38,124 nucleotides of DNA from a virus: IMG/VR virus record IMGVR_UViG_3300033233_000092, positions 1-38,124 of that record. One strand, 5' to 3'. The first letter of the stretch is position 1; every line of letters begins with the position of its first letter. The notes beneath the pieces were generated by a model, which ran no database searches, had not been told where the DNA came from, and saw nothing but the letters and a program-made list of their open reading frames with translations. This document shows, in pieces, positions 1-38,124 of this stretch. The translations under genes were made by a program, and so were the position numbers.

Positions 1-140
1 CTTCGTAGGGCACGTAGAATCCCTGGGGCGGACCAAGTTTCTTGGCGATTTCATTCGAGCATTCACGCTCGAATGTGGCATCGACGTCGTTTTCATTTTT
101 AAGTATGCCCCGGATTGCCCGCATTACTGAATAGTTCTTG
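1..140. repeat. Terminal overlap copy 1 (circular contig)
   Basis: Bases 1-140 match 37985-38124 except for one base (c at 118, a at 38102). The capsid reading frame continues in phase from one copy into the other, so this is assembly overlap of a circular or circularly permuted molecule. The repeat lies inside the capsid gene, so it is not a plausible physical end. In the protein the mismatch changes one residue (Ala versus Ser after Met-Arg). Confidence 0.93.
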
Positions 141-1114
141 ACTTCTTTTTTCGAAAGTCCGAGCGCGGAATCGGGAATTTCCAGCGGGTCGCTGTCGGTA
201 ATTTTACGATACACCGTCCCGCGAAAGAGTTCTGGTGTTGTCTGGCAATCAATGGCGTCTTTGACGATACGGTCCATAACTGCTTTCCCGCCTGCGATAC
301 GGTTCTCGAAGGCTGCGCCGATTGCACGGATCTCTGTTTCGTTTGCATTTCGTTCCGCTGCAATCTCCTCCGCTGTTTTTGTTGCTTTGTCCATATTGTG
401 TTCTCCTTTGGTTGTTATTGTTACTGGTGCCTCGCCGATTTGTTCGGGAGGAGTTGATTCAAATAATCGTTTCATATACGTTAGCAGTTCACGCTCGCTT
501 GCATTGACCGGCATTCCGATTTTTTGCAATTGCTCCATTACTGCATTGTTTGAGCGGATGCTTTTGGTTACCGCGTTCTCATCCGCGCCAATGGGCACAA
601 GACTCAGCTCTTTCAATTGCCACTTGGTCGTAACCCGCAGCGGTCCTGCATATTCTTTCCCGCCGATGATTTGTTTTTCGCTTTCTGGTATAAAAAAGGA
701 TTCGAGCGCACGATAGCCGACTGACAGGTCGGTGAGATGTCCGTCGCGCGCCAACTGTTCGGCGGTTTTTGCGCGGTCGGTGCTTGAAAAATAAATCGTG
801 CCTTCTTTTTGGTCGTTGAGGGTTTGAAATTCGCGCGCTGTGCCGAGAATTGATTCGATGCTGAACCTATTGTGCGAATCGAGGAGCGGGACTTGCGCTC
901 TGCCTTGCGGAAGTTCCATACCGTCCATTTTCAAAATTTCATCGACGACCATCCAGCGTTCCCAGTCAATCATCGGCGTGGGCTTTTCGCTGGCGGCGAT
1001 GACTCGCATCGAATGTTTTTCTGGATTGTAGCTTTGCGGCAATGTTTCAATTGCGCGGGTCGAGAGCTGCTCTTCTAATGCGCTTCGTAATGTTTCAATT
1101 TCTTGTTTTGTCAT
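1..1114 (-). CDS. Prohead protease-major capsid fusion, N-terminal part (continues across the join)
   Basis: This open frame starts at ATG 1114, overlapping the portal stop as ATGA, and leaves the window at base 1. It continues in the same frame at 37984 down to 37065, giving about 677 residues. Residues 1-240 are an HK97-type (S78) prohead protease: LLDSHNR near 78-84 holds the likely catalytic His, DLSVGY near 129-134 the likely catalytic Ser, and ELSLVPIGAD near 169-178 is the conserved trailing motif. The protease would cleave the capsid N-terminus during head maturation. An internal ATG at 394 (residue 241) is preceded by AAAGGAG at good spacing, so capsid can probably be made alone. HK97 itself uses separate protease and capsid genes; fused forms are known in other phages. 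Confidence 0.9.
   Translation of the reverse strand, partial: MTKQEIETLRSALEEQLSTRAIETLPQSYNPEKHSMRVIAASEKPTPMIDWERWMVVDEILKMDGMELPQGRAQVPLLDSHNRFSIESILGTAREFQTLNDQKEGTIYFSSTDRAKTAEQLARDGHLTDLSVGYRALESFFIPESEKQIIGGKEYAGPLRVTTKWQLKELSLVPIGADENAVTKSIRSNNAVMEQLQKIGMPVNASERELLTYMKRLFESTPPEQIGEAPVTITTKGEHNMDKATKTAEEIAAERNANETEIRAIGAAFENRIAGGKAVMDRIVKDAIDCQTTPELFRGTVYRKITDSDPLEIPDSALGLSKKEVKNYSVMRAIRGILKNENDVDATFERECSNEIAKKLGPPQGFYVPYE
392..409 (-). promoter_or_regulatory. Internal ribosome binding site and start for capsid alone
   Basis: Read on the minus strand, AAAGGAGAA (409-401) stands 6-7 bases before an in-frame ATG (394-392) at codon 241 of the protease-capsid fusion, exactly where the protease domain ends and the capsid delta domain begins. 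Translation from here would give a product of about 437 residues. This would allow many capsid copies per protease copy from one frame. It is inferred from sequence only. Confidence 0.75.
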
Positions 1115-2709
1115 GATGGTTCGAGTTCTCCGTTCATTTCTTTGAGGATTGCTTTTATTTTTCTTAAATATATTTTCATCTCTCGGCTGTTCTGCGTTTG
1201 GTTCGATGGATTCGCATCGGCGGATGGGACTGTAGGCGAATCGAAGTCCAATATCACGCCCTTGCCTTCGGCATATTTTTTGACTTTTGCCATTTCATCG
1301 ATCAGTTCGTAAATATTATCGCCGTTCTGTGCCGCTTCTCTGAGCGGGTTCGTCAATCCCATACGCGAGCGTGTTTCGATTGCTGTCGCATCTTTTGCAG
1401 GGTCTATCCAGGGCCAGCGCTTGCCGACGAAGTAGGGTTGATTAAATCTTTCAAATTGCGTGAATGCCTGCGGTCCCAAATCGAGCGCACCTGACAGCAA
1501 TGCCGATTTGAGCCAATCGGAGAATACTGCGTCCATGAACGATTCGATGAACCACTCTTGGTCCATCATCCATGTTTCCCGCTCATCCTGCAGCCCGATT
1601 CTTCCCGAGCTGTAGCTTGTTTCGGTGAGGTCGTTCGCCATCGTGATGTAAGAGACTCTCAGCGCCGAGGCGATGTCTTTTTTCATCCCTTTCCCGAACA
1701 TTTCGAATTGCTGGTCGGGAAATTTATTGTCGGGGACGTTGACGTTGTAGCCCGGGTTGACTTCGAAGAGGCTCATTTCTTCTACGTCGATAACTTGATT
1801 GCCTTTTGCATCGAGCTCATTTCCTATGATGGAGGCTGGGGCATCTTCTTTCCGTTCGAGGAAGCCGATGCGACGCGCTGTGTTGATTGAGTTTGAGCCG
1901 TGCGCTCGGACATAATCCCACAAAAGTTTCATCGGCATGAGCGCCGATGCCATGGGTGTGATGCCGCGGGATGCGAAGGCGCGTCCTTTTTCAAAATCAT
2001 AGTAAAATTCTTCGATTGGCTTGCGCGTGCGCTCGGTTGCGTATGCGTATGAATAAATATTTGCCTGCGGCGTGGATGGCTTGAGATACAATGCTTTCCG
2101 ATTGCGCCATTGGTCATATTCTACTCCCATGATGACGACGTTGCCGCCGGGCAATTGTTCGCTGTACATATCATCAATTATATCGGGGTCGAGGACTTGC
2201 AAATGGAATCCATATTTCGAGCGGTCATATATTTTGCGGACAAGATATTCTCCATCACGCTTCCAATGTATGATGACGAGGTGTTGGATTTCACGGAAGT
2301 TATCCTGCGCGCTGATGTCGCAATTTTCTTTCTTCCCCCAATTGAGAAAGCCCGTTTTAATTTTCTGTGAACTTATTTCATCAATGAGAATATTTCCCGC
2401 TTCATCGAGCATTGGGCGATTTTGCTTGTCCCATTGCTGGGCTTTGACGTTCAGCGTGAAGCCATACGCGCCTGCAATATTTTTGCGGGACAAGTCGATG
2501 TAACGCGTGCCGAGCGGGTTGTTATTGCTTACATCGCGGGCTATCCCGCGCAGTGCCATCATGTCGGATTTGATTTCGTAGTCTGCGGGCGTGACGGTCC
2601 GGAACCAGCCCGATGTAATGCGGTTATGCTGCGCCGCTTCGTGTCCGCGTCTACTGATATTTATCAGCGTGCGTCCAAGCGTGTTTAATATTTTCTGAAT
2701 GCGATTCAG
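1111..2709 (-). CDS. Portal protein, lambda GpB type
   Basis: This forms the dodecameric DNA channel of the head. The C-terminal half carries the lambda-portal signature NDLTETSYSSGRIGLQDERE. The first ATG in frame is at 2562 (483 residues), but the frame stays open upstream and encodes plausible portal N-terminus (NRIQKILNTLGRTLINISRR). A CTG at 2709 overlaps the upstream stop as CTGA, with GGAG about 8 bases ahead. Starting there gives 532 residues, close to lambda GpB (533). I prefer the CTG start; the exact codon is uncertain. The gene lies between the GpW-like joiner and the protease-capsid fusion, as in lambda. Confidence 0.9.
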   Translation of the reverse strand: MNRIQKILNTLGRTLINISRRGHEAAQHNRITSGWFRTVTPADYEIKSDMMALRGIARDVSNNNPLGTRYIDLSRKNIAGAYGFTLNVKAQQWDKQNRPMLDEAGNILIDEISSQKIKTGFLNWGKKENCDISAQDNFREIQHLVIIHWKRDGEYLVRKIYDRSKYGFHLQVLDPDIIDDMYSEQLPGGNVVIMGVEYDQWRNRKALYLKPSTPQANIYSYAYATERTRKPIEEFYYDFEKGRAFASRGITPMASALMPMKLLWDYVRAHGSNSINTARRIGFLERKEDAPASIIGNELDAKGNQVIDVEEMSLFEVNPGYNVNVPDNKFPDQQFEMFGKGMKKDIASALRVSYITMANDLTETSYSSGRIGLQDERETWMMDQEWFIESFMDAVFSDWLKSALLSGALDLGPQAFTQFERFNQPYFVGKRWPWIDPAKDATAIETRSRMGLTNPLREAAQNGDNIYELIDEMAKVKKYAEGKGVILDFDSPTVPSADANPSNQTQNSREMKIYLRKIKAILKEMNGELEPS

Positions 2710-3266
2710 GATGTTGCTCCGAGATTCACTAAGATTTTTTTCCGCGTTCCGCCGTTCGCCATTGCGTCAGCATCTTTTGCATTCTTGATTCTCGTTTCGA
2801 GACGGCTTTGCCATGCGAGAAGGTCGGGAAGGTCGGCTTGACGGTATGTTCTTCCATTGTAGGTGAATTCATATTTCGGGTTTGCGGCAAATGCTTTTAA
2901 TATCTCATTCAGATTGTCGAGCGTTTGCTGATCGGTCGTGCGGCGGTCCTGCGGTTCATTGGCAAGGGCTAAGTTTTCTTCTACTTCGATGCGGTCGAGG
3001 CGGACGGTATGACGCTCGAGGACGCTATCGACTGTTTTTTCTACCCACTTGACGTATTCATAAATTCCAGGTACGATTTTCGCCGAGTCTGCGGCGGTGA
3101 TGGTGCAATCCCATCCGTCGTTATTCCGCGTGCCTGTGACTGTGGTTTGTGTATCGCCGCTGATTTTATACTTCAGCGTCCAGCCGGCGGAGGCGGGATA
3201 GCCGCTTGCAGTGGTGGTCCAGCTTACGGTGTCGCCTGCGATGAATTTTTCGGGAAGTTCGGTCAT
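2706..3266 (-). CDS. Head-tail joining protein, GpW-like C-terminus with N-terminal beta domain
   Basis: 186 residues. The first ~95 are Thr/Ser/Gly-rich with a beta pattern (SGYPASAGWTLKYKISG). Residues ~110-175 (LNEILKAFAANPKYEFTYNGRTY and following) resemble lambda GpW: helix, beta hairpin with NGR, then helix. In lambda, W sits between terminase A and portal B, which matches this position. GpW is only 68 residues, so the N-terminal domain would be extra. The assignment rests on weak similarity and synteny. Its ATG overlaps the upstream stop (TAATG). Confidence 0.5.
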   Translation of the reverse strand: MTELPEKFIAGDTVSWTTTASGYPASAGWTLKYKISGDTQTTVTGTRNNDGWDCTITAADSAKIVPGIYEYVKWVEKTVDSVLERHTVRLDRIEVEENLALANEPQDRRTTDQQTLDNLNEILKAFAANPKYEFTYNGRTYRQADLPDLLAWQSRLETRIKNAKDADAMANGGTRKKILVNLGATS

Positions 3267-3439
3267 TAAATTTCTTTGCCTTCCTGAGTTAATGCGCCGA
3301 CTTTAGCGTATGCAGTGAAGTGCCTGCGCTTGCAAACTTTACAGATACGCACTTCAAGGTCTTGACGTGCGTCCGGATGGTCGGGCTTGAGCTCGAGGTT
3401 GCTTTCAATTTTGCAGCAGTCTTTTCGTCCGTCTTCCAT
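3266..3439 (-). CDS. Small Cys-containing protein
   Basis: 57 residues starting at ATG 3439, which shares one base with the upstream stop. It contains a CC pair near residues 7-8 and CKVC near 35-38, a possible metal knuckle (RICKVCKRRHF). A longer frame starting at 3541 overlaps the upstream gene and is unlikely. The coupling on both sides suggests it belongs to the head operon. Function is not recognised. Confidence 0.65.
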   Translation of the reverse strand: MEDGRKDCCKIESNLELKPDHPDARQDLEVRICKVCKRRHFTAYAKVGALTQEGKEI

Positions 3440-3918
3440 TATGCGAGCGTGTATATTGTGCCGGGATTTGCGTTGTTGAATTTCACGGTGAATGTTTCGC
3501 CGTCGTTCAGCGTTACTCCGCCCGCGCCGTAGTCCCACCATGCGATGACGGGACGCGCCGTAGCCGTGCCGCCCGTGTCGTCGAATAACACGGCATATCG
3601 AAATGTCGGCAGTGCGCCGCCCGATGCGGTGAAGACTACCTGATTTGCCGCGAGCGTGAATGTGCCGCTCGTTTGCGATGCGGTGGTGACTGTTACTGCG
3701 CCGCCTTTTTTTGTGTAGCCGTTTCCTGCGGCGATTTCATTCGCATTGGACGTGGCTTCTACAATACATACTGCGCCTCCGCTCGGAACATTAACACGAA
3801 TGTCGGCGGCGTTGGGCGAGGTGTTGGTGAGCAGAAGGAAAAGGGAATCTGCGCTGACGTCAATTTTTTTCTTGTTGAGGTCTTCGACGAATTGGTTGAA
3901 CTTGTTCTGTATGGCCAT
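3439..3918 (-). CDS. Putative virion structural protein, beta-rich
   Basis: 159 residues. It begins MAIQNKFNQFVEDLNKKKIDV and continues with a Gly/Thr/Ala-rich beta pattern (GNGYTKKGGAVTVTT, TARPVIAWWDYGAGG, LNDGETFTVKF). Proteins of this type recur in phage head modules; I do not know a proven function. It is the first gene after the gene-free control region 3919-4452 and thus the first of the late head cluster. Decoration or head-completion roles are possible but unproven. Confidence 0.7.
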   Translation of the reverse strand: MAIQNKFNQFVEDLNKKKIDVSADSLFLLLTNTSPNAADIRVNVPSGGAVCIVEATSNANEIAAGNGYTKKGGAVTVTTASQTSGTFTLAANQVVFTASGGALPTFRYAVLFDDTGGTATARPVIAWWDYGAGGVTLNDGETFTVKFNNANPGTIYTLA

Positions 3919-4001
3919 GATTTAGTATGTGAGTATGTAAGAAGTCAGATGTCGGATGTCAGAGGTCAATATTTTTGTTTTCGGTTTTCATGTTGCGTTT
4001 A

Positions 4002-4023
4002 GATCCCGCCCTTCGGCGGGATT
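4002..4023. repeat. GC palindrome GATCCCGCC/GGCGGGATT
   Basis: Perfect 9-bp arms around CTTC. It belongs to the CCGCC/GGCGG class of short palindromes also seen at 6008-6022 and 16189-16202. No T-run follows on the minus strand, so it is not a terminator for the late operon. Confidence 0.75.
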
Positions 4024-4115
4024 CTCAACATCACAAAGCCGCTCGTGTACTCGCGGGTGATGTTGGAAAATAAAATGTCCCGCTCATTCGCCGTTGCGCA
4101 ACGAATAAACGGGAC

Positions 4116-4153
4116 AAAAAAAATGCTGAACTACTGCTGCAGCAGTTCAGCAT
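4116..4153 (-). terminator. Rho-independent terminator just below the late promoter
   Basis: Minus-strand hairpin with arms ATGCTGAACT (plus 4123-4132) and AGTTCAGCAT (4144-4153) around an 11-base loop, followed by a run of T on the minus strand (A-run at 4116-4123 on plus). It lies only about 26 bases past the predicted start of transcription from the promoter at 4186-4214, so the default transcript would be about 60 nt. Confidence 0.7.
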
Positions 4154-4185
4154 ACACTCGAATGACCGTCGTCACCGATAGTTAT

Positions 4186-4228
4186 AGTATATACTTCTTT
4201 TTATGCGAAATCAAGCAGTATTTTACTG
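4186..4228 (-). promoter_or_regulatory. Candidate late promoter with upstream dyad
   Basis: Minus strand: -35 TTGATT (plus 4209-4214), 17-bp spacer, -10 TATACT (4186-4191), expected start near 4179. Directly upstream of the -35 is the perfect dyad CAGTA-TTT-TACTG (4216-4228), centred about 43 bp before the start, where an activator touching sigma could sit. The -10 lies in a second palindrome, AGTATATACT (4186-4195). It points at the head genes. Confidence 0.55.
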
Positions 4229-4263
4229 TTTTTTATGCCTGTAAGTGGTTGAAAAATAAGGTT

Positions 4264-4336
<73 letters not shown>

Positions 4337-4338
4337 GA

Positions 4339-4395
4339 AAAAAAATCCCGTCTACTCAACTCAGAGTGTGCTTTTTCTTTGCTTAGACGGGATTT
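4339..4395 (-). terminator. Rho-independent terminator after the small packaging-region genes
   Basis: Perfect 12-bp arms AAATCCCGTCTA (4343-4354) and TAGACGGGATTT (4384-4395). On the minus strand a T-run follows directly. The loop is long (29 bases) but the stem is strong. It would end transcripts that come through terminase and the methyltransferase, just before the late promoter. Confidence 0.65.
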
Positions 4396-4452
4396 GCCTT
4401 TTTCCTAACGTGATGTGTTTACTTCATTCGATAATGTTCACTCTCCTTTCTT

Positions 4453-4551
4453 TCAGGGTTTCCATGTACTTTGATTGATTTTTTTAATGAGCGGTACATT
4501 AATTATTTTCTGCTGCTTTCTTTTTTTCTGTCCGTATTCCTTCGGCGACAT
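4453..4551 (-). pseudogene. Possible small ORF or duplicated gene 3' end
   Basis: A 32-codon frame beginning MSPKEYGQKKRK, overlapping the 59-residue gene at 4499-4678 in another frame. Its end, PLIKKINQSTWKP, resembles the end of the product of 4732-5013 (TLIKKINQGSWKI), and the underlying DNA is similar over about 45 bp. It has no good ribosome binding site. It could be a leftover 3' end, a real tiny gene, or be reached by frameshifting. Confidence 0.35.
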
Positions 4552-4678
4552 ATTGAACTGTCGGAGCTTTTCTTGTTTCATAAGGGGGCATTGTAGGTGT
4601 TACAGTAATCTTAATTACTTTATCCTTAATGATCGTTGCTACAATATCTTCAGTACCCAAGTTTTTTTTTCTTTTCAT
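4499..4678 (-). CDS. Small basic protein of unknown function
   Basis: 59 residues. The start at ATG 4678 is chosen because AAAGGA lies 8 bases upstream; an ATG at 4699 lacks this. The product is Lys-rich at both ends with a beta-like Thr/Val middle (VIKITVTPTMPPYETR). Not recognised. It sits between the gene at 4732 and the terminator at 4339-4395. Confidence 0.5.
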   Translation of the reverse strand: MKRKKNLGTEDIVATIIKDKVIKITVTPTMPPYETRKAPTVQYVAEGIRTEKKKAAENN

Positions 4679-4731
4679 TTTTCGAATCCTTTCTGTCATG
4701 ATGAATGATTACAATAAATATACTTATTTTT

Positions 4732-5013
4732 TTAGATTTTCCATGAACCTTGATTGATTTTTTTTATGAGGGTTGCATTTATTTTTGCGCCGCCCGCATT
4801 GGTGAACATGAAGTTGACGATTTGCTGCGTTTGCGCCAGTGTGATTTTTTCGATGAGAAAGTTTACCCATTCATCACTGCTCATGTTCATGATTGTTTGT
4901 TGTTCCAACAACTTTGAGACGTTGTGTGGATAGATGTTGACGGTTTTTCTCTCTGGCTTGATGGATGGTTTTTTGTCCTGTATTTCTGGCATTGGTATTT
5001 TTGTTGATATCAT
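4732..5013 (-). CDS. Hypothetical protein, 93 aa
   Basis: Not recognised. It begins MISTKIPMPEIQDKKPSIKP and has a helical, Gln-rich middle (SDEWVNFLIEKITLAQTQQIVNF). Its ATG overlaps the stop of a 27-codon methyltransferase remnant (ATGA, 5010-5013). Its last 13 residues have a diverged copy encoded at 4453-4551. Confidence 0.6.
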   Translation of the reverse strand: MISTKIPMPEIQDKKPSIKPERKTVNIYPHNVSKLLEQQTIMNMSSDEWVNFLIEKITLAQTQQIVNFMFTNAGGAKINATLIKKINQGSWKI

Positions 5014-5093
5014 ATCACGACTACTTTTTCAAGAAGCGGCGTCACGTTGTTTAATCGTAGTTCTGCTATTTCTTTCACATATTTTTCGCTCAC
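5010..5093 (-). pseudogene. Remnant of a second methyltransferase 3' end
   Basis: A 27-codon open stretch from a GTG at 5093, containing SEKYVKEIAELRLNNVTPLL, parallels the end of the intact methyltransferase (EKYVREIGVPRLNNVEPLF). The match covers only the last ~25 residues; in-frame stops lie just upstream. Most simply it is the tail of an older copy left after replacement or insertion of the present gene. It still overlaps the next ATG, as a normal operon gene would. Confidence 0.6.
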
Positions 5094-5149
5094 TTCTCAT
5101 CACACTCATATCTTTCGCTCGCTTTCATTGTTTTATTGCGTTATTATGT

Positions 5150-5181
5150 AAATTGCGTACTTATCCATGTTAAGCGCAATG
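5150..5181. repeat. Imperfect palindrome, copy 1 (TTGCG...CGCAA)
   Basis: On the minus strand: TTGCGCTTAACAT, three variable bases, then TAAGTACGCAATTT. It lies just after the methyltransferase stop. A second copy at 14664-14694 differs only in the three central bases. Arms TTGCG/CGCAA and TTA/TAA are self-complementary. It may be a protein-binding site, RNA hairpin or recombination site. Confidence 0.75.
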
Positions 5182-5190
5182 CGTTGACTA

Positions 5191-5910
5191 TTATAGCACG
5201 GCAACCGCTTCTTTGAAAAGTGGCTCTACATTGTTTAATCGTGGCACGCCTATCTCTCGCACATACTTCTCGTTCAAATCGAATGCAATAAAATTTCGTT
5301 TTGTTTTTTTTGCCACTACCGCTGTTGTTCCGCTCCCTACAAACGGATCAAGGATTATATCGCCTTCACTCGTTGAGTTTTCCATCAAGTATCGAATGAC
5401 TTCCTCTGGTTTCTGTGTCGGATGAATCCTTTTCTTGCCCCGATCAATCTGGCACTGAATCACATCGTCGGCGTATTTGTTCAACCTATGCAATCCTTTG
5501 CTTCCGTACATTATCGGCTCGTATCTCAATTTGTAATGCGATAATTGTCGTGGTATCCGTCCAATGAGCTTGTCCCAAATTATTAACGAATGCAACTTGA
5601 AATACATTTGAAACACTGGAAGCGTTTCCACTAATTTTGTTGTCGAAGAAAAAACATAGATTGCCCCGCTTGGCTTTAGTACACGCCTGCATTCTGGTAA
5701 GAAATATGGAAATAAATTCACCGTATCTCCAATCATATACTCTTCACCTGTTTTCTTGTAACTCACGCCATATGGTGGATCGGTTATTATACAATCTATG
5801 CTTTCCGTTGCTATCTCCTTTAGAAGTTCCAAACAATCGCCGTGAATAATCTCGTTGACTTTGATGCGGTTGCCGTGCAAAGAATACGCACTGCGCTTAA
5901 CTATTGGCAT
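5191..5910 (-). CDS. DNA methyltransferase, beta class (N6-adenine or N4-cytosine)
   Basis: 239 residues from ATG 5910, five bases after the terminase stop with GGAAAG upstream; a longer frame from 6000 overlaps terminase. Catalytic motif IV (CIITDPPYG) lies near residues 39-47 and the SAM-binding motif I (ILDPFVGSGTT) near 192-202, the order of beta-class enzymes such as CcrM. IHPTQKP precedes motif I as usual. No restriction endonuclease is beside it, so protection of phage DNA or an epigenetic role is likely. A remnant of a relative lies just downstream. Confidence 0.9.
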   Translation of the reverse strand: MPIVKRSAYSLHGNRIKVNEIIHGDCLELLKEIATESIDCIITDPPYGVSYKKTGEEYMIGDTVNLFPYFLPECRRVLKPSGAIYVFSSTTKLVETLPVFQMYFKLHSLIIWDKLIGRIPRQLSHYKLRYEPIMYGSKGLHRLNKYADDVIQCQIDRGKKRIHPTQKPEEVIRYLMENSTSEGDIILDPFVGSGTTAVVAKKTKRNFIAFDLNEKYVREIGVPRLNNVEPLFKEAVAVL

Positions 5911-5914
5911 AACG

Positions 5915-7885
5915 TTATACTTTCCAGCCGCTCCATTTGTTCGAGCGGGAGATTTTTTTGACGAGGTGTTGTTTGCCTTCGGGATTGTTTGGCTCGGCAC
6001 CTTCTGGTCCGCCTACGGCGGATTTTTTTTCGAATATTTCTTTCTGGCGCCCGGACCATGCTTCGAGCGGATTATTCATGACGAGATGACCTGCATACGC
6101 ATAGCCGAGGCAATCGAGCCCGTGATTTTCCATGCCCGATTTTTTTTCCCAAATCAATGTGACATATCCCCGCTTTTGTTTGGGGCGCAATGCTTCGGCG
6201 TTGTATTGTTTCCATTCTTCAAGGTCGCAAAGTTTGTTGAGATGGATGTATCCGTTCCATGGCTTGGGCGTTTCAGCAGATGGACGGTTCATGTATAAAC
6301 GAGAGAGCATCCGTTTCTTAACGACGTCCACTCCGATGATAATATAGTGCGAGCTGTATTTGCTTTTCTTTACGACGCTGACGACTTCTTTTTTCCACCC
6401 GCCTCTGCCGAGCGAGACGATGACTCTTCCTTTGCGGCGCTTCGCATAGCGATGGACGTATTCGCTGTATGCGCCGCCGTCGATGACGGTGAGATTGATT
6501 ATTTTCTCGACGCCGTTCGCATGTTTGAATTTCGATTGAAATATATATGCGTCGAGCATTTTCTCGGTCTGCCCGCCGTTCAGCTCTTCGGGGTTCCCGA
6601 TGATTTGACGTTTGTCGAGGAGCCACATTTCTTCCCCAAGTCCGAAGCCCCATGTGCGGACTTCGAGGCGGTTCTGCTGTACGTCTACGGCGCATACGAT
6701 TTCGAGGACTTCGTCGGGGACTGCGGTGTATTCTTCGGTGCGTTGGGCGAGCTCGTCTAAGCTCAGCTCGATGTGCCCGATTTCGGAATATGTTTCGGCG
6801 AATCGGCTGTTGATGCAGACTTGCAGGTCGTTTTGGTCCCGCGTTTGCCGAGCGGTGAGGAATTCTTTTGCGATTTGCGTCCATGATGTTCCGAGTTGTG
6901 AATAGAGGGCGTTGATTTGGAAGCCAGCATGGTCTGTGACGGATGGGTTTTGCGGTTTCCATTTTCCTTCGGCGCACATTGCGGCTTTGTATTTTTCTTC
7001 GATGGGTTTTTTGCAGTTGCCGCATTGATAATGTACCCAGCTTAAGTTGGCTTCATTGTATAACAGAAATCCATGCGGAAGTTTTTTTGCGAATACGGAT
7101 TTATCGGAAAAGAGCAGGACTTGCTCGAATTTGCAATGCGGACATGGCACGAAATAAAATCGCTGGTCGCTTTGAAGAAAATTTTCTTCGATTTTGGAAT
7201 ATTCTCTTAGCACGGGTTTGCTTGCGATGAGAAGTTTGCCTGCCTTGGGGTCGCGTATGCGTTCTCTCAAGAGTTGCAGCGGGTTGCCGAGCTGTCCCGC
7301 GGTCGGCACCCATGAGTCTATCTCGTCGCCGATTGCTACGTCGATAGAATACATGATGTAACCCTTGCCTGAGACTGTTGCTACGACGATGATGAAGCCG
7401 CCGAGGAATAGTTTGAGCTGGATTTCGGAGCCAGCGGTATGCACTTTTCCGATGTCGATGAGTTTTTTGAGGACGCTCGTGTCGCGAATGAGCGAGGTGA
7501 GGTGCAGCTTGCTCCAATTTTCTGCCAGCTTATCGGTCGGGAATGCGACCATGATTTTGCTCGGCTCGTATTCGATATAATAGCCGATGGTGTTTTCAAT
7601 TATGCTTTGCGTTTTTGCCATGCCGCTCGCCCACATGAGCGTGACCTGACGGATGTTTTGAGCTGAGGTCGCGCAATCGAGCGGTTCGCGTGCATAGGGC
7701 GCTTTTCGGAACGTGAATTTTTGTTCTTGCCCGCCTTCAGCGCTGAGCCGGCGATGCCTGAGTGCCCATTCGCTTCCTGTGAGCGGCGGCTTTGGAAGTA
7801 CAAGCTTCGCCGCTTCCGCCAGCGCTTTCTGTACGTTGAGGAGTGCTGATGGATGGGTGCGGTATGGTTGAGTGAATTGAATCAT
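5915..7885 (-). CDS. Terminase large subunit, lambda GpA family
   Basis: 656 residues (lambda GpA is 641). This is the ATP-driven DNA-packaging motor and nuclease. The ATPase nucleotide-binding stretch is WASGMAKTQS near 85-94 and Walker B is VAIGDEID near 183-190. CPHC and CGNCKK form a Cys cluster near 260-330, as in GpA. The nuclease part likely begins at VCAVDVQQNRLEVRTWGFG. The GpA family implies cos-type packaging; I could not locate cos. The extreme C-terminus includes a GC palindrome (6008-6022) read through as coding sequence, and the start lies in an 8-bp tandem repeat. Confidence 0.93.
   Translation of the reverse strand: MIQFTQPYRTHPSALLNVQKALAEAAKLVLPKPPLTGSEWALRHRRLSAEGGQEQKFTFRKAPYAREPLDCATSAQNIRQVTLMWASGMAKTQSIIENTIGYYIEYEPSKIMVAFPTDKLAENWSKLHLTSLIRDTSVLKKLIDIGKVHTAGSEIQLKLFLGGFIIVVATVSGKGYIMYSIDVAIGDEIDSWVPTAGQLGNPLQLLRERIRDPKAGKLLIASKPVLREYSKIEENFLQSDQRFYFVPCPHCKFEQVLLFSDKSVFAKKLPHGFLLYNEANLSWVHYQCGNCKKPIEEKYKAAMCAEGKWKPQNPSVTDHAGFQINALYSQLGTSWTQIAKEFLTARQTRDQNDLQVCINSRFAETYSEIGHIELSLDELAQRTEEYTAVPDEVLEIVCAVDVQQNRLEVRTWGFGLGEEMWLLDKRQIIGNPEELNGGQTEKMLDAYIFQSKFKHANGVEKIINLTVIDGGAYSEYVHRYAKRRKGRVIVSLGRGGWKKEVVSVVKKSKYSSHYIIIGVDVVKKRMLSRLYMNRPSAETPKPWNGYIHLNKLCDLEEWKQYNAEALRPKQKRGYVTLIWEKKSGMENHGLDCLGYAYAGHLVMNNPLEAWSGRQKEIFEKKSAVGGPEGAEPNNPEGKQHLVKKISRSNKWSGWKV
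6008..6030. repeat. Palindrome TCCGCC-TAC-GGCGGA plus T-run inside the terminase gene
   Basis: Perfect 6-bp arms followed on the plus strand by eight T. In the minus frame it encodes part of EKKSAVGGPEG near the terminase C-terminus. By shape it is a plus-strand terminator, but no plus-strand transcript is expected here, so it looks like an inserted host-type palindromic repeat. Confidence 0.65.
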
Positions 7886-7923
7886 TGAATCATTGAAGCA
7901 TTGTTACATTGAAGCATTGAATT
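7876..7923. repeat. 8-bp tandem repeat (ATTGAATC, six units)
   Basis: Six consecutive 8-mers: ATTGAATC twice, ATTGAAGC, ATTGTTAC, ATTGAAGC, ATTGAATT. It spans the start codon of the terminase large subunit (7885), so unit number changes would shift spacing at that start. Confidence 0.85.
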
Positions 7924-7935
7924 TCTTTTCATATT

Positions 7936-8577
7936 TTATTTTCTTTTTGCTGTTTTTTTTTGTACGGTTTCTGTTGTTTTCATTTCGCCTATGTCTGCGG
8001 ACAATTGTTCGGGAATGCCGGCGAGCTCATGGGCGGTTTCTTCGACAAATTCTTTTACGATTTGCTGAAGCTCGGCGGGCGCTTGCCTTTGTATGAGGCG
8101 AAGATGCTTGCCTGTTTCGTTGTTATACATTGCCATGATGCGCTGGAGGTCTTCTATGGCGATGATGTGAGATTGTAATTTGGCATTTTGAATTTCGAGT
8201 TTTAATAATTTTTGCCTGTTGATTTTTTCTTCGGTGTCGGTGAGGTTTTCGAGCTCGTAGATGCGTTCATTGAGTTTGGCAATGATCGCCCGAACGCATT
8301 CGACGAGCGGATATACTCCACGGTCTGTGCGCGGGATGATTTTATCATTCGCCCAATTGTCAATCTGCCGTTCCGTTCTGCCCGACATCGCGGCGAGTTT
8401 GCCAACGGTGGTATTTTCTGCGACGAATTTGATGTACCATTTAATGAATTCTCGCGCGTTTTCTTCTTTTTCAAAGACGTTCGGCGCTCCATGTTTGTTG
8501 ACGTGCAACCGCATCTGCGCAATGGTGATATTGCAGAGTTCGGCAATCTGGCGGAGACGTTTGAGGTCATCGGACAT
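7936..8577 (-). CDS. Terminase small subunit, Nu1-like
   Basis: 213 residues. An N-terminal helical segment is followed by a helix-turn-helix (VGKLAAMSGRTERQIDNWANDKIIP near 58-82) and a long charged coiled coil (KINRQKLLKLEIQNAKLQ near 118-135). This is the layout of Nu1-type DNA-recognition subunits, and the gene sits directly upstream of GpA as in lambda. The Lys-rich C-terminus could contact the large subunit or DNA. Its ATG abuts the Gp37/Gp68 stop. Confidence 0.8.
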   Translation of the reverse strand: MSDDLKRLRQIAELCNITIAQMRLHVNKHGAPNVFEKEENAREFIKWYIKFVAENTTVGKLAAMSGRTERQIDNWANDKIIPRTDRGVYPLVECVRAIIAKLNERIYELENLTDTEEKINRQKLLKLEIQNAKLQSHIIAIEDLQRIMAMYNNETGKHLRLIQRQAPAELQQIVKEFVEETAHELAGIPEQLSADIGEMKTTETVQKKTAKRK

Positions 8578-9339
8578 TTAGGCGCTGAGCAATTCTTTTA
8601 AAAAAATCTTGCTGAGATATTTCTCGTCGGGAAAATTCCTGATGGTTTCGCCATCGAGCTCGATGCCCATTTCCGTCCGCCATGCCGCCGATTGCTTATG
8701 AAAAAATGCGACATTATGCTCGATGCACTTTGCACGCATATCTCTTGCCCATTGCTTATCTTCTTTTCGGAAATTTTTTCCCGATTCGCCGCCGTAAATT
8801 ACCCAATGTATGCCATTGAGATTGATAGTTGACGCAAGCGGTCCCAATGCTGGCTCGTAGCTGATGAATCTGATTTTTGCTTTTATGCCTCGGAGGATAT
8901 CGGCACGAAAGGCATATTCTTCATTTTCGATAGAGGTTCCGAGCCAAACGTTCTGCGGTAGTATGTCGGGAGAGAAGCGTTTAATATTTTCGGGTCGTTT
9001 CGTGAGGAGTTGCCATTCGAGATTCGGCGTCTGCATAATTAATACCCAAAGTTGATTACGCCAGGGGATGAGTTGGTCGTTGTCCTCGAAGATATCTGCA
9101 AGGGAAGCGCAGAAGACTTTGTTCGGTCCGCCATTTGCCGCTATCTTATTCCACTGTAAAGGCTGTTTCCAGTAAGCAACCGATGTGCGCTGGCGTGGAG
9201 CTGTTCCCCATACGTTTAATCCCATGCGGTTTTTTGTGAGTGTTTCGGCGTAGCAGTTCTTGCATCCCGGTGAAACTTTGATGCAACCCATCCAGGGATT
9301 GAAGGTGTAATTTGTCCAGGCGATTATTGAGTTTTCCAT
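8578..9339 (-). CDS. Phage Gp37/Gp68 family protein (DUF5131)
   Basis: 253 residues. It has the family hallmarks NPWMGCIKVSPGCKNCYAE (Cys triad near 19-29), FCASLADIFED, QLLTKRPENI and RFISYEPALGPL, and a late IYGGESG. The family resembles radical-SAM folds and recurs in phages, but its reaction is not established to my knowledge. It overlaps the ParB-methyltransferase hybrid by 16 bases and directly precedes terminase, a common arrangement in phages. Confidence 0.88.
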   Translation of the reverse strand: MENSIIAWTNYTFNPWMGCIKVSPGCKNCYAETLTKNRMGLNVWGTAPRQRTSVAYWKQPLQWNKIAANGGPNKVFCASLADIFEDNDQLIPWRNQLWVLIMQTPNLEWQLLTKRPENIKRFSPDILPQNVWLGTSIENEEYAFRADILRGIKAKIRFISYEPALGPLASTINLNGIHWVIYGGESGKNFRKEDKQWARDMRAKCIEHNVAFFHKQSAAWRTEMGIELDGETIRNFPDEKYLSKIFLKELLSA

Positions 9340-9857
9340 GTGATTTCTTTGCCGTTCAATTTAATTTCGGACTTGCCTGTGTATTTGCACCAGCGAGTAA
9401 TGATGACATCGCAATATCTCGGCTCGATTTCCATGCCGTAGCAAATGCGTTTGAGTTGCTCGGCGGCGATGAGGGTCGTGCCGCTTCCCAAAAATGAATC
9501 TAAAATGATATCCGATTCTTGACTTGAATTTAGAATTGCGTTAGCAACCAAAGGAATCGGTTTCATGGTCGGATGCAAGTCGGATTTTATCGGCTTATCA
9601 TAATTCCAATTATCGAGCGGGAGGTTCACTTCGTAACAGGGATATTCTGCCCAGCCGAGCTCTTGGGCTACTGCTATGCGCTGGTGACCCCCTATTATCA
9701 CATGATTGCGCTTGGGATGTATATTTATTACAGCTGGTTCTACTGCGCCGAACTTTTCAAGCGAAAGTTTGAGGTCGGTTTTTTGTTTTTTCGTCAGCTT
9801 GCGCGGATTATATTCTGCGGGTTTAAGGTCAGAAATTTTGTAATACCTAATTTTCAT
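9324..9857 (-). CDS. ParB-like/methyltransferase hybrid lacking the catalytic middle
   Basis: 177 residues from ATG 9857. Residues 1-80 are a ParB/sulfiredoxin-type domain (ISDLKPAEYNPRKL; VIIGGHQRIAVAQELG). Residues ~85-177 match the C-terminal part of ParB-linked methyltransferases (HPTMKPIPLVANAILNSS, ILDSFLGSGTTLIA, YGMEIEPRYCDVIITRW). Intact relatives are roughly twice as long; here the segment with the DPPY catalytic motif is missing and the frame is clean across the junction. It should bind SAM poorly or not catalyse at all. It may be a deletion derivative kept as a DNA-binding regulator, or decaying. Confidence 0.8.
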   Translation of the reverse strand: MKIRYYKISDLKPAEYNPRKLTKKQKTDLKLSLEKFGAVEPAVINIHPKRNHVIIGGHQRIAVAQELGWAEYPCYEVNLPLDNWNYDKPIKSDLHPTMKPIPLVANAILNSSQESDIILDSFLGSGTTLIAAEQLKRICYGMEIEPRYCDVIITRWCKYTGKSEIKLNGKEITWKTQ

Positions 9858-9881
9858 TTCAAAAAGCAAATGGAATAGAAA

Positions 9882-10001
9882 TCATGTTTTTTTTAGCTTT
9901 ATGTAGTGAGATTTTGAAGTTCCTTGCGACCCGCAATAAAGGTTGGGGAAGGACCCACAAATATAAGCCCGTCTCATACAATCGATATCGGAACAACTCA
10001 T
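9882..10001 (-). CDS. Small Cys-rich protein, 39 aa
   Basis: Its ATG overlaps the HNH gene stop as ATGA and GGAGGGAGG lies just upstream, a strong ribosome binding site. The product begins MSCSDIDCMRRAYICG and has four Cys (about residues 3, 8, 15, 23), possibly metal-binding. Not recognised. Confidence 0.6.
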   Translation of the reverse strand: MSCSDIDCMRRAYICGSFPNLYCGSQGTSKSHYIKLKKT

Positions 10002-10594
10002 TCTTCCTCCCTCCAGTTCTTCACCTGTTCTTTCAGCTTTATTCCTTTTCTCGCTATTTCCCAACGCTCTCCAAGTTTAATAACTCTTACAAGCGTGCTA
10101 TCACTCATTGCTATAACATACAATGGATATGGGAACAACTCATTCTTCGCCGTAAATACGGGCAGGTAATGCCTCTTGATTGTATCGGGACTAACATTCG
10201 ATATGCGCCCGCCTCCATTGACTACATCATCATACTTTACACTCCCCTTGTACATTACCAACCGAAACAACCATTGGTAGAATCTGGGTTTGGCTACAAT
10301 CGATATCTCCATTTCTAACGATTGCGCTTCCTTTTGACCGTTTTTTGTGTGTGGGGAGAGGGAGAATGTCAACTCCTCTCCGCTCTTGCGAAGCGGATGA
10401 TCCTTAATTGTATTGCATGAACGACATAGTAAGTGTTTGTTCCACCAATCGTTATTATTCGGATTGTTATCCCAATGGTCGACATCAAGAGGATAATATT
10501 TCCCAGACCTTGTACAAATCCAACATCGATTATCATATAGTGCTATTAATTTCTGCCGTATCGCTTCAAGCTCTCTTCCACTCATCCTACTCAT
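9998..10594 (-). CDS. HNH endonuclease
   Basis: 198 residues. The HNH core is CWIC (near 24-27), LDVDHWDNNPNNN (near 36-48) and HLLCRSCN (near 54-61): a zinc-stabilised beta-beta-alpha-metal nuclease. The remaining ~130 residues (SIVAKPRFYQWLFRLVMYKG onward) are not recognised and may bind DNA. It could be a homing-type nuclease, an early nuclease acting on host DNA, or a recombination enzyme. It is not next to terminase, unlike packaging-associated HNH proteins. Confidence 0.85.
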   Translation of the reverse strand: MSRMSGRELEAIRQKLIALYDNRCWICTRSGKYYPLDVDHWDNNPNNNDWWNKHLLCRSCNTIKDHPLRKSGEELTFSLSPHTKNGQKEAQSLEMEISIVAKPRFYQWLFRLVMYKGSVKYDDVVNGGGRISNVSPDTIKRHYLPVFTAKNELFPYPLYVIAMSDSTLVRVIKLGERWEIARKGIKLKEQVKNWREEE

Positions 10595-10638
10595 GTGCTT
10601 CCATTTTTCCTTTGAATATTTTTATTTTCTCCAGCGGA

Positions 10639-10905
10639 TTATTGAGACGTTCTCAACCCCGCCGCTTCCAATGTCAGCTCATGCCGTAATTTTTGTTCCG
10701 CAGCTTCATCCATATCGTCAATCAAAATTATGAACTGTTCATTCTTACCCTCCTTAATAACCCGCAGACAATTCCTGCAAGCGTGAAGCATAAATGTCCC
10801 CTTCTTCAACCGCACTTCCACCAGCGAATTCGCCGCTCCATTTCTGCATACCGAAAACTTAAACCGACACCGCCTCATCTTTTCTTTTCCTTCACCATTC
10901 ATCAT
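10639..10905 (-). CDS. Hypothetical small Cys/Arg-rich protein
   Basis: 88 residues. RRCRFKFSVCRNGAANSLVEV near 11-31 and HACRNCLRVIKEG near 41-53 hold two Cys pairs that could form a zinc ribbon. The acidic C-terminus is helical. ATGs at 10905 and 10902 overlap the upstream stop. Function is unknown. Confidence 0.65.
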   Translation of the reverse strand: MMNGEGKEKMRRCRFKFSVCRNGAANSLVEVRLKKGTFMLHACRNCLRVIKEGKNEQFIILIDDMDEAAEQKLRHELTLEAAGLRTSQ

Positions 10906-11345
10906 TCCTTATTCAATATTTGCGCTGCGGGCGCATTCGCTGTGGCGAACATTATTTCTTCTTTTTTCTCAAACAAACTGCTCTCCTTCTCCGGCAGCGT
11001 TACCTTGCTCCCCTGGTAAATTGAGAAATTTATCATCTGCGCGCCATGATACTCATTCACCCAATTCTTCCCCATTGCAATGTGCGGCGCATAAAAATTC
11101 ATGAACCTCCCCTGCACGCTCATCACTATCCATGCCTTCTCACGGTACGCAATATCGAACAGCTTCTTATGAATGCTCACAACTGTTTTATTAATCGAAT
11201 TCTTCGCGCAAAAATAACACGGTCGCTTTCCATATCGCTGAATCGTCAGTGCGTATACCCCGTGCGCATCCCGCAGCATCCCCACCTGCTTCACATCGGG
11301 ATATAATTCCCTCAGCTTCTCAAACTGCTCGGCGAGATAGTTCAT
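10902..11345 (-). CDS. Hypothetical protein, 147 aa
   Basis: Begins MNYLAEQFEKLRELYPDV, with CYFCAKNSINK near 43-53 and an aromatic beta-like middle (WIVMSVQGRFMNFYAPH). The start overlaps the HerA-like ATPase stop as ATGA, so the two are translationally coupled and may work together. I do not recognise the family. Confidence 0.65.
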   Translation of the reverse strand: MNYLAEQFEKLRELYPDVKQVGMLRDAHGVYALTIQRYGKRPCYFCAKNSINKTVVSIHKKLFDIAYREKAWIVMSVQGRFMNFYAPHIAMGKNWVNEYHGAQMINFSIYQGSKVTLPEKESSLFEKKEEIMFATANAPAAQILNKE

Positions 11346-13060
11346 CTCATCGCACCTTCTGTCAATTCAATCCCGCCCCGCTCGGGTATAACGCCCATAT
11401 CCCTCAGCCACGCGAGGTCGGACAGATATCTTCCCCCGTTCGGATGTATCTCCAGCAATTGCGCCAGCTCCTCGCGCGTCAATATTCGTCCAGCTTCTTC
11501 AATCGTTTTTATGATTTTTTTCCGTGTCCCTTCGACCGCATTCAAAACTTCCTCGATGCCCGTCTCTCCCGCCCGTGCAATCGCTTCTCCTTTTTCGGTC
11601 AGCTCATATCCGCGTTCGGATAAATATCCGCCGCCTCTCAGCGCCGCTAATGTGGATAAGAATCTTCCGCCGTTCGGATGTATCCCCAGCCATCTAGCGA
11701 TACATTCCCTCGTCACTGTAATTCGCCGCTCGTTCAGCGTCGCAATCATATCGAGTATACGCTGACCTCCCGCATCTACTTCTCCATTCGTCGATATAAA
11801 TGAAAGTTTTTTTATATCTTTTATAAACTGCCGCGGACTAATATCCATGCTTTTTGCAGTTGCTGTCATAACAAGTTTTGGTGGCGGATAAACTATAAAC
11901 TCTTTGAATTTTCCAGATAATATCTGATTCGTTTCATTGAGAAAAGTTACAACTGTTTTTTTTGTGGCATCAAAATATGTTTTCATTTGTTGTTGAAAAT
12001 CTGTCCGCATTTTCTCGACTTCTTTTTTAAATCTCTCCTCATTAAACTTTGTCTCCCCTTGTTTTGAAAGTCGACGACTCGACTCGTTGAGGGGAGATTC
12101 AGAGGGGTTTGTTTTTTGTGCTTTCTCCAATTCCCGAATCCTTTTCTTCAGCTCAGCCGGGTCGTTTGCCTTCGCCTCCTCAGTAATCGTTGCAAGCTTT
12201 TTCCGCACTTCCTCGAGATCCACTTCCGCCCAGCCCTTCAATTCCTGTTTCTCTCCCTCTTTTGGCGATGCGAACGAATCGAATGTCTTTATCGCCGGAA
12301 ACTTTATTCGCTCGAAAAATTCCGCCTCCGGCGACCAGACAAATGCTTCCCCCTGCTTCATTGTTGCAAGCGAGCTCAGCACCATCTTTCCGCGCTCATT
12401 GTCGTCGGCGTATTCCTTCAGCCATTCGTGGAATGCTTCCCTGTCGCTCGGATGCGTTACCCGCATCGCTATCAATGTCTCGGCGCACGTCAGTAAATCG
12501 TTGTGCACCTTCTGCGGCCTCTGCGATGCCATGATGATACGAATGCCCATGCCACGCCCTTCGCTTCCCAGCCGATTCGTCCAGTGCAAACACAACCCGA
12601 CTTCCGGCGACATGATTTTTCCCTTCGGCGCAAAATTATGCACTTCATCGATGCCTAAATACAGCGGCGTTTCATTTTTATTGAATAATACCGAAGCGAA
12701 ATCGATCCAAAAACGATGATACTGCGACGGCATCCAGCCGCGAAAACCGATAACGCACGGACGATTTCCTATCGCTATCAGCTCGCCGATTTCTTTCCCC
12801 GATTTTTCATTGATCGCCAGGTCGGATGCCTTCGGATTCTTGAAATCGCCGAAGAGCATCACCGGATATCCGGCGCTCTTCCCGCTCGGCGAAAGTTTTA
12901 TCCCGAAATGATCCCCCTTCGGGTCGATGATGCAGACTCGTTTGTCAGCATCCAGCAACTGCTCGATGATCGTCCGCATCGCCCATGATTTTCCCGCGCC
13001 AGTCTTCCCGAGTGCGACCGCGTGCTGCTCAAATATTTTTATCGGTATAGGATAATTCAT
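11342..13060 (-). CDS. HerA/FtsK-like DNA-translocating ATPase with C-terminal winged helices
   Basis: 572 residues. Walker A GKTGAGKS near 18-25, Walker B LYLGIDE near 133-139 and IIMASQRP near 175-182 place it with HerA/DUF87-type ATPases. A long charged linker follows (~285-400). The end holds two similar winged-helix-like units, each with IHPNGGR followed by LSTLAALR or LSDLAWLR. Such ATPases pump or remodel DNA; with the nearby DUF1064 nuclease it may serve recombination or replication. Residues ~317-338 are encoded by a dispersed palindromic repeat inserted in frame. Confidence 0.85.
   Translation of the reverse strand: MNYPIPIKIFEQHAVALGKTGAGKSWAMRTIIEQLLDADKRVCIIDPKGDHFGIKLSPSGKSAGYPVMLFGDFKNPKASDLAINEKSGKEIGELIAIGNRPCVIGFRGWMPSQYHRFWIDFASVLFNKNETPLYLGIDEVHNFAPKGKIMSPEVGLCLHWTNRLGSEGRGMGIRIIMASQRPQKVHNDLLTCAETLIAMRVTHPSDREAFHEWLKEYADDNERGKMVLSSLATMKQGEAFVWSPEAEFFERIKFPAIKTFDSFASPKEGEKQELKGWAEVDLEEVRKKLATITEEAKANDPAELKKRIRELEKAQKTNPSESPLNESSRRLSKQGETKFNEERFKKEVEKMRTDFQQQMKTYFDATKKTVVTFLNETNQILSGKFKEFIVYPPPKLVMTATAKSMDISPRQFIKDIKKLSFISTNGEVDAGGQRILDMIATLNERRITVTRECIARWLGIHPNGGRFLSTLAALRGGGYLSERGYELTEKGEAIARAGETGIEEVLNAVEGTRKKIIKTIEEAGRILTREELAQLLEIHPNGGRYLSDLAWLRDMGVIPERGGIELTEGAMR
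12050..12113. repeat. GGGGAGAT...AGAGGGG palindromic element inside the ATPase gene
   Basis: Arms TCTCCCC (12052-12058) and GGGGAGA (12091-12097), ending with AGAGGGGTTT. The same element occurs at 17440-17462, 32634-32672 and 37004-37042, elsewhere between or at the edge of genes. Its middle (12070-12091) is a perfect reverse complement of 19647-19668, just upstream of the integrase gene. Confidence 0.8.
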
Positions 13061-13061
13061 C

Positions 13062-13169
13062 TCATAATCTCGTCAGCAATGTGTACCAAAACATTGCCAA
13101 AAATCCCAGTATAATCATCCATCCGATAAACCGTATCCAATCTCTTCGTTGTTTTTGTTCATTGTTCAT
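13062..13169 (-). CDS. 35-aa single-pass membrane protein
   Basis: MNNEQKQRRDWIRF, then a hydrophobic span (IGWMIILGFLAMFWYTLL), then TRL: one transmembrane helix with a positive N-terminus. Its start codon lies in a 7-bp repeat tract (13146-13187, units such as GTTCATT on plus). It ends one base before the ATPase ATG region, so the two are likely coupled. Confidence 0.55.
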   Translation of the reverse strand: MNNEQKQRRDWIRFIGWMIILGFLAMFWYTLLTRL

Positions 13170-13182
13170 TACTCATTATTCA

Positions 13183-13560
13183 TTATTTAATTATTTCAAT
13201 CCTCACATCTGGATGAAAATGTCTCATCATTGTGTGCTTCAGCTTCGACACCGCCGTCTGAAAACCCTTCACCTCGATCCACCGCTTATGACCGTCCGCG
13301 TATGTCACGCGAAAATCCATCACGTATATAATAGTATTTGGCGATGGCAGCATGCGATACTTCACCTGCCGTTCCACTTTCACTACCCGCTCCTTCGGCT
13401 CGCTCGCTTTTTTGCAAAGGTCAAGTTCAGCCGCAACTTCCGCCTCGCGCTTCGAATCGTACCATACATTATTATAAAGCGTCCTCCGTGCATTATATTT
13501 ATGCCGATGCAAGCCCAGCCGCCGACTCGGTGTATTCTTCAATGAAAATGCCCGATTCAT
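13183..13560 (-). CDS. DUF1064 family nuclease-like protein
   Basis: 125 residues. KYNARRTLYNNVWYDSKREAEVAAELDL and the later DFRVTYADGHKRWIEVKGFQT match DUF1064, a phage family with an endonuclease-like fold (E near residue 40, D near 82, E-V-K near 95-97 as likely metal ligands). It may resolve or trim recombination intermediates, replacing RusA-type enzymes. It lies near the HerA-like ATPase. Confidence 0.8.
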   Translation of the reverse strand: MNRAFSLKNTPSRRLGLHRHKYNARRTLYNNVWYDSKREAEVAAELDLCKKASEPKERVVKVERQVKYRMLPSPNTIIYVMDFRVTYADGHKRWIEVKGFQTAVSKLKHTMMRHFHPDVRIEIIK

Positions 13561-13567
13561 ACTGTGA

Positions 13568-13843
13568 TTATGAATCCGCCTTGATTAATCTCGGTCCCAT
13601 TATTATCCCAGTCTCTTGCTCCTTCAGCTTCTTGCCCATCTCCGACGACATTGCCGTGAAAATCATCTGCGAATAAAAAAGTATTCTGCCGTCTTGCAAT
13701 ACAACTCCATCCTCCAAAAATTCAGTAACCGCCGAAGCAAGCTGTCCTTGCCCTACGCTTATCACCAGATAATGATGCTTGAGATTGTACAATGTTTTGT
13801 CCTTCTCAATTTGCTCTCGTATCGCGTCCTTCACTGTCTTCAT
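13568..13843 (-). CDS. Hypothetical protein, 91 aa
   Basis: Begins MKTVKDAIREQIEKDKTLYN, chosen because AAAGGA lies 7 bases upstream of ATG 13843. A beta-rich middle (HYLVISVGQGQLASAV, EDGVVLQDGRILFYSQM) follows a helical N-terminus. Not recognised. Confidence 0.6.
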   Translation of the reverse strand: MKTVKDAIREQIEKDKTLYNLKHHYLVISVGQGQLASAVTEFLEDGVVLQDGRILFYSQMIFTAMSSEMGKKLKEQETGIIMGPRLIKADS

Positions 13844-13853
13844 GCAAATTCCT

Positions 13854-14411
13854 TTATAATGATGAATCAAATTTTTTATATGCCGCATCGCAATCAACAT
13901 GCACAGCGTTGTTCACTGGCTCCGGCAAGTAACCCTTCAACCCCTCGATGGACTTATCCGCAAGCGCCGCATCCACGACGATAATCCTCGCCTGCAATGA
14001 ATCCCCGCCGCCGATATCGAACGCTGTTCCCTTCTGATGCGGCGATAGACCGATTTTCCTTCCCGCGTTCATCGTCACCCCGTTTCGCTTATATGGATAT
14101 TTATTCATCATCATATACGGCGGGTTCACGATATCCCCGGCTTCCAGCACCTTGCTCCACACCTCGCAAATCAAATCGCTGTCATCCAATGTTATCGGGT
14201 CGAGAAATTCCTTCCCGAAAAGTTTATGCCGCAGCGCCTTCTCTTTGATTATTTGTAATTGCTTCTCTGCCGTTCGCACGCCGCTCGTCACGATTGCCGT
14301 CCGCTGGAACTGCTCGAACCACGGGTCAAGCAAACATATTACTTCCTCAATTAATTCGTTCAGCACTACACCGCTCGCCACTTTCAAATATTTATTCTCG
14401 CTCGCTTTCAT
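13854..14411 (-). CDS. M15-type peptidase, likely endolysin
   Basis: 185 residues from ATG 14411 (an ATG at 14438 is also possible). Zinc-peptidase signatures of M15 (VanY/endolysin) are visible: SGVRT near 43-47, PHQKGTAFDIGG near 124-135 (H125 and D132) and AVHVDCD near 169-175 (H171, D173). These enzymes cut peptide bridges of peptidoglycan. There is no signal peptide, so release would need a holin; the holin candidates are about 8.8 kb away. An early-region site is unusual, so a non-lytic role is possible. Confidence 0.75.
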   Translation of the reverse strand: MKASENKYLKVASGVVLNELIEEVICLLDPWFEQFQRTAIVTSGVRTAEKQLQIIKEKALRHKLFGKEFLDPITLDDSDLICEVWSKVLEAGDIVNPPYMMMNKYPYKRNGVTMNAGRKIGLSPHQKGTAFDIGGGDSLQARIIVVDAALADKSIEGLKGYLPEPVNNAVHVDCDAAYKKFDSSL

Positions 14412-14412
14412 T

Positions 14413-14640
14413 TTATTTATAATGCTTATTAAATTCATCTATGGTATTAAATTCTTCTCCACACCCTCCGCATCGGATTTTAGTTGAGACACTGCGTACA
14501 ACATCGCAAGCATGACGCTCGATATTCCAAACTTCTTCAAATAGTTTCTTCGTTGTATCTAAATCGCCATCAAATTTGTAATTGCCTCCTAATAAAAAAA
14601 ACTTAAATGCCACATCTTTCTCGCTCAATTTTTCACTCAT
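14413..14640 (-). CDS. Small zinc-finger-like protein
   Basis: 75 residues from ATG 14640 (AAAGGA upstream). The helical N-terminus (MSEKLSEKDVAFKFFLLGG) is followed by a C-terminal CGGCGEEFNTIDEFNKHYK, like one half of a C2H2 finger. A larger frame from 14811 overlaps the upstream gene and is rejected. Function is unknown. Confidence 0.65.
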   Translation of the reverse strand: MSEKLSEKDVAFKFFLLGGNYKFDGDLDTTKKLFEEVWNIERHACDVVRSVSTKIRCGGCGEEFNTIDEFNKHYK

Positions 14641-14663
14641 TTGATATTCCTTTGTTGTGTTCA

Positions 14664-14694
14664 AAATTGCGTACTTACGGATGTTAAGCGCAAG
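14664..14694. repeat. Imperfect palindrome, copy 2 (TTGCG...CGCAA)
   Basis: Same arms as 5150-5181, again immediately after a gene's stop codon (14697) and ahead of the next start. Only the three central bases differ. Confidence 0.75.
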
Positions 14695-14696
14695 GG

Positions 14697-14993
14697 CTAA
14701 GATGGTTGTACTAATCCTGACCATCTTACTAACCAATATGCGAATCCGTAATATTCTGGTTCGTAATTTTTGCCATGCACCTTTTTCAATTCCTTCAAAT
14801 GTTTTTCCCACTCATCCATTATGTTCTGTAATAAATCTCTTGCTTCTGGAGTTATACAACCTATGGTAATTCCAATGCCTTCTTTTTTACTTTTAAGATG
14901 GCAAAAATTACTACCTGCAAAGCCCCTGCGCTTAACACAGCGTTTAGTTCCATTGGCTTTCTGTTTGGATAAAATTTCTTTTTGCTTTTTCAT
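14697..14993 (-). CDS. Hypothetical basic protein, 98 aa
   Basis: Lys/Arg-rich N-terminus (MKKQKEILSKQKANGTKRCVKRR) and an aromatic C-terminus (EYYGFAYWLVRWSGLV). NFCHLKSKKEGIGITIGCI contains C..H and C, but no clear motif. Not recognised; a nucleic-acid-binding role would fit the charge. Confidence 0.55.
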   Translation of the reverse strand: MKKQKEILSKQKANGTKRCVKRRGFAGSNFCHLKSKKEGIGITIGCITPEARDLLQNIMDEWEKHLKELKKVHGKNYEPEYYGFAYWLVRWSGLVQPS

Positions 14994-15167
14994 TATTTAT
15001 TATTTGTTAAAAATAAATTTTCTTCTTTTCTATTCGCCAACGAGAATAAACGCTCGGCATGTTATATTCAATGGCTTTCATTGTATCATTTTGTACGTGG
15101 CTGTGGTGCTGGACAAACATTTGGTCTTGGTGTTGTTACTACTTTAGTATTAGATTTTTCTTTTCCT

Positions 15168-15641
15168 TTAATCCCAACCACCAAACAGGCCGCTGAATAA
15201 GCCGCCGCCAACGAACTCCTTTTTAACCGGCTGTCTTCCCAATAAGTGCTCAATTTTTTCTTGCTCTTTCTTCCACGCATTTGCAACTTGGCGATGTCTC
15301 TCATACGCGATATAATGGCTGTCATTGTGAAAATATGCTGCGCATTCAAATGGTTTTGCCGCATGTATTTCACATTTCCCGTCCTTATAGAAGATACACT
15401 CTCCGCGAGGATCGCCGTGATATTCTTCTCCAGTTGCTTTACCTTTTATCGCTGGGGCAATCACGAACACAGTCCCTTCGTCACCGTAACCCTCCCACCA
15501 GTCAACTGCCAACTTCTGCCTGAAAAAATCCAGCACACTCATTTTCAACAACTTGGCGGCAGTTTCAATCTCTCCCGGCTTAAACCACCCCGGACGACAA
15601 GAGCACGCATTGGAGCACCTTTCACACGAACATTCTTTCAT
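15168..15641 (-). CDS. YkgJ-like Cys-cluster (Fe/Zn-binding) protein
   Basis: 157 residues from ATG 15641, with AAGGAGA 6 bases upstream and ATGA overlap with the gene before. CSCERCSNACSC near 4-15 and CIFYKDGKCEIHAAKPFECAAY near 82-103 match the CxxCxxCC family (YkgJ), thought to hold iron or zinc. The Gly-rich tail (GGGLFSGLFGGWD) is unusual. Its role in phages is unknown. Confidence 0.7.
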   Translation of the reverse strand: MKECSCERCSNACSCRPGWFKPGEIETAAKLLKMSVLDFFRQKLAVDWWEGYGDEGTVFVIAPAIKGKATGEEYHGDPRGECIFYKDGKCEIHAAKPFECAAYFHNDSHYIAYERHRQVANAWKKEQEKIEHLLGRQPVKKEFVGGGLFSGLFGGWD

Positions 15642-16138
15642 TTTGTATCTCCTTTTAATCTGCTGTATATATTTCTCGCCGCCCATTCTATCCCTCCGTA
15701 AAACGTCCGCTGCTGCGTCCGTTCAAATGCATTATTCAGCCGGACCGCCGTATCTCCAAGCCATTGCTGAAACGTCGTTGCCTGATGTCTGAACTCTGCT
15801 CTCAGCTCACCGATTTCTTTGCCCAATCTTTCCTCGCTCGCTTTTATCGGCGCAATTGCCTTTTCATATTCCAGCGCCCAATTCAGAATAAGAAACTTCG
15901 GCGCAACTTCGGGAAATGACTCCGACTCTACTACAATATTCAGCATGTTATTGAAACTCATGTAATGTCTCACGTATTTTAAATCCTTTGGTAATTCCGT
16001 TTTACAGCGATGGAAAAAATTTTCATCACTGTATAGTAAATTTGACATCACCACCTGTATCGAAATCTCGATTCGCTTTTGCCGTATCGGTTTTCTCTCT
16101 AAATTGTATGCCGACATCTCCATCCTTGTTTGATTCAT
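15638..16138 (-). CDS. Hypothetical protein, 166 aa
   Basis: Mostly helical. SEERLGKEIGELRAEFRHQATTFQQWLGD near 100-128 looks like a coiled coil. Overlaps both neighbours by four bases (ATGA), so it is translationally coupled to the small membrane protein upstream and the YkgJ-like gene downstream. Not recognised. Confidence 0.65.
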   Translation of the reverse strand: MNQTRMEMSAYNLERKPIRQKRIEISIQVVMSNLLYSDENFFHRCKTELPKDLKYVRHYMSFNNMLNIVVESESFPEVAPKFLILNWALEYEKAIAPIKASEERLGKEIGELRAEFRHQATTFQQWLGDTAVRLNNAFERTQQRTFYGGIEWAARNIYSRLKGDTK

Positions 16139-16461
16139 CGCTTCTTCCTTTTCTTGTGAATAATCTGCTTACCAATCTCTGACTTCTGCCCGCTGTGGCG
16201 GGTCTGATTTCTGACCTCTGACCTATTGCTTCTCCATTTCCTGAATTCGTCATTATCCGCCTGCTGGTCCCGCATCATCGCCCCTTCCCTTCTCAGCGAA
16301 TCCTCCTGGCGGTGCCGCTCATACCCGCTGTACCAGCTTCGTATCGAAAATCCTGTCAAGAAACTGCTCACGATGATGTATAATCCTATCGCCGCCATGA
16401 TGACGATGAACAAATTAACATCTCGCCGCATCCTCCGTTCTATATTGTGTGGGTAACTCAT
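16135..16461 (-). CDS. Small single-pass membrane protein, basic tail
   Basis: 108 residues. One transmembrane span (LFIVIMAAIGLYIIVSSFLT near 17-36), then a charged soluble tail. The last third is encoded by repeat DNA (SEVRNQTRHSGQKSEIGKQ) containing the palindrome CCCGC-TGTG-GCGGG and period-7 TCTGACC-type units. Function unknown. Confidence 0.6.
   Translation of the reverse strand: MSYPHNIERRMRRDVNLFIVIMAAIGLYIIVSSFLTGFSIRSWYSGYERHRQEDSLRREGAMMRDQQADNDEFRKWRSNRSEVRNQTRHSGQKSEIGKQIIHKKRKKR
16181..16224. repeat. 7-bp-type repeat (TCTGACT family) with GC palindrome, inside a gene
   Basis: Units TCTGACT, TCTGATT, TCTGACC, TCTGACC flank CCCGC-TGTG-GCGGG (16189-16202). The tract encodes the C-terminal part of the membrane protein 16135-16461. 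Confidence 0.65.
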
Positions 16462-16733
16462 GCCGCTCTCCCATGCCGACGTCCGAATTCCATTTTGTTT
16501 CTATATTTTTCCCTCCACTCAATCAAATCCTTACGCACAAACCGAAACCCCTTTCCCATTCCTTCATAATGCGGCAACCCCAGCTTCACGTAGCGCAAGA
16601 CTTCTTGCGTATCAACTTTCAAAAACTTCGCCGCCTCCTCCGTCGTCAGCGAGGCGTCGGGGTCTATCATAACCCCGCTTCGAGATTCAATATTCTCCGT
16701 TCGATATTCGATATTTGTTTTTTCTGTCATCAT
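16458..16733 (-). CDS. Excisionase/MerR-like helix-turn-helix protein
   Basis: 91 residues. LTTEEAAKFLKVDTQEVLRYVKLGLPHYEGMGKGFRF near 29-65 is a winged HTH of the Xis/HTH_17 type, followed by RKDLIEWREKYRN. It could direct prophage excision or act as an early regulator. The first ~20 residues (TNIEYRTENIESRSG) are encoded by 7-bp repeat DNA and look like an added leader. Confidence 0.75.
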   Translation of the reverse strand: MMTEKTNIEYRTENIESRSGVMIDPDASLTTEEAAKFLKVDTQEVLRYVKLGLPHYEGMGKGFRFVRKDLIEWREKYRNKMEFGRRHGRAA

Positions 16734-16924
16734 TTCTGGTCGACTGACTTCTCTTTATGCTTCCGCTTCTCGTAACAATCCGGACAAATATCCATCACCG
16801 CCCGCTTCAGTATCATGCCCGAAATGTATGGCGCAAATTTCTTCTCGCACCCGCATATGCAACAGCATTTCCTAACGTTCGATATTTCTTGTTCGTTATT
16901 CATTATTTCTTTTTCACGCTTCAT
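16730..16924 (-). CDS. Small zinc-ribbon protein
   Basis: 64 residues, or 57 if ATG 16903 is used. CCCICGCEKKF near 20-30 and DICPDCYEKRKHK near 45-57 give paired Cys knuckles of a zinc ribbon. The N-terminal MNNEQEISNVR is encoded by a 7-bp repeat tract (16873-16918). It overlaps the HTH gene by four bases. Confidence 0.65.
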   Translation of the reverse strand: MKREKEIMNNEQEISNVRKCCCICGCEKKFAPYISGMILKRAVMDICPDCYEKRKHKEKSVDQK

Positions 16925-16935
16925 ATGCTGTCAAT

Positions 16936-17109
16936 TTAATTCATTATAATCGTTTCAAAGACCGCCCGCATCTGCGCTTTGTTCATCCATAAAATTTGCA
17001 GCCGCTTTACGCCACAATCATCGCGCAACATCGAGCCAATATATCTGCACGGGCATCCATCTATCGCCCTCAGCGCCAGCCGCCTATCGAGCATATCGAT
17101 GTTCTTCAT
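16936..17109 (-). CDS. Hypothetical protein, 57 aa
   Basis: Starts at ATG 17109, overlapping the upstream stop as ATGA; ends with TAA at 16936. The product begins MKNIDMLDRRLALRAIDG and contains CPCRY and a second CGV. The length and coupling support a real gene. Not recognised. Confidence 0.6.
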   Translation of the reverse strand: MKNIDMLDRRLALRAIDGCPCRYIGSMLRDDCGVKRLQILWMNKAQMRAVFETIIMN

Positions 17110-17399
17110 CGCTTCTTTTCTCTCCCTTCCGCTCGACGAGTCAAATCGTTGACCTTCTCCTCCTTTATCTTCAGCTTCTCTTTCTTGTCCATCGTCTTCA
17201 CCTCGATAATCACCCCACCGTGACGTATCTTTGCTTTCCCCATCTTCGTCATCAAACCGATGAGATTATTCTGCTGCACTTCAAATTTCTCCTTCATCGA
17301 TTTGCTTTCCTTCATCAGCTCGATAACTCTATCCGCAATTTTTACAATCTGCGGGTCCTTCTCCTCCGGGAACATCTGCATCTGTTTTGGTCGTGCCAT
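17106..17399 (-). CDS. Hypothetical charged protein, 97 aa
   Basis: Start ATG 17399 has AAGGAG 8 bases upstream; a frame from 17441 is less likely. MARPKQMQMFPEEKDPQIV is followed by a helical, Lys/Glu-rich body (VIELMKESKSMKEKFEVQQNN) and a beta-like stretch (KIRHGGVIIEVKTM). It resembles proteins found next to phage recombination genes, but I cannot name the family. Confidence 0.6.
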   Translation of the reverse strand: MARPKQMQMFPEEKDPQIVKIADRVIELMKESKSMKEKFEVQQNNLIGLMTKMGKAKIRHGGVIIEVKTMDKKEKLKIKEEKVNDLTRRAEGREKKR

Positions 17400-17439
17400 A
17401 CTTCTCGCTCCTTTTCTTTCTCTCATCTCCTCTTTATTC

Positions 17440-17462
17440 AAAGGGGAGATACAGAGGGGTTT
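17440..17462. repeat. GGGGAGAT...AGAGGGG half element
   Basis: AAAGGGGAGATACAGAGGGG followed by TTT, between two early genes. One arm of the element seen in full at 12050-12113, 32634-32672 and 37004-37042. Confidence 0.75.
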
Positions 17463-17525
17463 ATGTGAATAAAATTACAATGCTGGAGATCGCCAGGTTT
17501 TCAGACCGCAGAAGATTCGAGCGCT

Positions 17526-17747
17526 TCATTGTTTGTCTCCATCGTGAGACCTCGTATCGGGGCGTGGCAATGTTCGCTCCTTCTGCGTCCTTATCATTCC
17601 ATCCTTACGGGTAGGACTATCCAGCATTTTTGTTGTTGTTAAAAATAATTTATCCCGCCAAATCAACAGCTTTGGAAATCCGCAAAACTTTCTCGCCTCT
17701 TCAAGCGAATTAAAATTCATAATCTTAATCTGATTATTTTTTCTCAA
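17526..17747 (-). CDS. Hypothetical protein, 73 aa
   Basis: MRKNNQIKIMNFNSLEEARKF, then a basic, Asp/Arg-rich tail with low complexity (RPDTRSHDGDKQ). Overlaps the gene before by four bases (ATGA). Not recognised. Confidence 0.5.
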   Translation of the reverse strand: MRKNNQIKIMNFNSLEEARKFCGFPKLLIWRDKLFLTTTKMLDSPTRKDGMIRTQKERTLPRPDTRSHDGDKQ

Positions 17748-18061
17748 TCGCCTCTCCGACTTTCTTTAGCTCTTTCAAACTTTGCTTTCGCATCGAGGAG
17801 TTGTTGCTCTAACTCCTTCACGTATTCTGCCATCGGCTTTGCGATTGTTCTTGTTTTCTCGATGTATTCTTCAAACTTCTTATCTCGTTCAACAAGTGCT
17901 TGCCAGAGTTGGCATTCTTCTTCTGTGGCTGGCTTAAATGTACCATTTGCGTAATTGATTTCGGGGTAGGAAGTTTCATCGGCTTTATCTCCCGCTATAT
18001 CAATCTCAATACAAAATCCCAATTCTTTTGCAAGTTGTTTTTCTATCTCTGAGCCGGTCAT
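17744..18061 (-). CDS. Hypothetical acidic protein with C-terminal coiled coil
   Basis: 105 residues. The acidic N-terminal half (GFCIEIDIAGDKADETSYPEI) is followed by a heptad-like helix (EYVKELEQQLLDAKAKFERAKE near 78-99). Not recognised. Part of the early run of small genes. Confidence 0.6.
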   Translation of the reverse strand: MTGSEIEKQLAKELGFCIEIDIAGDKADETSYPEINYANGTFKPATEEECQLWQALVERDKKFEEYIEKTRTIAKPMAEYVKELEQQLLDAKAKFERAKESRRGD

Positions 18062-18090
18062 AAATTATTTCTTGTCAAATTGTAAGTGAT

Positions 18091-18429
18091 TCATACTTTA
18101 ACTAAAAAAGCCCTTTCTTTGGGCGCAGGCAGAATTTTTACAAATTGCGTCACCACGTCTGCCGTCCCATGCGCTTCGTCCAGATACGTCCGTATGCCAA
18201 GCTGCGGCGCTTCAAGTATCAATATGTTCGGCGATTCCATCACCCGCCCTACTACATGCGATGAGCGTATCACCTTCTTGCAAATCATCTCTCTTTTCTT
18301 TTTAAATGGAAGTTCGCGAGGGGTTCGCGGGAAGAATCCAATCGGGAGCTCTAATAAAAAATTATCCCAAAACTCCTTCAGCGCACTCTCCGAGATGATG
18401 AGCTTCTTTTGCTCGAAATTATTTTCCAT
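18091..18429 (-). CDS. Hypothetical early protein, 112 aa
   Basis: From ATG 18429 (a TTG at 18438 is possible). It overlaps the first early gene by 11 bases. Basic middle (PFKKKREMICKKVIRSSHVVGRV) and hydrophobic beta-like end. Not recognised. Second gene of the early transcript. Confidence 0.6.
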   Translation of the reverse strand: MENNFEQKKLIISESALKEFWDNFLLELPIGFFPRTPRELPFKKKREMICKKVIRSSHVVGRVMESPNILILEAPQLGIRTYLDEAHGTADVVTQFVKILPAPKERAFLVKV

Positions 18430-18655
18430 TATCGCCAATCACCGTGATGCCGTCCGCCTTCAATCCTTTGCGGATGTATTCATCGAGAACGTCCTGGAAA
18501 TTTGCTTTCTTCCCCAGTAATTTTCGTTTCAGCGCCTCGCTCTCCAGCGTCAATGCGAGCGTTCGTGTTATCACGCAAGGATGCATTTTTTCCCGCAGCT
18601 CCGAAATGTGCCGCGCTTTTACCCGCTTGATACCTATCACATGTTCACTTGCCAT
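18419..18655 (-). CDS. First early gene, hypothetical 78-aa protein
   Basis: MASEHVIGIKRVKARHISEL, ending LDEYIRKGLKADGITVIGDNGK. Lies about 38 bases below the predicted start of the early promoter, the place of a Cro-type regulator, but no helix-turn-helix is obvious. The beta start followed by helices would allow a ribbon-helix-helix fold; this is a guess. Confidence 0.6.
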   Translation of the reverse strand: MASEHVIGIKRVKARHISELREKMHPCVITRTLALTLESEALKRKLLGKKANFQDVLDEYIRKGLKADGITVIGDNGK

Positions 18656-18699
18656 TGAATCAGCTTATTTATATTTTTATAGTATTATTATTTGTGAGT

Positions 18700-18728
18700 A
18701 ATATAAAACATTTTCAGATGATTGTCAA
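18700..18728 (-). promoter_or_regulatory. Early lytic promoter
   Basis: Minus strand: consensus -35 TTGACA (plus 18723-18728), exactly 17 bp, then -10 TATATT (18700-18705). Expected start near 18693. The spacer holds the putative operator ATTTTCAGATGA, so bound repressor would block RNA polymerase directly. It drives the long minus-strand early run. Confidence 0.8.
18710..18721. promoter_or_regulatory. Putative repressor operator O1
   Basis: ATTTTCAGATGA inside the spacer of the early promoter. An identical 12-mer lies 33 bp away (18743-18754). The core TTCA-GA-TGA is nearly self-complementary. Confidence 0.6.
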
Positions 18729-18742
18729 GTAAAAAATGAGGA

Positions 18743-18754
18743 ATTTTCAGATGA
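18743..18754. promoter_or_regulatory. Putative repressor operator O2
   Basis: Second copy of ATTTTCAGATGA; with the following base it forms the dyad TTCA-GA-TGAA. It overlaps the ribosome binding site and start codon of the repressor gene, so it could mediate autorepression. Confidence 0.55.
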
Positions 18755-19149
18755 ACCCTAAAAATGCTGAAATTGCACGTAGATTAAGGGAATTTGGAGA
18801 AAAAAAATATCCCTCTATGGCCGCATTTGCCCGTGCATTAGGCATTCGCCCGCAGGCATTAAGCAGTTATCTTAAAGCACGATCCCGACCTGGATATGAC
18901 TTACTGATGAAGTTGAAAGAATTGGGATGTGATATCGATTGGCTGATGACAGGTAAGGGCGAAAATCCAATATTCTTTATTGGAAAAGATGAAAAAGAAG
19001 TGTTATCTTATTTGAAATCACTCGGCATTAATTCAGTAGAAGAAGCGCAGGCATTTTTTGCGCCTGAGAATATCGCTCAGGATATTGCGCTACTTCTCCG
19101 TGAACGCGCCGTAAAATATCAAATCAAACGAAAGGGAAAATCATCATGA
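18751..19149 (+). CDS. CI-like repressor, XRE-type helix-turn-helix
   Basis: 132 residues. ATG 18751 is preferred because GAGGA stands 8 bases before it; an ATG at 18736 would add five residues. SMAAFARALGIRPQALSSYLKARSRPG near 22-48 is the DNA-binding HTH, and DIDWLMTGKG near 61-70 is a hallmark of this repressor class. The C-terminal part is short and lacks a LexA-like Ser/Lys peptidase, so RecA-triggered self-cleavage is not evident. Transcribed away from the early promoter; the next gene overlaps as ATGA. Confidence 0.85.
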   Translation: MNPKNAEIARRLREFGEKKYPSMAAFARALGIRPQALSSYLKARSRPGYDLLMKLKELGCDIDWLMTGKGENPIFFIGKDEKEVLSYLKSLGINSVEEAQAFFAPENIAQDIALLLRERAVKYQIKRKGKSS

Positions 19150-19607
19150 AATATGTTGCTCTCATTTTTCTTTTTCTCATCGGCTGTATGCCTTCCATCT
19201 ATTCGCTTAAAGATTCCGAAAAAAAACAAGTTACTCTTGTCTTACAATCTTCCAGCGGCTCTGGAAAAGATACCGTCGGTGTACTTCTCTCAGATGCCGA
19301 CGAAAATAATTTATATGGGCAAGTTATGTATACTCAAACATCCTATCAATTCAATGCTAATACTAAATCTTATAACCTCCTAACGGGAATTGACGGAACC
19401 CGCTTTGCTAAAAATAAAGTCATCTCTATCAAAGATATGAACGGTAATGACCTTACAAGTCAATATCTCCTCTTCGATGCAGCTTCCCTCTCTGCAAAAA
19501 GTCAGGAACAAATGACAAAGATTCAATCGGGCATTGAATTTGCTGTTTTTATCATCGCAATTGATATGACTGCTTCGATAATTTGGGCTTTGACTCTTTC
19601 AAAATAA
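19146..19607 (+). CDS. Lipoprotein with C-terminal transmembrane segment, lysogenic-conversion candidate
   Basis: 153 residues. MKYVALIFLFLIGC is a lipoprotein signal with lipobox LIGC. A polar domain follows (~20-125), and the C-terminus is hydrophobic (IEFAVFIIAIDMTASIIWAL near 129-148). The start overlaps the repressor stop, so it is made in the prophage state. Likely roles are superinfection exclusion or altering the host surface. Its lipobox-plus-C-terminal-helix layout is also that of unimolecular spanins such as T1 gp11. Family not recognised. Confidence 0.7.
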   Translation: MKYVALIFLFLIGCMPSIYSLKDSEKKQVTLVLQSSSGSGKDTVGVLLSDADENNLYGQVMYTQTSYQFNANTKSYNLLTGIDGTRFAKNKVISIKDMNGNDLTSQYLLFDAASLSAKSQEQMTKIQSGIEFAVFIIAIDMTASIIWALTLSK

Positions 19608-19610
19608 TTT

Positions 19611-19646
19611 CTGATTACTGTCTACTGTCTACTGTCATACTGACCT
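19611..19646. repeat. 7-bp repeat (CTGTCTA family) upstream of integrase
   Basis: CTGATTA, CTGTCTA, CTGTCTA, CTGTCAT, ACTGACC in near-perfect period seven. It is followed by 22 bases (19647-19668) that are an exact reverse complement of part of the element at 12070-12091. Confidence 0.75.
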
Positions 19647-19674
19647 CTCAACGAGTCGAGTCGTCGACTGAACT

Positions 19675-20664
19675 ATGCCCTCCCTCCGCCGCACCCGCAA
19701 AGGTTTCTATTTTCTCGACCTCCGCATCGACGGCAAACGGCAGCGCATATCTCTTAAAACTAAAGACCGTAAGCTCGCCTCTGCCAAAGCTAAGTATCTT
19801 CTGCGCGAACTCGAAGGACCGCATGTCGCCCGCCGCGTTACGCTCCAAGAGTTTATTCCAGAGTATCTCCTCTATGCCGAGCCGCGCAAAGCCAAAGGCA
19901 CGCTCATCAAAGAGCGCTTCGCTCTCCAGAACCTCGCCGTCATTTCTAACGTTAAATATCTCGACGACATTTCCTTCCGTATCGCCGATGATTTTATTTC
20001 CGTCATTGCAAGGAAAATTTCGCCCCACACGGTCAACAGCTATCTCGCCTCGCTCCGTTCTGTCTTCAATACTGCGCTCTCGTGGGAATACATTGCAGAA
20101 AATCCCTTCAGGAAAGTCAAGAAAATCCGCGCAGAGCTGCCAGAAGTCCGCGCACTCTCCCTCGATGAAATTAACCTCATCCTCGCTATGACGCGCACCA
20201 TGCGCCCCGCCTATGAGCCGCTCTTCCAGTTCTATCTCCTTACCGGCATCCGCCGCACAGAAGCCATCAACCTCGAATGGCAGGATGTGGATTTCGAGCG
20301 CAATGTCATTCTCATCAAACGCACGAAAGGCAAACGACCACGCATTATGTTCCTCTCGCCGCTCGCTCAGCACATTCTCAAAACTCGTAGCGAATTTTCC
20401 AAGCCGTTTGATTTCCAGCCGCCACGAGTTACTGAAACGTTCAAACTCATTGCGCGCAAAGCCGGTATTATGGATGTGAAGCTCCACAACCTGCGCGCTT
20501 CGTTCATCACCTACTCGCAGGATATCGGGATGCCAATCAACTTCATCGAGAAGCTCATTGGACACGTCAATCGCAGCGTCACACGGGATTACTATACCGG
20601 CATTCTCCCTGATGTGATGAAAAATTATCTCACGAAATTGCAGGAAAAAATCTTCCAAAATTGA
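19675..20664 (+). CDS. int: Tyrosine recombinase (phage integrase)
   Basis: 329 residues. An N-terminal arm-binding region (KGFYFLDLRIDGKRQRISLKTKD) is followed by a SAM-like core-binding domain (~53-140) and a catalytic domain with R193 (LTGIRRTEA), H271-x-x-R274 (HNLR), H297 (IGH) and the nucleophile Tyr at 306 or 307 (TRDYYTG). It catalyses integration and excision between attP, about 110 bp downstream, and a host tRNA-Leu gene. No clear ribosome binding site precedes ATG 19675. The long minus-strand frame opposite it is a shadow. Confidence 0.95.
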   Translation: MPSLRRTRKGFYFLDLRIDGKRQRISLKTKDRKLASAKAKYLLRELEGPHVARRVTLQEFIPEYLLYAEPRKAKGTLIKERFALQNLAVISNVKYLDDISFRIADDFISVIARKISPHTVNSYLASLRSVFNTALSWEYIAENPFRKVKKIRAELPEVRALSLDEINLILAMTRTMRPAYEPLFQFYLLTGIRRTEAINLEWQDVDFERNVILIKRTKGKRPRIMFLSPLAQHILKTRSEFSKPFDFQPPRVTETFKLIARKAGIMDVKLHNLRASFITYSQDIGMPINFIEKLIGHVNRSVTRDYYTGILPDVMKNYLTKLQEKIFQN

Positions 20665-20682
20665 GTGCCCAAAAAATGCCCA
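20663..20682. promoter_or_regulatory. Putative integrase arm sites, P arm
   Basis: GAGTGCCCA (20663-20671) and AAATGCCCA (20674-20682), 11 bp apart, overlapping the integrase stop codon. They match the pair on the other side of attP in sequence, orientation and spacing. Confidence 0.6.
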
Positions 20683-20771
20683 ATGGTAATTGGAGGCGAA
20701 CGGAAACGTATGCAAACGTATGTTAAAAAATGTAATACGCTTAAATTTCGCAGGCGAGCCATCTTTTCGGC

Positions 20772-20830
20772 GGACTCAAAATCCAGTCCGGCTTACCCCG
20801 GGTGAGGGTTCAACTCCCTCCTTCAGCACT
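20772..20830 (+). other. attP core: 3' part of tRNA-Leu(CAA)
   Basis: The sequence reproduces a class II tRNA from the anticodon loop to the end: CTCAAAA loop (anticodon CAA), 3' anticodon stem TCCAG, variable arm CCGG-CTTACC-CCGG, T arm GAGGG-TTCAACT-CCCTC (20804-20820), acceptor strand CTTCAGC (20821-20827) and discriminator A. The matching 5' half (GCTGAAG and D arm) is absent, and the 5' anticodon stem (GCGGA) no longer pairs fully. So this is an attachment core that rebuilds a host tRNA-Leu gene on integration, not a functional tRNA. Confidence 0.88.
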
Positions 20831-20850
20831 TTTTGATTGTTATCCTTCTC

Positions 20851-20871
20851 AGAATGCCCACAGAATGCCCA
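20851..20871. promoter_or_regulatory. Putative integrase arm sites, P' arm
   Basis: AGAATGCCCA at 20851-20860 and again at 20862-20871, 11 bp apart (one helical turn), same orientation as 20663-20682. Confidence 0.6.
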
Positions 20872-20942
20872 TCAATTGCGCACGCCATGCCTGCCGCAGG
20901 CAGGTAGTGTCTCAGTTTGAAATTTAATCTTTGTAGGAATGC

Positions 20943-20971
20943 TTGACCGATTAAGGAAGATTCCTTATATT
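20943..20971 (+). promoter_or_regulatory. Promoter of the two-gene cargo unit
   Basis: -35 TTGACC (20943-20948), 17-bp spacer, -10 TATATT (20966-20971). The expected transcript start falls at or next to the ATG at 20978, so the message may be leaderless. It lets the unit be expressed in the prophage independently of the lytic operon. Confidence 0.7.
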
Positions 20972-20977
20972 GGTAGC

Positions 20978-21214
20978 ATGAAAAGACCGAAGCGACCAAG
21001 AGACCCAAATCAGCTTGCAAAGACTGTGCTTGACTTAGCAACAGGCGAAAAGCAAGATGAAATACCTACCGACAACAAAAATCCTCATGCGGTTGCTTTA
21101 GGAAGGATGGGGGGACTGGTAGGGGGCAAGGCACGTGCCAAAGCACTTATATCAAAACGACGCTCAGAGATAGCTAAGAAAGCCGCACAAAAACGTTGGA
21201 GCAAAAAGAAGTGA
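20978..21214 (+). CDS. Small basic KGG-like protein
   Basis: 78 residues. MKRPKRPRDPNQLAKTVLDLATGE, then HAVALGRMGGLVGGKARAKAL and a helical Lys/Arg tail (SEIAKKAAQKRWSKK). Proteins of this kind are widespread in bacteria and often labelled histone H1-like or RNA-binding, without proven function. ATG 20978 is chosen because an ATG at 20939 lies upstream of the promoter -35. It overlaps the next gene as TGATG. Confidence 0.75.
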   Translation: MKRPKRPRDPNQLAKTVLDLATGEKQDEIPTDNKNPHAVALGRMGGLVGGKARAKALISKRRSEIAKKAAQKRWSKKK

Positions 21215-21525
21215 TGAATAAGAGAGCCAAAAAGAAATATAATTTTTCGTCTCCTCTTGATAAGGGAATAGAAAGAGCGGTAATCGCTTTGATGGATGAA
21301 GGAATTGAATGCTTTGAATCCTGTCAAAGTGGGAATGGACATTGTTCAGAAGTTCCATTTATCAAATTTCATGGTGAACAACCAGAAGGATATAAAGCCG
21401 TAGCGATTGCAATGTATGCAGGATTAAAAGTAACATCATTAAGAAGGGTTTGGGGTGTTCAAGATGGCGAATTACATGGTGCTTGGTGGGAGATGACTTT
21501 TTCCCCCATCAAGACACCTTGTTAG
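21214..21525 (+). CDS. Partner of the KGG-like protein, unknown function
   Basis: 103 residues. NFSSPLDKGIERAVIALMDEGIECFESCQSG, then FIKFHGEQPEGYKAVAIAMYAGL and a C-terminal AWWEMTFSP. I recall this type of protein as a frequent partner of the KGG-like gene, giving a conserved but uncharacterised two-gene unit. ATG 21214 overlaps the upstream stop; the TTG at 21196 is inside the previous gene. Phage cargo expressed from the prophage is likely. Confidence 0.7.
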   Translation: MNKRAKKKYNFSSPLDKGIERAVIALMDEGIECFESCQSGNGHCSEVPFIKFHGEQPEGYKAVAIAMYAGLKVTSLRRVWGVQDGELHGAWWEMTFSPIKTPC

Positions 21526-21661
21526 GTTACTTACACCCGATGTAAGGTAATACGATTCAATATGGTTACCAAGTCATTTCTTGTTATGTCTAATATACAA
21601 AAGGAGTTATGGTTTTCAAAATCAATTTGGTTTCCATGTTTTTTGTCTCGGAATTTTTAAT

Positions 21662-21708
21662 AAAAAAACCTTCCTACAACACGCTCGGCAGCGCCATCTC
21701 GGAAGGTT
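21662..21708 (-). terminator. Terminator of the late operon
   Basis: Minus-strand arms AACCTTCC (plus 21701-21708 side) and GGAAGGTT (21667-21674 side) around a 26-base loop, followed by seven T. It lies about 100 bp past the last late gene and faces the plus-strand cargo unit. Confidence 0.75.
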
Positions 21709-21735
21709 CGGTGGGTCGGTTCGGCGGGCTCTTTA

Positions 21736-21803
21736 TTATAAGCCGGCTGCGAGGAGGAAGCGGAACCCCGCACTCTCCCCCTACGGAGAGAACGCCGGCT
21801 CTC
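21736..21803 (-). ncRNA. Structured 3' untranslated region of the late operon
   Basis: Outer stem AGCCGGC (21741-21747)/GCCGGCT (21794-21800) encloses GCGG/CCGC (21760-21771) and CTCTCC/GGAGAG (21773-21790), a three-way-junction-like fold just ahead of the terminator. No known RNA family is recognised. The surrounding gap 21526-21809 has no convincing gene. Confidence 0.45.
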
Positions 21804-21809
21804 TAAAAA

Positions 21810-22091
21810 TTATACTAAAACATTGTATATATTTTCAATTGAAACGGAAACTTGCCTTTGTATTTGTTCACCATTTTGAACGTTCCCATGACCACTGGCA
21901 TTAATTTTCAACATAGGTTCTTTACTTCCATATTTTGCCTCATCGACAAAATTATTCTTAACCAATCCCACAAGATGTGGTAAAGCTGTATCATATTCTA
22001 TTTTTGATTGATCGCTCATTTTTGCAGATTCCGCTTCTAATGCTTCTGCTACTTTTTGAGGTTTACCAATAAAAGCAATTGACCAACTCAT
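21810..22091 (-). CDS. Conserved-looking hypothetical protein, last late gene
   Basis: 93 residues, beginning MSWSIAFIGKPQKVAEALEAES. A helical first half and a beta-like second half (MLKINASGHGNVQNGEQ). Similar short proteins occur in other phages; function unknown. It follows the lysis candidates and precedes the operon terminator. Confidence 0.6.
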   Translation of the reverse strand: MSWSIAFIGKPQKVAEALEAESAKMSDQSKIEYDTALPHLVGLVKNNFVDEAKYGSKEPMLKINASGHGNVQNGEQIQRQVSVSIENIYNVLV

Positions 22092-22128
22092 AATATTACC
22101 TTTCGGATTATGTTTATGAAATAGTTAA

Positions 22129-22776
22129 TTAAAAATTATACGTTACTATCAATTTCAATTGTGAACTCTCTCCAAAATTATAAATCTTCGCAGCGCCAAT
22201 GTCGATGTCGTGATACAGCTTCACCGCAGCGCCCAGTCCTATGCCTTCGAAATCCACAGCAAGCAACGGCGCCTTCAGCCAACCTGACCAGCATACGGGC
22301 GTGAATGTTCCGCATGGCATCGGTCGGAAAAATTCACCGCGCTTGGTCAGCGACAAACCGACTCCGAATGTCAGACTGAATTCCACCAGCGGCGGCTTGA
22401 TTATTATCTCCGTCACCGATTGTATCGACGAATCTTTTCTTACAAAAATCTCCCCGCTTTTCGTTTCGATAATACTTACTTCCTTCGTCTGTCCCGAATC
22501 GCCGTTCGATGTTCGATATTCGATATTCGTGATTTTCTTTACATCCTTTTCTTTCACGCCTTCGGGCAGCTTTACGCCGAGTTTGTTTTTCGCCCACGGC
22601 AACGACGAGGGCTGGGCTTCTTCGTGCTTCACGGGAATGTAATTCGTATCGTTCGGCATTGTTATCGTTCCCGATGTCGACTCCAATGGCTTCGAGCAGC
22701 CACGCCATTTTGCTACAACGACGAGCGCAAGCGCTATGACGAAAATGATGGCGATATTTCTCAGCATTTTATTCAT
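22129..22776 (-). CDS. Inner-membrane-anchored protein with outer-membrane-like C-terminus
   Basis: 215 residues. A transmembrane helix (IAIIFVIALALVVVAKW near 8-24) is followed by a periplasmic stretch with SLPWAKNKLGVKLPEG and repeat-encoded TNIEYRTSNGDSG. The last ~85 residues have alternating beta strands (LVEFSLTFGVGLSL, APLLAVDFEGIGLG, LKLIVTYNF) and end in Phe, as outer-membrane beta proteins do. The place right after holin candidates suggests a lysis role joining the two membranes, but the family is not recognised. Confidence 0.6.
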   Translation of the reverse strand: MNKMLRNIAIIFVIALALVVVAKWRGCSKPLESTSGTITMPNDTNYIPVKHEEAQPSSLPWAKNKLGVKLPEGVKEKDVKKITNIEYRTSNGDSGQTKEVSIIETKSGEIFVRKDSSIQSVTEIIIKPPLVEFSLTFGVGLSLTKRGEFFRPMPCGTFTPVCWSGWLKAPLLAVDFEGIGLGAAVKLYHDIDIGAAKIYNFGESSQLKLIVTYNF

Positions 22777-22921
22777 CTTTTAATCCTTGGTGGAATTGTG
22801 AATAAAAAACAGGCAGTGGAATCTGTCAGCCGCTGCCCCGACTGTATTCTTCCCCGCAGCTTTTCTTTGGAGTAGGTCCCTGCAGGCACCGGATTCCTCA
22901 GCGTATCTATAGACCTACTTT
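22777..22921. other. 145-bp intergenic region with inverted repeats
   Basis: AGTAGGTC (22871-22878) pairs with GACCTACT (22912-22919), directly after the upstream gene stop on the minus strand. GCTGC/GCAGC pair within 22834-22860. On the minus strand a weak stem and TTTTTT near 22806-22811 might form a terminator. No gene is seen. Confidence 0.5.
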
Positions 22922-23173
22922 TCAACTTTCGGGCGGCTTCTCCGACCCGCCATTCTTTGCAAGAAGCGCCGTTTTATCTGCACTTGATTTCGAGCTGCCA
23001 TAGAAATACCCGACGACGATGCCTACAAAGGTCAGCCATTGACCTACCGCTAGCATGATCAGCGAATTATTCTTCTCCGGGACTTCAACGAACATCGGCA
23101 ATATTACCGTGATGAGCGCCGATAATATGACGAATGCTCCGAGCGCGTACATGAATTTTTCTTTTATGTCCAT
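22922..23173 (-). CDS. Holin candidate with two transmembrane segments
   Basis: 83 residues. Two hydrophobic helices (FMYALGAFVILSALITVILPMF near 7-28; SLIMLAVGQWLTFVGIVVGYFYG near 37-59) and a charged tail (SSKSSADKTALLAKNGGSEKPPES), as in two-span (class II) holins. It lies at the end of the tail operon with two other small membrane proteins. Holins time lysis by perforating the inner membrane. Confidence 0.65.
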   Translation of the reverse strand: MDIKEKFMYALGAFVILSALITVILPMFVEVPEKNNSLIMLAVGQWLTFVGIVVGYFYGSSKSSADKTALLAKNGGSEKPPES

Positions 23174-23183
23174 GACTTTACCT

Positions 23184-23402
23184 TTAGTTTGTGAATGTGA
23201 GTAAATGAAATAATTCTTTAAAATCTTTTGCTACCGCTATGGCTTCCCTTAAATGGTGCATCGATAAGCCCAGCATCCATATCTCGAACATAATGCAAAT
23301 GAATGATTTCCACGGGTTCTGAATCATCAGAATAATTAATGCACGCCAGAATGTGAATGCTTCCGATTCAAATATCTCTTTCGGCGTTCTCGGAATTTTC
23401 AT
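23184..23402 (-). CDS. Small membrane protein
   Basis: 72 residues. The hydrophobic middle (FWRALIILMIQNPWKSFICIMFEIWMLGLSM) could give one or two membrane passes. Overlaps the next upstream gene by four bases. An accessory holin or antiholin is possible. Confidence 0.5.
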   Translation of the reverse strand: MKIPRTPKEIFESEAFTFWRALIILMIQNPWKSFICIMFEIWMLGLSMHHLREAIAVAKDFKELFHLLTFTN

Positions 23403-23752
23403 CCCTTTAATCCCTCTATCGTTTTTTGCATCCCTTGCTGTCGCTCCATCGTCGTGTTCAATAATAATGTAATGTCTTGAAGCGTTTTGCCATTTTCTTT
23501 GTTCTGTTCGAGCGCATCTTCTCCGAGCTTTATTTGCAACTTCGAATTCTGCGTCAATAATTGCATCTGCTCGTGCATGGACTTCAATACGCCTAATCCT
23601 TCTTTGAATACTTCAGTCGAAAGTCCATTCGGCGCCTTGCCGTTTGTCGATGCTTTCGGATACCCGAGTATCTTTAAAAATTGGATGAGTAAATACAAAT
23701 CTACTCCCGCTCCTCCAAATGTCACGAGTTGCTTGATTATTTCTGGCTCCAT
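23399..23752 (-). CDS. Small protein with N-terminal hydrophobic segment and coiled coil
   Basis: 117 residues. A hydrophobic stretch (FGGAGVDLYLLIQFLKILGY near 12-31) is followed by a Gln/Asn-rich helix (EQMQLLTQNSKLQIKLGEDALEQNK). Lies between the tail fibre and the holin candidates. A membrane-anchored lysis accessory is possible; not recognised. Confidence 0.5.
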   Translation of the reverse strand: MEPEIIKQLVTFGGAGVDLYLLIQFLKILGYPKASTNGKAPNGLSTEVFKEGLGVLKSMHEQMQLLTQNSKLQIKLGEDALEQNKENGKTLQDITLLLNTTMERQQGMQKTIEGLKG

Positions 23753-23762
23753 TGTGTCTTCC

Positions 23763-24950
23763 CTATTGTATTTTGGTTACTTTAAGATAACTGTTAATAA
23801 ATACCGTGCTCGTGCCGCTCGTTACTTTTAAATGCTGTATCGTGATGTTCCCCGCATTCGCTCCCGTCGTCAGTATTCCCTTGATTAATATCGCGCCGCT
23901 CTGCGCCGAGGTCGTCAGGTACGCATTGCCCGACGCCGTGTTCAGCGCATTGATTCTGTCCGATGCGTCGGTGGTCGTTGTCTTAGAACCTTGTATCGTC
24001 GCTTCGACTGTCGCTCCTGCCGCGCTGTAATTTATGCCGTATTTCGTTCCCGTCGTTACTGCCGACGTGCTGACTGTCAGGTTGGCTTCAATCTCATAGA
24101 CTGTATTCGCCGCCGCTGCAAAACTCAGCCCAGCTATATCCACTAACGTTTGCCCTGTTGTGGTTACGTTCGAGCCGGTCACTCTCGCATATTTTGGGTC
24201 TGCTGCATACGCATACGCAGTCGTCGCTACTTGCGTGGTATTGGTGTTGAATGCCGCCGTCGGCGCAGTGGGCGTGCCTGTGAACGCCGGCGAGGCAAGA
24301 GGTGCTTTTAAATCAATGCGGCTCGAGAGACTTGCAGTATCCGTCGAGGCGAGCTTCGTGTTGATGCGGCTCGAGAGGCTTGCAGTGTCAGCCGAGGCGA
24401 GTTTTGTATTTATTCGGCTCGATAAGCTTGCAGTGTCCGTCGAGGCGAGCTTCGTGTTGATGCGGCTCGAGAGGCTTGCAGTGTCAGCCGAGGCGAGTTT
24501 CGCATTAATGCGGTTCGATAGACTCGCCGTGTCCGATGGACTCATCTTCGCATTAATCCTATTTGAGAGACTTGCTGTATCCGCCGAGGCGAGCTTCGCA
24601 TTAATGCGACTCGATAAGCTTGCGGTGTCTGTTTTGGCAAGCTTCGCATCAATCCGATTCGATAAACTTGTGGTATCGGTCGAGCCACCGCCGCCCGCTG
24701 GCGTTGCCCAATTTCCGCTCCCATTCATAAATTGTGAACTGTTGCCGTTCAGCTTCTTCAGCAAGCCCGGATGGTCGGGAGTTGCAAGCCAATTCGTATC
24801 GAGCCGAAATTTTCCTGTCTTATAATCATACAACAACCCCGGCCCTGAGCTGAATTTCTTCCACATCCGCAGCGTCTCTATGTCCTGCGCTGAACTTATT
24901 GAATAACTGACAATAAATAATGAGCAGATAAATAGTATTCGTTTTTTCAT
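23763..24950 (-). CDS. Fibre protein with Sec signal peptide and 15-residue repeats
   Basis: 395 residues. It begins with a signal peptide (MKKRILFICSLFIVSYSISSAQ). A Gly-rich linker leads to about nine 15-residue units (TDTASLSSRINAKLA and variants, ~91-223), probably a trimeric coiled fibre shaft. Then APLASPAFTGTPTAPT, a motif of phage tail fibres, and a beta-rich C-terminal domain (~250-395). The signal peptide is odd for a virion part; the protein might instead be exported. Confidence 0.75.
   Translation of the reverse strand: MKKRILFICSLFIVSYSISSAQDIETLRMWKKFSSGPGLLYDYKTGKFRLDTNWLATPDHPGLLKKLNGNSSQFMNGSGNWATPAGGGGSTDTTSLSNRIDAKLAKTDTASLSSRINAKLASADTASLSNRINAKMSPSDTASLSNRINAKLASADTASLSSRINTKLASTDTASLSSRINTKLASADTASLSSRINTKLASTDTASLSSRIDLKAPLASPAFTGTPTAPTAAFNTNTTQVATTAYAYAADPKYARVTGSNVTTTGQTLVDIAGLSFAAAANTVYEIEANLTVSTSAVTTGTKYGINYSAAGATVEATIQGSKTTTTDASDRINALNTASGNAYLTTSAQSGAILIKGILTTGANAGNITIQHLKVTSGTSTVFINSYLKVTKIQ
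24316..24690. repeat. 45-bp tandem repeats in the fibre gene
   Basis: About eight to nine units of 45 bp encoding a 15-residue shaft repeat. Several adjacent units are nearly identical at the DNA level, so copy number may vary. Confidence 0.85.
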
Positions 24951-25258
24951 TTTAAGTTCCCATCCACGTCAAATTCCTCTATCGTGCTGTGCCACTTGAC
25001 AGTGCTTCCTTCTATGTACCCTTGCAGTTTCCACGTTCCTGCAATTTCCACGTCACCCTCGATGGTGATATATTTCAATTTGCCGTCTGTGCCGTCCGTG
25101 TCGAAGCTTGCCGTCTTCGTTATTACTTCTCCGTTCGGCTTCCGCAGCCAGATTTCTTTTGTCGTGACCGTGCTGATGTCCACCGCCGCATTGTTCTCGT
25201 CGAGAATTGTTACGGTCATTTTTGTCCCGACGTCTTTTACGCGCATGTTTACTGTCAT
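24947..25258 (-). CDS. Putative tail or baseplate beta-domain protein
   Basis: 103 residues. Beta-rich (MTVTILDENNAAVDIST, EIWLRKPNGEVITKTASF, AGTWKLQGYIEG), like the N-terminal domain of BppU-type upper baseplate proteins, which dock receptor-binding parts. Overlaps the fibre gene by four bases (ATGA), so the two are coupled. Assignment by fold impression only. Confidence 0.5.
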   Translation of the reverse strand: MTVNMRVKDVGTKMTVTILDENNAAVDISTVTTKEIWLRKPNGEVITKTASFDTDGTDGKLKYITIEGDVEIAGTWKLQGYIEGSTVKWHSTIEEFDVDGNLK

Positions 25259-25273
25259 TCTTGTGTTCCTTTG

Positions 25274-25372
25274 TTATTCGATGTTCGAGGTTCGATGTTT
25301 GATGTTTGATGTTCGATGTTCGATATTTGATGTTCGATGTTTGATGTTCGATGTTTGATGTTCGATATTGAA
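25274..25372. repeat. 7-bp tandem repeat, long tract
   Basis: About 14 units of GATGTTC/GATGTTT/GATATTT filling the gap between two tail genes. Largest tract of the family in the window. Confidence 0.92.
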
Positions 25373-25374
25373 GG

Positions 25375-26253
25375 TTATTTTAATTCGCGCACTATGAATA
25401 CTGTCGCATTTTCTTCGCGCTTGATTTGGATATTCACTTTTTTTTCTTTCTGTATCTTGACTAAAAATTCCATCACATTCACAGGGTCGAATTTACCTTT
25501 AATGATGTACACGCCCGGCTCGGCGTTCATTAACCTCTGCGCCAGCAAGGACGCCGCAGCGCCGCTTTGCGTGTATGCCCCGCCTGTCGCCTTCATCAGC
25601 CGCTGAGCCAGCAGTTTTGCCGCCGCGCCCGTTTGCGTGTAACTCCCTGCGCTTGCGTTGAGCTTTCTTCCAGCTAACAATGCCGCCGCCTGTCCTATCA
25701 CCATGTACGTGCCAACATTCGCTTTCATTAACCGCTGAGCTAATAACGATGCCGCTTGCCCCGTTAATGTATAGCTTCCTGACTCTGCATTCATTGTGTA
25801 GGCGGTCCCGCCGCTTGCATTTGGCACGTCCACTTTAATCCACGAAACATCGACTCTGGCATCAACAACAACGCTTAGTGAATATCTTACCGAGAGATTA
25901 TTGAAATTCGAGATTCCCGATGCAACCACAAGCGTATAATTTTTAAATGTCGTTGAATCGAATGCCTGTGTGCTCGTTCCGCGAAGCGTTGCTCCTTCAT
26001 ACAAGTCAAGAGTAAATTCATATCCGCTGCCGATATCACTACACTGTGTTCTTACCGTTACCGTGGTATCTCCGCTTCCCGGCGCACTTGAAGGATTGGT
26101 TAATCCGACTTCAAACTGTGTCGGATTTGGGTCACTATTTGAGATATAATCGTTATCATTCGGCGTTGCGCCATCGTCAATATTTTCCCACAATGGAGTC
26201 GGAAAGAAATTACCAATGTCTATATCGCTATCTGGGTCAAGTCTCTGTGCCAT
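25375..26253 (-). CDS. Tail appendage protein with 24-residue repeats
   Basis: 292 residues. The N-terminal ~145 residues are beta-rich. Residues ~150-255 hold four to five imperfect repeats with Y-T-x-T-G-x-AA-x-LLA-x-R and L-M-x-A (for example GSYTQTGAAAKLLAQRLMKA). The C-terminus is Lys-rich (KIQKEKKVNIQIKREENATV). Likely a fibre or spike component; no enzyme motif is visible. Confidence 0.65.
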   Translation of the reverse strand: MAQRLDPDSDIDIGNFFPTPLWENIDDGATPNDNDYISNSDPNPTQFEVGLTNPSSAPGSGDTTVTVRTQCSDIGSGYEFTLDLYEGATLRGTSTQAFDSTTFKNYTLVVASGISNFNNLSVRYSLSVVVDARVDVSWIKVDVPNASGGTAYTMNAESGSYTLTGQAASLLAQRLMKANVGTYMVIGQAAALLAGRKLNASAGSYTQTGAAAKLLAQRLMKATGGAYTQSGAAASLLAQRLMNAEPGVYIIKGKFDPVNVMEFLVKIQKEKKVNIQIKREENATVFIVRELK

Positions 26254-26254
26254 C

Positions 26255-27022
26255 TTATCCCGCCGCCTGTTCTTTCATTACAAATTTTTTGATATTATTA
26301 ATATTAATTCTATCGTACTCTACGGGCAAATAATCCGCATCGAGATGAACGTAGAAAATAGCCGCGCTGTAATCGATGTAATAAAACGGACGGAACTTTC
26401 CTCTCGCCGTTCCGAGCCACGTCAGGAAGTTCGCCTTCGTCGCATCGGGCAAGTTCATGAAATCGAGCTCCCACGTCTTTCTTCCGCCGTACATTTGCGC
26501 CGTCCGTATGATGCCGGAGAGCGAGGTCTTCTCCGTCGTCTCGAATTTCGGGTTCTTCTCCCGTATCGGAAACTCCGCAGGGTAATCCATCACGAACCTG
26601 CTCGCTAAAAAAATGTTCCCCAATTGCGGCGCCCAGTTCAGCGCGCCGTTAAAATACAACCTTCGGTATCGGCGCGAAACGGGACTCGGTTCTAATTCCC
26701 ACGGGTCGGTCGTCGGGTCGATATTGAACGTTCCCAGCGCGCTCGTAAATCCGCTGTCGCTCGCGTGCTGGTATTGTAAGTTTCCGCTCGCCATGATGCC
26801 GTTGAAATTGTGATTTCCTAAAATCAGCGTGTCAATCGTCGTTGCCGCTCCCATATCGATTGCCAGCGTCTGCCCCGTCGTTGCCGCTGCCGCTTTCCAT
26901 TGATGCTTTTCTACATAATCATATAAATTATCGGTCGGATATCCAGCCGCCGAGCCAGCGCTCGCTGTGATGCTCGCATATGCTGCATTCAGGTCTATTG
27001 CAAGGAATTTAGGGTTTGCCAT
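26255..27022 (-). CDS. Tail-tip protein with galactose-binding-like domain
   Basis: 255 residues. LAIDMGAATTIDTLILGNHNF near 53-73 and later RYRRLYFNGALN are the pattern of F5/8-type C (discoidin-like) beta sandwiches that bind sugars. The C-terminal half (KTWELDFMNLPDATKANFLTWL) resembles other phage tail-tip proteins. A host-surface binding role fits. A 7-bp repeat tract lies across its start (27020-27066). Confidence 0.65.
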   Translation of the reverse strand: MANPKFLAIDLNAAYASITASAGSAAGYPTDNLYDYVEKHQWKAAAATTGQTLAIDMGAATTIDTLILGNHNFNGIMASGNLQYQHASDSGFTSALGTFNIDPTTDPWELEPSPVSRRYRRLYFNGALNWAPQLGNIFLASRFVMDYPAEFPIREKNPKFETTEKTSLSGIIRTAQMYGGRKTWELDFMNLPDATKANFLTWLGTARGKFRPFYYIDYSAAIFYVHLDADYLPVEYDRININNIKKFVMKEQAAG

Positions 27023-27066
27023 GTTCGATGTTCGTTATTCGATGTTCGATGTTCGATGTTCGTTAT
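27020..27066. repeat. 7-bp tandem repeat across the tail-tip gene start
   Basis: ATGTTCG, ATGTTCG, TTATTCG, ATGTTCG x3, TTATTCG. The first unit includes the start codon of 26255-27022. Confidence 0.9.
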
Positions 27067-27071
27067 TCGGT

Positions 27072-29492
27072 TCATAATAGTACCTCGATGCTGAGTGTTC
27101 CCTTCACTCCATAGGTTGCCGCATAGATGGGACCGCTTGCCGTCTTTTGGATTTTCGTCGTCGTGAATGTTACAGAGCAGTTGTCGAATGGCTCAAACTC
27201 GAAGCGCGTTACGTTGCCTAACTCAATCGGATATAAGTCTCTATCCACGTTGAAAAATTGGAACATATAATATGCAAGGTCTTTTAATATCGCCGACGGA
27301 AGGTATTCGCTCGACCGCGTCAGCTTCCGCTTGTCCGAAAGTACAGCCACGTTAAACGCAGTTCCATTATATGTTACCGTGTCTATGCCATTCGAGAGTT
27401 CCACGATGTCGAACTTCGGACGGCTCTTTTCTGTTTCCTCCAGCGACGATGCTTCGTCCACCGTTACGCTCAATGTGTTCCCCGTCGTCTGCGGCACCCC
27501 GCTATCGTCCCCGCGCCGATAGACATATGCTTTTTTCGTCGCTGAAATTTTTCCAATCAAACCGAAATCTTTCAGGATATTCCTCAGCTCCGACGTCACC
27601 GCTTTATCGGTGAACATCGCCAACGGAATGCTAAAGACTATTTTTGAAGAGTATTGTTTCAGTTGTGCGCCATTGACCGGTATCCAGTCTATCAGGTACA
27701 ATCGGCTATTGCCATAAACGAAGCCATTTTCAAAGACTTGCAGATTTGTAAAGAATAATGTTGCTGTGTTGCTCGCCGCCGTATAGACTTGCGGTCCTGA
27801 ATCTTCTAAGCAAAAATAAATTTTATTTTCCGGCGCACAATACCAAATTGAATCAAGCGCAACAACTCCGCCGTCAAGCACGTCTGTTATAGCGATTGAA
27901 CTATCGGTGTGCGTTTGAATTTTGTGATACACCGGGTCTTGAAAATAAATTCGTCCTTCTGATGTATGATATGCGGCTTGTCGGTAATCCGGAATTCCTG
28001 CGCCCAGCTTCTCGCCGTTATCTATCCACGTTGCGGAACTGTTCAGTTGGTATTCCCTGTACGCATGGAGGTTCGAATTGTTCAACACGCGGAATCGCAC
28101 TTTTCCAGAACCCATCTGATACATGAAATAATCTTTAATGCCTTTGCCAGAATTATATCCGAGCGTCGCACCCGTCACTATCGAGGTGATGTTCAGCGAG
28201 CTTCCGTTCACTTCCCGGAATGAGCCGCGCTTTGTGTCGTCATCTATCTCTGCGACGAGCACGCCATAGTACCAGCTCGTGCCCGTGTAATTGTAATCGA
28301 ACACTTCGAATGAATGCCAATCAGTTCCTGCGTAAATAATGGAACTTAATGAGCCGCTTGTCAAATCATAGCGCTGAATTCCGTTAAAACGAATGTACAG
28401 CCAGAGATGATTATTCCGCGCATTATATACCATCTTATCTACGATGCTGAGTGCATCGCACAAAAGCGTATATGTTCCCAGTAAGCGGTCGCGCTTATAC
28501 ACATGATTATCGATTGCAATGAAAAGGTCAGCGCCGTCAGTTTCGATTACTTTTGTCGCACCGACAATGTATGATGTATTCTCGGGCGGCACATCTATGT
28601 ACATTAATCGTTTTTCGCCGTCATACGTGTTTGCTTCAAGCGTATCAAACTGCACGCTTCTCAATCCGAGTTGCTGATAAAGCTTCGTCAGCATGAGCTG
28701 CACGTTCACATCTTTATACCAACGTTTTGGCAACGTATCTCCTGCATTCACAACGACAATATCATCGGCAGCATCTGAAGCGGGAAGCGTTTGGACATAT
28801 ATTTTTACCTTCTGCGTTCCATCTCCATTAACAAGCGGGTATGTATTGCTGACAGAAATGGGTGTGTCGCTTCCGTCATCTAATCTAATTTTCGTCCCGC
28901 TCGATGTGTAGGTCAGTGTGTGAGTTCCCGGTTGCAATACATAGCTTGCAATGTTCGCATCCATGACGTATATTCCCGTCATCGTCGGCAATATTAATCC
29001 ATCATTCGCGCCGTCGGCATTGGATTGAATCGGCTGTGCGCTTACCAGCTCAGCAGGCAGCCGCGTTCCGAGGTCTTCCGCTGTGTATGCCGTGCACTCG
29101 ATGCTGTCCGCAATTTCTTTGTAGCTCACTTCTGCTTTGTCTATGAACCCGGCAAACATGGGGACGATATCGCTTGCACCTGTGATTTGCGCTTCTACTT
29201 TCATTTCCAAATACTGCACATCGGTTGCATCGAACCAATTATCTTTCCAGTACGAAATATCATGCGCCTTGATTTTTATTTTGTCAGCAGCGAATTGTCC
29301 CGTCTCATATTCGATGCGTGACTTAATATCCTGCGGCGGCTCTATCCAGTCCGTCACTTCCGTCCACGGCGCCGAGCCGTCATTCAGCCCGATGGAGAGG
29401 TCAGTTACTTTCCGCACATACGCTCGGAGCTTCATTTCCTTGGCGCTGCCGTTTGCCAACGCTATGAATTTCGATGACGGCGTGAACTTCAC
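27072..29492 (-). CDS. Large tail-tip/baseplate hub protein
   Basis: 806 residues. The N-terminal ~150 residues (WTEVTDWIEPPQDI, FAGFIDKAEVSYKEI) resemble tail-hub proteins. A central region (~280-600) has repeated beta blades such as TDGADLFIAIDNHVYKRD and LYIRFNGIQRYDL, suggesting a beta-propeller. The C-terminus (~650-806) is again hub-like. It overlaps the tape measure gene by four bases, the usual place for the distal tail protein. Possible receptor contact. Confidence 0.7.
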   Translation of the reverse strand: MKFTPSSKFIALANGSAKEMKLRAYVRKVTDLSIGLNDGSAPWTEVTDWIEPPQDIKSRIEYETGQFAADKIKIKAHDISYWKDNWFDATDVQYLEMKVEAQITGASDIVPMFAGFIDKAEVSYKEIADSIECTAYTAEDLGTRLPAELVSAQPIQSNADGANDGLILPTMTGIYVMDANIASYVLQPGTHTLTYTSSGTKIRLDDGSDTPISVSNTYPLVNGDGTQKVKIYVQTLPASDAADDIVVVNAGDTLPKRWYKDVNVQLMLTKLYQQLGLRSVQFDTLEANTYDGEKRLMYIDVPPENTSYIVGATKVIETDGADLFIAIDNHVYKRDRLLGTYTLLCDALSIVDKMVYNARNNHLWLYIRFNGIQRYDLTSGSLSSIIYAGTDWHSFEVFDYNYTGTSWYYGVLVAEIDDDTKRGSFREVNGSSLNITSIVTGATLGYNSGKGIKDYFMYQMGSGKVRFRVLNNSNLHAYREYQLNSSATWIDNGEKLGAGIPDYRQAAYHTSEGRIYFQDPVYHKIQTHTDSSIAITDVLDGGVVALDSIWYCAPENKIYFCLEDSGPQVYTAASNTATLFFTNLQVFENGFVYGNSRLYLIDWIPVNGAQLKQYSSKIVFSIPLAMFTDKAVTSELRNILKDFGLIGKISATKKAYVYRRGDDSGVPQTTGNTLSVTVDEASSLEETEKSRPKFDIVELSNGIDTVTYNGTAFNVAVLSDKRKLTRSSEYLPSAILKDLAYYMFQFFNVDRDLYPIELGNVTRFEFEPFDNCSVTFTTTKIQKTASGPIYAATYGVKGTLSIEVLL

Positions 29493-31945
29493 AGAGTTAC
29501 TTTCGCCCGGTTGTTAATAAAAAATTCATCCACGCTTTTTACGCCAAGCTCCCGCATTCCTTTTTGTACGCCGTCTTTTACGACTTTCGCTATCGCTTCG
29601 GGATTTGTTACCGCTTCGGAAACATAAATCGGTATCGTCAGGGTTCGCACGGAATGGTCGCCTTCATATACTACGCCGCTCTTTTCTCGTATCGTCTCTC
29701 TCAGCGTTTGCTCCTGTCGCACCGTGCGCACTGTCTCTCCGCCTTTTAAGAGCGCTACTATTTCCTCATCCATCCCGCCCGGCACAACGCCACCTTCGTG
29801 AAAGCTCGGCGGCGATTGTCCAGCTATGACTGCCGTTTCTGCCGCGCCTAATGCAAGATATGCAGCCATCAACCATGGACCGCCGTCTCTCAAACCAGCT
29901 ATTGCTGCGGCAGCCGTATTTATTATTGCATTCACTAATTGCACATCTTGGTTGACAAAAAATTCCTGCATTTTCGCCTGCTTCATTTGCAGTTCATATT
30001 CTGCCTGCCTCGCCGCTTTTTCTTCGTCATACTTCTTGCTGACTGTGGCTTCCTGTGCGCTGTAACTTTGTTCGAGCTCGCTTCGCTTTGCCGTCAATGC
30101 GTTGCGCTGTGCCGTCGTCAGCTTGTCGCTCGCCAGTCGCGCATTGATTGCGTCTATTTCTTTTTTCTTCGCTTGCTCGATGGCGTCTATTTCTTTTTTC
30201 TTCCGCTGCTCGATGGCGGCGAGCGCGGCATTTTCCCTGCTTTGAAGCGCGTCTATTTCTGCGCCGTAGGAATTTGAAACCGCCTGTGAGACTACTCCCG
30301 CCGCCTGCTGCGCTATGTTTGCCCACTGGTCGAATTGACGCTGAAAATCCTGTAAACTTTCGACTTCTATTTTCTCCCGCTCGCCTGCGGCAACTCTCTT
30401 GATGCGCGTAATTTCATCTTCATTGCCGTGCGCCATGTCGATGGCGGTTCTCTCCCATTCTTCGATGATATCCAGCTCATAATCTTTTTCATCTTTGAAG
30501 AGCGCTCTTTCTTTTTGCCGCAATTGCCTGGCAAGTTCTACCTGGTCATTGATGCGGGCATTATCCTCCGACGTTACTGCCGGCACACCGAAGAGCGGGC
30601 TTTTGATTGCGCCGCCTAATGAAAATGATTCCTCGATTTTCTTCCGTATCTCCTTCCCAAATGATTTCGGGTCTGCCGTCGCTTCATCAAGCTGGATTTT
30701 TAATTTTAAATCGAAATGAGTTTCGGATAATCCTCTTGCCGCAAGCTCGACGTGTTCTATTTTTGCTTTTGTCGCCTCGAGTTCGTCATTCAGCTTCTTA
30801 AAATATGCCTGACCTTCCTTCGTCGTAATGTTGACGGCATCCATGACGAGCTTGAGGTCGGATTCATGTTTATGTAACTCGGCAAGCGTTGTCAGCGAGG
30901 ATGAACGTGCTATATTTTGGGCTCCTATGACTTCTATTCCACTATTTGCAGTGTCGATTTCTTTATTGCGAATGTCCTCAATCTTCTTTTCAATTTCCAA
31001 TACTAACAGCGATTGTCCATGCAGCTCCGCCAGCGTCTTAGCATATTCTAAATTCTCTATTGCGCCGGCGTCCGTTATCGCTCCCAATGCCCGCAACCGT
31101 TCCGTATATTGAACCGTTCCCGCCGCAGTTTTTGAAATCTCATCGAGGTTTTGAGTTAGCAAATCGTTTTCTTTTTTCATTGCCTCCTGCTGAGCTTCCA
31201 ATGCGGCATAGGAAGAATTAAATCCTCCCGCAAAATCCATCAGCCCTTTCGAGCCGCCTGCCGTGTTTCTGGTAAATATCAGCATTTGCTCATTGACAGC
31301 GGCTAATTTTTGCTGGACTTGTTCTTGCTGAGATTTTAAATCTGTAAAATCCATTCCCGTAAGCGAGGGTTTCCACTTACTTATTATAAATTCCACTTGC
31401 TCCTGAATGGCTTTCCTGTTCGCTTGTATCGCTTCGGCAAGCGCCGTTATGCCCGCAAATGCAATTCCTACCGGTCCTGCAAACGCCGCGAACGAGCCGC
31501 CCATTGCCTTCAGCGCAAAGGCCATGCCCGTTCCCGCCTCGACTGCATTTCTCAGCCCGCCGACATATTCTTTTATTTGCTTCTGGTGGTTCTCCGTCGC
31601 GCCGGTGAGGACGGCGATATCCGTCGCTAATCCTTCAGCAGCTCCCGCAGCCGCCGTCATTGCAAAGGTGAGCAGGCGATGCTCGCTCCGCTGTTCCCGA
31701 ATAATTTGAGTTAATGTTTCGTGAGATTTTCCCTGCGATTTGATTTGGTTATCGACCGAGCTTGCCTGCCTCTGCAGTTTCTGATATTCGTTCAGCAAAC
31801 CCTGACTGGCGGTTCCCGTCTTTTCCATCTCAGCGGAGATTTTCGAGAAGGTATCCTGCGCTTTCTTTTTCAGCGCATCAAGGACAACCGAGAGCTGTTC
31901 CTCTGCCGTGATGGTATATTTACTTTGTTTGATTTCGTCAGCCAT
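29489..31945 (-). CDS. Tail tape measure protein
   Basis: 818 residues. Long helical Gln/Lys/Ala-rich segments, hydrophobic Ala/Gly patches (~93-175) and a second one near 680-715 (AAAAIAGLRDGGPWLMAAYLAL). IEQRKKKEIDAI-type units repeat near 565-600. The C-terminus has SFHEGGVVPGG and a small beta domain. It sets tail length and may help DNA cross the membrane. The length predicts a tail of roughly 120 nm at 1.5 angstrom per residue. Position after G/GT and Z-like genes supports this. Confidence 0.9.
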   Translation of the reverse strand: MADEIKQSKYTITAEEQLSVVLDALKKKAQDTFSKISAEMEKTGTASQGLLNEYQKLQRQASSVDNQIKSQGKSHETLTQIIREQRSEHRLLTFAMTAAAGAAEGLATDIAVLTGATENHQKQIKEYVGGLRNAVEAGTGMAFALKAMGGSFAAFAGPVGIAFAGITALAEAIQANRKAIQEQVEFIISKWKPSLTGMDFTDLKSQQEQVQQKLAAVNEQMLIFTRNTAGGSKGLMDFAGGFNSSYAALEAQQEAMKKENDLLTQNLDEISKTAAGTVQYTERLRALGAITDAGAIENLEYAKTLAELHGQSLLVLEIEKKIEDIRNKEIDTANSGIEVIGAQNIARSSSLTTLAELHKHESDLKLVMDAVNITTKEGQAYFKKLNDELEATKAKIEHVELAARGLSETHFDLKLKIQLDEATADPKSFGKEIRKKIEESFSLGGAIKSPLFGVPAVTSEDNARINDQVELARQLRQKERALFKDEKDYELDIIEEWERTAIDMAHGNEDEITRIKRVAAGEREKIEVESLQDFQRQFDQWANIAQQAAGVVSQAVSNSYGAEIDALQSRENAALAAIEQRKKKEIDAIEQAKKKEIDAINARLASDKLTTAQRNALTAKRSELEQSYSAQEATVSKKYDEEKAARQAEYELQMKQAKMQEFFVNQDVQLVNAIINTAAAAIAGLRDGGPWLMAAYLALGAAETAVIAGQSPPSFHEGGVVPGGMDEEIVALLKGGETVRTVRQEQTLRETIREKSGVVYEGDHSVRTLTIPIYVSEAVTNPEAIAKVVKDGVQKGMRELGVKSVDEFFINNRAKVTL

Positions 31946-32029
31946 TGTAATTATTTCCTCATTGATTTATTTATCCATTGTGCGACTGAAAAAATGAAAC
32001 AATTTCGGACAATGATAACATGATTGTCT

Positions 32030-32629
32030 TCATTTACTATTCAATTCTTCTTTTACTAATTCGTTCAAACGATTTCGCGTCCACTCGCGGAATGGGTAGC
32101 TAATGTCGCCGGCAAGAAACATTTGCGGGACTGAATTTTTTGTGATCGCTTTGATTGGCAGACGCTGATATATTTGCCCTTTTCCTCGCGGACGTATTTT
32201 CCCCCGCGGACCGAGCTTGCGTCGGAAAAATACTCCTTTATGCTCGTTAAATTGTCCCACGGCGCCCTCTGGCATCGTTTGTAAAAATGCGTGCGGATAA
32301 AATTCTCTTTCCCCGCGAATGAATTCCACCACTATGCCTGTCGCCGTTTGTATGGGATGAAAATCGAGCAGATTGAAGCGTCTTCCACGCGCAAGGAACG
32401 TGACGAACAATCTGTGCATCGTTACTTTGGACGATACCGTGAATGCTGAAAGAACTACTGCTTTATTTATATTATACCGACCAGTAATGCGTCTCGCTGC
32501 TTCGGGGATGCCTTCTTCGCGCAGTCTGTTCAATGCGTTGGGGAGCGCCGTGAGAATTTTTTCCTTCTCCGCTTCTAATTGCTTCACGAGGTCGCCTTCT
32601 ATTTTCCATTTTATCGTCAGCGCTCTCAA
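32030..32629 (-). CDS. Minor tail protein, GpZ-like
   Basis: 199 residues from a TTG at 32629, with AGAGGGG about 6 bases upstream; no ATG is suitably placed. ARRITGRYNINKAVVLSAFTV and FVTFLARGRRFNLLDFHP match the pattern of prophage minor tail protein Z. The Arg/Lys-rich end suits a tail completion role. In lambda Z lies before G/T; here it follows them. The ribosome binding site is supplied by the palindromic element 32634-32672. Confidence 0.65.
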   Translation of the reverse strand: MRALTIKWKIEGDLVKQLEAEKEKILTALPNALNRLREEGIPEAARRITGRYNINKAVVLSAFTVSSKVTMHRLFVTFLARGRRFNLLDFHPIQTATGIVVEFIRGEREFYPHAFLQTMPEGAVGQFNEHKGVFFRRKLGPRGKIRPRGKGQIYQRLPIKAITKNSVPQMFLAGDISYPFREWTRNRLNELVKEELNSK

Positions 32630-32633
32630 AATG

Positions 32634-32672
32634 AACCCCTCTTCATTTCTCCCCTTTGAAAGAAAGGGGAGA
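32634..32672. repeat. GGGGAGA...AGAGGGG palindromic element, copy
   Basis: Arms TCTCCCCTTT (32648-32657) and AAAGGGGAGA (32663-32672) plus AACCCCTCTT. It separates the GT frame from the Z-like gene. On the plus strand it is followed by TTTTTT. Confidence 0.8.
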
Positions 32673-32693
32673 TGTTTTTTATCTTGTGGATTT

Positions 32694-33316
32694 TCATGAA
32701 GAAAGCTGTTTATATTTTTGGAATATTCTCAGCATCGTTTTGACCGATTGCGGAAGCAGTTCGTACTCTTTTTTTGTCAGCGCAAACAATCCACTGTTCC
32801 AGTCTTCGAGATATTCGATTGCGCCCCGGTACTTTTCCAAACATTCCCGCGCATGGTTTCGATAGTCATCGTCAACTATTGCACCCGTCAGTTTGTCCCT
32901 GAATATTCGTCCGCCCTCGAGCGTCTTCGGGTCGAAGTACGCTTCGAGAGCGCGAATCAGTTTTTTTGGTCGGTTCCCGAGAGACGGCTCTGTATGATGA
33001 TGTTCAGCGCAAGCTCGGCAATATATGGCTTGATGCTGTTCATGCTTTCGAGTTTTACTGCCGTCCGTTTGCCAATGCCCGGCACATGCACTTCTTCCGT
33101 AACGAACGGCGCCTCGAATTTATCCCAACCCTTCAGCCCGAATCGCACGAGCTCATACGAGAGCATCCAGTTGGATTCGTTTTTATTTTTATCATAAATA
33201 TATGCCTCGAGTTGTGCGTCGAGCGCGCCAAGATGAAATACGCTCCCTTCTGGATTTTCTTTTTCTTCGGCAAGCGTATAATTTATTACCTGATTTACAT
33301 TGAATGGTTTTGCCAT
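32694..33316 (-). CDS. Tail assembly chaperone G-T fusion made by -1 frameshift
   Basis: The G frame ends at 32957, right after the slippery heptamer A-AAA-AAC (codons CAA AAA AAC, then TGA; T-run 32961-32967 on plus). A -1 shift enters an 88-residue frame (LIRALEAYFDPKTLEGGRIF onward) that ends at 32694, giving about 207 residues. This is the lambda gpG/gpGT arrangement, conserved upstream of tape measure genes. The T part has no good start of its own. Confidence 0.88.
32957..33316 (-). CDS. Tail assembly chaperone, gpG-like
   Basis: 119 residues. Begins MAKPFNVNQVINYTLAEEKE and ends SRLSGTDQKN at the frameshift site. It would coat the tape measure protein during tail assembly and be absent from the mature virion. 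GGAG lies about 11 bases ahead of the ATG. Position between tail tube and tape measure fits. Confidence 0.8.
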   Translation of the reverse strand: MAKPFNVNQVINYTLAEEKENPEGSVFHLGALDAQLEAYIYDKNKNESNWMLSYELVRFGLKGWDKFEAPFVTEEVHVPGIGKRTAVKLESMNSIKPYIAELALNIIIQSRLSGTDQKN

Positions 33317-33342
33317 TGTTGCTTCGCTCCTTTTTTTTGCGC

Positions 33343-33381
33343 CATTCTGAGCGAAGGAGATTCTTCGCTCCGCTCAGAATG
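33343..33381. repeat. Inverted repeat between tail tube and gpG genes
   Basis: CATTCTGAGCG (33343-33353) and CGCTCAGAATG (33371-33381). It resembles a short dispersed intergenic repeat common in FCB-group genomes. In RNA it forms an 11-bp stem that might protect or limit the tail tube message. Confidence 0.7.
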
Positions 33382-33396
33382 ACAAATTATTTATGG

Positions 33397-34602
33397 TTAT
33401 GTGAATAAGATTGAAATATGGTCGTCGCCGGCGCTCTGATTAAATTGCAAGCCGAGCTCGTGCGTTATTATACCGTTGCGATTACCATATTTATGACCGA
33501 CATATTGCGCTGCTGGGAATCCGATTTGTATCGTGTTTCCAGCCGACGCGCCACAGATTATGCCCATCGGACTGACCGTATTGGCGAGCAGTGTCGCAAT
33601 GGCATCGTGCGACGCGATTAAATCCACTTCGGGGTCGAAACTGCCTTTCGGGTCATGACCGGTTTTCAAAAATCCTTTGACGCCATACGCCGAGCCGGGG
33701 TCGGTGCGGTGCGTCGTCTTGATGCCCATGTCGTACTCGAATTTGCTGATGATATGATTGAAGCCCATGCCTGCAAACGTGCCGCTCGCCCAGACTGCCG
33801 GCAAGGTGGTGTTGTACGTTGTCGAGGGGGTGTTGGCATTCGATATGGCAGTATACAATCCTATCATGTCGAATTCTGCCATCGTAATTTTTGCAGCGCC
33901 ATTCGATATTTTGAAAGATTCGGCGACCGCGCCTTTGATTTGATGTTTAATCGCGTTGGTCGTGGCGCCTTTGTAACTTTCGAGTGTTACAGATTTTCCC
34001 GGCGTGAACATGTTGGAACCGGGATTCGATGTGGGTACATAGAGTATTGCCGCCCCGCTGGTTGCCGTTGCCGTTGCGCCTGAACCGCCGCCGCCCGAAA
34101 AGCTGATCGTCGCGCCTGCGCCAGATGCGTAGCCGCTTCCGGGATTCGTTATAATAATTGCAACGACCGCGCCGCCTGATATTAACGCGATAGCCGCTGC
34201 GCCTGAACCGCCGCTCACAGGCGTAAATATAACCGTCGGCGAACTCGTGTATCCGCTTCCGCCTGCAGTGACGGCTGTGGATTTTATTCCGCCCGATGCC
34301 ACTACTGTCTCGGTCATGCCGCAGCTTTGCAATAATGCACTTAACGGCGCGTATGCGCTGCCAGCCGTGCCGCTTCCTTTAAGTTCCGTTTTGATTTTAA
34401 GCTTCACCCAGCAATGACCGAGGACTTTCGCTATCTCGTCCAGCGATTGGCGTTGATAATTTCTCGGCAACATTTCCGGGATGACTTCCGGGTCGGTCGC
34501 TTCGGCAAGGAAATAATCCGTCGCCGATAATGTTGCCGCCGTGTTCTGCGTCGCTTCGACTTTCGCGCCGACGACTTGTAGCTCTTCTAAATAAACTGCC
34601 AT
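33397..34602 (-). CDS. Major tail (tube) protein with Gly-rich insertion
   Basis: 401 residues. The N-terminus (MAVYLEELQVVGAKVEATQNT) and C-terminal part (GAVAESFKISNGAAKITMAEFDMIGLY onward) are tail-tube-like. Residues ~103-185 are a Gly/Ser/Thr-rich block with two units of GSGY...P-T-V/I-F-type repeats (AGGSGYTSSPTVIF; GSGYASGAGATISF), a motif found on phage and bacterial surface proteins. This block is likely displayed on the outside of the tail. Position before gpG supports the tube role. Confidence 0.78.
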   Translation of the reverse strand: MAVYLEELQVVGAKVEATQNTAATLSATDYFLAEATDPEVIPEMLPRNYQRQSLDEIAKVLGHCWVKLKIKTELKGSGTAGSAYAPLSALLQSCGMTETVVASGGIKSTAVTAGGSGYTSSPTVIFTPVSGGSGAAAIALISGGAVVAIIITNPGSGYASGAGATISFSGGGGSGATATATSGAAILYVPTSNPGSNMFTPGKSVTLESYKGATTNAIKHQIKGAVAESFKISNGAAKITMAEFDMIGLYTAISNANTPSTTYNTTLPAVWASGTFAGMGFNHIISKFEYDMGIKTTHRTDPGSAYGVKGFLKTGHDPKGSFDPEVDLIASHDAIATLLANTVSPMGIICGASAGNTIQIGFPAAQYVGHKYGNRNGIITHELGLQFNQSAGDDHISILFT

Positions 34603-34605
34603 GGG

Positions 34606-34875
34606 TTATTCTCCTTGATTATGTTCGGTTGATGGTTCGATGTTCGATGTTGATTGTTCGATGTCCGATGTTGGTTGTTCGATGTCCGCTTTGGCTTGCG
34701 CTTCGAGTGATTTTTTTACTTCCTCCGCCGCTTTCGCTTCTGGCGTGTGGCTGCCGTCTTCGTTGCGTACCATTTGGGTGACGTAACCGGGAAGCGGCTC
34801 GATGCTGGATATTGGTTCTTCGATGTCCGATGTCGGATGTTCGATGTTCGATGTTGGTTTGGTTTTTTTGGGCAT
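34606..34875 (-). CDS. Small protein largely built from 7-bp repeat DNA
   Basis: 89 residues. Both ends read from GATGTTC-family repeats (TSNIEHPTSDIEEPISS; TSDIEQSTSNIEPSTEHNQ), while the middle (GYVTQMVRNEDGSHTPEAKAAEEVKKSLEAQAK) is ordinary sequence. It is probably a small head/tail gene enlarged by repeats. Function unknown; expression uncertain but spacing is operon-like. Confidence 0.55.
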   Translation of the reverse strand: MPKKTKPTSNIEHPTSDIEEPISSIEPLPGYVTQMVRNEDGSHTPEAKAAEEVKKSLEAQAKADIEQPTSDIEQSTSNIEPSTEHNQGE

Positions 34876-34884
34876 TGGAGTTCC

Positions 34885-35370
34885 TCAATTTGGAATTGTG
34901 ATATAGCAAAAAACAAATGCGTAGTTATCTGCCGAGTCTTCGCCCGTGAATAGCACTTTTGCGCGAATATATTTATCGGTTATAGGGTCCACGGGTGCGA
35001 ATGTGACCAGCTTTGCGGTAAATGGAGCTATCGGAAGGACATATTGCGGGTCTTCATCGTCGTTGTTCATTAAATCCCATTGAGTCTCATTTGCCCAAGC
35101 CAAATTCCACAATACTCCGTCATTTGAGGTTTCGATAATGATTTTTGCTTGATCCGCCACTGCATCGTGGAGCGTTGTACTCACATAGATACAGCCGGTG
35201 ATTGTAAAACTTTGAACGCCAAGGAGGTCAAGCGATGGAAATAATACCCAGTCTCCTACGTTGCCATCCACGTATTGCGGCTCTATGAGAATGATGACTT
35301 CTTTGTTCTCCACCGATGCAATTAGATCGGGTGAATCAACTTCTCTGAATTTTTGGGTTTCTAATCCCAT
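34885..35370 (-). CDS. Putative virion protein, beta-rich
   Basis: 161 residues. Acidic, beta pattern throughout (QSFTITGCIYVSTTLHDAV, KYIRAKVLFTG, FVFCYITIPN). Lies between the tail terminator candidate and the tail tube gene. Not recognised; decoration or tail-associated protein is possible. Confidence 0.6.
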   Translation of the reverse strand: MGLETQKFREVDSPDLIASVENKEVIILIEPQYVDGNVGDWVLFPSLDLLGVQSFTITGCIYVSTTLHDAVADQAKIIIETSNDGVLWNLAWANETQWDLMNNDDEDPQYVLPIAPFTAKLVTFAPVDPITDKYIRAKVLFTGEDSADNYAFVFCYITIPN

Positions 35371-35382
35371 AATTTCACCTTT

Positions 35383-35850
35383 TTACGTTTCTTGAAATCT
35401 GTCTGTCCGGTATTCGACTGTGAATTCTACTACGCCGCCGCTTACTATTTTTTTCTCCTGCTCGAGCGTGAGTGAATATTTTACGTTATGTATCCGAATC
35501 GCAACGCCGCCGCAGGTCATGTCCACGCCAATCGCTTTGATGATGTCCATCGCAAGATTGAAACCCGCTACGTCGCTTCCTTGCCCCGCCTGTATGCTGA
35601 ATTCCGCTTTCAGCGGCAATGCCCTCGTCCATATACCCGCAGGACCGGCTTTCTCATCTTCTAATACTACGTCGCTTTCATGGGCATAATATAGATTGAT
35701 GCCCGGAAGTTCAGCCGCTTCAAATGGAGCACTTGTCGTGTCCCGATATACAGCAACTTTTGCAACGTTCGTGTGATACCCGCCCGACGTTTTAATCGCG
35801 TTGAGCTTGGTTTCAATGAAGCTGACAATATCTAATACTTTTGCCGCCAT
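35383..35850 (-). CDS. Tail terminator candidate, gpU-like
   Basis: 155 residues. VLDIVSFIETKLNAIKT at the N-terminus, then a beta region with LPGINLYYAHESDVV and C-terminal VVEFTVEYRTDRF, matching the size and layout of tail terminator proteins that cap the tube. Its start overlaps the connector gene stop by one base. Assignment by layout and synteny. Confidence 0.6.
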   Translation of the reverse strand: MAAKVLDIVSFIETKLNAIKTSGGYHTNVAKVAVYRDTTSAPFEAAELPGINLYYAHESDVVLEDEKAGPAGIWTRALPLKAEFSIQAGQGSDVAGFNLAMDIIKAIGVDMTCGGVAIRIHNVKYSLTLEQEKKIVSGGVVEFTVEYRTDRFQET

Positions 35851-36176
35851 CAGCTTTGCACCGGGTCTTCGCTGAGTTCCAGCCGCGTAAATCCTGTCCC
35901 ATCTGGTTTGACGGAAATAACATAATATTGCTTCTCATCGCTTACGCGTTTTATTTTGGCGGCGTTTGTTGCATCGGCAACATCTTCTGTCACTGGATAT
36001 ATTGCGGGCTTTGTGCTGTCGACGGCGATGAATCCCGTCTCCTGGGCAACGTACGGAGATTCCCAGAGCGCCTCGATGTTACTCTCGGCGCCCGAGGGAT
36101 TTGTGTACACGAATGGCTCGCCGCCAAGGTGCTCGATGAGCGACCGACGGTCTTCAAGGGTTTCGAGCTGGGACAT
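35850..36176 (-). CDS. Head-tail connector candidate, gpFII-like
   Basis: 108 residues. EHLGGEPFVYTNPSGAESNIEALW and later KIKRVSDEKQYYVISVKPDG, RLELSED show the beta layout of small head-tail joining proteins. It sits between capsid-side genes and the tail terminator, where lambda FII-type proteins lie. Confidence 0.6.
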   Translation of the reverse strand: MSQLETLEDRRSLIEHLGGEPFVYTNPSGAESNIEALWESPYVAQETGFIAVDSTKPAIYPVTEDVADATNAAKIKRVSDEKQYYVISVKPDGTGFTRLELSEDPVQS

Positions 36177-36683
36177 TTATGGATACCAGAGTATGCGAGG
36201 GTATATATATGGCGTCGAGAAGCCCATCGTTACGTTTCGATATGAGATGCGCACGCGGTATTCATACGACATGTCGTCAATTGCATCTGTTTCTGCCGAA
36301 CGTAAATGATATTCCTTCCGCACGCCTAAGTTGGTTGTGTTAATCAATGAGTCGGTGAGAACGGTACTATATGAGCCTGCGGCAGTGCTATTGTGCGCTG
36401 GCAGTCGACGCTCGACGTAGACATCTGCGCTGCATGAATCTTTGACTATTAGCTCAAGCGTTACATACGGCAACCCGCCAACTTTGAAGTGGGAGGAGTT
36501 TGCGATCCATGTTGACGACGCACGCGGCAATGTATCGGCTGTATTTTTGACGAACGATACGCTATCCGTCGGCGTGAGGACGTGGACGTTGTATGCAAGC
36601 CCCGGTTGTAGTTTTACTTTTTGCTGTGCCTCGAGAGGCATTGCAATGACGAGCAGAAGCAGGATAATTGAAAATTGTTTCAT
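36177..36683 (-). CDS. Predicted secreted protein within the head cluster
   Basis: 168 residues. A clear signal peptide (MKQFSIILLLLVIAMPLEAQ) precedes a beta-rich domain with YVTLELIVKDSCSADVYVE and RVRISYRNVTMGF. No lipobox. An exported protein amid capsid and connector genes is unexpected. It may be a late-expressed periplasmic or surface protein rather than a virion part. Not recognised. Confidence 0.65.
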   Translation of the reverse strand: MKQFSIILLLLVIAMPLEAQQKVKLQPGLAYNVHVLTPTDSVSFVKNTADTLPRASSTWIANSSHFKVGGLPYVTLELIVKDSCSADVYVERRLPAHNSTAAGSYSTVLTDSLINTTNLGVRKEYHLRSAETDAIDDMSYEYRVRISYRNVTMGFSTPYIYPRILWYP

Positions 36684-36742
36684 GAAAAAATTCTCCTTTC
36701 TGAAGAATTAAAATTGTGAATTCAATATTTTTTTTGAACAGT

Positions 36743-36955
36743 TTATTCTTTGCCTTTTTTCGCCTTACCAGCATCCACTGTTGCAACTGCCTTGGTACTT
36801 TCGACGGCTTTGCTGTTGGCGATTAATTCGCGGGCGGTTGCGTATGGCAGTTCGAGGACTGAACCTTTGCCGTATTCTTTTACCGGCACGTTTTCGCCTG
36901 TCGAGAGACGAACGCTGCGGATGATTTCTACTTTTTGTGTCTTTGGCGCTTTCAT
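36743..36955 (-). CDS. Small protein after the capsid gene
   Basis: 70 residues. VEIIRSVRLSTGENVPVKEYGKGSVLELPYATARELIANSKA is the layout of small proteins often found right after capsid genes. Lys/Ala-rich tail. A head-associated role is suggested by place only. Confidence 0.6.
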   Translation of the reverse strand: MKAPKTQKVEIIRSVRLSTGENVPVKEYGKGSVLELPYATARELIANSKAVESTKAVATVDAGKAKKGKE

Positions 36956-37003
36956 GATTCTTTTCGCTCCTTTGTTTTATAATTGTTTTTGAATTTGATT
37001 TTT

Positions 37004-37042
37004 AAACCCCTCTCAATCTCCCCTTTTTTTATAAAGGGGAGA
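37004..37042. repeat. GGGGAGAT...AGAGGGG palindromic element after the capsid gene
   Basis: Arms TCTCCCCTTT (37017-37026) and AAAGGGGAGA (37033-37042) plus AAACCCCTCT. It lies directly after the capsid stop and could form a stem at the 3' end of the capsid message. Confidence 0.8.
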
Positions 37043-37064
37043 CGAAAAAGAGGTGGTTAATTAT

Positions 37065-38124
37065 TTAGCTGAATGTCGTGCAGATGGACAATGCGCCCGG
37101 CTGTACGTAGGCATAATCGCCCGTCTGGAAGCCGACGATGCGCGTTCCGCCGCTCGTTAATAGCGCTTCTTTTGAAATCGCAATATCGAGCACGCCCCAC
37201 AATCCCATGACGATGGAATTGAAGGCGCCGAATCCTATCTTCAACGTGCTCATGCCCGTCGTTACGAGCACGGGATAGCCGTTCATTTCATTCCCTGTGA
37301 CGAGATAGATGCCCGATGTGTTCGAACCTTTCAACCGGGTTTTCAGCGTGCCGCGCACCGATGGACGCATGACGAAGGCAAGCGGACCGTAATCGTCCGC
37401 GTTGGCTTCTGCTACGTCAGTTTCGAATTCGACTGCACTTTCCCAGTTGAAATCAGTTCCGTCAACTGTGCCGATGCCAGAGACGTTGATTAAGCCGCGC
37501 GGTTCTCCGCTCGCTGCGGCGCCGTCAAAAAGCGCTGTATTGAATTTGCGCGCGATGACTTGCGCCACTGCGTTCAACACGATGCCGTCAACTGCGGGCG
37601 TGGATTGCAGCATCAGTTCTCGCGTGATGTCTACCCATGCGCCGACTGTTTTTGGCGCGAGCGCTGCCTGACCGAATGTCGGCTGTGATTCGGTGGTCGG
37701 GTCACCTTCTGTGGCTATCCAATATGCGGTCGGGTCGCCCGTGGCCCTGGGAATTGTAACATTGCCGCGCAATCCGGGAAGCATTTGTATGCCAAGCTGG
37801 AATGCGAGCAGCTTTGCACGGAGCAAGTCTTCGTAACTCGCCGCCATCAAGTCGGTGCCGACGAGATTGCCGCCAGCCGTGGAGGTCGTGATGTTCAAAT
37901 CACGCTGGCTAATTCCTGCGCGTTGAAGGATCGTTCGCACGACGCGTTCCTGCGCCGGTGTGATGTTCAGCTCTGCTCGCTGGACTTCGTAGGGCACGTA
38001 GAATCCCTGGGGCGGACCAAGTTTCTTGGCGATTTCATTCGAGCATTCACGCTCGAATGTGGCATCGACGTCGTTTTCATTTTTAAGTATGCCCCGGATT
38101 GACCGCATTACTGAATAGTTCTTG
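37065..38124 (-). CDS. Major capsid domain of the protease-capsid fusion (runs off the right edge into base 1114 region)
   Basis: This is the C-terminal part of the frame that begins at 1114. Within it, YSVMRSIRGILKNEND starts the conserved region (an ATG at 38108 is internal, not the true start). NLVGTDLMAASYEDLLRAKLLAF, WVDITRELMLQST, AVAQVIARKFNTALFDGAAA and GVLDIAISKEALLTSGG are HK97-fold capsid features. It forms the icosahedral shell. The delta/scaffold segment (fusion residues ~241-330) precedes it and would be removed by the protease. Confidence 0.92.
   Translation of the reverse strand, partial: KNYSVMRSIRGILKNENDVDATFERECSNEIAKKLGPPQGFYVPYEVQRAELNITPAQERVVRTILQRAGISQRDLNITTSTAGGNLVGTDLMAASYEDLLRAKLLAFQLGIQMLPGLRGNVTIPRATGDPTAYWIATEGDPTTESQPTFGQAALAPKTVGAWVDITRELMLQSTPAVDGIVLNAVAQVIARKFNTALFDGAAASGEPRGLINVSGIGTVDGTDFNWESAVEFETDVAEANADDYGPLAFVMRPSVRGTLKTRLKGSNTSGIYLVTGNEMNGYPVLVTTGMSTLKIGFGAFNSIVMGLWGVLDIAISKEALLTSGGTRIVGFQTGDYAYVQPGALSICTTFS
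37985..38124. repeat. Terminal overlap copy 2
   Basis: Matches 1-140 with one difference (a at 38102 versus c at 118). See copy 1. Confidence 0.93.

Follow-up and report, generated by a model that had tools for sequence, protein, structure and literature searches.

The locus studied here raises the question of why a promoter should run directly into a terminator at the boundary between the terminase and head genes of a phage. A promoter with its own terminator immediately downstream is sensible only if that terminator is passed conditionally, or if the short RNA is itself the product. The arrangement was examined in a viral record of 38,124 bases (the whole stretch analysed, hereafter the window) and in diverged relatives (loci with L numbers).

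Organization of the phage genome

The window represents a temperate tailed phage with nearly all of its genes on the minus strand. On that strand, a putative early promoter is followed by small early ORFs, an HerA-like ATPase, DUF5131, the terminase small (TerS) and large (TerL) subunits, a methyltransferase, a 93-aa ORF and a 66-aa ORF. Beyond the 66-aa ORF are the promoter-terminator region (the cassette), a phrog_644 gene and the head-tail joining, portal and protease genes. The major capsid and tail genes are at the opposite end of the record and extend to about 22 kb.

19675–20664, plus strand: integrase
18736–19149: CI-like repressor
18700–18728, minus strand: putative early promoter TTGACA-17-TATATT, 11/12 consensus match
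7936–8577, minus strand: TerS
5915–7885, minus strand: TerL, GpA type, upstream of the cassette
4732–5013, minus strand: 93-aa predicted ribbon-helix-helix (RHH) protein, candidate regulator (alignment, HMM search, AlphaFold2 models and fold matches)
4499–4699, minus strand: 66-aa ORF between the RHH gene and terminator T0, no family match
3439–3918, minus strand: first gene past the cassette, phrog_644 family
2706–3266, minus strand: head-tail joining protein, phrog_5774
1111–2562, minus strand: portal protein

The near-consensus early promoter suggests that a sigma70-type consensus fits this phage. The protease (1–1114) and capsid (37065–38124) genes, at opposite ends of the record, both belong to phrog_617; the record is therefore probably circularly permuted, with reading frames off across the join.

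The sequence-only reading had placed head, tail and lysis genes downstream of the promoter. The head and tail genes are indeed there, but no lysis genes were identified in the window, and TerS and TerL lie upstream of the promoter rather than downstream.

The predicted promoter and terminators at the junction

The features of the junction, and the one comparable terminator elsewhere in the window, are as follows.

4343–4395, minus strand: T0, intrinsic terminator upstream of the promoter, closing the upstream unit (-18.9 kcal/mol, T-tract)
4261–4329, strand not assigned: 7-bp tandem repeat spacer, GTTGGAT, resembling arrays at four other places in the window
4230–4238, minus strand: GCATAAAAA, the upstream member of a 9-bp direct repeat (32-bp period)
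4216–4228, minus strand: dyad CAGTA-AAA-TACTG adjoining the -35 element, not significant alone
4186–4214, minus strand: predicted promoter TTGATT-17-TATACT (-35 TTGATT at 4214–4209, 17-bp spacer, -10 TATACT at 4191–4186)
4198–4206, minus strand: GCATAAAAA, second copy, within the -35/-10 spacer
4158–4178, minus strand: 5' hairpin of the predicted leader RNA
4116–4153, minus strand: T1, promoter-proximal intrinsic terminator with U8
4067–4116, minus strand: T2, second and stronger terminator directly after T1, with a TTTTATTTT tail as in relatives
4003–4022, minus strand: short CCCGCC/GGCGGG hairpin lacking a T-tract, ahead of the first head-module gene
21660–21709, minus strand: strong terminator, probably closing the late unit (-20.8, folding-based scan)

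The promoter sequence proposed on the minus strand in the sequence-only reading was confirmed, together with a strong intrinsic terminator 26 nt past its predicted start near 4179. The bare promoter pattern is unremarkable (14 matches in 10 kb, 13.0 expected); within its own 120-nt stretch it was equalled by 6 of 300 shuffles and is moderately significant. AACTAT at 4183–4178, picked by eye, is a candidate -10-like pause element, the start site being predicted only. The dyad that had been placed near -43 is present at 4228–4216, but arms of at least 5 occurred in 138 of 1000 shuffles of the stretch, and no second exact copy exists within the window. The direct repeat of GCATAAAAA at 32-bp spacing was reached in 3 of 500 shuffles, a post hoc value for a repeat found after the fact. 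A direct search with 3600–4800 found no DNA-level relatives among phage records, and the exact -10 region pattern gave seven scattered matches among viral contigs. Taken alone, the promoter and dyad of the window are weak evidence.

A folding-based scan of the minus strand over the whole 38 kb returned T0, T1, T2 and the hairpin at 21709 as the strongest terminator-like structures. As three of these four lie within 330 bp at one junction, this is very probably a transcription boundary. The T1 hairpin (ATGCTGAACTGCTGCAGCAGTAGTTCAGCAT, 4153–4123) has 14 perfect pairs (-20.2 kcal/mol) followed by 8 T, and the T2 hairpin (4116–4076) has 18 pairs (-27.2 kcal/mol) followed by TTTTATTTT. The RNA predicted to run from the start to the end of T1 (4179–4116) is 64 nt long and folds 5.5 sd better than its own shuffles (z = -5.5). 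Its length agrees with the default product of about 60 nt that had been compared with the lambda 6S RNA, although it is shorter than 6S itself, which is about 194 nt. An Rfam search yielded nothing at gathering scores, and its weak matches were taken as chance.

Recurrence of the arrangement in diverged phages

Searches by TerL, capsid or the 818-aa tail-region protein found no close relatives in the collections searched. Distant relatives were gathered by TerL and portal, and 133 loci carry both genes. A loose terminator scan was not enriched between them (29 of 133 loci, compared with 28 and 41 in controls). A strict scan, for which at least 8 pairs and a T-tract were required, was enriched, with 23 sites compared with 12 on the other strand and 4 downstream. 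A strict terminator lies in the TerL-portal interval of the window and of L008, L076, L078, L089, L093, L095, L099, L108, L111, L125 and L164, and L122 adds another. In 12 other diverged viral contigs, a strong terminator thus fills the slot between the terminase genes and the head-tail joining and portal genes. Seven further loci with terminator-like sites (L079, L145, L203, L207, L224, L226 and L233) were set aside as lacking a convincing cassette.

The cassettes are built alike. TerL is followed by one or two small ORFs and a brief non-coding segment bearing a sigma70-like promoter, after which come a leader, a terminator and the next gene. The terminator tail is often TTTTTTATTT, and in several loci the next gene follows within 20–40 bp. 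In most relatives a single terminator abuts the start of the next gene; L108 also has the terminator-promoter-terminator order. When tested by shuffling, the promoter reached p <=0.02 in 7 of the 13 cassettes (the window and the six loci below), compared with 3 of 105 controls, for which the stretch immediately behind TerL was taken from phages that have no cassette.

L078: TTGACC-17-TAAATT
L111: TTGATT-17-TAAATT
L099: TTGACA-17-TAGATT
L089: TTGACA-17-TAGTTT
L164: TTGACA-17-TAATTT
L122: TTGACA-18-TAGGAT

A clear sigma70 promoter is absent from the cassettes of L008, L076 and L095, which perhaps rely on an activator or on a promoter of another type.

Comparison of the region among related phages had been suggested as a check, and its outcome supports the proposal: the order of promoter, terminator and head/tail genes recurs at the same slot in diverged contigs, and is therefore very probably a selected arrangement. 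This recurrence, drawn from comparison of sequences, is the main argument that the finding is real. In VP882, phiHAP-1, Mano and S-LBS1, described phages whose packaging module is related, the terminase and joining genes are adjacent, and neither the RHH gene nor the cassette is present.

The downstream phrog_644 family was also tried as a guide. Among its 60 loci, the stretches upstream of the 14 best matches, compared by eye, share no such region; the gene is therefore mobile and uninformative. Upstream of the phrog_644 homologue in L017, L018 and L020–L022, a conserved block around ATTACATTTTGTAACA and then CAACTTAGGTGAGATATGGCA, with a dyad, lies just before the start codon in surroundings that otherwise differ.

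A small predicted RHH gene behind TerL

The sequence-only reading had predicted an antiterminator or activator encoded in the early region. The candidate found instead is a small protein, predicted to be RHH, whose gene directly follows TerL. By alignment, a small ORF behind TerL is common to the cassette loci. A profile built from 11 of the small proteins and searched against all loci gave 20 matches, nearly all in the slot or, on contigs that lack a portal gene, right behind TerL. In a TerL tree of 103 dereplicated loci (in which L164 was not placed), the window falls in a clade of 12 (support 99), all 12 of which carry an RHH-like gene; outside this clade the gene is rare. Ten of the 12 have a strict terminator, and these are all ten tree members with both features. 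Among loci with room for both, the terminator accompanied the RHH gene in 10 of 15 cases, compared with 2 of 27 where the gene was absent (Fisher test, p = 1e-4), an association that is biased upward and a test that overstates independence because the profile was seeded from cassette loci. Five RHH loci (L082, L165, L101, L157 and L129) have no strict terminator, so the two are not inseparable. L125 has a cassette and no RHH gene, and L163, whose TerL is closest to that of L008, gave no RHH match.

AlphaFold2 predicted a strand-like stretch followed by helices at residues 7–20 and 24–34 with pLDDT >90, the model being weaker for the window protein. The predicted model has the strand-helix-helix fold of about 45 residues, and its structural matches are almost all RHH proteins (CdbA, PutA, Arc, CopG, AmrZ, NikR and SvtR). 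These matches score low (Foldseek probability at most 0.99, E 0.47; Z at best about 4), as expected for only 40 residues. Pfam returned nothing above cut-off for the small protein, and PHROGs did not recognise the family, giving Arc-like matches only at E 0.03–0.2, for L076 and L089. The proteins resemble Arc, CopG and PutA in predicted fold and in having repeats of about 10 bp as candidate sites, but differ from them in having a conserved C-terminal tail (often NW..R) and in forming a family that neither database recognises. One protein, at L101:7953-8267, holds two RHH-profile matches in tandem and is possibly a single-chain dimer.

L122 has no RHH gene; at L122:753-1025, upstream of its promoter and terminator, the slot is instead taken by the gene for an activator of the Mor/C family (PF08765, E 2.6e-7). 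This suggests that the slot is a place for late regulators.

Candidate operator repeats

RHH dimers typically bind repeats of about 10 bp. Tandem repeats with a period of 10–11 lie near the promoter in seven RHH-bearing loci, and were reached in 0 of 500 shuffles in L008, L095, L129 and L165, 2 of 500 in L089, 11 of 500 in L093 and 21 of 500 in L099. Wherever a -35 element can be named, the repeats adjoin or overlap it. Judged by sequence, such repeats would be suitable operators for RHH proteins. In their place the window has the dyad and the GCATAAAAA direct repeat.

Comparison with known late switches

The lambdoid PR'-tR' switches controlled by Q (lambda, 21 and 82) resemble the window in their sigma70-type promoter, close downstream terminator, structural genes beyond and regulator gene nearby. 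As a matter of sequence only, the window has a promoter followed by a promoter-proximal intrinsic terminator, and one GCATAAAAA copy between -35 and -10 as a candidate site. The likeness to PR'-tR' proposed at the outset is thus borne out in the order of promoter, terminator and head/tail genes, but not in the upstream terminase, the lysis genes or the regulator. The Q antiterminator families PF06530 and PF03589 had no match in the window (positive controls matched); the search with a further Q family, PF06323, was uninformative, as no control matched. The candidate regulator is predicted to be RHH rather than HTH, and the clear repeats in relatives lie at or above -35, whereas the Q-binding element (QBE) lies between -35 and -10. 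The Q protein of phage 21 uses direct-repeat sites in its promoter (PMC6606751).

In Pseudomonas aeruginosa, the small DNA-binding protein AlpA binds its promoter and lets RNA polymerase pass a downstream intrinsic terminator (PalpB-tB; PMC9371919). Unlike the candidate here, it is an HTH protein that controls lysis genes from a site between -35 and -10. GafY and GafZ activate the head-tail gene cluster of the Caulobacter gene transfer agent and provide antitermination (PMC11150451), but they are two proteins acting with IHF, and their terminator lies after the first gene rather than in the leader. All three systems, Q, AlpA and GafYZ, act by binding in or near a promoter and enabling RNA polymerase to pass terminators (PMC6606751, PMC9371919, PMC11150451). 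The element in the window would be like these systems in anatomy, which does not imply membership.

The Mor/C activators of Mu-like phages are likewise small late activators encoded next to their target, as in the L122 slot; the Mor/C domain (PF08765) had no match in the window, and no leader terminator is known for the Mu late promoters. The RinA/ArpU-type late regulators of Gram-positive phages are encoded by a small gene at the edge of the morphogenesis module, but act upstream of TerS and not between TerL and portal. Because the known Q families PF06530 and PF03589 are absent from the window, the predicted regulator fold is different and the position is between terminase and portal, we class the element as an attenuated late promoter of lambda-like type, probably with an RHH regulator. 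No RHH late regulator and no promoter-terminator between terminase and portal were found described in the literature searched.

A model for the cassette and its alternatives

We lean modestly towards a variant of the lambda-type late switch in which an attenuated late promoter with T1 and T2 is run by the RHH protein encoded behind TerL. Transcription of the early and terminase unit would end at T0. Polymerase starting near 4179 would by default make the 64-nt RNA ending at T1, T2 would be a further block, and the head-tail operon would therefore be silent. As the RHH protein accumulates, it would act at sites next to -35, raising initiation, loading onto polymerase so that T1 and T2 are passed, or both, and the head and tail genes would be made after terminase. 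The elements of the cassette, their conserved order in relatives, the co-occurrence with RHH genes and the 10–11 bp repeats in seven loci can be read from the sequences; we infer the rest: use of the promoter, regulation of readthrough, the regulatory role of the RHH protein, and both the direction of its effect and the step at which it acts. A bolder form, which we regard as unlikely, would make these proteins a new, unrelated class of promoter-loaded processive antiterminators that bind the repeats, board polymerase and take it past the leader terminator, and that fill the role of Q or AlpA by means of an RHH fold and a conserved C-terminal tail.

Several other explanations bear on the same observations. 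T0, T1 and T2 might just insulate the head genes from early transcription, with an accidental promoter match and a head operon driven from elsewhere. Three terminators within 330 bp are what an insulator would provide, and 9/12 promoter matches are common in the window. Insulation is rather unlikely, however, given the excess of significant promoters before cassette terminators over controls, the single terminator at the start of the next gene in most relatives, and the lack of any other 9/12 promoter match between T2 and the first head-module gene. That the hairpins are 5' stabilisers of head-gene mRNA and not terminators is very improbable: they do lie close to the start codon in loci such as L078 and L099, but a T-tract, often TTTTTTATTT, follows them, and T1 has U8.

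The short RNA could itself be the product, as a trans-acting or RNA-based regulator whose location ahead of the head genes is fortuitous or provides readthrough mRNA in addition; IsrK of Gifsy-1 is a precedent for a small RNA gene with a readthrough mRNA (PMC4825925). The 64-nt RNA has two hairpins and folds well, the leaders of L078 and L111 keep two hairpins via compensatory changes, and those of L093, L095 and L099 share CUGAUCA, in L093 and L099 as the loop of a hairpin ahead of the terminator. Yet the leaders are otherwise unlike one another, Rfam has no match and the position is fixed at the head-module boundary, and we consider this reading quite unlikely. The RHH protein might instead act as a repressor, closing the promoter at late times or in the lysogen, with T1 and T2 leaky or passed by another factor; this is possible though doubtful. 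Most known phage RHH proteins, such as Arc and Mnt, are repressors, and L101 has a dyad between -35 and -10. The clearest repeats, on the other hand, lie upstream of or overlap -35, and the promoters of L008 and L095 have no good -35, which activation fits better; L122, moreover, carries an activator-family protein in the slot.

If the model of an RHH-run attenuated promoter is right, these uncultured phages, a clade whose terminases are lambda-type (GpA), control when their head and tail genes are expressed by a regulated promoter-terminator module between terminase and portal. The module would be paired with an undescribed small regulator, whose fold would extend the small set known among phage late-switch proteins. 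Parts of this size can be tested in a standard laboratory system.

Other features of the window

A second promoter-to-terminator unit occupies 21655–21838 on the minus strand, where there is no ORF. Its promoter, TTGAAA-18-TATAAT (21838–21809, 11/12), precedes a well-folding RNA of about 140 nt (z -2.3) and the long-loop terminator at 21709 with T7; this may be a small RNA at the end of the late unit, and has no Rfam match. Just behind the integrase, 20772–20828 on the plus strand resembles the 3' half of a tRNA-Leu (CAA) gene and is a probable attP core; an attB pattern search for a matching host tRNA-Leu gave no match. In a short protein encoded at 9324–9869 (minus strand), the N-terminal domain of ParB is joined to the C-terminal portion of an N6/N4 methyltransferase. 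Arrays of 7-bp units (GTTGGAT/TTCGATG) occur in five places (4261–4329, 25277–25366, 27021–27069, 34621–34688 and 34819–34855) and are perhaps a host-type repeat.
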